A stretch of DNA of 52,577 nt from Clostridia bacterium. Its GTDB lineage: Bacteria > Bacillota > Clostridia > Christensenellales > Aristaeellaceae. The notes beneath the pieces were generated by a model, which was not told where the DNA came from, made no database searches, and saw nothing but the letters and a program-made list of their open reading frames with translations. The position numbers and the translations under genes were made by a program. Every line of letters begins with the position of its first letter. Positions within the stretch are counted from its first letter, which is position 1. The stretch spans positions 17,778 through 70,354 of the forward strand of contig JAUNQH010000001.1 of the NCBI GenBank assembly GCA_030536295.1, read 5' to 3'. Positions 1 to 52,577 of the stretch are shown here, piece by piece.

Positions 1-19
1 AAGAAAAGGCAGTATCGAT

Positions 20-1399
20 ATGGATAAGGTTTTTCCGGGCGCGAACCGGACCATGTTTAAAAAAATATTCGTGATCACAATGCCCATTGTGATCCAGAAC
101 CTGCTGGATTCCGCGGTGAACATGGCTGATGTGGTCATGCTGGACGCGGTCAGTCAGGCTTCCATGTCCGCCGTGTCCCTTGCTTCTCAGGCGGGAAGCG
201 TCATCTTTATGTTCCTGTACGGCATCGGAACGGGCATGACCATGATGGGCTCGCAGTACTGGGGCAAAGGCGATGTGCCGGCCATCGAAAAGGCGCAGGG
301 CATCGCAATCCGCTACGCGCTGATCATCGGCGGCACGGCGATGGCGGCCTGCCTGCTGATCCCGGAATGGCTGATGAAGATCTATACCTCGGATCCGGAG
401 CTGATCTCGGCAGGCGCGGAGTACCTGCGGGTCTGGTCATTGCTGATCATTCCGTGGTCCGTTGCGACCATCTACCTGTCCTCCCTGCGGGCAACCGGAC
501 GGGTGACCGTATGCACCTGGGTGGAGACTATGGCGCTGCTGCTGAATGTGGTGCTGAACGCGCTGTTCCTGTTCGTACTCAAAATGGGTGTGGTCGGGGC
601 TGCCCTGGCGACCGTGATCGCGCGGGCGATCGAACTGATCGTGTGCGCGTCGATCTCCGCCCGCAGCAAAACGGTGAAGCTTCGCCTGAGACCGGTCACG
701 GAGCATCACAGGCTGCTGGAAAAGGATTTCGCGAGAATGTGCGTGCCGGCGATCGGCAACGATCTGGCGTGGGGCATCGCGTTCTCTTTGTACAGCGCGA
801 TCCTGGGTCACCTTTCCAGTGACGCGGTGGCGGCAAACGCGATCGTGAATGTGATACGGAATTTCGGATGCGTGTTCTGCTATGGACTGGGAAGTGCCGC
901 CGGCATTATCCTCGGACAGATCCTGGGCGCGGGTGAACGCGAAGAAGCAATACGGATGTCAAGGATCCTGCTGCGGCTCAGTGTGATCGCCGGCGCGATC
1001 GGCGGGCTGATCATCATGGCGGCGATCCCGGTCATCGTTCCGCTGGCAAACCTGACGGATCAGGCAAGGGAATATCTGCGCGTCATGCTGTGGATCAATG
1101 TGTTCTATATTATGGGCACTGCTGTCAACAGCACGCTGATCGCGGGTGTATTCCGGGCCGGCGGGGATACCCGGTTCGGATTCCGGTGCGACGCGATCGA
1201 TATGTGGGGCTGGGCATTGCCGCTGGGCTTTATTGCCGCCTTTGTGCTGAAGCTGCCGGTCATGACTGTTTATATCCTGCTGTGTACCGATGAATTTGTG
1301 AAGTGGCCCTGGGTCTTCAGGCATTATTACAGCAACAGGTGGGCGGTGAATATCACCCGGAATGATGTGGACGGACAGACGGCTTACGGAAACGAATGA
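20..1399 (+). CDS. MATE family efflux transporter
   Basis: This is a 459-residue polytopic membrane protein of the MATE (multidrug and toxic compound extrusion) family, which exports cationic compounds in exchange for Na+ or H+. The N-terminal half shows the family pattern: an early helix with MPIVIQNLLDSAVNMADVVM, then GIGTGMTMMGSQYWGKGD, and the second half repeats the fold with AVAANAIVNVIRNFGCVFCYG and GAGEREEA. Length and about 12 hydrophobic segments match the family. The ATG at 20 is preceded only by a weak purine-rich stretch, and 19 bases upstream are not enough to see a promoter. The substrate cannot be read from sequence. It stops 130 bases before the next gene, with a GC hairpin and a separate promoter between them, so it is probably not in the same unit. 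Confidence 0.9.
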   Translation: MDKVFPGANRTMFKKIFVITMPIVIQNLLDSAVNMADVVMLDAVSQASMSAVSLASQAGSVIFMFLYGIGTGMTMMGSQYWGKGDVPAIEKAQGIAIRYALIIGGTAMAACLLIPEWLMKIYTSDPELISAGAEYLRVWSLLIIPWSVATIYLSSLRATGRVTVCTWVETMALLLNVVLNALFLFVLKMGVVGAALATVIARAIELIVCASISARSKTVKLRLRPVTEHHRLLEKDFARMCVPAIGNDLAWGIAFSLYSAILGHLSSDAVAANAIVNVIRNFGCVFCYGLGSAAGIILGQILGAGEREEAIRMSRILLRLSVIAGAIGGLIIMAAIPVIVPLANLTDQAREYLRVMLWINVFYIMGTAVNSTLIAGVFRAGGDTRFGFRCDAIDMWGWALPLGFIAAFVLKLPVMTVYILLCTDEFVKWPWVFRHYYSNRWAVNITRNDVDGQTAYGNE

Positions 1400-1432
1400 G
1401 GGAAATACGGAAGAGTCGCCCCGAAAGGCTGA

Positions 1433-1460
1433 CGGCCGGACCCGGGGGGACGGTCCGCCG
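1433..1460 (+). terminator. GC-rich hairpin after the MATE gene
   Basis: CGGACC (1437-1442) pairs with GGTCCG (1452-1457), and flanking CGG/CCG extends the stem past one bulged base. No clean T-tract follows, so it may be a weak or factor-assisted terminator. Confidence 0.4.
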
Positions 1461-1472
1461 ATCTTGTACCAC

Positions 1473-1501
1473 TTGCATCCGTGTATGTTATCGGGTACAA
1501 T
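1473..1501 (+). promoter_or_regulatory. Sigma-A type promoter of the NHLM export operon
   Basis: TTGCAT (1473-1478), a 17-base spacer, then TACAAT (1496-1501), 31 bases ahead of the first gene of the export unit at 1533. Both boxes differ from consensus at a single position. This makes the export cassette an independent transcription unit from the MATE gene. Confidence 0.75.
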
Positions 1502-1532
1502 ACTTCAATAAACATGAAACGGGGAACGAGGC

Positions 1533-2006
1533 ATGGATAAAAAACTTTTCAGGGAAAAGAGCGTGGCGCGCATCGCGTCGCCGGAACAGCTGGATAAATA
1601 TATCAAGGGCGGCCGCCGGGGGTATCTGATCGCGCTGCTTGCGATCGTCGCGGTGCTGGGCGGCATGCTTGTGTGGGCGCTGGTCGGCAGCATTGAGACA
1701 TCGATCGAGACCGGATGCACCATACGCGCCGGCAAGGTGATCTGCTGTGTGCCGGAGGATACCGCCAAACGCCTGACGGCCAGCGCGGTGATCCGCGTTG
1801 AAGGACGGGAGGTCCCCGTTACGGGCACGTCTCCGGTGCGCCCGGCTGAAGAGAGCGAGGCCGACAAGGTCATGCGCGACGCGCTGGATCTGAACGAGAA
1901 TGAATGGTGCTTCGACGCGTATTCCGAAACGGACCTTCCTGACGGAAATTACCGCTGCACGCTGGTGCTTGAGTATATCAGCCCCATCCGGCTGATATTC
2001 AACTGA
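1533..2006 (+). CDS. Short NHLM-system membrane-fusion (HlyD-like) protein
   Basis: This is a 157-residue protein with one membrane segment (residues about 30-53, YLIALLAIVAVLGGMLVWAL). Its N-terminus (KLFREKSVARIASPEQLDKYIK) resembles the start of the HlyD-type membrane-fusion proteins of NHLM bacteriocin secretion systems. Those proteins are usually around 400 residues with coiled-coil and lipoyl domains. Here only the cytoplasmic leader, the TM helix and a small extracellular beta-rich domain remain. The ATG follows a GAACGAGGC ribosome site. The C39 ABC exporter starts 12 bases downstream, so it is co-transcribed and probably forms part of that exporter. It could be a lineage-specific minimal form rather than a decayed gene, since the reading frame is intact and codon use is normal. 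The family call rests on the N-terminal motif and on position. Confidence 0.65.
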   Translation: MDKKLFREKSVARIASPEQLDKYIKGGRRGYLIALLAIVAVLGGMLVWALVGSIETSIETGCTIRAGKVICCVPEDTAKRLTASAVIRVEGREVPVTGTSPVRPAEESEADKVMRDALDLNENEWCFDAYSETDLPDGNYRCTLVLEYISPIRLIFN

Positions 2007-2017
2007 CGGAGAAAACT

Positions 2018-4171
2018 ATGAGCAAGACGATGAATCAGGTGTGCAGGGTGCCGGTCATCATGCAGATGGAAGCGCTGGAATGCGGTGCCGCGTGCGTGAG
2101 CATGGTCCTTGCGTACTACGGAAAGTGGATCCCGCTGGAACAGGCGCGCCGGGACTGCGGCGTGAGCCGTGACGGCAGCCGCGCCAGCAATATGGTGAAG
2201 GCCGCGCGCACATATGGGATGGAAACCAAGGCATATAAACTTGAACCGGATCAGTTGCGCGAATTCGGCACGATGCCGTGTATCATTCACTGGGAGTTCA
2301 ATCATTTTGTTGTGGTGCGCGGCTTCCGCGGCAACTATGTGTATCTGAATGATCCGGCGCGAGGTGAGATACGGCTGACGGCCGAAGAATTCGATCAGGG
2401 GTTTACCGGTGTCGCCATTTTCATGGAGCCGACAGCCGGCTTTGAAAAAAGCGGAGAAAAAAAGACAGTGCGAAGCTATACGCGGCGCAGATGCTCCGGC
2501 TTCGGCGGCATTGTGCTTCTGGTGATCCTGGCGGCGCTGGCGGAGAAGCTCCTCAGCGTGTTTGAACCCGGCTTCAGCAATGTTTTTTATGACCGGCTGC
2601 TGACCGGTAAGGATCCGGACTGGCTTGTGCCGTTTACGGTCTTTTTCGGCGTACTGTGCGTGCTGAAGATACTGGCGGAATGGATCCGCACGGAAGGTGA
2701 GAGACGCGGCGAGGCAAAGCTGGATGCCGTTGGTTCCACCTCTTTCATGTGGAAGGTGCTCCGTCTGCCGATGGAATTCTTCAGCCAGCGGATGGGCGGC
2801 GATATTCTGTCGCGCGAGAACTCCAGCAGCAGTATCGCGAATACGATCATTCATACACTGGCGCCGATCGTACTGGATATCGCCGTCAGCATCGTATGGC
2901 TGCTGGCGATGCTGCGCTATAATGTGACGCTGACGATGATCGGCCTCATCGCGATGGCGCTTCAGGCCGCGGTGAACAATTTCATCGCGAAAAAACAGAC
3001 GAATATCGTGCGCGCGTCCATGAAAAACCGCGGTCTGCTTGCCGGCTATACCGTGAACGGCATCAGTATGATCGAGACGATCAAGGCATCCGGCAGTGAA
3101 AGCGGCTACTTTGAAAAATGGGCCGGCTATCAGGCCGGCGCGAATGCCGCGGAGATCGAATACGGGCATTACGGCCGCAACGCGGCGCTGCTCAACGCGA
3201 TGGTGAACGTGCTGTGCGATGCCGTGATCACGGGGATCAGCCTGTGGCTGATCATGCGCGGTGAATACACCATCGGTATGATGAACGCCTTTGCCGGTTA
3301 TCTGAGCGGCTTCACCGCGCCTGTGACGGGCGCGCTGGACGCGATCCGCAGCCTGCAGATGATGCGGACCGAGATGGACCGCGTGGAGGACGTGATGGAT
3401 TATCCGGAAGATCCGGTGTTTTCAGCTGTCGGATCGGAAACGGATGACAGACTGTCCGGTCTGATCGAGATGAAGAACGTGACCTTCGGGTACAGCCGCC
3501 TGGATAAGCCGCTGATCGAAGATTTCAACCTGACGGTGAAGCCCGGCGGAACCGTGGCGCTCGTGGGCGGCAGCGGCAGCGGGAAGAGCACGCTGGGCAA
3601 ACTGATCTGCGGGCTGTATATGCCGTGGAGCGGTGAGATCCTGTTTGACGGAAAGCGCGTGACGGAGATCGACCGGATGGTGTTCAACGCCAGCCTGAAC
3701 ATGGTGGACCAGGAGATCACGATCTTCAACGATACGATACGGGACAATATCCGCATGTGGGATGAGACCATCAGTGATGAAACACTGGTCCGCGCCGCGA
3801 AGGACGCGCAGATACATGATGATATCCTGCAGCGTGAGGACGGTTACGGCAGCGTGCTTGCCGAGGGCGGACGCGATCTGTCCGGCGGACAGCGGCAGCG
3901 GCTTGAGATCGCCCGTGTGCTGGCCAGGGACCCGGGCATCTGCATTCTGGATGAAGCAACCAGCGCGCTGGACGCGGAAACGGAGGCCAATGTCATTGCC
4001 GCGATCCGGAAGCGCGGGATCACGTGCGTGATCGTGGCTCACCGGCTCAGCACCATCAGGGATTGCGATGAGATCATCGTGCTGGAAGACGGCAAGGTCG
4101 CGGAACGCGGAACACATGCCGAACTGATCGGCAGACACGGCGCGTACGCGAAGCTTGTGACCAGTGATTGA
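2018..4171 (+). CDS. NHLM peptide export ABC transporter with C39 peptidase domain
   Basis: This 717-residue protein cuts the leader off a peptide substrate and exports the core across the membrane. Residues 1-130 are a C39 cysteine peptidase: catalytic Cys22 in LECGAAC, His96 in NHFVVV and Asp112 in LNDPARG. A six-helix exporter domain follows (about 165-450). The ATPase domain has Walker A GGSGSGKST (517-525), signature LSGGQRQR (621) and Walker B ICILDEATSALD (about 640-651). All catalytic residues are present. Length and order match the NHLM-type peptidase/permease/ATPase used for RiPPs with long leaders. The partner exporter follows after 10 bases. No precursor peptide or modification enzyme of a known RiPP class lies nearby, so its substrate is probably encoded elsewhere or is of an unrecognised kind. 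Confidence 0.92.
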   Translation: MSKTMNQVCRVPVIMQMEALECGAACVSMVLAYYGKWIPLEQARRDCGVSRDGSRASNMVKAARTYGMETKAYKLEPDQLREFGTMPCIIHWEFNHFVVVRGFRGNYVYLNDPARGEIRLTAEEFDQGFTGVAIFMEPTAGFEKSGEKKTVRSYTRRRCSGFGGIVLLVILAALAEKLLSVFEPGFSNVFYDRLLTGKDPDWLVPFTVFFGVLCVLKILAEWIRTEGERRGEAKLDAVGSTSFMWKVLRLPMEFFSQRMGGDILSRENSSSSIANTIIHTLAPIVLDIAVSIVWLLAMLRYNVTLTMIGLIAMALQAAVNNFIAKKQTNIVRASMKNRGLLAGYTVNGISMIETIKASGSESGYFEKWAGYQAGANAAEIEYGHYGRNAALLNAMVNVLCDAVITGISLWLIMRGEYTIGMMNAFAGYLSGFTAPVTGALDAIRSLQMMRTEMDRVEDVMDYPEDPVFSAVGSETDDRLSGLIEMKNVTFGYSRLDKPLIEDFNLTVKPGGTVALVGGSGSGKSTLGKLICGLYMPWSGEILFDGKRVTEIDRMVFNASLNMVDQEITIFNDTIRDNIRMWDETISDETLVRAAKDAQIHDDILQREDGYGSVLAEGGRDLSGGQRQRLEIARVLARDPGICILDEATSALDAETEANVIAAIRKRGITCVIVAHRLSTIRDCDEIIVLEDGKVAERGTHAELIGRHGAYAKLVTSD

Positions 4172-4181
4172 GGATAAGCGA

Positions 4182-6416
4182 ATGACAAACCGTTTTAAAG
4201 AACAGATCGCCGAACGGCGGCAGAATGATCTGCACGCGCTGGAGGATGCCTTCGGCGGGATCGTCAATGTGATCAACGGCGGGGGCGGAACGGCCGCGAA
4301 CGGTACGGAGCAGATCGAACGTGCCGTAGGGGAGATCCTGGCATTCTACGATGCCAGAAAGCCTGACCGGGCCGTGGATGCCGTAACGGCCGAAGAATAC
4401 CTGGAAGCCGTGTGCCGGCCGCAGGGCATCACGCGCCGTGTGATCAGGCTTGAGCACGGATGGTACCGGGACGCGGCGGGCGCGATCCTCGCGACGCGGC
4501 GCGCGGACGGGAAAGCGGTGGCGCTGCTGCCCGGCATGACCGGGTATCACTATACCGATCCGGATACGGGAAAACGCGTGCGCATGAGCCCGAAGACCGA
4601 AGCGCTTCTTGATGCTGACGCGATCTGCTTTTACAAGCCTTTTCCGCTGCAGAAGCTGACGCCGGCCGGGCTTGTCATCTTCGCGTTCAGAAACTGCGAC
4701 AAACGTGAACTGGCCATGATCCCGGTGATGATGGCCGCAGCGACCGCGATCGGTCTGCTGGTGCCGCGGCTGACAAGATTCATGTACGGCGCGCTGACAG
4801 TGAAGGAAGACATCCTGCTTCTGATCAGCACCATGATATTCTGGCTTTGCCTGAATATCGGCTCCATGCTGATCTCCACCGCGAAGGATCTGCTGAACGA
4901 GCGGCTCATCAACAGAATGCATATGCAGGTGGAAAGCGCGACGATGATGCGCGTGCTGAGCCTGCCTGTGGATTTTTTCAGGAAATACTCGAGCGGCGAC
5001 CTGAGCCAGCGCACCGGATATGTGAACACCCTGTGCGAACAGATCATCAACAGCATTCTTGATACAGGCCTGACGAGCATTTTCAGTCTGGTGTACATCA
5101 ACTCCGTTTTCCTGTACGCGCCCGCGCTGGTCGTGCCGGCGCTTGTGATCACGCTGATCACGGCGCTGTTCAATATAAATACGGGGCGCATCCAGCAGAT
5201 CGTATCCAAACACAAGATGGAAGCGGACGCGCAGGCCGCGGGTCTTGCTTACGGAATGATCGAAGGCGTACAGAAGATCCGTGTGACGGGCGCCGAGAAC
5301 CGCGCCTTCGCGAAGTGGGGCAGGATCAGAAAACAGGTGCTCCGGCTGACATATGACACGCCCGGCATCCTGCGGCGGAACACCGTCTATTCGCTGATGA
5401 TCAGCTGCGCGGGCATGATCGTGATGTATTACATGGCCGCGGCAAACCATGTGAGCGTTGAGGATTACGGCGCGTTCAACGCGGCCTACGGTATGGTCAG
5501 CAGCGCCTTCATGAGCCTGACCGGCGTGATCCGGAAGGTCGCGGAAATGCGGCCGCTGCTGGATATGGCGCGCCCGATCCTGGAAGCCATACCGGAGGTC
5601 TCCGAGAATAAGCCCGTGGTGCGGGAACTGACCGGTGCCGTTGAGATGACGGCGCTCTCCTTCCGCTACAGTGATTCCATGCCGGATGTGATCAGCAATC
5701 TGAATCTGACGATCGAACCCGGGGAGTATGTGGCGATCGTCGGTAAAACGGGATGCGGCAAGAGCACGCTGATACGGCTGCTGCTGGGCTTTGAAAAACC
5801 GCAGAAGGGCGCCGTGTACTACGACGGCAGGGATCTGTCCGCGATGGACCTGCAGAGTCTGCGGCGCATGATCGGCGTCGTGCTGCAGGACGGAAAGCTG
5901 TTTCAGGGCAGCATCTTTGAGAACATATCGCTGAATGCGCCATGGATGACACTGGATGAAGCGTGGAAAGCCGCCGAAATGGCGGGGATCGCGGATGATA
6001 TCCGGAAGATGCCGATGGGCATGCAGACACTGCTGAGCGAAGGCAACGGCGGCGTATCCGGCGGGCAGCGCCAGCGCCTGATGATCGCGCGGGCGGTCGC
6101 GCCGCGGCCGAAGGTCCTGATCTTTGACGAGGCGACGAGCGCGCTGGACAACGTGACCCAGAAGCAGGTGAGCGACGCGCTGGATACGCTTGACTGCACC
6201 CGCATCGTGGTCGCGCACCGGCTGAGCACGATCCGCCACTGCGACAGGATCATCTATATTGAAAACGGCAGGATCACCGAGGAAGGCACCTATGAGGAGC
6301 TGATCGCGAAGAACGGCAGGTTCGCTTCGATGGTCGAACGTCAGCGGCTGGATCTGGAGGAGACAGGAAACGGGACTGTTCAGACCGCGGAAGCTTCGGA
6401 GGCGGACGGGGAATGA
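4182..6416 (+). CDS. NHLM export ABC transporter, permease/ATPase without peptidase
   Basis: This is the partner subunit of the preceding exporter, 744 residues. The N-terminal region of about 170 residues has no peptidase motif and matches the extra soluble domain of the second NHLM ABC protein. Six membrane helices follow (about 175-440), then an ATPase with Walker A GKTGCGKST (521-529), signature VSGGQRQR (625) and LIFDEATSALDN. I chose the ATG at 4182 because GAGG lies 8 bases upstream. An in-frame GTG at 4164 would overlap the upstream gene and lacks a properly placed ribosome site. With the C39 protein it probably forms a heterodimer or a sequential export pair. Its stop overlaps the start of the FliB-like gene by 4 bases (ATGA), which implies translational coupling. 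Confidence 0.9.
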   Translation: MTNRFKEQIAERRQNDLHALEDAFGGIVNVINGGGGTAANGTEQIERAVGEILAFYDARKPDRAVDAVTAEEYLEAVCRPQGITRRVIRLEHGWYRDAAGAILATRRADGKAVALLPGMTGYHYTDPDTGKRVRMSPKTEALLDADAICFYKPFPLQKLTPAGLVIFAFRNCDKRELAMIPVMMAAATAIGLLVPRLTRFMYGALTVKEDILLLISTMIFWLCLNIGSMLISTAKDLLNERLINRMHMQVESATMMRVLSLPVDFFRKYSSGDLSQRTGYVNTLCEQIINSILDTGLTSIFSLVYINSVFLYAPALVVPALVITLITALFNINTGRIQQIVSKHKMEADAQAAGLAYGMIEGVQKIRVTGAENRAFAKWGRIRKQVLRLTYDTPGILRRNTVYSLMISCAGMIVMYYMAAANHVSVEDYGAFNAAYGMVSSAFMSLTGVIRKVAEMRPLLDMARPILEAIPEVSENKPVVRELTGAVEMTALSFRYSDSMPDVISNLNLTIEPGEYVAIVGKTGCGKSTLIRLLLGFEKPQKGAVYYDGRDLSAMDLQSLRRMIGVVLQDGKLFQGSIFENISLNAPWMTLDEAWKAAEMAGIADDIRKMPMGMQTLLSEGNGGVSGGQRQRLMIARAVAPRPKVLIFDEATSALDNVTQKQVSDALDTLDCTRIVVAHRLSTIRHCDRIIYIENGRITEEGTYEELIAKNGRFASMVERQRLDLEETGNGTVQTAEASEADGE

Positions 6417-7342
6417 AGTGGCTCGTACCGGATTATTATCCGCTGTTCCGGTGTAAAGCGGACAAATGCCGGCACACCTGCTGTGCCGGCTGGGAGATCG
6501 ATATCGATCCGGAAACACGCGAAAGGTACCGTGCCATGACCGGTCCCCTGGGCGCGGAACTGGCAGCGTACATTCAGGATACGGGTGAAGGTTCAGCATT
6601 TATCCTGCAGGGAAAAGAGGAACGCTGTCCCTTTCTGCGGAATGACGGTCTGTGCAGGATCATTCTTGAAAAGGGTCCGGAGGCGCTGTGCCAGATCTGT
6701 ACGGATCATCCGCGGTTCCGCAATTTCTTTTCCGACCGCGAGGAAATGGGGCTCGGTATGTGCTGCGAGGCGGCGGCGGAGCTGATCCTGACGAGAACGG
6801 AACGGATGCGCATCATGCTCACGGATGATGATGATGATGACGAGCAGCTGACGGACGAAGAGGAAGCACTGCTCGCGCTGCGGCAGCAGTTGATGGATAT
6901 CGCTTCCGACAGGACCGTGAGCCTGCGCGAACGTGAAGAACGCATCGCTGTATCGTGCGCCCTGACGGAACGGCAGTGCCGTACACCGGACGCGGACTTT
7001 ATGAAGAAACTGGATGTCCTGGACAGCGCCTGGCCCGAACGCCTGGACATGCTGGCGGGAAAACCCGCGGATACGGATCTGAAGGCCTTTGAGATCCCGC
7101 TGGAACAGGTGCTGATGAACATGCTGTACCGCCATTTGCCCGGTGCCGTGAATGACGGCGACGCGCAGGGCAGGATCGGCTTCTGCCTGATGTCGCTGAG
7201 CCTGATACGGGACCTGTTCCTGCGGGCGGAAGAGCAGACGCTGCAGACCCTTGCCGGTATCGTGCGGCAGTGGTCGGCGGAGATCGAGTATTCGGATGAA
7301 AACATTGAACGCCTGATCGGGTACGGATACGAAGATGAGTGA
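6413..7342 (+). CDS. FliB-like (YkgJ-type) cysteine-cluster protein, putative lysine N-methylase
   Basis: This 309-residue protein resembles FliB, which methylates lysines of flagellin in some bacteria. Its N-terminus carries the Cys cluster C14-x4-C19-x3-CC(23-24) followed by AGWEIDID. A second cluster, ERCPFLRNDGLCRI then ALCQICTDHPRF, follows at about residues 65-105. These cysteines are expected to bind an Fe-S cluster or another metal. A run of six Asp (about residues 138-143) is an internal acidic loop. FliB proteins are usually somewhat longer. No flagellar gene occurs in the window, while the gene is translationally coupled to a peptide exporter. Its target may therefore be an exported peptide or another protein, which is inference. 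Family assignment is good; activity is unproven. Confidence 0.8.
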   Translation: MKWLVPDYYPLFRCKADKCRHTCCAGWEIDIDPETRERYRAMTGPLGAELAAYIQDTGEGSAFILQGKEERCPFLRNDGLCRIILEKGPEALCQICTDHPRFRNFFSDREEMGLGMCCEAAAELILTRTERMRIMLTDDDDDDEQLTDEEEALLALRQQLMDIASDRTVSLREREERIAVSCALTERQCRTPDADFMKKLDVLDSAWPERLDMLAGKPADTDLKAFEIPLEQVLMNMLYRHLPGAVNDGDAQGRIGFCLMSLSLIRDLFLRAEEQTLQTLAGIVRQWSAEIEYSDENIERLIGYGYEDE

Positions 7343-7356
7343 CCGGAGGAAATGAC

Positions 7357-8226
7357 ATGATCGACGCGCACGCGCATCTGTGGCTGAAGCAGCGGGGCAT
7401 GGTCAACGGAATGCCGGTGTATGATATCGGCGGCGGGAAAAGCATGTTCGGCGACCGGGTGATGCAGATGATACCGCCGTATATGACGGACGGTGTGAAC
7501 TCCGCGGAACGCTTCCTGGCAAACATGGATCTTGCCCGTGTATCCGCAGCCGTACTGACGCAGGAGTATATCGACGGAAACCAGGATGAATACCTGAAGA
7601 CAGTGCGGAAGGAATGGCCGGACCGCTTCAGGGTGACCTGCCTGTATGAGGAAGACCGTCAGCCGGATACTGACGGCGCGGACGGCATCAAGATCTGCGG
7701 AGGCAGGCTGGCGGAACAGGATCTGACAAAACACGCGGATGTCTTTCGCCTCGCGGCGGAAAAAGATATGTTCATCGCGATCGATATGGCGGACGGGGAT
7801 ACGCAGACGGGATCCCTGCGGGAGATGGTCCGCGCGTTTCCGGATCTGCGGATCGCGATCGGTCACTTCGGTATGGTGACGCGGCCGGGATGGCAGGAGC
7901 AGATCCGGCTCGCGCGGGAAAAGAATGTATCGATCGAGAGCGGCGGTATCACGTGGCTGTACAACAGCGAGTTCTGGCCTTACCCGTCCGCGGTGCGGGC
8001 GATCCTGGAGGCGCGGGACATCTGCGGTATGGACAAGCTGATGTGGGGCTCGGATTATCCGAGAACGATGACGGCCATCACCTACGGAATGAGCAGCAGC
8101 TTCGCGGCGCGATCGGAACTGCTGACGGATGAGGAGAAGGAACTGTTTTTCCTGAAAAACGCACGGACATTCTACCGCTTCGGCCCGCAGCCGGAGATGC
8201 CCGTGATCCATCATATGGCGGAATGA
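7357..8226 (+). CDS. Amidohydrolase family (TIM-barrel metal-dependent hydrolase)
   Basis: This 289-residue cytoplasmic enzyme belongs to the amidohydrolase-2 (ACMSD-like) group. It shows the N-terminal metal motif DAHAH (His5, His7), a further metal His in IAIGHFG (His170) and the catalytic Asp in WGSDYPR (Asp233). Such enzymes hydrolyse or decarboxylate small carboxylated or amide substrates, and the substrate is not readable here. The ATG at 7357 has GGAGG 7 bases upstream. An earlier in-frame GTG at 7339 overlaps the preceding stop and lacks spacing for a ribosome site. It is the last gene of the export unit and ends just before a strong two-way hairpin. Whether it takes part in peptide processing or is a passenger is open. 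Confidence 0.85.
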   Translation: MIDAHAHLWLKQRGMVNGMPVYDIGGGKSMFGDRVMQMIPPYMTDGVNSAERFLANMDLARVSAAVLTQEYIDGNQDEYLKTVRKEWPDRFRVTCLYEEDRQPDTDGADGIKICGGRLAEQDLTKHADVFRLAAEKDMFIAIDMADGDTQTGSLREMVRAFPDLRIAIGHFGMVTRPGWQEQIRLAREKNVSIESGGITWLYNSEFWPYPSAVRAILEARDICGMDKLMWGSDYPRTMTAITYGMSSSFAARSELLTDEEKELFFLKNARTFYRFGPQPEMPVIHHMAE

Positions 8227-8227
8227 C

Positions 8228-8279
8228 GCATAAACAGCGGACCCGGTGGAAAGATCTCCGCCGGGTCCGCTGTTTATGC
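8228..8279. terminator. Bidirectional terminator, 23-bp stem
   Basis: Positions 8228-8250 pair with 8257-8279 over 23 bases with one G-T wobble and a 6-base loop. It lies between the convergent amidohydrolase (stop 8226) and alpha-galactosidase (stop 8283). A/T-rich stretches within the stem serve both strands. Confidence 0.85.
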
Positions 8280-8282
8280 CGT

Positions 8283-10442
8283 TTACACTTTTGTAAGATG
8301 AATGACGGAACTGGTGAAGTCCTGCTTCAGCTGCAGCCAGAAGCCCATATTCATGAGGACGGCTCCGGCGTATTCACGGCCGTTTTCATCGCGGTAGACT
8401 GCCTCCGGGTCAAGCCCCTGCAGCCGGACGCGGACGGGCGCCGTGTTTGGCGTGACCAGCGTTACATATGTGCACAGCAGAGCTTCGCCGCGGTCTTCCG
8501 AAACGAACTGCCAGGCCGTGTAATTGCCCTCAAACGGCGACAGCAGGCGATAATAATCTCCCTGCTGGATCAGGGAACGCACTTGCTTGACCCGCGTGAC
8601 CAGCTGCTTTGCGACCGCTATATCATCATCGCTGAGCGCGGAGAGATCCAGCTCGAAACCGAAGTTGCCGCCAACGGCCACATCGCCGCGCATCTGCATG
8701 CCGGTACTGCGCCCCGTCTGGTGGTTCGGCACGGCGCTGACGTGCGCGCTGATGGCGGACGGCGGATAGACGAAGGAGGTGCCGTACTGGATCTTCAGCC
8801 GCTCCACGGCGTCTGTATCATCACTGGTCCAGAACTGCGGCATGTAGTAAAGAATGCCGGGGTCGAACCGTCCGCCGCCGCCGGAGCAGCCTTCGAACAG
8901 GACCTGCGGGAAACGGGACGTAAGCGTATCCATCACGCGGTATACACCCAGCATATAGCGGTGCTGCGTTTCCAGCTGACGTTCAGGGATACGGCTGCCG
9001 GAAAAGGCTTCCGTCATGTTGCGGTTCATGTCCCACTTGACATATTCGATATTCGCGCCGGCCAGCACTTTGCCGACCGCGTCTATGATATAGTCCTGTA
9101 CTTCCGTGCGGCTCATATCCAGAATGAGCTGCTGACGGCATTCCGTGCGGGGCCGCCCGTCCACATGCAGGCACCAGTCCGGATGCGCGCGGTAGAGGTC
9201 GCTGTCAGGGGAGACCATTTCCGGTTCAAACCACAGGCCGAACTTCAGACCGATCGCGTTGATCTTTTCCGCAAGACCTTTGATGCCGCATGACAGCTTG
9301 TTCCGGTTCTCGACCCAGTCGCCGAGGGAGTTGTCATCCCAGTCGCGCTTACCGAACCAGCCGTCATCCAGCACGAAAAGCTCCGTACCGATCTGCTTCG
9401 CGCGTTCCGCGATCGCCAGCAGCTTTTCTTCCGTGAAGCCGAAATAGGTCGCCTCCCAGTTGTTGATCAGCACGGGACGGGGCCTGTCGCGCCAGTAACC
9501 GCGGCACAGGCGTTTGCGGTACAGCCGGTGGAAGGTTCGGGACATGCCGTTCAGACCTCTGTCGGACCAGACCAGCACGGCTTCGGGCGTGCAGAAAGTC
9601 TCACCCGGTTCAAGACGCCAGGTGAAGGTCGCGGGATCCATGCCCATGGACAGTCTGGTATTGCCGGCGTTGTCCACACAGGACAGCGCCAGAAAACTGC
9701 CGCTGTAAACGAAATTCATGGCCCATACTTCACCGGAAGATTCATCCGTGTTTTTACGGCACAGGGCGATGAATGGATTTTCCTCGTGCCCGGAAGCGCC
9801 GCGCTGGGAGAAGATGCGGTATTCGCCTTCGCCCTGCGGAACGCGGATCACACTGCGCTCGCGCGCCCACGCGCCCTTCAGGTGGATCAGGTCATATCCG
9901 CTGCCGTAAAGCGGCACGGAGGCGGCCATCGCGCCGCGCACCGTCATGGGTCCGGCACTGCCGTTTTCAAGCACCAGATGCCGGGTGACGGCACCGCTTT
10001 CATTGAAGACGGTGTACACGGACGTCACTTTCAGCCCGGTCAGCGGATCCTGCAGCAGGATCTCCAGACTGTCCGCCTCGTCATCCGCTTCGGTATACAC
10101 CATCGGCAGCCCCGGCAGCGGCTTTTTGCCGGGATAAGCGGTATGCGATACATACTTCAGCGTAACGACATCGTTGCCCTGCGCGCAGATCGCGTCCACC
10201 GCGGGCGTGCCGTACCATCCGGTACCGCGCACGGGCAGTTCGTGAGGACGGCGGTAATCGCCCCGGTCAAAGGAAGCCACGGCATAGTAGCGGTCCATCT
10301 CCGGCATGACGGAACCGTCCGGGATCCGCTTGCCCCAATACAGGTTTTCCAGCTCGCCTTCGTCGTCCGCGTGCATCACGTAGGACACATCGCCGCCGGA
10401 CAGATAGAAGGCGCGCCGCTTCTCATCAAAAAAGAATGACAT
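8283..10442 (-). CDS. Alpha-galactosidase, GH36
   Basis: This 719-residue cytoplasmic enzyme removes terminal alpha-1,6-galactose from melibiose, raffinose-family sugars and galactomannan fragments. GH36 landmarks are complete: FVLDDGWFGKRDWDD, the nucleophile Asp471 in VKWDMNRN, EGCSGGGGRFD, and the acid/base Asp in WTSDDTDA (538-545). The N-terminal beta-sandwich and C-terminal domain are present and the length is normal for bacterial GH36. I chose the ATG at 10442 because GGAGG lies 7 bases upstream. The frame stays open for 37 more codons with no support. No signal peptide is present, so it acts on imported sugar. It is monocistronic, transcribed divergently from the ABC exporter pair, and has its own promoter. 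No dedicated importer is adjacent; the sugar importers 6 kb away could serve it. Confidence 0.93.
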   Translation of the reverse strand: MSFFFDEKRRAFYLSGGDVSYVMHADDEGELENLYWGKRIPDGSVMPEMDRYYAVASFDRGDYRRPHELPVRGTGWYGTPAVDAICAQGNDVVTLKYVSHTAYPGKKPLPGLPMVYTEADDEADSLEILLQDPLTGLKVTSVYTVFNESGAVTRHLVLENGSAGPMTVRGAMAASVPLYGSGYDLIHLKGAWARERSVIRVPQGEGEYRIFSQRGASGHEENPFIALCRKNTDESSGEVWAMNFVYSGSFLALSCVDNAGNTRLSMGMDPATFTWRLEPGETFCTPEAVLVWSDRGLNGMSRTFHRLYRKRLCRGYWRDRPRPVLINNWEATYFGFTEEKLLAIAERAKQIGTELFVLDDGWFGKRDWDDNSLGDWVENRNKLSCGIKGLAEKINAIGLKFGLWFEPEMVSPDSDLYRAHPDWCLHVDGRPRTECRQQLILDMSRTEVQDYIIDAVGKVLAGANIEYVKWDMNRNMTEAFSGSRIPERQLETQHRYMLGVYRVMDTLTSRFPQVLFEGCSGGGGRFDPGILYYMPQFWTSDDTDAVERLKIQYGTSFVYPPSAISAHVSAVPNHQTGRSTGMQMRGDVAVGGNFGFELDLSALSDDDIAVAKQLVTRVKQVRSLIQQGDYYRLLSPFEGNYTAWQFVSEDRGEALLCTYVTLVTPNTAPVRVRLQGLDPEAVYRDENGREYAGAVLMNMGFWLQLKQDFTSSVIHLTKV

Positions 10443-10477
10443 ATCGTTTCCTCCGGTATTCGGAATCGTGTGGAATA

Positions 10478-10506
10478 AATATACAGCAGAAAATGATCCG
10501 GTGCAA
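10478..10506 (-). promoter_or_regulatory. Promoter of the alpha-galactosidase gene
   Basis: On the minus strand TTGCAC (10501-10506), 17-base spacer, TATATT (10478-10483), 36 bases ahead of the start codon. It fits a sigma-A promoter well. Confidence 0.7.
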
Positions 10507-10542
10507 CCCGTACGGAGCTGACGGGCGCGGAAAAACCGCTTC

Positions 10543-10571
10543 TGTACAGGCAACGGCCGGTATGATAGAAT
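10543..10571 (+). promoter_or_regulatory. Possible promoter of the ABC exporter pair
   Basis: TGTACA (10543-10548), 17-base spacer, TAGAAT (10566-10571), followed at 10623 by the first exporter gene. The -35 box is poor; TATGAT at 10561-10566 is an alternative -10. Confidence 0.4.
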
Positions 10572-10622
10572 GGTTCCGGTTTCCGGATAACGCCGGAGAA
10601 ACGGATCATCGGAGGAAGAACA

Positions 10623-12485
10623 ATGTCAGAGTTCAAGGAAAGCAGGGATAACCCACTTTTTCACAAATACGGCTTCGTATCCAACACCGGATATATCCTG
10701 CGTAAGCTGAAACAATATACTCCGGCGGCGCTTGTCTGCGGCTCGGTCGATATGGTGACGGGCTCCGTGATGTCCTATCTGTGGATGGTGCTGAGCAAGT
10801 TTGTAATGGACCTGCTGACCTCCGGGCAGAGTGAGGTCGAGCGGACGCGCAGCCTTCTGATCGTGCTTGCCGCCGGCGCCGTGCTCGCGCTGGTGCTGCG
10901 GATCGCGCAGCTCTATGCCGGAAGCATGGTATGGCCGCTGTATATCCAGGCGCGGATGGGTCTGATCCATGAGCGTGTGGAGAAGGCGCTCACACTGGAC
11001 TATGAGCTGCTTGAAAAGCCGGAGATGCTTGATATCCACGAACGTGCGACACGCGCGTCCGGATCGAACAATGACGGACTTGAGGGCATGATGCACATCC
11101 TGCAGGATCTGGGCAAGAATCTGATCACCGTGACCGTGTGCTTCGCGGCGGTGCTGGTGCTGGACTGGCGGCTGATCCTTGCGCTGACGGTGCTGACCGT
11201 GGGCGCGTTCCTGATCTACAGATACACCGTGAACCGGGACAAGAAAGAGGTATGGGACCGGCTGATGCCGGTATGGCGGCGCATCGGCTATATGAGCCGC
11301 GCGACGCAGGACTTTGACTACGCCAAGGACATCCGCCTGTTTTCGCTGAGCGGGTTCCTGCTGCGCAAGCAGCGGCAGATCCATGAGAGCCGCGAAGAGA
11401 AGCTGGACCTGCATCACGATCTGTGGAACCGCAGCGTGCTGCTTTCCGAGGGCCTGAGCCTGCTGGGAAAGCTGCTGATCTACGGCGTGCTGCTGTGGGC
11501 CGCCCTGCGGGACCGGGACAAGCTGACGCTGGGCAACTTCACGATGTATCTCGGCTTCGCCGTCAGCTTCAGCGGCGCGCTGACAACGCTGCTGCAGCGC
11601 TTCGGCGATTATCTGCGGGAATCCATGAAGGTGGACGATTTCCGGTCCTTCCTGGCGCAGGAGGGAGCGGACCCGGCGGACCCGCTACCCGTACCGGCGG
11701 ACGGAGAACTGACTTTTGAATTCCATGATGTGAGCTACCGCTATCTGAAGGCGGAAAAGGACGCGCTCTCCGGGCTGAACCTGACGCTGAGACCGGGCGA
11801 GAAGCTGGCGGTGGTCGGCCTGAACGGCGCCGGCAAGACGACGATGATCAAGCTGCTGCTGCGGCTGTATGACCCGACATCCGGCAGCATCACGCTGAAC
11901 GGCACGGATATCCGCCGCTTCAGGAAGGCGGATTATTACCGGCTGTTCTCGCCGGTGTTCCAGAACGTGGAGATCTTTGCCGCGCCGCTGATCGAGAATA
12001 TCGCGATGCGTCCCGCGACGGATGCCGACCGTGAGAAGGCGGCGTCCTGCATCGAACAGGCCGGTCTGGGCGGCAAGCTGAAGGAAATGAAAAAAGGGCT
12101 CGATACCGAGCTGCTGAAGGTCGTGGATGAGGACGGCGTGGATCTGAGCGGCGGCGAAAAGCAGAAGCTGGCGCTGGCCCGCGCGCTGTACAAAGGCGCG
12201 CCGGTGGTCGTGCTGGATGAGCCCACTGCCGCCCTGGACGCGCTGGCGGAAAAACAGCTGTATGAACGCTTCAATACCATGATCGGCGGGCATTCCGCCG
12301 TATATATCTCCCACAGGCTGGCATCCACCCGCTTCTGCGACAGGATCGCCATGTTTGCCGACGGGTGTATGACGGAATACGGCACACATGACGAGCTGAT
12401 GGCGAAAAACGGTGATTACGCGCGCATGTTCGGTGTTCAGGCGCAATACTACCGTGAAAACGGAGAGGGGGCGGATGCTGAATGA
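10623..12485 (+). CDS. ABC exporter, fused permease/ATPase (subunit 1 of a pair)
   Basis: This 620-residue type IV ABC exporter half has six membrane segments (about residues 30-330) and a C-terminal ATPase. Walker A is GLNGAGKTT (about 399-407), the signature is LSGGEKQK (508) and Walker B is VVVLDEPTAALD. The ATG at 10623 has GGAGG 8 bases upstream. The next gene overlaps its stop by 4 bases (ATGA) and encodes the same architecture, so the two probably form a heterodimer. Exporters of this type move lipids, drugs or peptides, and the sequence does not tell which. No peptidase domain is present. Downstream in the same unit is a two-domain alpha/beta hydrolase, but a functional link is only suggested by position. 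Confidence 0.9.
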   Translation: MSEFKESRDNPLFHKYGFVSNTGYILRKLKQYTPAALVCGSVDMVTGSVMSYLWMVLSKFVMDLLTSGQSEVERTRSLLIVLAAGAVLALVLRIAQLYAGSMVWPLYIQARMGLIHERVEKALTLDYELLEKPEMLDIHERATRASGSNNDGLEGMMHILQDLGKNLITVTVCFAAVLVLDWRLILALTVLTVGAFLIYRYTVNRDKKEVWDRLMPVWRRIGYMSRATQDFDYAKDIRLFSLSGFLLRKQRQIHESREEKLDLHHDLWNRSVLLSEGLSLLGKLLIYGVLLWAALRDRDKLTLGNFTMYLGFAVSFSGALTTLLQRFGDYLRESMKVDDFRSFLAQEGADPADPLPVPADGELTFEFHDVSYRYLKAEKDALSGLNLTLRPGEKLAVVGLNGAGKTTMIKLLLRLYDPTSGSITLNGTDIRRFRKADYYRLFSPVFQNVEIFAAPLIENIAMRPATDADREKAASCIEQAGLGGKLKEMKKGLDTELLKVVDEDGVDLSGGEKQKLALARALYKGAPVVVLDEPTAALDALAEKQLYERFNTMIGGHSAVYISHRLASTRFCDRIAMFADGCMTEYGTHDELMAKNGDYARMFGVQAQYYRENGEGADAE

Positions 12486-14287
12486 AAAAGCAGGAGATCA
12501 CCTCTTTCCGGAAGATCCGTGACGTGATCACGACGCTGTTTCCGATCGCCGCGAAGCGCTTTCCGCGATTCTTCCCGCTGATGGCGCTGGAGACCCTGTG
12601 CGATGTGCTGCGTCCCTTCCTCGGTGTATACCTGACCCCGATGATCGTGGACGGGCTGGTGAATGGACTGCCCTTCGGCCGGCTGATGACTTACGCCTGC
12701 ATCCTGCTGGGCGGGGAAACGCTGTTTACCGTGATCCGTCAGCTGGCGGCGACCGCGCTGAACAAGTATCAGGAACGGCTGGGCAACTATTTCCGCGAGC
12801 GCACCGGTGAACATGTGATGAGCCTGGACTTTCAGCTGACGGAGGACAAGAAGGCACTGGACCAGCTGGAAAAGGCGAACACCGGCATGGACTGGTATTC
12901 CGGCGGCGTTTACGGGATCGCGAATCAGTTCTTCCTCCTCGCGGGGAATATCCTGAAGATCGGCGGCTTTACCGCGGTGATCGCGTCACGCATGCCGCTG
13001 CTGCTGGCCGCGGTCTGCGTCTATGTCCTTATCAGCGGCATCATGACGGTGAAAGCGAACCGGGTCGAGCTGCAGGCCTATGAAAAGCTGAGCAAGGTGA
13101 ACCGTCTGTTCGAATATTTCGGCTGGAATATCGTGGATTTCCGCTACGGCAAGGATATCCGTCTGTATGACGGCTCCGCCATGCTGGTGAACAAGTGGGA
13201 CAGCTATCAGAATGAATCGGTCGGCGCATGGAAATGGCAGGCAGGATCGACACGGAAGTACAGCCTGGTCAGCGTGGTGCTGGATGTCGCGCGTATCGTG
13301 ATCACGTACGGATACGCGGGACTACTGACGATCCGGGGCGTGCTGACGCCGGGCACCTTCACGCAGATGGTGGAGAGCGCCGGCGGTCTTGACGCCACTC
13401 TGGGCGGACTGGTGTGGAACGTGACGGAGCTGTTCAAACGCTGCAACTACGCGTATGAATATATTCTGTTTGAACGCTATCCCGCCGCGCTGCCCAAAGG
13501 CACAAGACCTGTTCAGAACGGGCCGCACCGCATCGAATTCAGGAATGTGACATTTGCTTATCCGGGAACGGACAGAAAGGTGCTGGACGGGGTCGACCTG
13601 ACGATCGAACCGGGCGAGCGGCTGTCCCTGGTCGGGCTGAACGGCGCGGGCAAGACGACGCTGGTCAAGCTGCTGTGCCGGCTGTACGATCCTTCGGAAG
13701 GGCAGATCCTGATGGACGGAACGGATATCCGCGAATATGACTATACCGCGTATATGCGGCAGTTCGCGCCCGTATTCCAGGATTTCAGGCTCTTCGGCTT
13801 TTCCGTGCTGGAGAACATCTGCCTGAAGGACATCAAAGACATCACGCCCGCGGACAGGGCGCGGGCGGAGGAGATGATCCGGAAGACCGGCCTTGCCGAA
13901 ATGACGGAAAAGCTGCCGAAGGGTCTGGATACGCGGATCTTCAAGGTCTTTGAGGAGGACGGCGTGGAGCCCTCCGGCGGCGAGCAGCAGAAGCTGGCCA
14001 TTGCCAGAGCACTGTACAAGGACGCGCCGGTGGTGATCCTGGATGAGCCGACGGCCGCGCTGGACCCCGTCGCGGAGTATGACATCTACCGCCAGTTCAA
14101 TGAGCTGGTGGAGAACAGGACCGCGCTGTATATCTCGCACAGGCTCTCCTCCAGCCGGTTCTGCGATCATATCGCGGTGTTCTCGGACGGCAAGGTCGCC
14201 GAGTACGGCACGCATGAGGAACTGGTGAACGCGCCGGGCGGTCTGTATGCAAAGATGTTTGAGGCTCAGGCGCAGTATTACAGGTAA
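12482..14287 (+). CDS. ABC exporter, fused permease/ATPase (subunit 2 of a pair)
   Basis: This is a 601-residue partner of the preceding exporter with the same order: six membrane segments, then an ATPase with Walker A GLNGAGKTT (385-393) and Walker B VVILDEPTAALD. The signature is PSGGEQQK (497), with Pro replacing the usual Leu. This may mark one composite site as weaker, as seen in heterodimeric exporters. The start codon overlaps the stop of the upstream gene (ATGA), so translation is coupled and a 1:1 ratio is likely. Both ATPase domains share an EEDGV or DEDGV motif just before the signature, which supports origin by duplication. Confidence 0.9.
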   Translation: MKKQEITSFRKIRDVITTLFPIAAKRFPRFFPLMALETLCDVLRPFLGVYLTPMIVDGLVNGLPFGRLMTYACILLGGETLFTVIRQLAATALNKYQERLGNYFRERTGEHVMSLDFQLTEDKKALDQLEKANTGMDWYSGGVYGIANQFFLLAGNILKIGGFTAVIASRMPLLLAAVCVYVLISGIMTVKANRVELQAYEKLSKVNRLFEYFGWNIVDFRYGKDIRLYDGSAMLVNKWDSYQNESVGAWKWQAGSTRKYSLVSVVLDVARIVITYGYAGLLTIRGVLTPGTFTQMVESAGGLDATLGGLVWNVTELFKRCNYAYEYILFERYPAALPKGTRPVQNGPHRIEFRNVTFAYPGTDRKVLDGVDLTIEPGERLSLVGLNGAGKTTLVKLLCRLYDPSEGQILMDGTDIREYDYTAYMRQFAPVFQDFRLFGFSVLENICLKDIKDITPADRARAEEMIRKTGLAEMTEKLPKGLDTRIFKVFEEDGVEPSGGEQQKLAIARALYKDAPVVILDEPTAALDPVAEYDIYRQFNELVENRTALYISHRLSSSRFCDHIAVFSDGKVAEYGTHEELVNAPGGLYAKMFEAQAQYYR

Positions 14288-14348
14288 ACTTTTTGTATGA
14301 ATGTCCCGCGCGGGTCGCCGCGGAATAAACGAACGGGAGGAAAAACGG

Positions 14349-16109
14349 ATGGACAACAGACCGGATGCAAAATGGGCGGAGCTGATCCCGGAAGGGGATT
14401 CGGTCTCGACCGGACCCACCTATAAAGTCGGGGCGTATTTTGACTGCTTTCGTGAAGATCGGTTCTCGTGCGGAAATGACATGTACACGGATCTGAAATA
14501 CTGGTACTATGACCCGACGGAACATGGATACCCCGAAAGGGAGGACTATCCGCTGCTGATCTTCCTGCACGGCACATCCAATGCACTGGCCGGAACGACC
14601 TGCATCAACTATACCGGCGCGGAGCTTTTCGCGTCCCCGGCATATCAGGCGGACATCCGGGGCGCGTATATCCTGATCCCCGCGGCCAATGAACGCCGCG
14701 GCGAAAACGGCGTGGAAGGCCAATGGTGCGCGAAGTATACGGAAACGCTCTTTCTGCTGATCGAGGATTTCATCCGGAAGCACACGCGCGGCACGGGAAA
14801 GAAATTCCTGCTCGGCAATTCATCCGGCGCGAGCATGACGCTGCATATGGGAACAGCGCGCCCGGGGTATTTTCACGCGCTGGTTCCGGTGGGCTCGACC
14901 AGACTGCCGGAGGATGACATGCTGGACCGGTGGGAGCGGGAAGGGGTCCACCTGTTCTTTGCCATCGGCATGAAGGATGAGTTCCACGATTATGAGGCGG
15001 AAGTCGCGCCGAGAATACCGAAGCTGGGGACGATGGAGCACTGCTTCGTTTTCACGCCGGAATGGGTCCGGAACGGAGACAGGCGGATCAGCTCCATCAG
15101 CGGCGGGGTGGAGATGGGACAGCACTGCCTGATGAACGCGGTGCAGGCGAACCTCATGTTTGATGACGGGACCCCGATGGATGAACGTCTGCCGCGGGGC
15201 ATGACCGGATGGATCGATGAAGTGAACCGGGACGGCGCCGGCCGCGGAAGGGAATACACGCCGCACGGCGGATGCATGCGCACGGGACATACGGAGGTCG
15301 CTGACGGGATCAGCCTGTATTACGAGGAATTCGGCAGCGGGGACCGCGTGATCCTGAGCGCGCAGATGGGCTTTTATCACCGCAGTGTGATGCAGAAGAT
15401 GGCCGAGCTGGGCTATCATGTATACTGCATCACACTGCGCGGATTCCATCCTTCCTCGCCGGTGAATGAGGATTACGGTGAACACTGGTATGATGTGTTT
15501 GCCGCCGATGTGATCGCGTTCGCGGACCGGATGGGGATCGGGCACTTCAGCTATATGGGCGCGTCGCACGGGGCCGGCACCGGCTGGCATCTGATGCTGC
15601 TGGCGCAGGAAAGGGTGGACGCGTTCATCGCGATGGTGCCGGGTCCGCACAGCCTGAAGGAAGGCACCATGTCATACCGGCAGATGGTGGAGCAGGGGAT
15701 CATCCGGAACCCGCCGCCGTTTGACCTGCCGGTGGACAATGATCCGGCGCGGGAGACCCGGCGCGCTTACCGGGAAAAATGGATCAGCGGCAATCCGCAT
15801 CCGTTCGCGGAAGAACGGAAGATCGATTACGGCCGGCCGATGATGCGGCTGAAGACCGAGGAAAAGCTGTGCGAAGCGCTGCGGACCATCACCGTGCCGG
15901 TGCTGATCATCGGCGGGACCGATGATCCCATCAGCACGCCGGAACTGATGATCAGAACGGCGGGCTGTCTGCCGCACTGCAAGCTCGCGGTCTATTCGAA
16001 CTGCGGGCACAATATCGATACCGACCTGATCGAAGAGGTCGCCGATGAAGCGGACAGGTTCATCCGGAACGCGCTGAAGACCGGCAAATGGTATCTGCCT
16101 GTGATCTGA
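14349..16109 (+). CDS. Protein with two tandem alpha/beta-hydrolase domains
   Basis: This 586-residue protein consists of two serine-hydrolase folds in a row. The first (about residues 15-305) resembles esterase/PHB-depolymerase-like enzymes: YPLLIFLHGTSNA as the oxyanion region, the nucleophile in LLGNSSGASM (GxSxG), and a late His in GQHCLMN. The second (about 315-586) is a classic alpha/beta hydrolase: nucleophile in YMGASHGAG, acid in IGGTDDPIS and His in NCGHNID. Both triads look intact. The ATG at 14349 has GGGAGG 8 bases upstream; an upstream in-frame ATG at 14301 has no ribosome site. No signal peptide is visible. The gene follows the ABC exporter pair after 61 bases with no terminator and ends at a strong terminator. 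Substrates are unknown; ester or peptide bonds are possible. Confidence 0.8.
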   Translation: MDNRPDAKWAELIPEGDSVSTGPTYKVGAYFDCFREDRFSCGNDMYTDLKYWYYDPTEHGYPEREDYPLLIFLHGTSNALAGTTCINYTGAELFASPAYQADIRGAYILIPAANERRGENGVEGQWCAKYTETLFLLIEDFIRKHTRGTGKKFLLGNSSGASMTLHMGTARPGYFHALVPVGSTRLPEDDMLDRWEREGVHLFFAIGMKDEFHDYEAEVAPRIPKLGTMEHCFVFTPEWVRNGDRRISSISGGVEMGQHCLMNAVQANLMFDDGTPMDERLPRGMTGWIDEVNRDGAGRGREYTPHGGCMRTGHTEVADGISLYYEEFGSGDRVILSAQMGFYHRSVMQKMAELGYHVYCITLRGFHPSSPVNEDYGEHWYDVFAADVIAFADRMGIGHFSYMGASHGAGTGWHLMLLAQERVDAFIAMVPGPHSLKEGTMSYRQMVEQGIIRNPPPFDLPVDNDPARETRRAYREKWISGNPHPFAEERKIDYGRPMMRLKTEEKLCEALRTITVPVLIIGGTDDPISTPELMIRTAGCLPHCKLAVYSNCGHNIDTDLIEEVADEADRFIRNALKTGKWYLPVI

Positions 16110-16134
16110 AGGTGAATTGCATACGATCTTATGG

Positions 16135-16178
16135 GGAACTGTTTCACACTGCTTTGTGAAACAGTTCCTTTTCTGTTT
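16135..16178 (+). terminator. Intrinsic terminator, 14-bp stem
   Basis: GGAACTGTTTCACA (16135-16148) pairs perfectly with TGTGAAACAGTTCC (16155-16168) around a 6-base loop, followed by TTTTCTGTTT. It closes the unit of the ABC exporters and the double hydrolase. Confidence 0.93.
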
Positions 16179-16313
16179 GCCGTCGTATGCGCTTTTCGGA
16201 AGATCGGTCACATTTACAACGGGAAAGGTTGCACTCATGTCTTTCATGAAAGCGATACGGGAGAAAATGATGAAAAAAGCAAAAAATGGTGATATTTCAA
16301 GCATTAACGGTAA

Positions 16314-16327
16314 TGACAGCGCTATCA
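16314..16327. promoter_or_regulatory. LacI-family operator, upstream copy (operon A)
   Basis: TGACAGCGCTATCA differs by one base from the promoter-proximal site at 16413 and fits the LacI/CcpA-type consensus TGNAANCGNTNNCA except at one position. It lies 99 bases upstream of the main site, a distance compatible with DNA looping. A weaker relative, TGAAAGCGATACGG, is at 16247-16260. Confidence 0.6.
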
Positions 16328-16384
16328 TCTGAGCAATGCCGATAAGGCTCCGGACAAAGAGAAAATGTTTATTTTCATATGTTA

Positions 16385-16413
16385 TTGACATTGATTTGGC
16401 AAATTTGTATAAT
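16385..16413 (+). promoter_or_regulatory. Consensus sigma-A promoter of operon A
   Basis: TTGACA (16385-16390), exactly 17 bases, TATAAT (16408-16413): a perfect consensus promoter. Such a strong promoter normally needs repression, and a LacI-type operator abuts the -10 box. Confidence 0.93.
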
Positions 16414-16426
16414 GAAAGCGCTATCA
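16413..16426. promoter_or_regulatory. LacI-family operator at the operon A promoter
   Basis: TGAAAGCGCTATCA matches the LacI/CcpA-type consensus TGNAANCGNTNNCA. It begins on the last base of the -10 box, exactly as the operator of operon B does at 28816. Its reverse complement agrees with that site at 12 of 14 positions. Either the LacI protein encoded at 27618-28637 or CcpA could bind; shared geometry favours a common regulator. Confidence 0.75.
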
Positions 16427-16511
16427 ATTAAACGGATGAATGAATAACCAAACAAACCGGTGCTTCAAACCTGTAACCGAACCGAAAATGTATTGCGGGA
16501 GAGAAAACGCG

Positions 16512-17462
16512 ATGACGAAGAGCAGACAGGTGGTCAATCAGCCCCGCCGCGGAAACGGGACGCTGAACTATCTGAGGAACCACTGGCAGCTGTATATGCT
16601 GCTGATGATCCCCGTTGCTTTTGTGATCATTTTCAAGTATGCCGCGTATCCCGGGCTGCGGATGGCCTTTATGGACTACAAGCCGGCGAAGGGCTATGCC
16701 GGCAGCAAATGGCTCGGCTTCGGGATGTTCGAGAAGGTTTTCAAGGATAAAGACTTTTTTACCGCGCTGAAGAATTCACTGGTATTCAATTTCCTGGATC
16801 TGGGGCTTGGCTTTCCGGTGCCGGTGATCCTGGCGATCATGCTGGATCAGCTGCGCTTCCGCAGGTTCAAGCGGATCAACCAGACCATCCTGTATCTGCC
16901 GCACTTTTTGAGCTGGGTCATTATCGCTTCCGTGGCGCTGAACCTGTTCAAGCCGCAGAGCGGTCTGGTGAATATCCTGCTGCGGGACGCCGGTCTGGTC
17001 GAGGAAGGCATCCCGTTCCTGACGGAGAAGTGGCACTGGTTCTGGACCTATCTGCTGATCGGCATCTGGCAGAACATGGGGTGGGGCACTATCATCTACC
17101 TCGCGGCCATTACCGGGATCGATACCTCCCTGTATGAGGCGGCGACGATCGACGGCGCCGGACGGATGGGCAGGATATGGCATGTGACGCTTCCGGGCAT
17201 CCGGCCGACCATGGTCACTATGCTGATCATGAACCTCGGCCGCGTGATGGGTTCCAATTTCGAACGGCTGAGCGCCTTCGCCAACGTGAATGTGCGTGAT
17301 TTCCAGTATCAGCTGGCGATCTATGTATACGAAAAAGGTCTCGCGGGCAGCAACTTCAGCAAAGCCACCGCGGTGGGCCTGTTCCAGAGTCTGGTGGGGC
17401 TGATCCTGGTGGTCGCCGCGGACTGGGTCGCCAAGCGGCTCGGTGAGGACGGACTGCTGTAA
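16512..17462 (+). CDS. Sugar ABC transporter permease, LplB type
   Basis: This 316-residue inner-membrane subunit of a CUT1-type carbohydrate importer has about six membrane helices. The EAA loop reads YEAATIDGAGRMGRIWHVTLPG, and the LplB signature FKYAAYPGLRMAFMDYKP lies near the N-terminus. The ATG at 16512 is preceded by GGGAG with a 10-base gap. An in-frame ATG at 16440 lies only about 20 bases from the expected transcription start and has no ribosome site. The second permease (17499) and binding protein (18459) follow. As is usual for the Lpl group, no ATPase gene is present; a shared MsmX-like ATPase elsewhere is expected. Position beside the rha operon suggests uptake of rhamnose-containing oligosaccharide. 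Confidence 0.9.
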   Translation: MTKSRQVVNQPRRGNGTLNYLRNHWQLYMLLMIPVAFVIIFKYAAYPGLRMAFMDYKPAKGYAGSKWLGFGMFEKVFKDKDFFTALKNSLVFNFLDLGLGFPVPVILAIMLDQLRFRRFKRINQTILYLPHFLSWVIIASVALNLFKPQSGLVNILLRDAGLVEEGIPFLTEKWHWFWTYLLIGIWQNMGWGTIIYLAAITGIDTSLYEAATIDGAGRMGRIWHVTLPGIRPTMVTMLIMNLGRVMGSNFERLSAFANVNVRDFQYQLAIYVYEKGLAGSNFSKATAVGLFQSLVGLILVVAADWVAKRLGEDGLL

Positions 17463-17498
17463 AAAGAAACGGAGACAAAACGGAAAGGAGGCTGCGTA

Positions 17499-18410
17499 AT
17501 GACCGGCAGAGCGATAAACAAAAAACAGAGCTTTTTCGGCGGCGTGAACCGTGTGCGCGTCAGTGATTTCGTGATCGCGTTCATCATTCTGCTGCTGAGT
17601 CTGACATGCATCCTTCCTTTCATCTATGTGATGGCCAAGTCCCTTTCGTCAAACACGGCTGTGCTGAGCCAGAAGGTGTACCTGTGGCCGGTGGGCTTCA
17701 ATATTGACGCGTATGTATCCATTTTCCGCGACGGAAAGATGACGCATTCCCTGCTGTATACGATCGAGGTGACGGTGCTCTTCACCGTGATCGGCATGGT
17801 CATCACCACCTGCGCGGCGTATCCGCTTTCCGTAAAGGGATTGAAATTCAAAGGCTTCTTTGCCTTTATCCTGATGTTCACCATGTATTTCAGCGCGGGT
17901 CTGATTCCGGAATATCTGCTGATGAAGGACCTGAAGCTGCTCAATACCATGTGGGCGCTGGTGCTGCCGCTGAGCTTTTCGGCATACAATATGCTGATCA
18001 TGCGGTCCTTCCTGAGCAGCACGATACCGGATACGCTGTATGAGGCGGCTTATCTGGACGGGGCCAGCGACCTGCGCGTGCTGACGAGCATCGTACTGCC
18101 GCTGAGCAAGCCGATCATCGCCACACTGAGCCTGTTCTACGCGGTCGGCCGCTGGAACGCTTTCGCGGACGCCAAGTATTACATTACGAAACAGAGCCTG
18201 CAGCCGCTGCAGCTGCTGCTGAACAACATGGTGCTGGATGCCGCCGGAAATGACGCCATCAGCATCGCTGAGGGGACCGCGACGCAGTCCACGCCGGAAG
18301 TGCTGCAGAGCGCGGCGATCATGTTTGCCACGATCCCGATCATTATCGTATACCCGTTCGTGCAGAAATACTTTGTGCAGGGTACGATGATCGGCGCCGT
18401 GAAGGGATGA
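17499..18410 (+). CDS. Sugar ABC transporter permease, LplC/YtcP type
   Basis: This 303-residue second permease of the operon A importer has six membrane segments. Its EAA loop YEAAYLDGASDLRVLTSIVLPLSKPIIATL is the typical contact site for the ATPase. The ATG follows AAGGAGG with 7 bases of spacing. It ends with the family tail YPFVQKYFVQGTMIGAVKG, shared almost word for word with the operon B counterpart (YPFLQKYFVKGVMVGALKG), so the two importers are paralogous. The binding-protein gene follows after 48 bases with its own strong AAAGGAGG site. Confidence 0.9.
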   Translation: MTGRAINKKQSFFGGVNRVRVSDFVIAFIILLLSLTCILPFIYVMAKSLSSNTAVLSQKVYLWPVGFNIDAYVSIFRDGKMTHSLLYTIEVTVLFTVIGMVITTCAAYPLSVKGLKFKGFFAFILMFTMYFSAGLIPEYLLMKDLKLLNTMWALVLPLSFSAYNMLIMRSFLSSTIPDTLYEAAYLDGASDLRVLTSIVLPLSKPIIATLSLFYAVGRWNAFADAKYYITKQSLQPLQLLLNNMVLDAAGNDAISIAEGTATQSTPEVLQSAAIMFATIPIIIVYPFVQKYFVQGTMIGAVKG

Positions 18411-18458
18411 TTTCAGGAGGGCGGATGCTCTCTGGAAAATATTAAAGGAGGAACTCTT

Positions 18459-20132
18459 ATGAAACGCATTGTATCCCTGCTTCTGGTGCTGGCTATGATG
18501 CTCGGCATGGTTTGCTTCGCAAACGCCGAGGAAATCGCCGCGCCCCATGCCGACTGCACACTGCCGGCGGACTGGGCTCCCTTTGCCGAGAACGTGACCA
18601 TCACGGTGCCTGTATATGACCGCTCCAAGGCGGGCTATCCGGCCGTTGATGACAACTACTGGACCAAGTGGATCCAGAGCGAGTTCGGCGACAAGTGGAA
18701 CATCACCGTACAGTATGTTCCGATCCCCCGCGGAGATGTCATGACCAAGTACAGCATGCTGATCGCTGCCGATGAAACCCCCACCATCCTGATGGAGTAT
18801 GACTATCCGAAGGTCGCCCAGTGGGCCGCCGACGGCGCCATGACCACCATCGATCTGGACGCTTTCAAAGCCGTTGCCCCCACCTACTATCAGGCGATGG
18901 TGGACAACAACCAGCTGGGCTACACCGACATCAACGGTGAGACCTACTTCGTGCTGAGCGAGCGCGCCTACTACAACACCACCTACACCTTTGTGACCTA
19001 CTGCCGTATGGACTGGCTGCGCAAGGTCGGCTATGATCATGTTCCGACCAGCTACGCGGAATACACCGATGCCATCAACAAGATCATCGAAGCCGGTCTG
19101 ACCGACACCGCGCCTCTGGGCCTGGGCATCCCGACCGCCGCTTACATCGCCAACTTCGGTTACCGCGATGTGAAGGTGAACGAAGCCGAGTGGGCCATTC
19201 ACTCCTCCCTGGGCACCCCCTGCTTCAGCTGGGAACCCACCAAAAAGATGCTCAAGCGTCTGAACGCCGAGTACAACCAGGGCTGGTATTCCAAGGAATT
19301 CGACCTGAGCATGAACAGCTCCGGCGCTTCCACCGACCAGCAGCAGACCGATTTCGTGAATGGCAAGATCTTCTCCTACGGCGGATACATGGGATCCAAC
19401 GTGGCCTGGATGAATGCCTTCTATGAAAACAATCCCGACGCCGAGCTCGCCATCGTGAGCAGCTATCAGGGCGTTGAAGAGGGCGTTATGGATGCGCCTC
19501 AGTTCCGTTCCGACAACCCCTTTGGCATGATCGTGGGCTTCTCCTCCCTGGCGACCGAAGACCAGCTGAAGGCTGCCTGGATGCTGATGGAGTGGATGAT
19601 CCAGCCCGAGACCCTGTATGTGCTTGAAAACGGTATCGAGGGCGTCACCTATACGATCGACGAAGCCACCGGCCTGCCGGTCGTGATCGGCGATTACATG
19701 GGCGAAGGCATGCTCAACCACAACATGAACATCGACATGACCTGCCTCGTGCATGCCGTGAAGAAGACCGGTACCATCGAGCAGACCATCGCCGGTATCG
19801 CGCCTCAGGGCCTGCCGGTGGACTTCACCGATGCCATGATCGCGAACTACTATGAACTGAAAGAGATCGCTGACGCGGGCAACGCGTACTCCGATCCTAT
19901 CTTCGCCTGCTCCATCGACAGCGAGAGCGAATACAGCGCCACGCTGCTGAGCCTGTATCAGGTGGACTACGCCAAGCTGATCAAGTGCGATCCGGCCGAG
20001 TTCGACGCGCTGTATGATGAGCTGAGCCAGGAATTCCTGGATGCCGGCTATCAGGAGATCATCGATGAGCGCCTGGCTGCCTATGAAGCGGGCAAGACCA
20101 CGAAACTGCCCGCCGGCAAGGCCGCGGAATGA
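18459..20132 (+). CDS. Extracellular solute-binding protein, LplA family (operon A)
   Basis: This 557-residue secreted sugar-binding protein delivers substrate to the operon A permeases. Residues 1-23 form a Sec signal (KRIVSLLLVLAMMLGM core) with likely cleavage after ANA. The Cys at position 19 sits in GMVC, which is not a lipobox, so lipid anchoring is unlikely. That is unusual for a Gram-positive binding protein. The mature part has the LplA-type beginning (VPVYDRSKAGYPAVDDNYWTKW) and the large size of this family. Codon use shifts to C-ending codons (GCC, ACC, AAC, CTG) compared with its neighbours, as expected for very high expression. A clean terminator follows. The ligand is inferred, from the rhamnose genes next door, to be a pectin-derived oligosaccharide. 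Confidence 0.9.
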   Translation: MKRIVSLLLVLAMMLGMVCFANAEEIAAPHADCTLPADWAPFAENVTITVPVYDRSKAGYPAVDDNYWTKWIQSEFGDKWNITVQYVPIPRGDVMTKYSMLIAADETPTILMEYDYPKVAQWAADGAMTTIDLDAFKAVAPTYYQAMVDNNQLGYTDINGETYFVLSERAYYNTTYTFVTYCRMDWLRKVGYDHVPTSYAEYTDAINKIIEAGLTDTAPLGLGIPTAAYIANFGYRDVKVNEAEWAIHSSLGTPCFSWEPTKKMLKRLNAEYNQGWYSKEFDLSMNSSGASTDQQQTDFVNGKIFSYGGYMGSNVAWMNAFYENNPDAELAIVSSYQGVEEGVMDAPQFRSDNPFGMIVGFSSLATEDQLKAAWMLMEWMIQPETLYVLENGIEGVTYTIDEATGLPVVIGDYMGEGMLNHNMNIDMTCLVHAVKKTGTIEQTIAGIAPQGLPVDFTDAMIANYYELKEIADAGNAYSDPIFACSIDSESEYSATLLSLYQVDYAKLIKCDPAEFDALYDELSQEFLDAGYQEIIDERLAAYEAGKTTKLPAGKAAE

Positions 20133-20148
20133 TCGATCACGCAAAGAG

Positions 20149-20174
20149 GGAGGCGGGAGACCGCCTCCTTTTTT
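20149..20174 (+). terminator. Intrinsic terminator of operon A
   Basis: GGAGGCGG (20149-20156), loop GAGA, CCGCCTCC (20161-20168), then six T. Confidence 0.95.
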
Positions 20175-20228
20175 GTGCCGCAATGAAAAAGGGTCCTGCT
20201 TTCGTGCAGGATCCTTCTGTTATTCTTC

Positions 20229-21458
20229 TTATTCTTCCAGTGCCATTCTGGCCAGCTCAACGTAGCGATGCACCTTTTCGGCTGAACCGCCGATCTTGTA
20301 TACATCCCGCTGGATGATCTCCGCCTTGCAGCCTCGGGCGGCCTTTGCCGTTTTCCGGAAGCAGGCCAGCGCGGCTTCCTCATCCAGATAGGGCGTGTCC
20401 ATGCCCAGCAGCGTGGCCGGGGGCTTGCGCAGAAAAGTGATGCCCGTGCCGCGCAGCCGTTCGCCCATAAACTCCTCATCGCACCAGGGGGAAACGGAGA
20501 CCTTGCGGAGATTGGGCACTGTGGACAGGCAGTCATCCCAGATGGGATGGGACGCCTCGCAGCAGCCGTAGCTGACCAGACCGAAGCAGTCCATGACCTT
20601 TTTGTAACAGGGGAACACAAGATCCCTGTACATGGCGGGGGAGACGCCGGCGGTCTCCTGCGAATCCATAAACAGCCACATGTCGGTCAGCTCAGCACGC
20701 GGCTTCATATCCGGCAGCTCGTTCGTAAAGCAGTAAGTGCCCTGACACAGATGCTGCATGCGCGCGCAGGAGTGCAGCGTGCCGCTGGATTCCTGCAGCC
20801 GGAAGAAAGCGATGTAGTCATCCGTCAGCCGGTCCAGAATGGCTTTAAAACGGTCCTCATCATCGATCATGGCCATATACAGATCATCCATGTTCATGAT
20901 GTGGACGATATCCTGCATGGGGGTGCAGTAAGCCGCGTCGGATATGCGCCGGACCGGCAGGATATCGCCGAAGACATCTTCCGCCTCACGCACGAGCTGA
21001 TCCGCGTATTCCTCGTACAGCTCATATTCGGACGGACCCAGCAGATGCTCATCCTCCTCCAGATCGTGGAGATACGGGATGAAATGATGCCCGACGCCGT
21101 CCGTTGTCTGCCGTTTTACCGGCAGCCCGAACGGGATGAAGCGGAACTTGTCCTGTACGGCAAAATGATCCGGTACCAGCGTATCATCCTCAAAAAGCGT
21201 GAAATTCGTGATCGGGCGCAGCATCTGCCGTTCAATGCGGCGCGCTTCCTCACCCTCGCATTTCATCATCGCGGGAAACAGCTGATCTTCAAAGGTGTTG
21301 ATCTCGATACGGATCAGCGGACGGGTCACCTGTTCCCTTGAGGCGCCGTTCGCCATCCAGTCCGCGTACAGCCGGCGGTTGCGGGGGGAGGCTGCCAGCT
21401 CAGCCTGACGGGCTGCCAGATCGCGCAGGATCTTCCGGTCCTTTTCTGAAATGCTCAT
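20229..21458 (-). CDS. Uroporphyrinogen decarboxylase-like (URO-D/MtaA fold) protein in the rha operon
   Basis: This 409-residue soluble protein resembles the URO-D superfamily, which includes heme-pathway decarboxylases and cobamide-dependent methyltransferases. Recognisable pieces are the central MNMDDLYMAMIDDEDRFKAILDRLTDDY helix, the GLVSYGCCEASHPIWDD barrel strand, and VSVSPWCDEEFMGERL. The heme-type N-terminal PVWFMRQAGR motif is absent, so it is not HemE. Cys and His clusters (LHSCARMQHLCQGTYC; YGCCEASH) could bind metal, as in the methyltransferases. Its ATG overlaps the rhaD stop by 4 bases and has GGAG upstream, so it is translationally coupled to rhamnose catabolism. Its role there is unknown to me. 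No corrinoid protein gene is nearby. Confidence 0.7.
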   Translation of the reverse strand: MSISEKDRKILRDLAARQAELAASPRNRRLYADWMANGASREQVTRPLIRIEINTFEDQLFPAMMKCEGEEARRIERQMLRPITNFTLFEDDTLVPDHFAVQDKFRFIPFGLPVKRQTTDGVGHHFIPYLHDLEEDEHLLGPSEYELYEEYADQLVREAEDVFGDILPVRRISDAAYCTPMQDIVHIMNMDDLYMAMIDDEDRFKAILDRLTDDYIAFFRLQESSGTLHSCARMQHLCQGTYCFTNELPDMKPRAELTDMWLFMDSQETAGVSPAMYRDLVFPCYKKVMDCFGLVSYGCCEASHPIWDDCLSTVPNLRKVSVSPWCDEEFMGERLRGTGITFLRKPPATLLGMDTPYLDEEAALACFRKTAKAARGCKAEIIQRDVYKIGGSAEKVHRYVELARMALEE

Positions 21459-22300
21459 GATCTCGTCTCCTTCCGGCCGGACGCGGGTCGGGACAGATAG
21501 CCTTCCCGCGCGCGGACGCCGAAGCGCTTTTCCAGCTGATGCATCTGCTCGTCCGTGATGGTGTTGACGAGCGGCAGATGAGCGATCTTCATATAGATCT
21601 CGGCGCCCTTTTCGGCGGTCTCGATCAGACCGAAGGTCTCATCCAGATCGGCACCGGCACCGTAGATGCCGTGCTGGCTCCATACGACCAGGCGGGCCGT
21701 GCGCATTTTATCCGCCGTCGCCTCGCCGATCTCATTTGTGCCGCACAGCATCCAGGGCAATACGTTGACGCCGTCCGGGAAGACCACGATGCACTCCGTG
21801 CACATCTGCCACAGCGTACGGGTGAAGGCTTTTTCGTCCAGATCATGCACATAGGTCATGGCCAGCAGATTGGCGGGATGGCAATGCATGATCACGCGGT
21901 TTTCCGGGTTGACGGTCAGCCTTGCGGCGTGGCTCATCATATGTGCCGGGAATTCGCTGGTGAAACGTCCGCCGTCCGTATAGCCCCACAGCAGCTGCGC
22001 GTTCGCGCCGCCGTCCGTCAGCCGGACCAGCCCCAGGTTGACATCCGGCGCGTACTGCACGTTCTTGAAATATTTGCCGGTACCGGTCACAAGAAAATAC
22101 CTGCCTTCCAGCGACGGGGCGGTAAATCCTGTGGGGATGACGCGAAGCACGCTTTGGGGATCGATGTATTCCGATACATCCTTTTCATCCAGCATCAGGC
22201 TGACATTGCCGCCGTTGCGCTCATCCCAGCCATGGTCATACATATTGGTCACGGTGCGGATCATTTCCACCATAAAAGGCGCGGTCAGGATATCTTTCAT
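21455..22300 (-). CDS. rhaD: Rhamnulose-1-phosphate aldolase
   Basis: This 281-residue class II aldolase splits L-rhamnulose 1-phosphate into dihydroxyacetone phosphate and L-lactaldehyde. Zinc ligands are in place: His139 and His141 in IMHCHPAN, and His210 in WSQHGIYG. The catalytic Glu116 lies in TSEFPAHM. These numbers match E. coli RhaD shifted by one or two residues. ERNGGNVSLML and TGTGKYFKN are also family hallmarks. Length is normal. The start overlaps the rhaA stop by 4 bases and the stop overlaps the next start by 4 bases, so translation is coupled throughout. No enzyme for L-lactaldehyde (FucO or AldA type) is present in the window. Confidence 0.95.
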   Translation of the reverse strand: MKDILTAPFMVEMIRTVTNMYDHGWDERNGGNVSLMLDEKDVSEYIDPQSVLRVIPTGFTAPSLEGRYFLVTGTGKYFKNVQYAPDVNLGLVRLTDGGANAQLLWGYTDGGRFTSEFPAHMMSHAARLTVNPENRVIMHCHPANLLAMTYVHDLDEKAFTRTLWQMCTECIVVFPDGVNVLPWMLCGTNEIGEATADKMRTARLVVWSQHGIYGAGADLDETFGLIETAEKGAEIYMKIAHLPLVNTITDEQMHQLEKRFGVRAREGYLSRPASGRKETRS

Positions 22301-23553
22301 ACACGGTTCACCAGTACTTTCTTTTCATATTCCTCGATCTGCGGGAACCATTCGCCGTCCGCGGGCTTGCCGCAAACGCGGCAGTATTCGTTCCATACAT
22401 CGCCGAAGGGCATGGTCTTCAGCTCTTCCTGCATGACCATCAGCTTCGTGAAGCTGCTGCCGTCCTGCAGCGCTTTCAGTTCCCCGCAGGGCTGCAGCAG
22501 GGCGTTGAGCAGCGCCTTCTGCACATTGCGGAAACCGGTGATCCACGCGGCGACACGGTTGATGGAAGCGTCAAAGTAGTCCAGCGCGATATTGACGCGG
22601 CCGTTCAGCCCGCCGCAGCGCACGATCTCTTTGGCGATCTCCTTCGTCTCATCGTCAAGGAGCACAACGTGGTCGCTGTCCCAGCGGATGGGACGGGTGA
22701 TGTGCAGGGCGATCTCCGGGAAGAAGGCCAGCAGGGCGGGGATCTTGTCGCTGACGACTTCCGTGGGATGATAATGACCGTTGTCCATCAGCGGGATGCA
22801 CTTGTTCATATTCATGGCGGCGTAGGATAGGGCAAACTCCGCGCTGCCGACGGTGTATGCCTCCAGACCGATGCCGAAGACCTTGGATTCGATGCAGGGC
22901 TTGACCTTGCTGAAATCGTAAGGCTCGGAAAGGATCTCGTCAATGCTTTCGCGATACCGCACGCGGGGCCCCATCCTGTCGGCGGGGATATCCTTGAAAC
23001 CGTCGCCGGTCCAGATGTTCATGGTGCAGGGCTGCCCCAGCTCTTCCGCCAGATAGTTGGAGATGCGGATGCACGCCTTGCCGTGATCGATCCAGAACTT
23101 ACGGGTCTCCTCATTCGGGCTGGCCAGTGTCAGCGGGTCACATTTCGGATGGGAGAAGAAGGTCGGGTTGAAGTCGCAGCCCAGACCGCGCTCCTTGCAG
23201 AAATCCACCCATTTTTTGAAATGCTTCGGCTCGAGTTTGTCGCGGTCGGCCCATTCACCCTTGTCAAAGACGGCGTAGCAGGCATGCAGGTTCATCTTCG
23301 GCTGCCCCGGCACCATGGCGAACACCATGTCCAGGTCGGCCATCAGCTCCTCCGGCGTGCGGGCGCGGCCGGGGTAATTGCCGGTCGTCTGGATGCCGCC
23401 GGTGAGGGGCATATCCGGATCCGTGTCAAAGCCGTGCACGTCATCTCCCTGCCAGCAATGCAGCGAGACAGGCACTTTTTTCAGCGCGGCGATGGCCGCG
23501 TCCGTATCGATACCGACGGCCGCGTAGCGTTTTTTCGCTTCTTCGTAACTCAT
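22297..23553 (-). CDS. rhaA: L-rhamnose isomerase
   Basis: This 418-residue metal-dependent isomerase converts L-rhamnose to L-rhamnulose in the cytoplasm. It is recognisable from end to end: the start YEEAKKRYAAVGIDTDAAI, VSLHCWQGDDVHGFD, GGIQTTGNYPG, KMNLHACYA, DFNPTFFSHP and PLMDNGHYHPTE, with the metal-binding His and Asp in the last motifs. Length matches the family. The ATG has GGAGGGATGATTTC just upstream, and that ribosome site contains the end of rhaB. The gene order rhaB-rhaA-rhaD matches the classical pathway. Confidence 0.96.
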   Translation of the reverse strand: MSYEEAKKRYAAVGIDTDAAIAALKKVPVSLHCWQGDDVHGFDTDPDMPLTGGIQTTGNYPGRARTPEELMADLDMVFAMVPGQPKMNLHACYAVFDKGEWADRDKLEPKHFKKWVDFCKERGLGCDFNPTFFSHPKCDPLTLASPNEETRKFWIDHGKACIRISNYLAEELGQPCTMNIWTGDGFKDIPADRMGPRVRYRESIDEILSEPYDFSKVKPCIESKVFGIGLEAYTVGSAEFALSYAAMNMNKCIPLMDNGHYHPTEVVSDKIPALLAFFPEIALHITRPIRWDSDHVVLLDDETKEIAKEIVRCGGLNGRVNIALDYFDASINRVAAWITGFRNVQKALLNALLQPCGELKALQDGSSFTKLMVMQEELKTMPFGDVWNEYCRVCGKPADGEWFPQIEEYEKKVLVNRV

Positions 23554-23557
23554 GAAA

Positions 23558-24826
23558 TCATCCCTCCAACTGTATTTTCAGGTTGCCGATCGCGGTCGCC
23601 TCGATCGGCAGCGCGATGACGCGTTTGCCGGTCTCCTCTTCCGTGAGCCGGTTCAGATAAGCATTTTTGGCGCCGCCGCCGACGATCCATATCTCTTTGC
23701 AGTTCATGCCGGTGCTGTTCTCCATTTCATCGATGGACTGCCTGTAGCCCCGCGCGAGACTGCGGTACGCGCAGCGGAAGTAGCCGGCGGCATCCGCGGG
23801 CGGCGCGGAAAGTTTTTCGTCAAAAGCGGCGCGCATGCTGACGGGTGCCAGGAACACGGGATCGTTCACATCGATCAGTCCGCTGAAGATACTCTGTTCC
23901 GCTTCCGCCGTGATCCCGTTCCACGGTTTGCCCGGACAAAGTTCCTCCCGCAGCCGGTTGACCAGCCACATGCCCATGATGTTCTTCTGATAGCGGTTGT
24001 AGCCGACACCGCCCTCATTGCTGTAATTGGCTCCGCGGCTCGCGTCATCCGTGAGCGGGGCGGGCGTTTTGACGCCGAGCAGGCTCCATGTGCCGGAGGA
24101 GATATAGATCTCGTTTCCGGTCATGGGAATACCCTCGACAGCGCTGCCGGTATCATGGGTAGCGCACAGCATCACTTTGATGCCCTTATATTCCCCGATG
24201 ACCGTGCCGGGCTGCCGCAGCGGCCGGAACAGATGCTCCGGCAGGCCGAGGGTACGGATGATCTCCGGGTCATACTGACCGGTAACGGCGGAGACCATGC
24301 CGCCGGTGGTCGCGTTGGTATACTCGTGCGCTTTGACCCCGCACAGCCTGTACATCAGGTATTCCGGCATCATCAGGAGATCCGTGGCATTTTCCAGCCG
24401 GCCGGCTGCCAGGTCCGCATACAGCTGATAGACCGTGTTGAACGGCTGAAACTGGATGCCCGTGCGGCGGTACAGCTCCCCGAAGGGCATCTTTTCATGC
24501 ACACGCGGAATAACGGCTTCCGTACGCCCGTCGCGATAGGCGTAACAGGGGAGGATCTCATCGTCCCCATTCATCAGCACATAGTCGACGCCCCATGTGT
24601 CGATGGACAGGCTTTCGATGTCTGGATATCTGCTCAGCGCCTCATCAATGCCCTTCTTTACATGAAAGACAAGCTGATCGATATCCCATGTCAGGTGCCC
24701 GCCCGCTTCCGTGACGCCGTTGGGAAAACGGTAGACCTCATCCGTGATGATCCCGCCGTTTTCCTTCCGGCCGACGATGTGCCGGCCGCTGGAAGCACCG
24801 ATGTCGACAGCAAGACAGTATTTCAG
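23558..24826 (-). CDS. rhaB: Rhamnulokinase, apparent CTG start, short C-terminus
   Basis: This 422-residue FGGY-family kinase phosphorylates L-rhamnulose at O-1. The phosphate-binding N-terminus KYCLAVDIGASSGRHIVG, SIDTWGVDYVL, YRDGRTE, TGIQFQPFNTVYQL, YTNATTGGM, ATHDTGSAV, SSGTWSLLG, NIMGMWL and IVGGGAKN are all present. The only way to include VDIGASSG is to start at the CTG at 24826. The frame upstream runs to a stop without ATG, GTG or TTG, and GGGGTG lies about 5 bases before the CTG. A GTG at 24580 would remove 82 residues with the ATP-binding loop. The C-terminus stops right after ATAIGNLKIQLEG, whereas E. coli RhaB continues about 50-60 residues further. The rhaA ribosome site overlaps the end. 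First gene of its operon. Confidence 0.85.
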   Translation of the reverse strand: MKYCLAVDIGASSGRHIVGRKENGGIITDEVYRFPNGVTEAGGHLTWDIDQLVFHVKKGIDEALSRYPDIESLSIDTWGVDYVLMNGDDEILPCYAYRDGRTEAVIPRVHEKMPFGELYRRTGIQFQPFNTVYQLYADLAAGRLENATDLLMMPEYLMYRLCGVKAHEYTNATTGGMVSAVTGQYDPEIIRTLGLPEHLFRPLRQPGTVIGEYKGIKVMLCATHDTGSAVEGIPMTGNEIYISSGTWSLLGVKTPAPLTDDASRGANYSNEGGVGYNRYQKNIMGMWLVNRLREELCPGKPWNGITAEAEQSIFSGLIDVNDPVFLAPVSMRAAFDEKLSAPPADAAGYFRCAYRSLARGYRQSIDEMENSTGMNCKEIWIVGGGAKNAYLNRLTEEETGKRVIALPIEATAIGNLKIQLEG

Positions 24827-24857
24827 AATATCACCCCGTTTCCGATGATGTTGAGCA

Positions 24858-24879
24858 CGGAATGATCGTGATCATTCCG
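24858..24879. promoter_or_regulatory. Perfect 10-bp inverted repeat before rhaB, likely operator
   Basis: CGGAATGATC (24858-24867), 2-base centre, GATCATTCCG (24870-24879). It sits 31 bases ahead of the rhaB start and has no T-tract, so it suits a dimeric regulator better than a terminator. It does not resemble the LacI-type sites of operons A and B. I saw no convincing -35/-10 pair for the rha operon in the 290 bases between rhaB and the GH112 gene. A second GC hairpin, GGCGGC/GCCGCC, lies at 24936-24953. Confidence 0.55.
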
Positions 24880-25027
24880 GCATAAGACCGACCTGATCCC
24901 AAGAATATCATCCGGTAAAAAATGTATTTTCATTCGGCGGCGGGTCAGCCGCCGGAACCTGCCGGAGACGCGCTTTTCCGGGACGATCCGGCGCTCCGCG
25001 TGTTCCGCGGAAAGCACGGATTCCGTT

Positions 25028-25056
25028 TTGCATATCTTGACAACACGTGATACACT
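25028..25056 (+). promoter_or_regulatory. Promoter of the GH112 phosphorylase gene
   Basis: TTGCAT (25028-25033), 17-base spacer, TACACT (25051-25056), with TGA directly before the -10 (extended -10 element). Confidence 0.7.
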
Positions 25057-25116
25057 CATTTCAGAAGAAATGCGGGCCGGCTTTCCGGCAGTGCCTGCGG
25101 AAAGTGAGATAACAGC

Positions 25117-27267
25117 ATGGATCGGTATGCAAAAGGCGGTTTCACCTTGCCCGGAGAAGCAGGGTATGAAGAACTGACACTGAAAATGGCTGAGCTGTGG
25201 GGCGCGGATGTCATCCGCGACAGCGACGGAACAAAACTGAGCCCGGAGATCACGGAAGCGGGATACAAGATCTATTCCACCATCTGTATCATCCGTGAGC
25301 ACAACGCGTTCGCGAACGCGCATCCGGATGCCCAGCAGCAATGCTTCCTGTCCTCCGATCCCGTGCTGGCGGAAACGGACACGATGATGATCGATCCGCT
25401 GGCCGGCTACTTCAGGGAACAGTTTGAACTGAATGACAGCGATGATGCCATGCGCTACTGGCAGGTGTGGGACCGGACTGCCGGTATCCCCGTGGAAGAC
25501 GGAAAATGGCACTACGCGGACGGCCGGATCACGGTCACGGACTGCGTGCCGTATCACCGGTATACTGCCTCCGTGCTGTGCATGCGGATCTGGGAAGAGA
25601 TCAACATGTACAACCACACTACCAACAGCTGGACCAGTGAGCACCTGCGCCAGCTGGACCCGCGGCATCCGCTCGCATGGGAATATCTGCAGGACTGGCT
25701 GAGAAACTGGTGCGCGGAGAATCCGCAGACCGATGTTGTAAGGCTGACTTCGCTGTTTTACAACTTCGTGTGGATCTTCGGCGACGATCTCCGCAGACGC
25801 ACCCGCTTTGTGGATTGGGCGAGCTACGATTTCACCGTCAGCCCGGCCGCGCTGGACGCGTTTGAAAAGGAATACGGCTACGCGCTGACGGCCGAGGACT
25901 TCATCAACAAGGGAAAACTGCAGGCCACCCACCGTGTGCCGACCGCGCGCAAGCGGGACTATATGGATTTCATCCAGCGCTTTGTGGCGGAGAAGGCCCG
26001 TGCGCTGGTTGACATCATCCATGCGTACGGTAAGCAGGCGTATGTGTTCTATGATGACAGCTGGGTCGGCATGGAGCCTTGGGGAAAATACTTTGCCTCC
26101 ATCGGGTTTGACGGGCTGATCAAATGCGTTTTCTCCGGGTTCGAATGCCGGCTGTGCGCGGGTACGGACGTGCCTGTGCATGAGATCCGGTTCCATCCGT
26201 ATCTGTTCCCCGTGGGCCTCGGCGGTCTGCCGACATTCGCCGAAGGCGGGCATCCGGAAAATGACGCGTATGATTACTGGCTGCATGTGCGCCGCGCTCT
26301 GGCGCGTGAGTGTGTGGACCGCATCGGTCTGGGCGGTTATCTGCATCTGACGATAGGGCAGGACGCTTTCAATGAGGCGATCCGCGCCATGGCGGCCGAC
26401 TTCCGCCGCCTGAAGGAGCTGCACGCCCACGGCGCGCCGTCATCACTGAAACTGCGGGTCACGGTGCTGCATACATGGGGATCCCTGCGGTCGTGGTCGC
26501 TGTCCGGCCATTTCCATGAGACGGATCAAAACACCCTGATCCACATCAATGAGGCGCTTTCGGGGCTGCCCGTGGATGTGCGCTTCATCAGCTTTGACGA
26601 TGTGAAGAACGGCGTGCTGAAGGATACCGATGTTCTGATCAGCGCGGGCCGGCAGGGCGACGCGTGGAGCGGCGGGGACGCGTGGAAGGACCCGGAACTG
26701 GTTACGGAGATCACCCGGTTTGTGTATGAAGGCGGGTGCCTGATCGGCGCGGGCGAACCCTCGGCCGCAGAAGGCGGGGATACCCGCTTCACGCTGGCGC
26801 ACATCCTGGGTGTGGACCGGGATGCCGGCGAATACGCGTGCCATCAGCCGTGGACATTTGAGACCGAAAAGGAATTGCCGTTTGCGGTGACCGGAGACGC
26901 GATCCCCGCGACGCCCGGCATCCGCCTGATCGCGCCGGATACGAAAGTACTGGCCGAAAAGAACGGCGTACCCGTGATGACGGCGCGGCAGTTCGGCAAA
27001 GGACGGGCGGCCTATCTCGGCGGCTTCATCTACAGCACCGCGGCAGCGCGGATGCTGCTGGACCTGCTGCTGTATCTGACGCGGACGGACGCGGAAGCGG
27101 CCGCCCTGTGCGAAAACCCGGTGACCGAAGCAGCCTGGTTCCCGGCGGACAGAACGCTTGTGGTGATGAATGACAGCCGTGAGCCGGCCGTGACCGCGGT
27201 GCGTTATCCGGAAGGTACGGTCAGCGTGAGGCTGGCGCCGCTGGAAATGAAGTTTATCACGCTGTAA
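25117..27267 (+). CDS. GH112 phosphorylase, probable D-galactosyl-beta-1,4-L-rhamnose phosphorylase
   Basis: This 716-residue cytoplasmic enzyme belongs to GH112, whose members phosphorolyse beta-galactosides to galactose 1-phosphate plus an acceptor sugar. The (beta/alpha)8 barrel occupies the first about 450 residues (SLFYNFVWIFGDDLRRRTRFVDWASYDFTV; VFYDDSWVGMEPWG). A glutamine-amidotransferase-like domain (about 460-640) and a small C-terminal beta domain follow, and the length is typical. GH112 includes galacto-N-biose/lacto-N-biose phosphorylases and galactosyl-rhamnose phosphorylase. Divergence from rhaBAD and the surrounding pectin genes favour the rhamnose form: released L-rhamnose would enter RhaA and Gal-1-P the Leloir pathway. 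The specificity is inference from context. It converges on the mutarotase gene with 12 bases between stops. Confidence 0.82.
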   Translation: MDRYAKGGFTLPGEAGYEELTLKMAELWGADVIRDSDGTKLSPEITEAGYKIYSTICIIREHNAFANAHPDAQQQCFLSSDPVLAETDTMMIDPLAGYFREQFELNDSDDAMRYWQVWDRTAGIPVEDGKWHYADGRITVTDCVPYHRYTASVLCMRIWEEINMYNHTTNSWTSEHLRQLDPRHPLAWEYLQDWLRNWCAENPQTDVVRLTSLFYNFVWIFGDDLRRRTRFVDWASYDFTVSPAALDAFEKEYGYALTAEDFINKGKLQATHRVPTARKRDYMDFIQRFVAEKARALVDIIHAYGKQAYVFYDDSWVGMEPWGKYFASIGFDGLIKCVFSGFECRLCAGTDVPVHEIRFHPYLFPVGLGGLPTFAEGGHPENDAYDYWLHVRRALARECVDRIGLGGYLHLTIGQDAFNEAIRAMAADFRRLKELHAHGAPSSLKLRVTVLHTWGSLRSWSLSGHFHETDQNTLIHINEALSGLPVDVRFISFDDVKNGVLKDTDVLISAGRQGDAWSGGDAWKDPELVTEITRFVYEGGCLIGAGEPSAAEGGDTRFTLAHILGVDRDAGEYACHQPWTFETEKELPFAVTGDAIPATPGIRLIAPDTKVLAEKNGVPVMTARQFGKGRAAYLGGFIYSTAAARMLLDLLLYLTRTDAEAAALCENPVTEAAWFPADRTLVVMNDSREPAVTAVRYPEGTVSVRLAPLEMKFITL

Positions 27268-27279
27268 AACGCGATCGGC

Positions 27280-27597
27280 TCATTCCATCGTGAACATCAG
27301 CTTCAGCTTCGGCTGGGCGCCGGTCTCCGGATCCATGACCAGGTCAAGCACGTCTTCCATATAATCATTCCACTTGTCAACGATGGGGCTGTTCGCCTGC
27401 GCCGCTTCGGCAAAGGCGACGCCCTTTTCACATTCATAATAACCGAATACGTCGCTGCCGTCGCTCCAGATGGTGTAGTTTCGGATGCCGGCAGCCTTCA
27501 GCAGCGCCAGCATCTCAGGCCAGATCTCATCATGCCGGCGCTTGTATTCCGCCTGCATGCCCGGCTTGATGCGTCCTTTCCAGGCAAAACGTTCCAT
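27280..27597 (-). CDS. rhaM: L-rhamnose mutarotase
   Basis: This 105-residue protein interconverts the alpha and beta anomers of L-rhamnose, supplying the form used by the isomerase. Family features are RFAWKGRIKPGMQAEYKRRHDEIWPEM at the N-terminus, with the conserved His, then IRNYTIWSDGSDVFGYYEC and VDKWNDYMEDVLD. Length matches the roughly 104-residue E. coli protein. I chose the ATG at 27597 because the family begins there and GGGAG lies 10 bases upstream; the frame is open further but extends into the region before the lacI stop. It lies 20 bases behind the LacI gene and is probably co-transcribed with it. Confidence 0.92.
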   Translation of the reverse strand: MERFAWKGRIKPGMQAEYKRRHDEIWPEMLALLKAAGIRNYTIWSDGSDVFGYYECEKGVAFAEAAQANSPIVDKWNDYMEDVLDLVMDPETGAQPKLKLMFTME

Positions 27598-27617
27598 AAG
27601 GCAAAGTCTCCCTTCAC

Positions 27618-28637
27618 TTATTTGCATGGCGCGACGGAGCCGCGCATGATCATTTCCCATTGCGCTTCCTCACGTTTGTTTTCCCCGCTGAGCAGAAGCT
27701 CGACCGCCCGGGCGCCCAGCTGCTGCTGGTGCATGTCGATACTGGCGAGGGGCGGCGTCAGATACGGAGCGCAGAAGATATTGTCGCACCCCAGGACCGA
27801 AATATCATCAGGCACGCGCAGTCCGCGCTTCTGCGCGGCGGAGGTGCAGCCCATCGCGACCAGATCGTTCAGCGCGATGACGGCGGTGGGCCAGAAGTCC
27901 TCCTGCAGCCCGTCCAGCAGGTCATTCAGCGCGGCTTCGCCGTCTTCCGCCTTGCCGCCGCAGAATACGCGGTATGAGGAAACATAAGGCAGACGCGCGT
28001 CCTTCAGCCCTTCCTGATAGCCTACATCGCGGCGCAGCTCGTCCTGGTCGGATTCCATGCCGCCGATCAGCGCGATCCTGCGGTGACCGAGGCCGATCAG
28101 CGCGGATACGGACTCCCGGACGATGCCGGCCATGTTGTAAGAGATGGCCGGAAAGTCATACGTGCGGGGCACACAGCCGATAAGCACGATGGGCATATAC
28201 TGGCGGAGCTTTTTCAGATCGGTCAGGAACTGCTCCCGCTCATTGTCAGGCATGTATTCCACACAGATGATCACACCGTCCAGCCGGCGTTCGGCCAGCG
28301 CCTGCGTCTGATGCTCGTCCTGCCCGGTGATGCTGCGCCAGGGAAAAAGCGTCATGCTGTACCCCTGACGGCGGGCTTCGTCATTGGCACCGGTGAAGAT
28401 CATGGCGTAGTTGGGGTTGAGCAGCTTCGGCAGCACGATGCCGAGGTTATTTGTCGTCTTGCTGGTCATGCCGCGTGCAATGGAGCTCGGCTGGTAATTC
28501 AGCCGGCTGATCACCGCCTCGACCTTTGCGCGGGTCTTGGGAGAAACGCTCATCTCACCGCGCATGACGCGGGAGACCGTGGCGATCGAGACCCCTGCTT
28601 CCGCGGCAATATCATAGATCGTATAATGGTCCGCCAA
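27618..28637 (-). CDS. LacI-family transcriptional regulator of the pectin/rhamnose island
   Basis: This 339-residue repressor has a helix-turn-helix at residues about 5-25 (TIYDIAAEAGVSIATVSRVMRG), a hinge at 50-60 (NYQPSSIARGM), and a periplasmic-binding-like effector domain. The start codon is TTG, since no ATG or GTG gives the family start, with AGGGGGA 7 bases upstream. The gene is divergent from the pectin operon B, and LacI-type operators lie in the shared region and at operon A 12 kb away. It is therefore the probable local regulator, released by a rhamnose- or galacturonate-containing signal. One operator (28708-28721) lies just upstream of its own -35, so autoregulation is likely. 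Confidence 0.92.
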   Translation of the reverse strand: MADHYTIYDIAAEAGVSIATVSRVMRGEMSVSPKTRAKVEAVISRLNYQPSSIARGMTSKTTNNLGIVLPKLLNPNYAMIFTGANDEARRQGYSMTLFPWRSITGQDEHQTQALAERRLDGVIICVEYMPDNEREQFLTDLKKLRQYMPIVLIGCVPRTYDFPAISYNMAGIVRESVSALIGLGHRRIALIGGMESDQDELRRDVGYQEGLKDARLPYVSSYRVFCGGKAEDGEAALNDLLDGLQEDFWPTAVIALNDLVAMGCTSAAQKRGLRVPDDISVLGCDNIFCAPYLTPPLASIDMHQQQLGARAVELLLSGENKREEAQWEMIMRGSVAPCK

Positions 28638-28672
28638 TGATATATCCCCCTGTTCATCCGTAAAGCTGATTC

Positions 28673-28701
28673 ATTATAGCATAAGCGGCACCCGGATTCA
28701 A
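28673..28701 (-). promoter_or_regulatory. Promoter of the LacI regulator and rhaM
   Basis: On the minus strand TTGAAT (28696-28701), 17-base spacer, TATAAT (28673-28678), with TGC before the -10 (extended). Confidence 0.85.
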
Positions 28702-28707
28702 GAAAAA

Positions 28708-28721
28708 AGAAAGCGTTTACA
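28708..28721. promoter_or_regulatory. LacI-family operator, upstream copy (operon B)
   Basis: AGAAAGCGTTTACA; its reverse complement TGTAAACGCTTTCT closely follows the site at 28816. It sits 108 bases upstream of that site and just behind the -35 of the LacI gene, so it could serve looping and autoregulation. Confidence 0.6.
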
Positions 28722-28787
28722 GAAAATGAATCCGCCTTGTCTCCGCCTTTTCGCAAAAGAGCGCAAATGTTAAATTTTTGCGTGCTG

Positions 28788-28816
28788 TTGACAAAAAGAT
28801 GGTTGAAATGTAAAAT
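28788..28816 (+). promoter_or_regulatory. Promoter of pectin operon B
   Basis: TTGACA (28788-28793), 17-base spacer, TAAAAT (28811-28816): near-perfect sigma-A promoter, with an operator adjoining the -10. Confidence 0.9.
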
Positions 28817-28829
28817 GATAACGCTTACA
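28816..28829. promoter_or_regulatory. LacI-family operator at the operon B promoter
   Basis: TGATAACGCTTACA begins on the last base of the -10 box, the same offset as in operon A. Binding here would block transcription start. Confidence 0.75.
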
Positions 28830-28855
28830 AAAACAAGAAAGCGGTGAGCTGTATA

Positions 28856-29911
28856 ATGGACTATCGTGAGATCGCGGACCGGGTGCTCGGTATGCTGCAG
28901 CGCGCGGACGGGAATGATCCTTCCCGAGGCCATCTGACCATGAATAACTGGGAATGGCCCACCGGTGTCGCTTTATACGGCATTTATAAGACCTATCAGC
29001 AGAGCGGCGACCGGGCGATCCTTGATTACATGACCGGCTGGTATGACGATATGCTGTCCCGGCCCGAAAAACCGCACCGCAACGTGAATACCGTGGCACC
29101 CGTGCTGGGACTTGTGTGCCTGTATGATGAAACACATAATCCCGCCTATCTGCCCGTGATCGAGAGCTGGGCGGACTGGGTGCTGCATGAAATGCCCCGC
29201 ACCGAGTATGACGGGCTGCAGCACTGCACCGTGTGGAACAAACACTGGCAGCAGCTGTGGTGCGATACATTGTTTATGGTCGGCCTTTTCCTGGCCAAGG
29301 CCGGCATCGTGCTGAACAGGCCCGAATGGGTGGATGAAGCTGAATACCAGTTTCTGATGCATATCCGCTACCTGCAGGATAAGCGCGTCGGCCTTTTCTA
29401 TCACGGCTGGACGTTTGACGGCCGGAACAACTTCGCGGACGCGTTCTGGGCCCGCGGCAACGCGTGGTTCACGGTATCCGCCGTTGAGCTGTACGATATT
29501 ACCAAGCGCGATGACGCAGCCATGCGGATGATCCGCTCCGCCTTCGCGGATCAGGCGCTGGCCCTGTGGAAATATCAGCGGGTCAACGGTCTGTTCACCA
29601 CGCTGATCGACGTTGAGGAGACTTACTGCGAGACCAGCGCGACCGCCGCGATCGCTTACGGTATCCTGAAAGCGGTCCGTATCGGCTGGCTCCCGGACGG
29701 GAAATACGCCGACATGGGTATGCTGAGCGCGAATGCCGTGCTGGGGCAGATCGATGAGAACGGCGCCGTGCAGGGTGTATCCGGCGGCACGGGCATGGGT
29801 CACACCCTGCAGCACTATAAAGACATTATCGTCACTCCTACGGCTTACGGGCAGGGGCTGACCTTCCTGATGCTGACGGAGCTTATGCTGAAGGAGGAAA
29901 ACAACGCATGA
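28856..29911 (+). CDS. Unsaturated rhamnogalacturonyl hydrolase, GH105
   Basis: This 351-residue cytoplasmic (alpha/alpha)6-barrel enzyme removes the 4,5-unsaturated galacturonyl residue left by pectin lyases on rhamnogalacturonan oligosaccharides, freeing rhamnose-ended products. Characteristic parts are NNWEWPTGVALYGI, RNVNTVAPVLGLVCLYD, the catalytic Asp137 in QLWCDTLFMVG, and DAFWARGNAWFTVSAVEL. Length is as in YteR/RhiN. The ATG at 28856 has GGTGAG 7 bases upstream; a GTG at 28844 lies inside that ribosome site. There is no signal peptide, so substrates must be imported, consistent with the importer genes that follow at once (4-base overlap). Confidence 0.92.
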   Translation: MDYREIADRVLGMLQRADGNDPSRGHLTMNNWEWPTGVALYGIYKTYQQSGDRAILDYMTGWYDDMLSRPEKPHRNVNTVAPVLGLVCLYDETHNPAYLPVIESWADWVLHEMPRTEYDGLQHCTVWNKHWQQLWCDTLFMVGLFLAKAGIVLNRPEWVDEAEYQFLMHIRYLQDKRVGLFYHGWTFDGRNNFADAFWARGNAWFTVSAVELYDITKRDDAAMRMIRSAFADQALALWKYQRVNGLFTTLIDVEETYCETSATAAIAYGILKAVRIGWLPDGKYADMGMLSANAVLGQIDENGAVQGVSGGTGMGHTLQHYKDIIVTPTAYGQGLTFLMLTELMLKEENNA

Positions 29912-30858
29912 AGAAAGCTGAGCGGGTGGCGCTGTACGGTTCCGGAAAGGAATACTGGCGCCGTCTGTGGGCGGATATGATCCGCGACAGATGGCTGATC
30001 CTGCTGCTGATCCCGGGCCTGATCTACTTTATCGTATTCAAGTATCTGCCCATGTGGGGCATCATCATCTCCTTTGAGAACTATGTTCCGTATCTCGGTC
30101 CCTTCAAGAGCGAATGGGTCGGTCTGAAATGGTTCAATTATTTCTTCAGCAACAAGGCGTGGACCCGTTATCTGACCAATACCCTGATCCTGAGTCTGAT
30201 GAACATCGTGTTCTTCTTTCCGGCTCCGATCATCCTGGCGCTGCTGCTGAACGAGATGCGCAACCAGAAGTACAAGAAGCTGGTGCAGACCTTCCTGTAC
30301 GTACCGCACTTTATCTCCATCGTGATCGTGGTCTCCATCACGCTGGTGATGTTCTCCTCCACCGGTATCGTATACAAGCTGGTGGAACAGCTGACCGGGC
30401 ATCCGGTGAAGTTCATGACCGACCCGAATCTGTTCCGCCCGATGATCATCGGACAGACGATCTGGAAAGAGACCGGCTGGGGCACCATCATCTTCCTGGC
30501 GGCGCTGACCAATGTGGACACGCAGCTGTATGAGGCCGCCATGGTGGACGGCGCGGGACGCCTTCGCCGCCTGTGGCACATCACCCTGCCCGCGATCAAG
30601 AGCACGATCGTGCTGATGCTGATCCTGCGGATGGGCTCGGTGCTGGACACGGGATATGATCACCTGATCCTGATGGCCAACTCGCTGAACCGGAAAGCAT
30701 CGCAGACGCTGGACGTTTTCGTGTATCAGCAGGGTCTGCAGCAGGCGCAGTACAGCTACGCTTCAGCCATCGGACTGATGAAGTCCGTTGTCTCCGTGAC
30801 GCTGGTCGTCAGTGCGAACAAGGTATCCCATCTGCTCGGTGAACAGGGACTCTACTGA
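29908..30858 (+). CDS. Sugar ABC transporter permease, LplB type (operon B)
   Basis: This 316-residue permease has six membrane segments and the EAA loop YEAAMVDGAGRLRRLWHITLPAIKSTI. The N-terminal FKYLPMWGIIISFENYVPYLGP is the LplB hallmark. The start codon overlaps the GH105 stop (ATGA) and has AAGGAGG upstream, which makes production of enzyme and importer coupled. Paralogue of the 16512 gene. It probably imports unsaturated rhamnogalacturonan or galacturonate oligosaccharides. Confidence 0.92.
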   Translation: MKKAERVALYGSGKEYWRRLWADMIRDRWLILLLIPGLIYFIVFKYLPMWGIIISFENYVPYLGPFKSEWVGLKWFNYFFSNKAWTRYLTNTLILSLMNIVFFFPAPIILALLLNEMRNQKYKKLVQTFLYVPHFISIVIVVSITLVMFSSTGIVYKLVEQLTGHPVKFMTDPNLFRPMIIGQTIWKETGWGTIIFLAALTNVDTQLYEAAMVDGAGRLRRLWHITLPAIKSTIVLMLILRMGSVLDTGYDHLILMANSLNRKASQTLDVFVYQQGLQQAQYSYASAIGLMKSVVSVTLVVSANKVSHLLGEQGLY

Positions 30859-30874
30859 GAAAGGAGGTCTTCAC

Positions 30875-31846
30875 ATGTCACAGGTCACAGCCAGACCCGA
30901 TGAGCTGACTCCGGACGGAAAGCGCGAACTGAAACAAATGAAGATCTCCTCCGGTCCGGTCGCGGTCTACAACAGCATCGGCAACCGTATCTTTGACGCC
31001 GTAAACTATATCGTGCTCGGTCTGATCGCGATCACCACCATACTGCCGTTCATTTACATCATCGGCGCGTCCCTGGCCAGCGAGTATGAACTGGCGACCC
31101 GCCCGATGTTCATTATCCCGCAGGATGTGACGCTGGACGCGTACAAGTACATCTTCTCCTCCAACCGGATCCTGCAGGCCTTCGGCAACTCGGTGTTCAT
31201 CACGTTCTGCGGTACGGCGATCAACCTGTTCTTTACCGTTACCATGGCTTACGCGCTGTCCAAGACAAGGCTGCGCGGCAGAAATTTCCTGATGAACATG
31301 GTGCTGGTGTCGATGTTCTTTTCCGGCGGTATGATCCCCGGATTCATTGTGACGGCCAGCTGGCTCGGACTGAAGAATTCCTACTGGGCCATCTTGCTGC
31401 CGGGTGCCATCAGCGCTTATAATATGCTCATCGTGAAAAACTTTTTTCAGGGTATTCCGCAGGAGCTGGAGGAATCCGCGGCACTGGACGGCTGTTCCGA
31501 CATCGGGATCCTGCTGAAGATCGTGCTGCCGCTGAGCTTGCCCGTGCTGGCAACGTTCGGTCTGTTTTACGCGGTCGGTCACTGGAACGCGTATTTCGGC
31601 GCGATGATCTATCTGACCGGCGCCCGCGAAAAGTGGCCTCTGCAGGTGCTGCTGCGCGAGATCATCATCATGGCGAACGCGACGGCAGGTGATATGGAGA
31701 ACCTGGATCCGGACTTCGTGAAGCCGCCGGAACAGTCCGTGAAGATGGCTGTCATCGTGGTCTCCACCGTGCCGATCATGTGTATCTACCCCTTCCTGCA
31801 GAAATACTTCGTGAAGGGCGTTATGGTCGGCGCGCTGAAGGGCTGA
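30875..31846 (+). CDS. Sugar ABC transporter permease, LplC/YtcP type (operon B)
   Basis: This 323-residue second permease has a cytoplasmic N-terminal tail of about 40 residues, six membrane segments, and the contact loop LEESAALDGCSDIGILLKIVLPLSLPVLAT. The ATG at 30875 has AGGAGGT 7 bases upstream; the open frame extends 21 codons into the preceding gene without support. It ends in YPFLQKYFVKGVMVGALKG. The 70-base gap to the binding-protein gene holds a small hairpin (GCGGC/GCCGC, 31874-31887), which could protect the downstream message. Confidence 0.92.
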   Translation: MSQVTARPDELTPDGKRELKQMKISSGPVAVYNSIGNRIFDAVNYIVLGLIAITTILPFIYIIGASLASEYELATRPMFIIPQDVTLDAYKYIFSSNRILQAFGNSVFITFCGTAINLFFTVTMAYALSKTRLRGRNFLMNMVLVSMFFSGGMIPGFIVTASWLGLKNSYWAILLPGAISAYNMLIVKNFFQGIPQELEESAALDGCSDIGILLKIVLPLSLPVLATFGLFYAVGHWNAYFGAMIYLTGAREKWPLQVLLREIIIMANATAGDMENLDPDFVKPPEQSVKMAVIVVSTVPIMCIYPFLQKYFVKGVMVGALKG

Positions 31847-31916
31847 CGCGGCAAAACACAACTAAGGTTATCCGCGGCGCAAGCCGCTGAAACAAATAAC
31901 AAAGGAGGCTTCCCAA

Positions 31917-33443
31917 ATGAAAAAGCTCGTTTCCCTCGTACTGGCTTTGGTCATGGCTCTGTCCATGATGAGCTTCGCGGCTGCCGACGAAGAACCCTTC
32001 GTTATCTCCGTGATGCTGCCCGACTTCTACACGGATGTTGAATTCGTGAAGGAAGGCAACCCCATTCTGGATTACATTCAGGAGCAGACCGGTGTGAAAC
32101 TGGACATCCAGTTCCAGGCCAACTCCTCCTACGGTGACATCCTTGCTACCACGCTGGCTGACGCCAACAGCATGCCCATGCTGATCAGCTTCACCGGCCG
32201 CGACAATACCTTCATCCAGAACGTTCCCGCTTTCTGGGATCTGACTGAGTATGTCAAGGATGCCGAGAACTATCCGGAGCTGGCTTGCGAAGCCGCTCAG
32301 AAGGTCTATGCCAACACTGCCGTTGACGGCAAGGTGTACGGCATCTTCCGCAGCCGCGCGAACCCCCGCGCCGGTATCTACTACCGCAGTGATATCGCCG
32401 CCAAGGTCGGCATCACCAAGGAACCCGAGACCGTTGCCGAGCTGACCGAACTGGCTACCGCTCTGGCCGGCTACAGCGAAGACACTTACGCGCTGAACAT
32501 GATCGGCAACTACACCGCCGGCACCATCAGCATCATCACCGTTGCCATGGGCGCTCCCAACACCTGGGGCGTTGACGAGAACAACAACATCTATTCCGCT
32601 CATGAGCATCCCGCCTATCTGAAGGGCCTGACCTGGCTGCGCGATCTGTACGCCATTGGCGGTATCGCCCCCGATTTCGTGACCCGCACCTCCAGCGACT
32701 GGGACAACTACGAGCGCACCGGCAACTGCTTCATGCGGTTCGACTGCAACGACAACGCTCATCGTCAGCAGGAATGGTTCGAGGCCAATGAAGGCGTGAC
32801 CGAGCAGATCTTTGAAGAGATCGGCGGCCTGATCAATGACGAAGGCAATATCTGCGTATGGCCCCAGAACGCCGGCTACGCCGGACTGGTCGCCGTGACC
32901 AAGACCGTTTCCGAAGAAGACCTGCCCAAGGTCCTGAAGTTCCTTGACTGGTGCAACAGCGCCGACGGTCAGATCGTTCTGAACTCCGGTCTGGAAGGCG
33001 TCACCTACTGGATCTGGGAAGACGGCTGCTCTCATGCCTATCCCGAAGAATTCAAGGGTGACAGCGAAGAAGCCCAGGCCAAGCAGAAGGAATATACCGA
33101 CAGGAACGTTACGCTCCAGGGCAGCCTGAATCAGCTGCACATGGGCACCAGCGGCGACAAGCTCCTGGCCGGCACCCATACCCCCCTGCGTGACGAATAC
33201 ACCGCCAACAATAACTACTATCGTGACTTCGTTGTGTTCAATCCCTGCCTGACCCTGACCTCCGAGACCTATCTCGCGTTCGGTTCCACGCTGGACACCA
33301 TGCTGAGCGACGCTGACGTTCAGTACATCGCCGGCGAGATCGACGAGGACGAACTGAAGGCTGTCTGGGAGCAGTGGGCTGAAGAAGGCGGCGAGCAGAT
33401 CAAGGCTGAATACACCGCTGCCTATCAGGCAACACTGGACTGA
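31917..33443 (+). CDS. Extracellular solute-binding protein (operon B)
   Basis: This 508-residue secreted binding protein belongs to the operon B importer. The Sec signal spans residues 1-24 (KKLVSLVLALVMALSMMSF core), cleaved after AAA or AAAD. There is no cysteine near the site, so it is not a lipoprotein. The mature region contains the LplA-type opening VISVMLPDFYTDVEFVKEGNPILDYIQEQTGV and GITKEPETVAELTELATAL. The very strong AAAGGAGG site and codon use biased to CTG, ACC, AAC and GCC indicate high expression. It shares the TGATCGATC bases at its stop with the operon A binding protein, a hint of duplication. It is followed by a terminator-like hairpin that probably only partly stops transcription. 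Confidence 0.92.
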   Translation: MKKLVSLVLALVMALSMMSFAAADEEPFVISVMLPDFYTDVEFVKEGNPILDYIQEQTGVKLDIQFQANSSYGDILATTLADANSMPMLISFTGRDNTFIQNVPAFWDLTEYVKDAENYPELACEAAQKVYANTAVDGKVYGIFRSRANPRAGIYYRSDIAAKVGITKEPETVAELTELATALAGYSEDTYALNMIGNYTAGTISIITVAMGAPNTWGVDENNNIYSAHEHPAYLKGLTWLRDLYAIGGIAPDFVTRTSSDWDNYERTGNCFMRFDCNDNAHRQQEWFEANEGVTEQIFEEIGGLINDEGNICVWPQNAGYAGLVAVTKTVSEEDLPKVLKFLDWCNSADGQIVLNSGLEGVTYWIWEDGCSHAYPEEFKGDSEEAQAKQKEYTDRNVTLQGSLNQLHMGTSGDKLLAGTHTPLRDEYTANNNYYRDFVVFNPCLTLTSETYLAFGSTLDTMLSDADVQYIAGEIDEDELKAVWEQWAEEGGEQIKAEYTAAYQATLD

Positions 33444-33466
33444 TCGATCCACAGGCAACATACTAT

Positions 33467-33506
33467 GGGGCTGCCGGAACCCGCGCGGGGACGGCAGCCC
33501 CTCTTT
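33467..33506 (+). terminator. Hairpin after the operon B binding-protein gene, probably partial terminator
   Basis: GGGGCTGCCG (33467-33476) pairs with CGGCAGCCCC (33492-33501), followed by TCTTT. The next gene starts 13 bases later with no separate promoter visible, so partial read-through would give high importer and lower enzyme expression. Confidence 0.75.
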
Positions 33507-33519
33507 ACGGAGGCATCTT

Positions 33520-34326
33520 ATGAACAAAGTGTATTGCTGCTTTCCCGGCGGAAAACACAAAGCGCTGACCTTCAGCTATGATGACGGCAGGGGCCAGGAC
33601 AGGAAACTGGTGGATATCTTCAACCGTTACGGCGTCCGCGGCACATTCAACCTGAACAGCGGACTGTTTGACAGGGATCCCGACAGGATTAGGCCGGAAG
33701 AGGTTCCGGAGCTTTACCGCGGGCATGAGGTGGCATGCCACACAGTGACCCATCCGACCATTGCCAGAAGCCCCCTGCCCGAAGTGGCGCAGGAAGTGCT
33801 GGATGACCGGAAGGCGCTGGAAGAACTGACCGGATATCCGGTACGCGGACTGGCGTACCCGAACGGATCCGTCTCAAAGGAAATAGAAGATCTGCTGCCG
33901 ATGTGCGGCATCCGGTACGGCCGCGTAGTCGGCTCCTCCGAGCATTTCGGACTGCCGGAGAACCTTTACCGCTGGCAGGCGACCTGCCATCACAACAACC
34001 CGCGGCTGATGGAGCTGGGTGAACAGTTCCTGGGCCTGTTCAAGAAACAATATCTGTATCTGATGTATGTATGGGGTCACAGCTACGAGTTTGATGATAA
34101 AAACAACTGGGACCGCATTGAGGATTTCTGCCGGATGATGGGCGGAAAGGAAGACATCTGGTATTGCACAAACATCGAATTCACGGACTGTATGGATGAT
34201 TTCCGCCGGCTGTGTTTCGCGGCGGACAACAGTTTTGTATATAATCCCAACGCGCGCGACTGCTGGATCTCAGTCAACAGTCAGCCGGCTGTGTGCATTC
34301 ACGCCGGAGACACTGTAAGACTGTAA
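33520..34326 (+). CDS. Polysaccharide deacetylase-like protein (CE4/NodB fold), cytoplasmic
   Basis: This 268-residue protein has the NodB homology fold. The metal and catalytic motif TFSYDDG carries Asp21-Asp22, and the metal-binding His pair is HTVTH (74-78), followed by YPVRGLAYPNG. Such enzymes remove N- or O-acetyl groups from sugars. Unlike most family members it has no signal peptide, so it probably works on imported oligosaccharides. In this operon, O-acetylated rhamnogalacturonan fragments are the natural candidate, which is inference. The ATG has GGAGG 7 bases upstream. The C-terminal about 70 residues form an extra beta-rich part. Confidence 0.85.
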   Translation: MNKVYCCFPGGKHKALTFSYDDGRGQDRKLVDIFNRYGVRGTFNLNSGLFDRDPDRIRPEEVPELYRGHEVACHTVTHPTIARSPLPEVAQEVLDDRKALEELTGYPVRGLAYPNGSVSKEIEDLLPMCGIRYGRVVGSSEHFGLPENLYRWQATCHHNNPRLMELGEQFLGLFKKQYLYLMYVWGHSYEFDDKNNWDRIEDFCRMMGGKEDIWYCTNIEFTDCMDDFRRLCFAADNSFVYNPNARDCWISVNSQPAVCIHAGDTVRL

Positions 34327-34348
34327 CATAACAAGGAGGAATACCGAA

Positions 34349-35410
34349 ATGACCGTTTACAAGGATCCGATCACGGGCTATGAAGTCAGACGCTATACCG
34401 AAGGCCCGGAACGCAACGCGAAACTGTACTTTACCTGCGAAAACTTTTCCACCGATGACAGGTACTTCTTCTTCATGAAGCAGCAGCTGGAAGGCAAAAC
34501 GGACGGCGGATGCTACCGTGCCGATGTGGAGACCGGCGAGATCGAACGCGTGACGGATTACTCCTTCCGCGGCTTTGCCACCGACCGTGAGAAGAATATC
34601 GGCTACACCTGCAAAAATGAGACCGAAGTATATGCCGTTGACCTGAACACGAATCAGATGGAGAAGATCGGGGATCTGCCGAAAGGCGGACAGATCACCG
34701 GACACCTGACCGCTGCGGATACGGGACGCATCGCGTGCAGCTATCATCTGGCCAACAAGTATTACGGCCTGGTGATCCTGGACCCCGGCAAGGAAGCCGA
34801 GATCGTGTACCAGAGCGATTATCGCCTGGGCCATGCCCAGATCTGCCCGAGCGATGAGAACCTGATCTTCTATATCCATGAGACCGAGGGCGACGCTTTC
34901 CAGCGCACCTGGATGTTTGATGTGAAGGAACGCTATGTCCGCCCGTATTATGTGGAACATCCCAGCGAGTGGGTGACCCATGAGGTCTGGTCCTCCGACG
35001 GAACGGAAATGGCCATGATGAAGCTGGATCCGGCGGGCTTTGTGGACGGCGCGAAGGGCGAGACGCATACCGGCAACATCATTATCGGCGACAAGGACGG
35101 ACGGCACTTTGACATCGCGGCGACCAGCACGCAGCTGCTGCACCCGTGCATCAGCCGCGATCACAAATGGCTGTGCGCCGATCGCATCAGCTATCTGGGC
35201 ACTACGATCCAGGAAGGTGTCGTGCTGATCGAACGTGCGACCGGCAAGACGAAGTTCATTGCTTCCACCGGCAGCTGCAAGACCGGCGCCGATCATCAGC
35301 ATCCCTCCTTCAACCGGAAGGGTGATATGATCCTGTTCTCCAACCCGGACGCGAACGGAAACGGACAGGTATGCGTCATTGATCTGAAACAGGTGTGGAA
35401 GGACTGGTAA
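34349..35410 (+). CDS. Oligogalacturonate lyase-like protein (PL22-type seven-bladed propeller)
   Basis: This 353-residue cytoplasmic protein has a repeated beta-propeller pattern (blades near DDRYFFFMKQ, VYAVDLNTNQM, LGHAQICPSDENLIFYIHET, WVTHEVWSSDGTEM, HPSFNRKGDMILFSNPDANG). The His-containing motifs GHAQ, THEVW and DHQHPSFN resemble oligogalacturonate lyase (Ogl), which cuts short galacturonides by beta-elimination with Mn2+. No secretion signal is present, as in Ogl. It follows the deacetylase after 22 bases with AAGGAGG. In a rhamnogalacturonan operon it may act on unsaturated disaccharides or on rhamnogalacturonan pieces; some related propellers are only sugar-binding. Family likely, exact substrate open. 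Confidence 0.8.
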   Translation: MTVYKDPITGYEVRRYTEGPERNAKLYFTCENFSTDDRYFFFMKQQLEGKTDGGCYRADVETGEIERVTDYSFRGFATDREKNIGYTCKNETEVYAVDLNTNQMEKIGDLPKGGQITGHLTAADTGRIACSYHLANKYYGLVILDPGKEAEIVYQSDYRLGHAQICPSDENLIFYIHETEGDAFQRTWMFDVKERYVRPYYVEHPSEWVTHEVWSSDGTEMAMMKLDPAGFVDGAKGETHTGNIIIGDKDGRHFDIAATSTQLLHPCISRDHKWLCADRISYLGTTIQEGVVLIERATGKTKFIASTGSCKTGADHQHPSFNRKGDMILFSNPDANGNGQVCVIDLKQVWKDW

Positions 35411-35416
35411 TACAGG

Positions 35417-36088
35417 ATGTCTGTGATCTGGATCATCGGTGATTCGACCGTGGAAGACAACAAACCGCCTTTCCGGGGATGGGGCTGGGCAATGCCCGGC
35501 TTCACGCGGGAAGGGGTGACCGTGCGCAATGAGGCGCTGAGCGGACGCAGCAGCCGCTCTTTCCGGGAGGACGGACTGTTTGAACCGGTGGAGAGGGAAA
35601 TGGCTGCCGGCGACCTGCTGCTGATCCAGTTCGGACACAATGACGAGAAGGACGATGAGCGGCATACGGACCCGGACTCCACTTTTCCGGAACAGCTGCG
35701 CCGCTACTGTGACGCGGCACTGGAAAAAGGCGCGCAGCCGGTGCTGATGACGCCGGTCTCCCGACGCTTCTTTGTGGGAGACGGCAGCCTGCTGTATACG
35801 CACGGTGAATACCCGCGCGCGATCCGGAAACTTGCGGAAGAAACAGGGATCCCGCTGATCGATCTGAAACAGATGAGCAGGGAGCTTTACATGAGCCTCG
35901 GCGAACAGAAGGCTGAGGAACTGTTTGTGCACTTCAGTCCCGGTGAAAACGCGGACTATCCGGACGGGTATTCCGACAAGACCCATTTCAACGCGTACGG
36001 CGCGAAGGTGATCTGTGAGCTTGTGGTGAACGGCATGCGCGGTATTCCGGTCTGCGCGCCGTTTCTGAAAGATAACGGAAAAGACTGA
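35417..36088 (+). CDS. Rhamnogalacturonan acetylesterase, CE12 (first copy)
   Basis: This 223-residue SGNH-type esterase removes O-acetyl groups from galacturonic acid in rhamnogalacturonan. Block I is IIGDSTVED (Ser10), block II NEALSGRSSRSF, block III LLIQFGHNDEKDD, and the catalytic Asp187 and His190 are in DKTHFNAYG. All catalytic residues are present. There is no signal peptide, so it deacetylates imported oligosaccharides. It starts 6 bases after the preceding stop. A second, diverged CE12 gene lies two genes downstream. Confidence 0.92.
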   Translation: MSVIWIIGDSTVEDNKPPFRGWGWAMPGFTREGVTVRNEALSGRSSRSFREDGLFEPVEREMAAGDLLLIQFGHNDEKDDERHTDPDSTFPEQLRRYCDAALEKGAQPVLMTPVSRRFFVGDGSLLYTHGEYPRAIRKLAEETGIPLIDLKQMSRELYMSLGEQKAEELFVHFSPGENADYPDGYSDKTHFNAYGAKVICELVVNGMRGIPVCAPFLKDNGKD

Positions 36089-36106
36089 CCCAAAGGAGCG
36101 GAAACA

Positions 36107-36943
36107 ATGAATATCGGCATACGCCTTCATGACACGAGGCCCGGAAACCTGAAGGAACGGCTGCTTTTTGCCCGTGAGCAGGGCTTCTCCTGCGCGCACA
36201 TCGCAATGAGCAAAGCGATAGACGGCTTTTCCATGCAGGACGCGCCGGCGCTGCTGAACAGCGAACTGGCGGCCGGGATGCGGAAAGATCTGACGGATAC
36301 GGGCATATCATGCGCTGTGCTGGGATGCTACCTGAATCTGGCAGATCCGGACGCGGAGCGCCGCGCCGCAACGCATGAGATCTATAAGGCGCATCTGCGT
36401 TTTGCCGCGATGACCGGCGCGGGCGTTGTGGGAACGGAGACCTATGCCAACCCGGAATCCGTATTCGCGGATCCGGCGCCCGTGAGCGAGGAAGCCTACA
36501 GGCTTTTTATCGACAGCCTGCGCCCTGTCGTGCGGTACGCGGAGGAGACCGGCACGTATCTGGCGGTGGAACCTGTGTGGTATCACATCATCTCGACACC
36601 GGAAAGGGCGGAACGGATGCTGAACGATGTCCGGTCCGATCACCTGCGGATCATTCTGGACACGGTGAATCTGATCCGTCCGGAACTGATCGGAAAGGAA
36701 GATGAGGTGGTCGATGACGCGATCCGCCGCTTTGGAGACCGGATCAGCATACTGCATATGAAGGACTATACGGTACGGGACGGAAAAGCTGCTTCACTGG
36801 CATGCGGTCGGGGACAGATGCGTTATGAAAAACTGCTGGCCTTTGCCAAAGCAAACAGCCTGCCCATGACGCTGGAGGATACCGTGCCGGAGAATGCCGA
36901 AGACGCGCGCCTGTATCTGGAACGGATCGGACAGAAACTATGA
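36107..36943 (+). CDS. Sugar phosphate isomerase/epimerase-like TIM barrel (AP endonuclease 2 family)
   Basis: This 278-residue soluble protein of the xylose isomerase-like TIM-barrel family shows the usual metal-site elements: GTETYANPES, the Glu of YLAVEPVWYH, ILDTVNLI, DRISILHMKDY with its His, and MTLEDTVPENAEDARLYLERI. Such proteins isomerise or epimerise sugars, sugar acids or inositols. It lies between two CE12 esterases and overlaps the second by 4 bases, so it is part of rhamnogalacturonan use, possibly acting on an unsaturated uronate or an unusual pectin sugar. The substrate is unknown. The ATG follows AAAGGAG. Confidence 0.82.
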   Translation: MNIGIRLHDTRPGNLKERLLFAREQGFSCAHIAMSKAIDGFSMQDAPALLNSELAAGMRKDLTDTGISCAVLGCYLNLADPDAERRAATHEIYKAHLRFAAMTGAGVVGTETYANPESVFADPAPVSEEAYRLFIDSLRPVVRYAEETGTYLAVEPVWYHIISTPERAERMLNDVRSDHLRIILDTVNLIRPELIGKEDEVVDDAIRRFGDRISILHMKDYTVRDGKAASLACGRGQMRYEKLLAFAKANSLPMTLEDTVPENAEDARLYLERIGQKL

Positions 36944-37584
36944 TCAGAGGACGTATTTTTATCTGCGGCGATTCCACCGCGGCTTCATATAACGCCGCGG
37001 AAACGCCGATCGTCGGATGGGGTCAGCTGCTTCCGGCATATCTGCCGGAAACGGTGATCGTGAACAGGTCCATCGCGGGACGCAGCACGAAGTCCTTTCT
37101 CGCGGAGGGACGGCTGCGCGCGCTTGAAGAAGAACTGGCGCCCGGTGACGCGCTGCTGATCCAGTTTGCCCACAATGATGAGGGAAATAAACCGGAACGG
37201 CACACCGAACCGTGGGCGGATTATCGGGACAACCTGAAGGTATTCATTGAAACGGCGCGGAAACACGGCGCGCTGCCGGTGCTTGTAACGCCCATATGCA
37301 TCCGCTTGTGGGAAAACGGCGCGCTGCGGCCGACCCATGGGGAATACCTGAAAGCGATGCGGTATACGGCGGAGGAAACGCGGACGGCGATGATCGATCT
37401 GTATGAGGATACTTTCCGTATCGTTGCCGGAATGGGCGGGGAAAAGAGCAAAGACCTGTACATGAACCTGCGTCCCGGGGATGATCCGCGGTATCCGGAC
37501 GGGCTGAAGGACAATACCCACACGCGGTACGCGGGGGCTGACCTGTATGCGAAATGCATGGCGGAACACCTGAAGACGCTGTAA
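36940..37584 (+). CDS. Rhamnogalacturonan acetylesterase, CE12 (second copy)
   Basis: This 214-residue SGNH esterase has block I FICGDSTAAS (Ser12), NRSIAGRSTKSF, LLIQFAHNDEGNKPERHTEPW and the Asp191/His194 dyad in DNTHTRYAG. It differs clearly from the first CE12 copy in the loops, so the two may deacetylate different positions (O-2 or O-3) or chain contexts. It is cytoplasmic, with no signal. It is the last gene of operon B, and a long terminator follows 18 bases later. Confidence 0.92.
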   Translation: MIRGRIFICGDSTAASYNAAETPIVGWGQLLPAYLPETVIVNRSIAGRSTKSFLAEGRLRALEEELAPGDALLIQFAHNDEGNKPERHTEPWADYRDNLKVFIETARKHGALPVLVTPICIRLWENGALRPTHGEYLKAMRYTAEETRTAMIDLYEDTFRIVAGMGGEKSKDLYMNLRPGDDPRYPDGLKDNTHTRYAGADLYAKCMAEHLKTL

Positions 37585-37602
37585 AAAAGGATGCCCGATG
37601 AG

Positions 37603-37654
37603 AAAAACACGCCGATATGTCTGATGAGTATTCAGAATATCCGGCGTGTTTTTT
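37603..37654 (+). terminator. Terminator of operon B
   Basis: AAAAACACGCCG (37603-37614) pairs with CGGCGTGTTTTT (37642-37653); an inner TCTGA/TCAGA stem extends the structure. Ends in a T-run. Confidence 0.9.
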
Positions 37655-37761
37655 AATCTTTTTCTCATGTTTGTCTCATCCTTGTGTAAAGAATCCGCAT
37701 CCGATATCGTGTATACTGCATGCTGTCGGGAGGGAAAACCGACGGAAAGGAAACAGAAACG

Positions 37762-38304
37762 ATGAGTGAATTTGAGAAAGATCCGGAACTGGAAAAACTG
37801 AGCAGTGAATTGGAAAAGGCTGCGGAACGCACCGCTCAGGCGGCTGATGAAGCCGCCGGAAGCATAGACGCGGAAGCTGAAGAGACTGAGGAGACGGAAG
37901 ATATGGCCGGAGCGGAAGACCCGGATGATGCGGAGGAGGACGATGAAGAAGCGGATGACGAAGACGATGATACCATCGATCCGGACGATCCGCTGCCGAA
38001 CGGCAGCTTCTTCGATCATCAGAAGGAAGAAAGACGTCAGAATTATCCTTATCCCGTGCTGGTAACGCTGCTTTATCTGGTGCTCGGATTCGTTTTTCAT
38101 CTGTGGCATCCGGGCTGGCTGATCTTCCTGACGATCCCGCTGTATTACCTGCCCGGTGAAGAACGTAAATTCCCGCGGATCCTGTGCAACCCGGTGATGG
38201 TCACGCTGATCTACCTGCTGCTCGGGTTCTATTGCCACCTGTGGCATCCGGGCTGGCTGATCTTCCTGGCGATCCCGCTGTTCTCCGCCGCTGTCAGAAA
38301 GTAA
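37762..38304 (+). CDS. Acidic membrane protein with a duplicated HLWHPGWLIFL hairpin
   Basis: This is a 180-residue protein of unknown function. The first about 105 residues are hydrophilic and strongly acidic, with long Glu and Asp runs ending in DDTIDPDDPLPNGSFFD, and are probably disordered. Two near-identical membrane modules of about 35 residues follow. Each reads roughly PVxVTLxYLxLGFxxHLWHPGWLIFLxIPL, at about 111-146 and 155-176, and probably forms a pair of helices with a short turn. Similar single modules occur at the C-terminus of small clostridial membrane proteins, but I cannot name a function. The ATG at 37762 follows GGAAAGGAAAC; an upstream in-frame ATG at 37720 has no ribosome site. 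It stands alone between the pectin operon terminator and the next gene. Confidence 0.75.
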   Translation: MSEFEKDPELEKLSSELEKAAERTAQAADEAAGSIDAEAEETEETEDMAGAEDPDDAEEDDEEADDEDDDTIDPDDPLPNGSFFDHQKEERRQNYPYPVLVTLLYLVLGFVFHLWHPGWLIFLTIPLYYLPGEERKFPRILCNPVMVTLIYLLLGFYCHLWHPGWLIFLAIPLFSAAVRK

Positions 38305-38393
38305 GACCGGAACGATCAGGACACATGAAGATATGACCGGCTGCCGCGGCTGCGCGGAGAGAGATCGGGAATCAATAAAGAGAGGTAATGAAA

Positions 38394-39098
38394 ATGGCTA
38401 ATTATTCGATAGAAGATGTGGAAATGATCCGCAAAAAAAGCGGGCTGACCTATCAGGAATCGGTCGCGCTGCTGGATTATCATAACGGAAATGTGACGCG
38501 GGCGCTGATCGACCTTGAGCGCAGCGGAAAGATCCGTCAGGATGACGGAACAGTCCGCACCGATGCCAAAGACAGTGCCAAAGAAGAGTCTTTCGGCCGC
38601 AAGGTGCTGAATGCGATCCAGAAGCTTTACCGCTTCCGGATCAAGATCAGCAGGGAAGATACGCCTGTTGTGAATTTTTCCCTGGCCTTCTGTATTCTGA
38701 GCCTGATGTTCGCGTCTTATCTGGTCATCGCCGGCGTCGGACTCAGCCTGCTGCTGGGTTATCGTTTCGCCTTTGACAAAAAGGATCCCGCTTTTGCCGG
38801 CGTCAATCTGGAAAAGACCGTGAAGAATGCCGCGCAGAACGCGAAGTCTTCCGTGAACAGCGTCATGCAGAGCTTCACGGGGGAGAAGGAGAACGCGGCG
38901 GTACCGGAAAAGGAAGAAGCGGCCCAGCCTGAAGGATCCTACTTTGATCCCGCTCCCGCAAACGCTCCGAAAAACGCGTATTCCGCTTACGCGGCGGATG
39001 TGCCGACGATCCAGGTGCCTGTGCGGACTGAGACCAGCGAGGGCAATGTCGTGGTTGAAGATGAGGGTGACGGTTATCATTCCGCCACGATCGGCTGA
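38394..39098 (+). CDS. DUF4342 family protein with UBA-like N-terminal domain
   Basis: This 234-residue protein begins with a UBA-like three-helix module (SIEDVEMIRKKSGLTYQESVALLDYHNGNVTRALIDLER). A basic link and a DUF4342-type segment follow (FGRKVLNAIQKLYRFRIKISREDTPVVNFSLAF), with one or two membrane helices at about 100-127. The C-terminal tail of about 100 residues is variable and low in complexity. The ATG at 38394 is preferred over 38388, because GAGAGG is then 8 bases away. Function is unknown; the family is common in Firmicutes and may bind protein or membrane. A terminator follows, separating it from the two-component genes. Confidence 0.8.
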   Translation: MANYSIEDVEMIRKKSGLTYQESVALLDYHNGNVTRALIDLERSGKIRQDDGTVRTDAKDSAKEESFGRKVLNAIQKLYRFRIKISREDTPVVNFSLAFCILSLMFASYLVIAGVGLSLLLGYRFAFDKKDPAFAGVNLEKTVKNAAQNAKSSVNSVMQSFTGEKENAAVPEKEEAAQPEGSYFDPAPANAPKNAYSAYAADVPTIQVPVRTETSEGNVVVEDEGDGYHSATIG

Positions 39099-39108
39099 CA
39101 GATATCCG

Positions 39109-39140
39109 AACGGGGAGTTTGAAAAGAATTCCCCGTTTTT
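39109..39140 (+). terminator. Intrinsic terminator after the DUF4342 gene
   Basis: AACGGGGA (39109-39116) pairs with TCCCCGTT (39130-39137), T-run to 39140. An extended -10 promoter for the response regulator, TGGTAAAAT (39150-39158), follows immediately. Confidence 0.85.
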
Positions 39141-39182
39141 CCCGTGTTGTGGTAAAATAGTCCCGAAAAGGGGGATAACGGA

Positions 39183-39878
39183 ATGCCCAGAATTCTGATC
39201 GTTGAAGATGAAAAGAAGATCGCCCGCTTTCTGGAGCTGGAACTGACGCATGAGGGGTATGAAGTGGAAACGGCTTTTGACGGACGGAGCGGCCTTGACG
39301 CCGCGACGGCGCGTGAACCGGATCTGCTGATCCTGGATCTGATGCTTCCGCAACTGAGCGGGATAGAAGTATGCCGCCGGCTTCGCGTGAAAAGTGATGT
39401 ACCGATCATCATGCTGACAGCGAAGGATGATGTGTCCGATAAAGTCATGGGCCTTGATATGGGTGCCGATGACTATATGACGAAGCCGTTCGCCATTGAG
39501 GAACTGCTGGCGCGTATCCGCGTGGCGCTGAAGAAGCACCGCGCCGCGGCGCAGATGCCGGAAGCGCCGGAGGAGATCCTGACCGCGGGATGCATCACCC
39601 TGGACCCGACTTCATGGCAGGTAACGGTCCGCGGGGAAAGTGTGAGCCTGACGCGCAAGGAATTCGACTGCCTGCATTATCTGATGAAGAATATGAACAA
39701 AGCCGTGACGCGGGATCAGCTGATGAACGAGGTGTGGGGATACGACTATTACGGCGATTCCAATACCGTGGATGTCTATATGCGTTATCTGCGCCACAAG
39801 ATCGACGAGCCGTATCACCTGAAAACGATCCATACGATCCGTTCGGTGGGGTATCTGTTCAGCTATGAAGAAGAATAA
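39183..39878 (+). CDS. Two-component response regulator, OmpR/PhoB family
   Basis: This 231-residue DNA-binding regulator has a receiver domain (1-120) with the acidic pocket VEDE, phosphoacceptor Asp52 in LILDLMLP, IIMLTAKDD and the Lys of YMTKPF. The winged-helix domain (about 135-228) has VSLTRKEFDCLHYLMKN and the recognition segment NTVDVYMRYLRHKID. The histidine kinase gene overlaps its end by 14 bases. A promoter with an extended -10 lies at 39150-39158. The stimulus and target genes are unknown. Confidence 0.95.
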   Translation: MPRILIVEDEKKIARFLELELTHEGYEVETAFDGRSGLDAATAREPDLLILDLMLPQLSGIEVCRRLRVKSDVPIIMLTAKDDVSDKVMGLDMGADDYMTKPFAIEELLARIRVALKKHRAAAQMPEAPEEILTAGCITLDPTSWQVTVRGESVSLTRKEFDCLHYLMKNMNKAVTRDQLMNEVWGYDYYGDSNTVDVYMRYLRHKIDEPYHLKTIHTIRSVGYLFSYEEE

Positions 39879-41238
39879 GAAAAACGGAACGGCCGGAGAG
39901 CTTCGGCTGGTGAACCGGATCAGCGGCAATCTGCACGGCGGGGTCAGCAGGATCAGACTGAGCCTGACTTTCCGTATCGCCGCACATTACTGCCTGCAGA
40001 TGATCCGCTCGCTGCTGCCGGCATGCCTGCTGGTGACCGTATTGTTCTGCACTGTGACGGGGATCGTGTTCAGCACGCGGCTCGGTGAGATGACCGCGTC
40101 CGAACCGGCAGTGACGGAAGAGTATACGCCTGTGCATTTTGTGATCGTACGGGAGGAAGGACTTTCCGGAGAAGCGGCGGATACCGGCTTTTTCGCGCAG
40201 GGGGCACGCATCGTTTCATCTTTCTTGCGGGATACAGAAGTCACTTTCCTGTATGCCGCGGAAGGCGACACACTTTATTCCGTGCACGCCGAACAGAAGG
40301 CGCTGCTGCTGTACTGGGCTGTGCTGCTGGCGGGCGTTCTGCTGGCGGATCTGTATCGGGAAGGGTATTTTTTCCGGCACAACACGCGGCTGAACAGGCG
40401 CGTGCTGAAGCCGATCCGGGAGATCACGGAGCTTGCCGCGACGCTGAGCGAAAACAATCTCTCCAACCGGATCAATCTGGCCGGCACCAAGAACGAGCTG
40501 AAGGATCTGGCCGGCGTGATCAATGATATGCTTGACCGGATCGAACTGAGCTATAACAGTCAGAAGCAGTTTGTTTCGGACGCGAGCCATGAACTGCGCA
40601 CGCCGATCGCCGTGATCCGCGGATATACGGATATGCTGAAGCGCTGGGGCAAGGATGATCCGGAAGTGCTGACTGAGGCGATCACCGCGATCTCACAGGA
40701 AACGGAAGGCATGAAGGATCTTGCGGAAAGCCTGCTGTTCCTGGCGCGGCATGACAAAAAGACGTTGATGATGGAAAAGACCGTTTTCAGACCGGGTGAG
40801 CTGCTTGCCGAGGTCTGCCGTGAAGCGGAACTGGTAACGCCCGGTACGCAATTCATGTTTTCACAGACATCGGCGGATCCGGAGCTGTACGCGGACCGCG
40901 GTATGATCAAGCAGGTGCTGCGTATCCTGTGCGATAACGCGGTGAAATATTCTCCCGCGGGCAGCACGGTGACGCTGCGTCTGGCGGCAGATGAAAAATA
41001 CTGCAGGCTTTCAGTTGCCGATCAGGGACCCGGCATCCCGCCGGAGGACATTGCCCGGATCTTTGAACGTTTTTACCGCGGGGATAAAGCGAGACATTCC
41101 GAGACCGGCGGTCACGGCCTGGGTCTGAGCATCGCGAGGATCATCGTGGTGGCCCACGAAGGAAAGATCAAAGTGCGCTCCAAGGCGGGCGAAGGGACCG
41201 AATTCACGGTTGAGGTTCCGCTGGGTAAGGCTTCATGA
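39865..41238 (+). CDS. Sensor histidine kinase
   Basis: This 457-residue membrane kinase is the partner of the preceding regulator. Two membrane helices (about 45-70 and 147-170) flank an extracellular sensor loop of about 80 residues. A HAMP-like linker (RVLKPIREITELAATLSENNLSNRI), a HisKA dimer with His242 in DASHELRTP, and the ATPase domain with the N box LRILCDNAVKYS, G1 DQGPGIP and G2 GGHGLGLSIA follow. All catalytic motifs are intact. Its sensor domain is not recognisable. The overlap with the regulator gene means coupled translation. Confidence 0.95.
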   Translation: MKKNKKNGTAGELRLVNRISGNLHGGVSRIRLSLTFRIAAHYCLQMIRSLLPACLLVTVLFCTVTGIVFSTRLGEMTASEPAVTEEYTPVHFVIVREEGLSGEAADTGFFAQGARIVSSFLRDTEVTFLYAAEGDTLYSVHAEQKALLLYWAVLLAGVLLADLYREGYFFRHNTRLNRRVLKPIREITELAATLSENNLSNRINLAGTKNELKDLAGVINDMLDRIELSYNSQKQFVSDASHELRTPIAVIRGYTDMLKRWGKDDPEVLTEAITAISQETEGMKDLAESLLFLARHDKKTLMMEKTVFRPGELLAEVCREAELVTPGTQFMFSQTSADPELYADRGMIKQVLRILCDNAVKYSPAGSTVTLRLAADEKYCRLSVADQGPGIPPEDIARIFERFYRGDKARHSETGGHGLGLSIARIIVVAHEGKIKVRSKAGEGTEFTVEVPLGKAS

Positions 41239-41257
41239 ATTGAAAAAAGAACAAGGA

Positions 41258-41301
41258 AAAACACGGCTGCGTCGCGTGAAAACGCGGGGCAGCCGTGTTT
41301 T
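41258..41301. terminator. Bidirectional terminator
   Basis: AAAACACGGCTGC (41258-41270) pairs with GCAGCCGTGTTTT (41289-41301); the interior holds CGCGT/ACGCG with a GAAA loop. It serves the kinase gene and the convergent EamA gene. Confidence 0.9.
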
Positions 41302-41310
41302 GACAAGATG

Positions 41311-42225
41311 TTACGCTTCCGGGACGGACGCGCCGTTCTGCTTTTCTTTATGCATCTCAATGACCGAATAGAACACCACACCGGCCAGCACGATGACGCC
41401 GCCGATGATCTGCAGCGCGACGGGAAACTCGCCGAGCAGGAAGATCGCCTCGATGCTCGCGATGACCGGCTGGCAAAGCTTGGTGGCGGAGACGAACGCC
41501 GGGGAGAAATACTTCAGACACCAGCTGTAGGCTGAATGACCGAGGATCGTGCAGACCACGGCAAGCGCGAGCGCGACGGCGGTCGTTTTCCATCCGCCGG
41601 CAAAGAACGGCTGACCCGTGCACAGTGTGATCAGGCAGAGCGTTAACGCGCAGAAGGCATACGCGATATACGTATAGACCGTGGTGCTTGTGCCGGTGCG
41701 CACGACGCGGCCGAACAGGGTGTTGCCCGCGATCGCGACCGCGGCGATCAGCGCCAGCATGTCGCCGCGAAGGCTGCTGCCGGCGGACTGAGAGTCTGAC
41801 AGCGCGATCACAACGCTGCCGGCCAGCGTGATCAGGATCGCCGCGACCGCTTTGATGCCCAGCTGCCCCTTCAGGATCACGCGGAAACCGATGGCAACAA
41901 AAATGACTTCCGTCGCCACCAGCACGGTGGCGCTTGCCACGGATGTAAATCTCAGCGATTCAAACCATGTGAGAAAGTGGACCGCGAGAAAGACGCCGCT
42001 GACGGCTGAAAACGCGATCGTCTTCACGGGAAGGCTCAGGATCTCCGCACGGACTTCCTTTTTACCCCAGACGTAAGGAGAGAGAAGGATAACGGCGCAA
42101 AGCAGGCGCTGCGCCGCCGTTACGGCGGACGGCGCGTCTGACTGACGGACGATGACGGCGGCGGATCCGCAGCCCAGCGTAGCGATGATGGCAACGATCA
42201 GGGGATGACGTTCAAAGAATCTCAC
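41311..42225 (-). CDS. EamA/DMT-family transporter
   Basis: This 304-residue protein has ten membrane helices arranged as two EamA repeats (about 5-140 and 150-290), the drug/metabolite transporter fold used for amino acid, nucleotide-sugar or drug export. The start is GTG, with GGAGGG upstream. The minus-strand promoter has an extended -10, TGCTATAAT, with TATAAT at 42271-42276. Monocistronic. The substrate is unknown. Confidence 0.9.
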   Translation of the reverse strand: MRFFERHPLIVAIIATLGCGSAAVIVRQSDAPSAVTAAQRLLCAVILLSPYVWGKKEVRAEILSLPVKTIAFSAVSGVFLAVHFLTWFESLRFTSVASATVLVATEVIFVAIGFRVILKGQLGIKAVAAILITLAGSVVIALSDSQSAGSSLRGDMLALIAAVAIAGNTLFGRVVRTGTSTTVYTYIAYAFCALTLCLITLCTGQPFFAGGWKTTAVALALAVVCTILGHSAYSWCLKYFSPAFVSATKLCQPVIASIEAIFLLGEFPVALQIIGGVIVLAGVVFYSVIEMHKEKQNGASVPEA

Positions 42226-42483
42226 GGTTTCCCTCCGGCAGACAGATTACAATAAATGGAATCAACGCACATTATAGCACAGAAATACGGCGGAGAAAGA
42301 ATAATATTTGCGGAGTCCGCTGATACGCAGAAGCTTTCATGAAACGGAACGCGCGGGTATCATGAACGGCGTGAATATGTATAATATGGAGGAATGTTTT
42401 TTCTGTGAAACTGTATTTGGCAAAAAAAGTCGGGTATCCGGATGACCGGATCGTATATGATACTGATGAACGGAGGTGAGCGG

Positions 42484-43365
42484 ATGGATGAGCATGTGAT
42501 GGCGGTCCAGCGTATGCAGGAGTATATCAGCAGACATCTGACGGAAGAGATCACGCCTGCGGATCTCGCAAAGGAATCCATGTATTCCCCGTGGTATTCC
42601 TGCCGGCTTTTCCGTGAATACACGGGATCGGCGCCGGCGGACTACATTCGCCGCCTGCGGTTGTCCGAGTCAGCCAGACAACTGAAGAAAGGCACGGTCA
42701 ATGTGACCCGGGCGGCATTTGAATACGGATTTGACAGCATGGATGGCTTCCGGAGAGCTTTTCGGCGCGAATTCGGCTGCAGTCCGGGCGAATACAGCCG
42801 GAAACCGGTCCCGATCCCGCTGTTCATTCCGTACGGCGTCAAGTTCAGGGAAATGAGAAAGGAAGGAAGCAGCATGAAGGAGACTGAAACGATCTTTGTT
42901 CAGCCGATGACCAGACCGGAACGGATGTGCGTCATCAAGAGAGGGGTCAAAGCGGGCGAGTACTGGGATTACTGCAATGAAGTGGGATGTGATGTGTGGG
43001 GGATCCTGACGAGCATGGATTCCATATGCGGTGAGCCTGTCTGCATGTGGCTGCCGGAGAAATACATCACGCCGGGCACATCCGTATATGTGCAGGGGGT
43101 GGAAGTGCCGGCGGATCACAGCGGTGAGATCCCGGATGGCTTTGATACGATCATCCTGCCTGAAGCGGAATACCTGATGTTCCAGGGTCAGCCCTTCAGG
43201 GAGGAAGATTATGAGGACGCGATCACAAGTGTATGGAACGCGATCAAAAAGTATGATCCGTCACTGACCGGCTATGAGTGGGACAGTGAGAATCCCCGTA
43301 TCCAGCTGGAACCCAGAGGCGAACGCGGATATATTGAGCTTGTTCCCGTAAAAAGAAAACACTGA
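42484..43365 (+). CDS. AraC-family regulator with GyrI-like effector domain
   Basis: This 293-residue protein starts with an AraC DNA-binding domain (about 1-105; two HTH units, EITPADLAKESMYSPWYSCRLFREYTG and NVTRAAFEYGFDSMDGFRRAFRREFG). A GyrI-like small-molecule-binding domain follows (about 125-293; TIFVQPMTRPERMCVIKRGVKAGEYWDYC ... EYLMFQGQPF). This order matches Rob-type or multidrug-sensing regulators. The ATG at 42484 has GGAGG 7 bases upstream. An inverted hairpin lies just past the stop. Targets are unknown; the divergent EamA transporter about 260 bases upstream is a plausible one. Confidence 0.9.
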   Translation: MDEHVMAVQRMQEYISRHLTEEITPADLAKESMYSPWYSCRLFREYTGSAPADYIRRLRLSESARQLKKGTVNVTRAAFEYGFDSMDGFRRAFRREFGCSPGEYSRKPVPIPLFIPYGVKFREMRKEGSSMKETETIFVQPMTRPERMCVIKRGVKAGEYWDYCNEVGCDVWGILTSMDSICGEPVCMWLPEKYITPGTSVYVQGVEVPADHSGEIPDGFDTIILPEAEYLMFQGQPFREEDYEDAITSVWNAIKKYDPSLTGYEWDSENPRIQLEPRGERGYIELVPVKRKH

Positions 43366-43372
43366 GATCAAC

Positions 43373-43418
43373 ACATACAGGAACCGGATCCCGGACATGG
43401 GATCCGGTTCCTGTATGT
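43373..43418. repeat. Perfect 20-bp inverted repeat (possible terminator)
   Basis: 43373-43392 pairs without mismatch with 43399-43418 around loop GGACAT. There is no T-tract on either strand. The core ACCGGATCCC/GGGATCCGGT recurs in the hairpin at 45173-45204. Confidence 0.7.
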
Positions 43419-43512
43419 TCAGGCAGACCGCATGCAGGAATCACACGGCTGTATGCAGAACTTTTTCTTTTATCACGTAACGGATCCGAATAAAGGACAA
43501 GGAGAGAAGAAA

Positions 43513-44307
43513 ATGCTCGGAGCTATTATTGGTGATATCGCGGGGAGCCGCTTTGAATGGCACAACCACAGGGACAAGCGGTTCGATCTGCTTACGGCCG
43601 CGTGCTGCCCGACGGATGATTCGATCATGACGCTGGCTGTGGCGGAGGCGATCATGCAGTACAGAAACGGCACGGAGAATGATCTGAAAACAGCCATGAT
43701 CCATTCCCTGCAGACAATGGGCAGAAGGTATCCTGACGCGGGATACGGCGGACGTTTTTACGCGTGGCTAGCGGAAAACGATCCCCTGCCGTACAACAGC
43801 TGGGGGAACGGTTCAGCCATGCGGGTCAGTCCCTGCGCGTGGGCGGCCGATACGATTGCGGAGGCGCTGGATATGGCACGTGTTTCCGCGGAGGTGACGC
43901 ATAACCATCCGGAAGGTATCAAAGGCGCGGAAGCGACCACGGCGGCGATCTGGATGGCGCGCTCCGGAAAGAATAAGGACGAGATCCGGGCATATACCGA
44001 AGAACATTATTACAAGCTGGATTTCAAACTGGATGACATCCGGGAGACCTACCGGTTCGATGTGTCCTGTCAGGGCACGGTCCCGTACGCGCTTGAGGCG
44101 TTTCTGGAAGCTGAGGACTATGAGGATGCCGTACGGAACGCGATCTCCATCGGCGGGGACAGCGACACACTTGCGGCGATCGCCGGCAGTGTGGCGGAGG
44201 CGTTTTTCGGGATACCGCTCATGATCCGTATGAAAGGGCTGACCTATCTGGACAGAACACAGCGCGATATCTATGACCGCTTCAAAAAAATGACCGGGTG
44301 TAAATGA
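43513..44307 (+). CDS. ADP-ribosylglycohydrolase (DraG-type)
   Basis: This 264-residue all-helical metal enzyme removes ADP-ribose from proteins or small molecules. Both Mg2+ motifs are present: GDIAGSRFEW with TDDSIMTLAVAEA near the N-terminus, and GGDSDTLAAIAGSVAEAFFG near the C-terminus, with SWGNGSAMRVSP between. I chose the ATG at 43513 because AAGGAGAG lies upstream and the family begins MLGAIIGDI; the frame is open 27 codons further, across a non-conserved stretch. No ADP-ribosyltransferase gene is adjacent. The true substrate in such clostridial versions is generally unknown. Confidence 0.93.
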   Translation: MLGAIIGDIAGSRFEWHNHRDKRFDLLTAACCPTDDSIMTLAVAEAIMQYRNGTENDLKTAMIHSLQTMGRRYPDAGYGGRFYAWLAENDPLPYNSWGNGSAMRVSPCAWAADTIAEALDMARVSAEVTHNHPEGIKGAEATTAAIWMARSGKNKDEIRAYTEEHYYKLDFKLDDIRETYRFDVSCQGTVPYALEAFLEAEDYEDAVRNAISIGGDSDTLAAIAGSVAEAFFGIPLMIRMKGLTYLDRTQRDIYDRFKKMTGCK

Positions 44308-44414
44308 AAGACCGGTGCCGGCACCGAATGGGGCGAGATCGCGGTATCTGCCGAAAAAGATCCGCAGCATCCGAATACATCGTTGCAGCCGCGGCGTACC
44401 TTCTCTGTTTTTTC

Positions 44415-44443
44415 TTGCAATGATGCGTTATGTGTGATACGAT
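44415..44443 (+). promoter_or_regulatory. Promoter of the secreted SH3-like protein
   Basis: TTGCAA (44415-44420), 17-base spacer, TACGAT (44438-44443) with TGA before it (extended -10). The 180-base region before the gene holds nothing else that I can see. Confidence 0.65.
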
Positions 44444-44487
44444 GATGACAGGAAATGCTAAAACACAGCATTATATGAAAGGGGAAA

Positions 44488-45078
44488 ATGAAGAATATGA
44501 AGAGATTGCTTCTGATCCTGGCTGCTACCGTGATGACTGTGCTGCTTTGCTGCAGTGCATCTGCCGATGTAATCGAAGAAATACCGACACTCAGCGAGCT
44601 TTACAGGGAGATGCCTGTGCATCTGCGCACTTTCAGTGATGAGAGCCAGCGGGTCACATCATTTGCCGGTCCGGATAATACCTACATGAGCGCGGGCAGT
44701 TATAAGCCGTATAAACAGGAACAGATCAGCGGGTTGTTTATTGAAAACGGCTATATGCTGATCCACCTGAGATATCAGACCGTGGAAGAAAGATACTTAT
44801 ATATCAAGGAAAGCAGTTTTGATGACAAGAGCAACACGCCGGTCATATCCGAACTGACAGAATGGGAAGGCGCCGCGGCATATACGGTGCAGCCTGTCTG
44901 GGGTCCCGGACGTGAGTATCAGGGAATATCCGAAAAGTCGATTTCTGAGGGCACCTATATGACTGTATTCTTCAGAGAGAACGGATATTTCTTTGCGGAA
45001 TGCGCTGACGGAACGGATATTTTCCGCGCGTGGTATCCTGAAGATGCGATCATTTTAAAGGAAAATGAAGCTGAATGA
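44488..45078 (+). CDS. Secreted protein with two SH3-like repeats
   Basis: This is a 196-residue secreted protein of unknown function. Residues 1-26 are a Sec signal (KRLLLILAATVMTVLLCC core) cleaved near SASA; CCSASA is not a proper lipobox. The rest appears to be two diverged copies of an SH3b-like unit. The first is at about 55-110 (FAGPDNTYMSAGSYKPYKQEQISGLFIENGYMLIHL), the second at about 130-190 (VWGPGREYQGISEKSISEGTYMTVFFRENGYFFAEC). The shared frame is GPxxxY...G...ENGY. Such units bind cell wall or protein ligands. The ATG is at 44488, with an AAGGGG site close by. It has its own promoter, and no partner gene is obvious. Confidence 0.75.
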   Translation: MKNMKRLLLILAATVMTVLLCCSASADVIEEIPTLSELYREMPVHLRTFSDESQRVTSFAGPDNTYMSAGSYKPYKQEQISGLFIENGYMLIHLRYQTVEERYLYIKESSFDDKSNTPVISELTEWEGAAAYTVQPVWGPGREYQGISEKSISEGTYMTVFFRENGYFFAECADGTDIFRAWYPEDAIILKENEAE

Positions 45079-45172
45079 TAACGCCGCGGGAAAGACAACG
45101 ATCAGTCAATAAACGTTTTGATCATAGCTGACCGGAATCGGCGAAAACGTAAATACGGATGGATCTGCAGAC

Positions 45173-45206
45173 AAGACCGGATCCCGATCACGGGACCCGG
45201 TCTTTA
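45173..45206. terminator. Imperfect hairpin, possible two-way terminator
   Basis: AAGACCGGATCCCG (45173-45186) pairs with CGGGACCCGGTCTT (45191-45204) with one mismatch and a 4-base loop, then TT on the plus strand. It lies between the secreted protein gene and a minus-strand gene remnant. Confidence 0.6.
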
Positions 45207-45558
45207 TGTGCATTGCCGGCTCAGGCAGGAACCGGACGGCTGTCATGGCAAGCGAGCGGGCGGTCTTTCCGGAAACTGTGACCGGGATGGCGACGCCGTT
45301 TTTATCATCCGATAAAAGTGCGCTGTTTCGGGCAGGCGCGGCAAAACGGTTTCACGTGTTCCGGGACCGTATCTCTCATAGAACAGCTGCGCTTCACCGA
45401 TATCATCGCCGCTCATTTCCCCCTGTTTCAAACTTCGGGATCATCAGCGCTTTGATCTTTACGGGATCAGCCGCTCTGTCCGGAACAAAGGCGGATGAAC
45501 AGAGCATCACAGCCGCGGTCATCAGCATGCGAACAAGTTTATGAACAGGTTTATTCAT
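45180..45558 (-). pseudogene. Frameshifted, truncated purine nucleoside permease (NUP) family remnant
   Basis: From an ATG at 45558 the minus strand reads a signal peptide (KLVRMLMTAAVMLCSSAF), then IKALMIPKFETGEMSGDDIGEAQLFYERYGPG. That matches the start of NUP-type purine nucleoside permeases and related nucleosidases. Around 45345 the frame breaks. The continuation is found one frame over: SALLSDDKNGVAIPVTVSGKTARSLAMTAV, again family-like. After that the similarity fades into the hairpin at 45173. The family is normally over 300 residues, so most of the gene is gone. I read this as a decayed gene; a sequencing error could explain the shift but not the missing C-terminus. It fills most of the 540-base gap between the neighbouring genes. 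Confidence 0.6.
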
Positions 45559-45617
45559 AAATGCCGCATCCGAAAACCGGTTCCTGTGATCTCATGATCC
45601 GGGCTGACCGGGAATCG

Positions 45618-46058
45618 TTATTCCAGACGCATGTCAAACGCTTTTTTGGATGTGCCGCTGAATCCCTTATGCTCATAGAAACGATGGGCTTCGGTCCTGG
45701 CAGCTCCGCTCTGCAGGATCACCTTATAGCAATGGTGTTCCTTTGCGAACGCGACTGCCATATCGATCACTTTGGAAGCCAGCCCCTGTTTTCTGAATGC
45801 CCTGTCGGTGACCACATTCTCGATAAAGCAGATGCCGCGGCTGCCGCGGGTCAGATTGGGAATATAAACAGCATAGCAGGTCGATACGACTCTGCCGTTC
45901 TCAACGGCGCCGAAGTATTGAATGCTGTCATTTTTTTCGATCTCTTTCCACACGGTCTCGCTTTGCTCAGGGGTACACTGCCCGTCAGTTTCATCAAGCT
46001 GACGGTACAACGCAAGCAGCGACGGCAGATCGGAGACGGTCAGACTTCTGAATTCCAT
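45618..46058 (-). CDS. GNAT family N-acetyltransferase
   Basis: This 146-residue acetyltransferase of the GNAT fold transfers acetyl from acetyl-CoA to an amine. The acetyl-CoA loop is FRKQGLASKVIDMAVAFAKEH (about 100-120), preceded by CFIENVVTDRAF and followed by QSGAARTEAHRFYEHKGF. The ATG at 46058 has GGAGG 9 bases upstream. The longer open frame begins inside the promoter. A minus-strand extended -10, TGATATAAT, with TATAAT at 46102-46107, lies 44 bases ahead. The acceptor is unknown. Confidence 0.88.
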   Translation of the reverse strand: MEFRSLTVSDLPSLLALYRQLDETDGQCTPEQSETVWKEIEKNDSIQYFGAVENGRVVSTCYAVYIPNLTRGSRGICFIENVVTDRAFRKQGLASKVIDMAVAFAKEHHCYKVILQSGAARTEAHRFYEHKGFSGTSKKAFDMRLE

Positions 46059-46102
46059 AGCACAGCTCCTCCCGGATTTCAGATCATCAGGTTCGCAGCG
46101 TA

Positions 46103-46372
46103 TTATATCACAGCGGAAGGCAAAACGATATTCCGGCATCGCTGTTCACCATGATCATGGATAAACGGTGCTGCTTGACATGAGATCTTCCCGCCGGGCG
46201 GACCGCCGTCCGTTCCGGAATCGTATCCCTCCAGCGGCTGAATACCGATCCGGTTGGGGATCTTCCGGCCGTACAGACAAAGCGGTGCGGCAAGATGATC
46301 CGTATCTGTGCTGTATGGTATTTCCAGTCCCTGACGGGATAATTCATCCTTGAATGATATTTCTTTTTCCAT
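46103..46372 (-). pseudogene. Old Yellow Enzyme (NADH:flavin oxidoreductase) N-terminal fragment
   Basis: The minus strand encodes MEKEISFKDELSRQGLEIP, then APLCLYGRKIPNRIGIQPLEGYD. This resembles the opening of OYE-family flavin oxidoreductases (…GKTIPNRIVIQPMEGND…). After about 60 residues, at GGPPGGK, similarity ends, and the frame stops at 89 codons against 350 or more in the family. The end overlaps the promoter of the acetyltransferase gene. It lies downstream of a flavin reductase gene in the same direction. I read it as a deleted remnant. The rest of the 410-base gap holds only a small hairpin at 46403-46421. Confidence 0.55.
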
Positions 46373-46471
46373 ATCCCATTCAGCTCCTTCGTCCTTTGGA
46401 TCGGTCGGAGATCCTCCGACCGGGACCGCTTGCATGTGCCGGACAATGATCAGGAAACAGACCGCTGAACC

Positions 46472-47038
46472 TTACGAGAAATCCCCGATCCTGCCGAGAA
46501 ATTCACCGATGCTGTGATACCGCCCGGAATAGATGACCGGATCAAGCCGGGTCAGATCGACATCGAAGGTATCTTCCGGAACGGCGTTTTCATCGCACTG
46601 GACATTCAGGATCCTGCAAAAGAAAGTAGTCGATTCTCCCGTTTCAAACGCTTTCACCGCTTTGCACTCGTACACCCAGCGGCTGGCGTCCAGTACGGGC
46701 ACATCCGCTTTCAGACCTCTGGAAACGCTGTATTCCATGGCATCCTTTTTGCCGTCCTTCGCGTGACGGGTTCCGAAATAATCCATGAGCGGAAGCATAT
46801 CCCGGCTGACCAGGTTCACGCTGAGCATACCGTTTCTCAGCACGTTCAGCTTCGTCATTTTTGATCCGAACATGCTGATGACCAGCAGATAATCATCACT
46901 CTTTTCACAGGTGGCGCTGACCCAGGTGATGGGCGCGAAATTATCCGAACCGTCCTCATTCACCGTGCCGATGATAAAGGCGGGCTGGATCGCCACGGAG
47001 AAGCCGGTGCCGATGGATCTTCTTCTGACTGCCGCCAT
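46472..47038 (-). CDS. Flavin reductase-like (FMN-binding split barrel) protein
   Basis: This 188-residue cytoplasmic protein of the flavin reductase-like domain family binds FMN and reduces it with NAD(P)H, or acts as a flavin-dependent reductase. Motifs are PAFIIGTVNEDGSDNFAPITWVSATCEKSD, GSKMTKLNVLRNGMLSVNLVS, and a C-terminal HSIGEFLGRIGDF. The ATG at 47038 has AAGGAG upstream. It lies 80 bases after the DUF2441-like gene on the same strand and before an OYE remnant, so it may once have supplied reduced flavin or shared substrate with that enzyme. Confidence 0.85.
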   Translation of the reverse strand: MAAVRRRSIGTGFSVAIQPAFIIGTVNEDGSDNFAPITWVSATCEKSDDYLLVISMFGSKMTKLNVLRNGMLSVNLVSRDMLPLMDYFGTRHAKDGKKDAMEYSVSRGLKADVPVLDASRWVYECKAVKAFETGESTTFFCRILNVQCDENAVPEDTFDVDLTRLDPVIYSGRYHSIGEFLGRIGDFS

Positions 47039-47118
47039 TTCCGTTTGCTCCTTTCCACAGAATAGAATGTGCCGGAGACCTTGGGTATTATATATTTGTC
47101 TGAGCTGATCCCTGAATC

Positions 47119-47712
47119 TTACCGGCGGATCATGCCGGTGTAAACAGGAAGTTGATCCGCGAAGGACTCAATGATCCTTTCGACACGGATCCTGCCGCCG
47201 AGCAGAGTCTCAGTCATTTCGCCGCTGAGCTCACCGCTCCAGTAACGCTTTGCCTGTTCGATCTTCCGGTCAAAGCTGTCTCCGTTCACGTCCGGAAGAA
47301 GGGACGCGTCTCCGGTAAAGACGGCTCCGTCGGAGCTCAGCTCGACGATCTGAAGTACTTTTCTGCCGTTGCTTTCAAAGTTCTCTTTCCATTTGTACAC
47401 TTCTTCCGTTGACCGGCAGACAAACAGACACCTGAACCGGGAAGGCCGGTCGGGGAAAAACGCGGTTCTGACCCATTCACATATGGATTCCCTGACAGCA
47501 CGGGACTGATTGAAAACATAATCACAGATCACGCTTTTTCCGGCATCCGAATAATCATTTTCCGAAAGGACCCGGAAAACATCCGCTCCGTCTTCCCGCC
47601 GGGCTTCTCTTTTCATCCAGAAGTCATACAGTCTGTTATGGTTATCCCCGGAAAAATCAATGAGCTGACCTTCCTTCATGGGGATCCTGGTCACCAGGTG
47701 ATAGTATTTCAT
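47119..47712 (-). CDS. DUF2441-like protein of unknown function
   Basis: This 197-residue soluble protein resembles DUF2441: YYHLVTRIPMKEGQLIDF at the N-terminus, a central RAVRESICEWVRTAFFPDRPSRFRCLFVCRSTEEVYKWKENF, then KVLQIVELSSDGAVFTGDASLL. The YPSR-like PDRPSRFRCLFV segment is the most family-specific part. I cannot give an activity. The ATG at 47712 has AGGGAG upstream with 9 bases; a longer frame reaches into the preceding gene without conserved sequence. It is the second gene of a minus-strand group that starts with a HAD hydrolase. Confidence 0.65.
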   Translation of the reverse strand: MKYYHLVTRIPMKEGQLIDFSGDNHNRLYDFWMKREARREDGADVFRVLSENDYSDAGKSVICDYVFNQSRAVRESICEWVRTAFFPDRPSRFRCLFVCRSTEEVYKWKENFESNGRKVLQIVELSSDGAVFTGDASLLPDVNGDSFDRKIEQAKRYWSGELSGEMTETLLGGRIRVERIIESFADQLPVYTGMIRR

Positions 47713-47804
47713 GGAGGCGTTCTCCCTGCACGGATGACTTTGCGGTATCTTATCAGTCTGACCGCTTCTGTCAATGCGCATTTCTGTCTTATTCTTTTCG
47801 GTGA

Positions 47805-48500
47805 TCACTGAAGCAGCTCGGAAAGGGAATGGATCTTTGTACAGAACACTTCAATATCGGAAGCCGGCTCCGCGGCGATCAGGACCGGCGTGATGCCGAG
47901 CCTGGCGGCGCCTTCCAGGTTCCGCGGAACGTCATCGATGAACACCGTTTCTTCCGGTGCGCATCCGCATTTGCTCAGCGCGTCCAGATACATCCGTTCG
48001 TCCGGCTTGAAAACACCCAGTTCATAGCTGTACGTGGCAAATGAAAAATAATGTCCGATGCCGAGCGTGCCCAGCTGCATACCGATGCTGGGCCATGTAT
48101 CCGATATGATCCCGAGAGAAAAGGAAGTGCTCAGCGTTTCCAGCACTTTCTTCGCATCCGGATAGATCACATAGTTCTCCATATTGCAGGCGCGGTCATA
48201 CGCGGCATTCCGGCATTGCTGTTCACTGAGACCCAGCTCAAGCGCATCCGAAATGATGGCATAATAGTGACGGAACCGATCCTGTTCTTCGTCGATGTCA
48301 TGAAGCAGATGTGCCTCTGTCAGATATTGAAGGCCTTTCTCCCGCGCCGAACGGATCCTTTCGGGACTGATCGTCTTCAGCCGATCCCCGGCGTATTTCA
48401 GAAACCTGTTTGTAAACATCCAGTCCCCGGAAGCGGGATAGTCCAGCGTATAGCCGACATCAAAGAAAATGGATTTTTTGCCGTTCAGCACATCGTGCAT
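47805..48500 (-). CDS. HAD family hydrolase
   Basis: This 231-residue phosphatase-type HAD enzyme has motif I FFDVGYTLDYP (Asp14 nucleophile). The usual second Asp is replaced by Gly, as also seen in YihX-type members. Motif II is GIISDTWPSIG, and motifs III/IV are GVFKPDERMYLDAL and ETVFIDDVPRNLEGAARLGI. The cap domain lies between motifs I and II. The ATG at 48500 has GGAGGG 7 bases upstream; a GTG at 48524 is in frame but lacks a site. The substrate is a small phosphorylated metabolite, unknown. Confidence 0.88.
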   Translation of the reverse strand: MHDVLNGKKSIFFDVGYTLDYPASGDWMFTNRFLKYAGDRLKTISPERIRSAREKGLQYLTEAHLLHDIDEEQDRFRHYYAIISDALELGLSEQQCRNAAYDRACNMENYVIYPDAKKVLETLSTSFSLGIISDTWPSIGMQLGTLGIGHYFSFATYSYELGVFKPDERMYLDALSKCGCAPEETVFIDDVPRNLEGAARLGITPVLIAAEPASDIEVFCTKIHSLSELLQ

Positions 48501-48556
48501 GATGTTTCCCTCCTTGCCGGTCACCGGCCTTCATACTGTTGTTGTTCCGCAGGCAT

Positions 48557-48585
48557 ATTTTACAGGAATGAGCGGTAAATGGCAA
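48557..48585 (-). promoter_or_regulatory. Promoter of the HAD hydrolase gene group
   Basis: On the minus strand TTGCCA (48580-48585), 17-base spacer, TAAAAT (48557-48562), 57 bases before the start codon. Confidence 0.7.
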
Positions 48586-48679
48586 TATGCCGGCAGCTCC
48601 CGAACCCGGGCGCGGACGGAAGACCGCTGCCGGAAACAGATGAGAAGCTGCCGCTGTATTGCGGCACGGCCGGTACTGA

Positions 48680-48688
48680 TGTTATACT
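48680..48688 (+). promoter_or_regulatory. Extended -10 element ahead of the methyltransferase gene
   Basis: TGTTATACT with TATACT at 48683-48688; no good -35. The methyltransferase starts at 48783. Confidence 0.4.
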
Positions 48689-48782
48689 TTTATGCAGACA
48701 GTATACGGGATCATGCATGCTGCCGGCAGCGGCTCATATCGTTTGCCAAACGGATCCCGGCGCTGACAAAGGAGTGTGGATC

Positions 48783-49484
48783 ATGCATCATATAACGGAA
48801 CTTCCGGCCTGGGAACGGCTGTTCAAAAGGATCGTATGGGAACAGACCGGTACTGTCGAAGGAATGAGGATCCTTGATTTCGGAAGCGGAGAAGGCGTTA
48901 CGGCGGATCATTTTGCCGGAAGAAATGAAGTGATCGCCGTGGAACCGTCGGAAGAAATGCTTTCTCATGCATGGAAAGATCATCCGTATACACAGATCAC
49001 GGGAGACGCGGACGTGCTGGCGTCGTTTCCGGATGGATCGTTTGATATGATCATCTGTCACAATGTGCTTGAGTATATCGAGGATAAGAAGACCGTGCTG
49101 CGGGAATTGACCAGGATCCTGAAGCGGGGCGGGACGATGTCGGTCGTAAAGCATAACAGAGCCGGGCGGGTCATGCAGATGGCTGTGCTGCTGGATGACC
49201 ATGAAAAGGCGCATGCGCTTCTTGACGGCGAAAACAGCCATGCTTCCCGTTTCGGCATCATCCGTTATTATGATGAAAATGATATTCCTGTATGGTCACC
49301 GGAGCTTCAGATCGAAGATGTGTACGGCATAAGGACATTCTGGGACCTTCAGCAGAACCAGCAGAAGCATGAGGATGAAGCGTGGCAGAGCCGGATGATG
49401 CAGCTTGAAATGAGAGTATCACGGATACCGGAATACAGAAGCATCGCGTTTTTTCATCATGTGCTGCTGAAAAAAAGATCCTGA
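48783..49484 (+). CDS. Class I SAM-dependent methyltransferase
   Basis: This 233-residue methyltransferase of the UbiE/Methyltransf_11 type has motif I ILDFGSGEGVTADHF, an acidic loop at VIAVEPSEEML, motif IV FDMIICHNVLEYIEDKKTVLRELTRILKRGG, and SVVKHNRAG after it. The C-terminal about 80 residues form the substrate cap. The ATG at 48783 has AAAGGAG 10 bases upstream; the frame is open for another 68 codons upstream but with unconserved sequence. The substrate is unknown. It stands alone. Confidence 0.9.
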   Translation: MHHITELPAWERLFKRIVWEQTGTVEGMRILDFGSGEGVTADHFAGRNEVIAVEPSEEMLSHAWKDHPYTQITGDADVLASFPDGSFDMIICHNVLEYIEDKKTVLRELTRILKRGGTMSVVKHNRAGRVMQMAVLLDDHEKAHALLDGENSHASRFGIIRYYDENDIPVWSPELQIEDVYGIRTFWDLQQNQQKHEDEAWQSRMMQLEMRVSRIPEYRSIAFFHHVLLKKRS

Positions 49485-49680
49485 CGCGTCTGATATCGGA
49501 CGCGTGCCTTTCCGAAAAAACCAAAGAGTGAAAAAAGCCGCACAAGTAAAAAACGTAACGAAAGCGCAGCATGTTCTGCCGTTTCGGCATCAATGCCGGG
49601 ACTGCCGGGGTCAACGAAGACAACATGCCGGTGCGGCTCCCGCCCGGATACCGCTTAAGCATGAAAACTATGACCGGGCA
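49485..49680. other. Intergenic stretch without a recognisable gene
   Basis: About 200 bases with a weak hairpin ACGCGTC/GACGCGT right after the methyltransferase stop. No coding frame with family-like sequence or a ribosome site was found on either strand. Confidence 0.5.
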
Positions 49681-49710
49681 TTGACGGTGTTCCCTTCGGA
49701 AGGCTATACT
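49681..49710 (+). promoter_or_regulatory. Promoter of the nitroreductase-YitT unit
   Basis: TTGACG (49681-49686), 18-base spacer, TATACT (49705-49710). The leader to the start codon is about 135 bases. Confidence 0.7.
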
Positions 49711-49800
49711 GATACGCGGGGTATGAAAAGAAACCATGTATCACAGACGGGCCTTTGTCTGAAATGTGGTCTGTGACCGGTTTCGGAGAAACACGAACAC

Positions 49801-49823
49801 GCGCGGCCGGGAAGCGGCCGCGC
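49801..49823 (+). promoter_or_regulatory. GC hairpin in the nitroreductase leader
   Basis: GCGCGGCCG (49801-49809) and CGGCCGCGC (49815-49823) form a perfect 9-bp stem with a 5-base loop, about 20 bases before the GGAGG ribosome site. It may affect message stability or translation. Confidence 0.45.
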
Positions 49824-49852
49824 AGACTGAAGCATATATTGGAGGCATGAGG

Positions 49853-50413
49853 ATGGAAACATTGGATGCGATCTTCGCAAGACACAGCTATCGCGGCAGA
49901 TACAGGGACACGCCGGTGCCGAGGGAAGACCTGCTGAAGATCATGGAGGTCGGGCTGGCAGCGCCGTCCGGATGCAACAAACAAACCACTTCGCTGATCG
50001 GGATCGATGATCCGGAAGTGCTGAAAAAGGTGCACGAAGTCATCGAACCGGATGTGGCTCCGACCGCGCCGGCGGCGATCTGCGTGCTGACACAGAGGAT
50101 CATCGCGTACAGGGACCGGTGCTTCGCGACCCATGATTACGCCGCGGCCATTGAGAATATGCTGCTTGCCGCGGCAGCCATGGGCTATGACAGCTGCTGG
50201 TATGAAGGGCATGTCACGGATACGGACCGGATCGGGGATAAGATCGCGAAGGTGCTGGGGGTTCCGGACGGTTACGAGCTGGTCTGTTTCCTGCCGGTCG
50301 GCATTGCCGCCGATCCTGTCACGGGACCGAAGAAAAAAGCGTTTTCGGAACGCGCGTGGCTGAACGGATTCGGAAAGATCGAGCAGGCAGAGCAGAATGA
50401 TGAGCTTAAGTAA
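49853..50413 (+). CDS. Nitroreductase family protein
   Basis: This 186-residue FMN-dependent oxidoreductase has the flavin-binding ARHSYRGRYRDTPV at the N-terminus, GLAAPSGCNKQTTSLIGI, HDYAAAIENMLLAAAAMGYDSCWYEG, and LGVPDGYELVCFLPVGIA. Enzymes of this family reduce nitro compounds, quinones or flavins with NAD(P)H. The ATG at 49853 has GGAGG 7 bases upstream; the ATG two codons earlier is too close to it. Its end overlaps the start of the YitT gene by 17 bases, so the two are translated together. Confidence 0.92.
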   Translation: METLDAIFARHSYRGRYRDTPVPREDLLKIMEVGLAAPSGCNKQTTSLIGIDDPEVLKKVHEVIEPDVAPTAPAAICVLTQRIIAYRDRCFATHDYAAAIENMLLAAAAMGYDSCWYEGHVTDTDRIGDKIAKVLGVPDGYELVCFLPVGIAADPVTGPKKKAFSERAWLNGFGKIEQAEQNDELK

Positions 50414-51056
50414 GGTCAAAAAGGTGATCCCGTCACTGAAACTGAAAAATTGTCTGATTATTGCCGCCGGCAATGTGATCCTGGCCTTCGGTCTGTATCA
50501 GATCCATGCCCAGACAAATGTCTCCGAAGGCGGTGTGCTGGGCCTGATCCTGCTGCTGAAGCACTGGTTCGGTATTTCTCCCGCGTACAGCGGACTTGTG
50601 CTGGACCTGATCTGTTACGCGGTCGGGCTGAAAGTGCTCGGAAAGGCATTCCTGGGATATTCGGCTGTCGCAAGCGTCATTTTTTCGCTTGCGTACCGGA
50701 TCTTCGAACTGTTTCCGCCGCTCTGGCCGCAACTGTATCAGGCGCCCGCCGCCGCGGCGCTGTTGGGAGCGCTGTTTGTGGGCGTGGGCGTGGGTATCAG
50801 CGTCCGGGCCGGGGGAGCCACGGGCGGTGATGACGCGCTGGCGATGTCGCTCGCGGTCATGACAAAAAAAGGCATCCAGTGGATGTATCTGATCACGGAT
50901 CTGACTGTTCTTGCGCTTTCGCTGACCTATATTCCGGTGAGCCGGATCGTGTGGTCGCTGATCACGGTCATCCTGTCCGGGCAGATCATCGGCCGGATCC
51001 AGAAACTTCCGGCTGGACGCGGCAGCGGGAAAAAGCTTCCGAAGATGACGGTATAG
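50397..51056 (+). CDS. YitT family membrane protein without DUF2179 domain
   Basis: This 219-residue protein has five or six membrane helices and the YitT/DUF161 landmarks GNVILAFGLYQIHAQTNVSEGGVLGLILLLKHWFG, GVGVGISVRAGGATGGDDALAM and a closing SLITVILSGQIIG. Usual YitT proteins of about 280 residues end in a cytoplasmic DUF2179 domain. Here the chain ends in a short basic tail (LPAGRGSGKKLPK), so it is the short form. Function is unknown. It overlaps the nitroreductase gene. Either ATG at 50397 or 50400 may be used. Confidence 0.85.
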   Translation: MMSLSKVKKVIPSLKLKNCLIIAAGNVILAFGLYQIHAQTNVSEGGVLGLILLLKHWFGISPAYSGLVLDLICYAVGLKVLGKAFLGYSAVASVIFSLAYRIFELFPPLWPQLYQAPAAAALLGALFVGVGVGISVRAGGATGGDDALAMSLAVMTKKGIQWMYLITDLTVLALSLTYIPVSRIVWSLITVILSGQIIGRIQKLPAGRGSGKKLPKMTV

Positions 51057-51102
51057 TCCTGTAATTAAAGCATGTTTCATCCTGTTTGATGTAACAAGGT
51101 GC

Positions 51103-51123
51103 ATCCCGCAAAGATGGCGGGAT
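51103..51123. terminator. Short hairpin between convergent genes
   Basis: ATCCCGC (51103-51109) pairs with GCGGGAT (51117-51123), overlapping the stop of the glycosylase gene. There is no strong T-run. Confidence 0.4.
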
Positions 51124-51695
51124 CATTCTGCACTCACTTCCGATATGACCTTCCATTCGTCATACAGCCGGTCCGCGGTGAACGCGGCATTGGCGGGGCT
51201 GGTGGACGGGAGACGGACAGGCACGCGGCCGCAGACGGGATACAGGTATTTCATGAACAACGCGTGGGATGTGTTTCCGTTGCAGTATATTTCACGGATG
51301 TCAGCCGTGTTCAGAATGCGGGCGATATCCACGGGGATCACATTCCGGATGCTGCTGTCGCTCGAACCGATGATATCGCACTCCTCGATGGTATCCCACA
51401 GCGCGATCCGCTTTTCCAGCAGCAGCTTTTTCCGGCCTTCGGTATCGGCCGGGATCTCACAGGCCAGCAGACGGCCCAGCAGCGGCCAGAACCTGTTCCG
51501 CGGATGACCGTAGTAGAACGCGGCTTCGCGGGATCTCGCGGACGGAAAGCTTCCGAGGATCAGGATCGTTGAATCCGCGTCATACACAGGCCCGAAATTC
51601 CGCGCCAGATGTCTGTATTCACCGCCGCGTTTTTCCGGTTTGCCATTGACTTGCAGACCCGGCTGCAGTTTTGCGATCTTCTGTCTGTGATCCAT
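51123..51695 (-). CDS. DNA-deoxyinosine (hypoxanthine) glycosylase, UDG superfamily
   Basis: This 190-residue base-excision repair enzyme removes deaminated bases, chiefly hypoxanthine. Motif A is LILGSFPSARS (46-56), followed by the family-typical FYYGHPRNRFWPLLG. Motif B is LPSTSPANA (about 162-170), which carries the base-flipping loop. GSFPS and PSTSPAN mark family 6 of the uracil-DNA glycosylase superfamily rather than classical Ung. The ATG has GGGAGG 6 bases upstream. Single gene with its own promoter. Confidence 0.9.
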   Translation of the reverse strand: MDHRQKIAKLQPGLQVNGKPEKRGGEYRHLARNFGPVYDADSTILILGSFPSARSREAAFYYGHPRNRFWPLLGRLLACEIPADTEGRKKLLLEKRIALWDTIEECDIIGSSDSSIRNVIPVDIARILNTADIREIYCNGNTSHALFMKYLYPVCGRVPVRLPSTSPANAAFTADRLYDEWKVISEVSAE

Positions 51696-51753
51696 AGAGA
51701 CCTCCCGTTTTTGCGGCGGGACGCTGAGGCGCCCTGCCTGTCAGAACAGCCTG

Positions 51754-51782
51754 ATTATAACATGGCGGGATATACCGGACAA
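51754..51782 (-). promoter_or_regulatory. Promoter of the deoxyinosine glycosylase gene
   Basis: On the minus strand TTGTCC (51777-51782), 17-base spacer, TATAAT (51754-51759) with TGT before it (extended -10). Confidence 0.75.
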
Positions 51783-51881
51783 TACCGGTATTTGCGGAAG
51801 CATGCCTGCGGAACGATCCGGCGGGAACGCTTCTTTTTTGTTTTACCGGTCATTTTGCTCTGCCATTTTATGCTGCGGCAC

Positions 51882-51911
51882 TTGATTATGATATATGATC
51901 TGCGATATAAT
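51882..51911 (+). promoter_or_regulatory. Promoter of the right-edge AraC gene
   Basis: TTGATT (51882-51887), 18-base spacer, TATAAT (51906-51911), in an AT-rich stretch 78 bases before the start codon. Confidence 0.75.
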
Positions 51912-51988
51912 AATATCGCTTGAAAACCGTGAAAAATATTGCATGATTCGTTTGATTATATAAATATATCTTTATCCGGAGTGATATT

Positions 51989-52577
51989 ATGACAGAAGCG
52001 CGAGACAATATGCTGAATGATATGGTTCAGAAACTGCATTATAACAATCCGCTCTTTCTGTGCTATGTCGGTCACACCTGCTGCCCGCCGGAAACGGATT
52101 ATGTCGTGAAGGAGCACTGGCATGAGGAGATCGAGTATCTGATCGTGACGCAGGGCGTTTTTCATTATTCCGTGAACGGAAAACAGATCGAGCTGCACGG
52201 CGGCGAAGGCATCATGGTGAACAGCAAACGGATCCACGCCAATTTTTCACCGGCAGGCGAGTCCTGCGAATTCCGATATGTGATCATGCACCCGTCCTAT
52301 CTCGCGGCATCGCCGTACATTGAGCAGAAATATCTCTCGCCGCTGATCTCGCCGGAAAGCATAGACTATGTTTTCCTGAAAAAGGATGACTGGACCAGTG
52401 AGATCATAGAGGATGTGCTTCATCTGATGGGAAAGGAACAGGAGGAAGGTTATGAGCTTGAGATCATCGAGTGCGCGTACCGTGCCTTCCGCCTGATCTA
52501 CCGGAATCTGCATCCCGCGCTGAGCGATTCGCATGTATCATCCGTATATGACGCGTCCTTCAAGGCGATGCTGGGCT
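51989..52577 (+). CDS. AraC-type regulator, N-terminal cupin part (runs off the window)
   Basis: An ATG at 51989 with GGAG 8 bases upstream opens a frame that continues to the window end, 196 codons without a stop. It encodes an AraC-type sensor cupin: KEHWHEEIEYLIVTQGVFHYSVNG, then GGEGIMVNSKRIHAN, FRYVIMHPSYL and a helical linker VLHLMGKEQEEGYELEIIECAYRAFRLI. The expected C-terminal helix-turn-helix pair lies beyond the edge. Such regulators commonly control sugar use, so a further carbohydrate locus may lie to the right. Confidence 0.8.
   Translation, partial: MTEARDNMLNDMVQKLHYNNPLFLCYVGHTCCPPETDYVVKEHWHEEIEYLIVTQGVFHYSVNGKQIELHGGEGIMVNSKRIHANFSPAGESCEFRYVIMHPSYLAASPYIEQKYLSPLISPESIDYVFLKKDDWTSEIIEDVLHLMGKEQEEGYELEIIECAYRAFRLIYRNLHPALSDSHVSSVYDASFKAMLG

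Follow-up and report, generated by a model that had tools for sequence, protein, structure and literature searches.

A divergent exporter of the NHLM type, encoded at positions 1533-6416 of the window (the whole 52,577-nucleotide stretch of DNA analysed here), probably secretes unmodified wall-binding mini-proteins whose genes are scattered over the genome; we put the probability of this reading at roughly 0.7. It starts from features that can be read in the sequences, namely the exporter and its residues, the leaders, the domains, the co-occurrence of exporter and cargo, and their adjacency in one relative.

The window carries five genes in the order MFP, ABC1, ABC2, FliB-like protein and amidohydrolase, and our gene calls, made with our own script and not with a published caller, confirmed this order as described in the first-pass annotation (Table 1). 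The 4-base overlap of the FliB-like gene with ABC2 was likewise confirmed (6413 vs the stop at 6416). All five genes showed dN/dS of 0.07-0.13 against the sister species (G022); hence they are more than chance open reading frames and are under purifying selection. The long hairpin that closes the unit (fold -48.9 kcal/mol, z -11.9) is likely a terminator for both directions. The single promoter proposed at 1473-1501 was absent from the list of our promoter scan, which gave two promoter-like sites vs 2.9 expected from shuffles.

Table 1 Coordinates of the five-gene unit and of the leader-bearing genes in the same genome. Positions without a C number are those of the window; those with one lie elsewhere in the genome.
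Feature	Position	Strand	Description
MFP	1533-2006	+	minimal membrane-fusion protein, 157 aa
ABC1	2018-4171	+	C39 peptidase, permease, ATPase
ABC2	4182-6416	+	partner permease-ATPase; best start ATG 4182, stop 6416
FliB-like protein	6413-7342	+	4-base overlap with ABC2
Amidohydrolase-2 family protein	7357-8226	+	best start ATG 7357, stop 8226
Long hairpin	8225-8283	no strand	between converging hydrolase and GH36 genes (GH36 by Pfam)
SH3b mini-protein gene	C83:14469-14741	-	double-glycine leader
SH3b mini-protein gene	C7:24875-25150	+	double-glycine leader
LysM mini-protein gene	C74:1771-2028	+	double-glycine leader
LysM mini-protein gene	C75:19525-19761	+	double-glycine leader
LysM mini-protein gene	C6:11080-11334	-	double-glycine leader
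Zinc-ribbon-like mini-protein gene	C77:2387-2620	+	double-glycine leader
Zinc-ribbon-like mini-protein gene	C75:12755-12958	-	double-glycine leader
Short cationic peptide gene	C21:3541-3690	+	double-glycine leader

The exporter was found to be intact, as had been claimed. ABC1 matched TIGR03796 (873.7 bits, above the cut-off of 853.3) and PF03412, and Gln16, Cys22, His96, and Asp112 of its C39 domain, which we take to be the catalytic residues of the peptidase, were invariant across 11 aligned homologues. The best match of ABC2 was TIGR03797, near full length, with 683 bits, below the cut-off of 709.4. Both ABC sequences contain the two Walker motifs (A and B) and the signature motif. Over its full length, ABC1 was also similar to PDB 4ry2 (E 6.7e-96), an ABC-type bacteriocin transporter of the PCAT type, and to other ABC transporters that contain a C39 peptidase. 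PCAT1 functions as a dimer of identical subunits, whereas ABC1 has the partner ABC2. Two PADLOC models matched each ABC protein, and these were taken as general ATPase matches. The fusion protein scored 22.2 against TIGR03794 (cut-off 156.2), with residues 13-69 covering only the first 58 of the 421 model positions, and its homologues adjoin the same ABC pair in relatives. In its layout, cytosolic helices are joined by a single helix that spans the membrane (about 28-51) and by a small beta domain outside; the AlphaFold2 model (pLDDT 82) matched no PDB fold at E 0.001. These profile matches suggest that ABC1 and ABC2 form an NHLM-type exporter that is divergent and has a shortened fusion protein. 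In the genome that holds the window, PF03412 gave one match at E 1e-6, namely ABC1; at 67% completeness, the assembly may lack a further C39 transporter.

The NHLM/NHLP cassette of TIGR03794, TIGR03796, and TIGR03797 was described by Haft, Basu, and Mitchell in 2010 (PMC2887384). That cassette likewise combines a C39-ABC, a second ABC, and a fusion-protein-like gene, and its cargo is recognised via the leader, with leaders and cores mixed and matched. The present system differs in the length of the fusion protein (157 aa vs 421 positions in TIGR03794), in an assembly with no match to NHLP or Nif11 precursors, and in candidate cargo that has folded-domain cores and no adjoining modification enzyme that could be recognised.

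The first-pass annotation had noted that no precursor lies beside the exporter and had argued that a leader-bearing peptide should nevertheless exist. Both statements held: our scan of the window saw no double-glycine leader gene, and leader genes were found elsewhere in the genome. According to the first-pass annotation alone, the window also contains no lanthionine synthetase, radical SAM enzyme, or YcaO gene. Scanning by pattern and homology yielded mini-proteins with folded-domain cores, not a RiPP cluster; the genome, though incomplete, contains at least eight short genes, dispersed over many sites and none of them linked to the exporter, in which a canonical double-glycine leader precedes a small domain of extracellular type (LysM, SH3b, or zinc ribbon) or a short cationic core. 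Collected leaders fit the class II double-glycine consensus, which has hydrophobic residues at -12, -7, and -4, an acidic residue at -8, and Gly-Gly. Leu stood at -12, a position not selected for, in 47 of the 61 proteins of the leader profile, and Glu or Asp stood at -8 in 52 of the 61, a set that is biased by the choice of loci and in which a few members may not be cargo. Among the 60 proteins used for Pfam (a spurious row, L188, was left out), LysM was matched in 31 and SH3_3 in 11 at E 0.001. Furthermore, the first 45 residues contained no 17-residue stretch above a hydropathy of 1.6 in 58 of the 60, so no Sec-type signal is evident in them. Four mini-protein pairs between this genome and the sister species gave dN/dS of 0.08-0.26.

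Immediately upstream of the exporter of one relative (G054), and on its strand, are two genes for SH3b proteins with leaders (L070:8787-9059 and 9159-9464, with MFP from 9602). A terminator-like inverted repeat at about 9477-9520 stands between these SH3b genes and the exporter, which may therefore not be co-transcribed. When one LysM cargo was searched against plasmids, only three partial domain matches were obtained, and the LysM alignment found no match in viral contigs. Another peptide family that was weighed as cargo (c9; LFDYQKF... then ..VxAAG) adjoins exporters of other lineages together with a sigma-factor gene, and none was seen beside the exporter of the window.

Co-occurrence across genomes is consistent with these proteins being the cargo. 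Among the matches listed, leader-LysM proteins were present in 19 of 47 genomes with the fusion protein vs 2 of 103 without it (p 1.7e-9), counts in which related genomes are not independent and in which "without" means no fusion-protein match (G031 and G040 in that class do have a C39 match). The corresponding counts, again among the matches listed, were 16/32 vs 1/13 within the genus and 3/15 vs 1/90 outside it. G000 and G022 were the source of the query (A2) and hence match by construction; when they were removed, 17/45 vs 2/103 were obtained among the matches listed. In the related sets A1 and A3, some minus-strand references lacked their first codon or included the stop codon, and one row of A1 began a codon too early. 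Conversely, 28 of the 47 fusion-protein-positive genomes, including the near-complete G001, G002, G023, and G035, had no leader-LysM protein among the matches listed, and two incomplete genomes (G028 and G048) had leader proteins and no C39 match. Raw leader-motif counts per genome gave no separation (2-15 with the exporter vs 3-7 without); these counts are noisy, with many chance and antisense matches, and hence homology and gene calls were relied on.

In the proposed mechanism, the C39 domain of ABC1 would bind the leader and then cut after Gly-Gly, and the core would leave the cell by the pore that ABC1 and ABC2 form; once outside, cores of the LysM and SH3b kinds would attach to peptidoglycan. 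A modification enzyme would not be needed; none was recognised beside the exporter or the cargo when the gene lists were read by eye. In Synechococcus elongatus, the double-glycine small proteins EbfG1-4 are secreted via the C39 transporter PteB and have a non-bacteriocin role in biofilm (PMC4997328), which resembles the present pairing of small proteins and transporter. Unlike the scattered genes here, ebfG1-4 are cotranscribed, and "LysM", the core of many candidates here, occurs 0 times in that text. Unmodified wall-binding mini-proteins as cargo of such an exporter were not found in the literature searched.

Two other readings of the cargo were weighed. Instead of coating the cell's own wall, the mini-proteins could be bacteriocins or otherwise be directed against competitors, which we regard as a serious but somewhat unlikely alternative: their leader is of the canonical bacteriocin type, Bacteriocin_IIc was matched by 2 of the 60 leader proteins, and in G017 two leader peptides with glycine-zipper-like cores lie downstream of a leader-LysM gene (L372:5443-5646 and 5699-5896), whereas the mini-protein cores are constrained between the sister species (dN/dS 0.06-0.28 in four pairs) and no constant neighbour suggestive of an immunity gene was seen in gene lists inspected by eye. 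Alternatively, the third of the genome that is missing could contain a conventional RiPP cluster that uses the exporter, comparable to those of relatives in which Nif11-type precursors occur; this appears improbable. Such precursors and radical SAM genes do adjoin the same exporter in L046, L059, and L063 (the radical SAM family was tested on L046 only), and TIGR03798 was matched in 21 of 47 fusion-protein-positive vs 5 of 103 other genomes, 13 of these 26 being above the family cut-off. However, the 67% complete assembly gave no match to TIGR03798 or TIGR03793, that is, no Nif11 or NHLP precursor, while eight other leader genes are already present in it; the sister G022, which may lack other parts of its genome, also gave no TIGR03798 match. 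One exporter could carry both Nif11-type and mini-protein cargo.

The two genes behind the exporter had been proposed as maturation enzymes. The FliB-like protein exceeded the cut-off of NF038110 (204.9 vs 85) and contains Cys14-X4-Cys19-X3-Cys23-Cys24, the CX4CX3CC motif of the flagellin lysine methylase FliB (PMC8598068); a lysine methyltransferase is thus a possible assignment. Unlike the case of that methylase, flagellin (PF00669) was matched in 0 of the 32 genomes searched (FliB is present in 23 of these, and our own assembly is incomplete) vs 4 of 14 control genomes, and flagellin was set aside as the substrate. The model of the protein (pLDDT 89) had no fold match in the PDB at E 0.001. 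The amidohydrolase matched PF04909 (115.6 bits, cut-off 26.4), and its only PDB sequence match, a weak one, was 2ffi, a putative 2-pyrone-4,6-dicarboxylic acid hydrolase (E 1.6e-4). Its orthologues, unlike 2ffi-type hydrolases, lie near dehydrogenase-like genes; in the one such locus tested, the NCBIfam model that fitted the dehydrogenase best was one for inosose dehydrogenase, with a score below the cut-off. The amidohydrolase may be a sugar-acid lactonase or a hydrolase of a similar kind.

That the cassette exports a peptide natural product of an undescribed kind, matured by these two proteins, would fit the tight packing and the 4-base overlap, the gene order retained in G022, the purifying selection on both genes, and a [4Fe-4S] methyltransferase motif with no flagellin target found. 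The neighbourhoods in relatives nevertheless make this very unlikely. After ABC2, other genes stood in 34 of 36 readable exporter loci (the window and G022 counted among the 36), and called genes of other kinds overlap ABC2 by 4 bases in four other loci. By tblastn, FliB or the hydrolase adjoined the exporter in 1 of 38 relatives' loci, that of G022; neither did so in 22 gene-called loci of named genomes, several of them cut or distant, from at least 80 listed by an ABC-motif contig scan, most being more distant ABC genes. This is the outcome that the first-pass annotation itself had named as speaking against its proposal. Sixteen full-length amidohydrolase orthologues (60-75% identity, outside the species pair) sit at other places, and in 15 of 18 fetched loci they lie at most two genes from a dehydrogenase-like gene, a family assignment tested on one locus. 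In G002, a single contig has the exporter at 1.16 Mb and the hydrolase at 3.35 Mb, and in G044 the hydrolase is present while neither the fusion protein nor C39 was matched. FliB matches occurred in 35 of 150 genomes, and the commonest neighbour in 19 fetched FliB loci, an aldo-keto-reductase-like gene, was found in five only (this name, like anti-sigma kinase, STAS, and PP2C for other neighbours, is our assignment by reading). On the neighbourhood comparison, the role as maturation enzymes is unsupported and was rejected. The two proteins are probably unrelated passengers of the exporter, and would have joined behind ABC2 later in a lineage-specific manner. It is highly improbable that FliB was co-opted into the operon of the exporter in this two-species lineage and methylates lysines of the double-glycine LysM and SH3b mini-proteins in the cytosol before cleavage and export; if so, an iron-sulphur methyltransferase would place methyl-lysine in the cores of wall-binding mini-proteins, and these would be modified secreted proteins of a new kind.

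The presence of an NHLM-family exporter is commonly taken as a sign of hidden antibiotic-like peptides, and genes adjoining such exporters can, as a caution, be passengers. For this orphan-looking exporter, candidate cargo is now supplied. The evidence points to tiny LysM and SH3b domains being shipped by the bacteriocin route and not by the general secretory route.

The five genes were confirmed to be closely packed, all forward, at positions 1533-8226 in the order given by the first-pass annotation. The exporter was also intact as claimed: the C39 peptidase-ABC (ABC1) belongs to a known family, TIGR03796, and retains an intact C39 domain. The fusion protein is short compared with that of the NHLM cassette. 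Compared with G022, the sister species, all five genes showed dN/dS values of 0.07-0.13, and the unit closes with a very stable hairpin that it shares with the converging GH36 gene. The promoter previously named at 1473-1501 was absent from the promoter scan output, and promoter-like sites in the region of the unit were not more frequent than in shuffled sequence.

Coordinates of the five-gene unit in the window and of the LFDYQKF-like peptide in fetched loci
Feature	Location	Strand	Remark
Fusion protein	window:1533-2006	+	first 58 positions of TIGR03794 matched, no more
ABC1	window:2018-4171	+	TIGR03796 member; C39 domain intact
Partner ABC (ABC2)	window:4182-6416	+	closest model TIGR03797, 26 bits below its cut-off
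FliB-like protein	window:6413-7342	+	above cut-off of FliB model NF038110
Amidohydrolase	window:7357-8226	+	amidohydrolase-2
LFDYQKF-like peptide	L062:9200-9400	-	
LFDYQKF-like peptide	L071:14742-14936	+	
LFDYQKF-like peptide	L072:9879-10085	-	
LFDYQKF-like peptide	L074:10182-10373	+	
LFDYQKF-like peptide	L076:6633-6836	-	
LFDYQKF-like peptide	L078:5014-5199	+	
LFDYQKF-like peptide	L320:525-728	-	
LFDYQKF-like peptide	L391:14801-15001	+	
LFDYQKF-like peptide	L439:1464-1658	+	

The fusion protein was matched in 47 of 150 genomes, including the window's own genome (G000, in which the window is C73:17778-70354; 2.2 Mb in 84 contigs, 67% complete), and 38 exporter neighbourhoods (L042-L079) were fetched from 35 of the 46 others. 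Of these 38 neighbourhoods, that of G022 alone carried the FliB-like protein and the hydrolase next to the exporter. Adding the window brings the number of loci to 39; L047, L072, and L077 end before the gene after ABC2, leaving 36 readable. In two (the window and G022) this gene was FliB and in 34 it was another, four of these being other called genes with a 4-base overlap with ABC2; this argues against the proposal that the two proteins are maturation enzymes of the exported peptide. Neither was in reach in any of 22 gene-called loci (of 80 listed from named genomes; several cut or distant). Taken together, these findings suggest that the FliB-like protein and the amidohydrolase are most likely passengers beside the exporter.

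Between G000 and G022, the fusion protein through GH36 forms a single stretch of 87% identity; just upstream of it, G000 has three genes including MATE (window:20-1399 and upstream) that G022 lacks at the corresponding position. The ABC1 tree (49 rows) paired the window with G022 at full support, on a long branch of 1.7 changes per column that had no close relatives. This branch is long and isolated, yet dN/dS of ABC1 is low within the species pair. Anti-sigma-kinase-, STAS-, and PP2C-phosphatase-like genes, named by reading, recur beside the exporter of relatives (L046, L057, L064, L066, L067, L073, L078, and others). A conserved peptide of 61-68 aa, with an LFDYQKF-like start and a later leader-like ..DEMEWVxAAG, adjoins a small sigma-factor gene (sigma family tested on L072 only); it lies mostly near an exporter of this kind, ranges from Clostridia to a Treponema MAG, and could link export to transcription. 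In G050, it directly precedes two leader-LysM genes with no exporter nearby (L370:1861-2046 and 2260-2757).

FliB was matched in 35 of 150 genomes, and its commonest neighbour was an aldo-keto-reductase-like gene (5 of 19 fetched loci; a twentieth, L207, is without a gene of this cluster). The window protein may be a lysine methyltransferase because it carries the CX4CX3CC motif, which holds a [4Fe-4S] cluster in Salmonella FliB according to PMC8598068. Flagellin was found in none of 32 genomes, a set that included 23 with a FliB match (control genomes, 4 of 14 positive). The AlphaFold2 model of the window protein was confident (pLDDT 89); none of the solved folds matched it at E 0.001. The boldest reading, which we consider improbable, is that FliB methylates the cores before they leave the cell.

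The hydrolase was matched in 26 of 150 genomes; sixteen matches outside the species pair were full length with 60-75% identity. A dehydrogenase-like gene lay within two genes of it in 15 of 18 fetched loci. At the single locus tested, this neighbour matched glucose dehydrogenase weakly, below the cut-off, and the gene next to it clearly encoded a zinc-dependent dehydrogenase, whose best matches, sugar and inositol enzymes, were below the cut-offs of those models. The sole PDB sequence match of the hydrolase was a putative 2-pyrone-4,6-dicarboxylic acid hydrolase. Its likeliest role is that of a sugar-acid lactonase or similar hydrolase. In G002, the exporter (1.16 Mb) and the hydrolase (3.35 Mb) lie apart on one contig, and the hydrolase is present in G044, where neither the fusion protein nor C39 was matched.

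As for cargo, the NHLP and Nif11 models matched nothing in the 67% complete G000. Leader genes were then sought by leader pattern, gene calls, and homology, and the proposed genome scan indeed yielded eight short genes whose products carry canonical double-glycine leaders; these genes are scattered among ordinary-looking ones. Their cores are SH3b (two), LysM (three), zinc-ribbon-like (two), and short cationic (one); the last is a 49-aa gene with an antimicrobial-like, cationic hydrophobic core (L357:3541-3690, contig C21). Four of these mini-proteins have G022 orthologues under constraint, and PF03412 detected exactly one C39 peptidase in each of G000 and G022. In G054, two leader-SH3b genes stand just upstream of the exporter on the same strand, separated from it by a terminator-like inverted repeat. 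Elsewhere, two two-peptide-bacteriocin-like double-glycine peptides with glycine-zipper-like cores lie just downstream of a leader-LysM gene (L372:5443-5646 and 5699-5896, G017), and four tandem leader genes have Cys-pair zinc-ribbon-like cores (L067:280-1321, G088).

Leader-LysM proteins were counted when the match started at or before profile position 6 and the open frame was short, at most 150 aa. Among the matches listed, they occurred in 21 of 150 genomes: 19 of 47 with the fusion protein versus 2 of 103 without (p = 1.7e-9), 16 of 32 versus 1 of 13 within the genus (p = 0.008), 3 of 15 versus 1 of 90 outside it (p = 0.009), and 17 of 45 versus 2 of 103 after removal of G000 and G022, from which the profile was built; these p-values overstate independence because the genomes are related. 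The two genomes with leader-LysM but no fusion-protein match, G028 (57% complete) and G048 (75% complete), had no C39 match either, and G013 had at least ten leader-LysM matches. Full-length leader-SH3b (profile from G000, G022, and G054) was found, among the matches listed, in G000, G022, G054, G060, G098, and G048, five of the six having the fusion protein. Against the link, raw motif counts were alike in genomes with and without the exporter, leader-LysM was absent, among the matches listed, from 28 of the 47 fusion-protein-positive genomes, and G031 and G040 had a C39 match without the fusion protein. Nif11 showed a similar bias (21 of 47 versus 5 of 103), and Nif11-type precursors and radical SAM genes accompany the exporter in G117, G085, and G041. 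Behind the G117 exporter, six genes encode Nif11-leader-like proteins whose cores are Cys-rich and zinc-ribbon-like, and a radical SAM/SPASM gene comes next (L046:15549-19610).

The leaders of 61 collected proteins share the consensus L(-12) N/T/S(-11) ... E(-8) L/M(-7) E(-6) E/Q(-5) V(-4) A/S/T(-3) G G, with Leu at -12, a position outside the search expression, in 47. For 60 proteins, the medians were 19 residues and charge -4 for the leader and 63 residues and charge +5 for the core; Pfam at E 0.001 assigned LysM to 31 and SH3_3 to 11, and 58 had no Sec-signal-like hydrophobic stretch. That unrelated cores share one leader agrees with the mix-and-match of leaders and cores put forward by Haft and colleagues, for whom leader conservation reflects the transporter (PMC2887384). 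The C39 domain of ABC1 would bind the leader and cut after Gly-Gly, ABC1/ABC2 would then move the core out, and exported LysM and SH3b cores would sit on peptidoglycan. Listings of the open-licence literature showed no description of LysM or SH3b mini-proteins that carry double-glycine leaders. Functionally, the closest precedent is Synechococcus PteB with EbfG1-4, secreted small double-glycine proteins needed for biofilm (PMC4997328). The likely cargo of scattered double-glycine mini-proteins sets the exporter of the window apart as a new variant.
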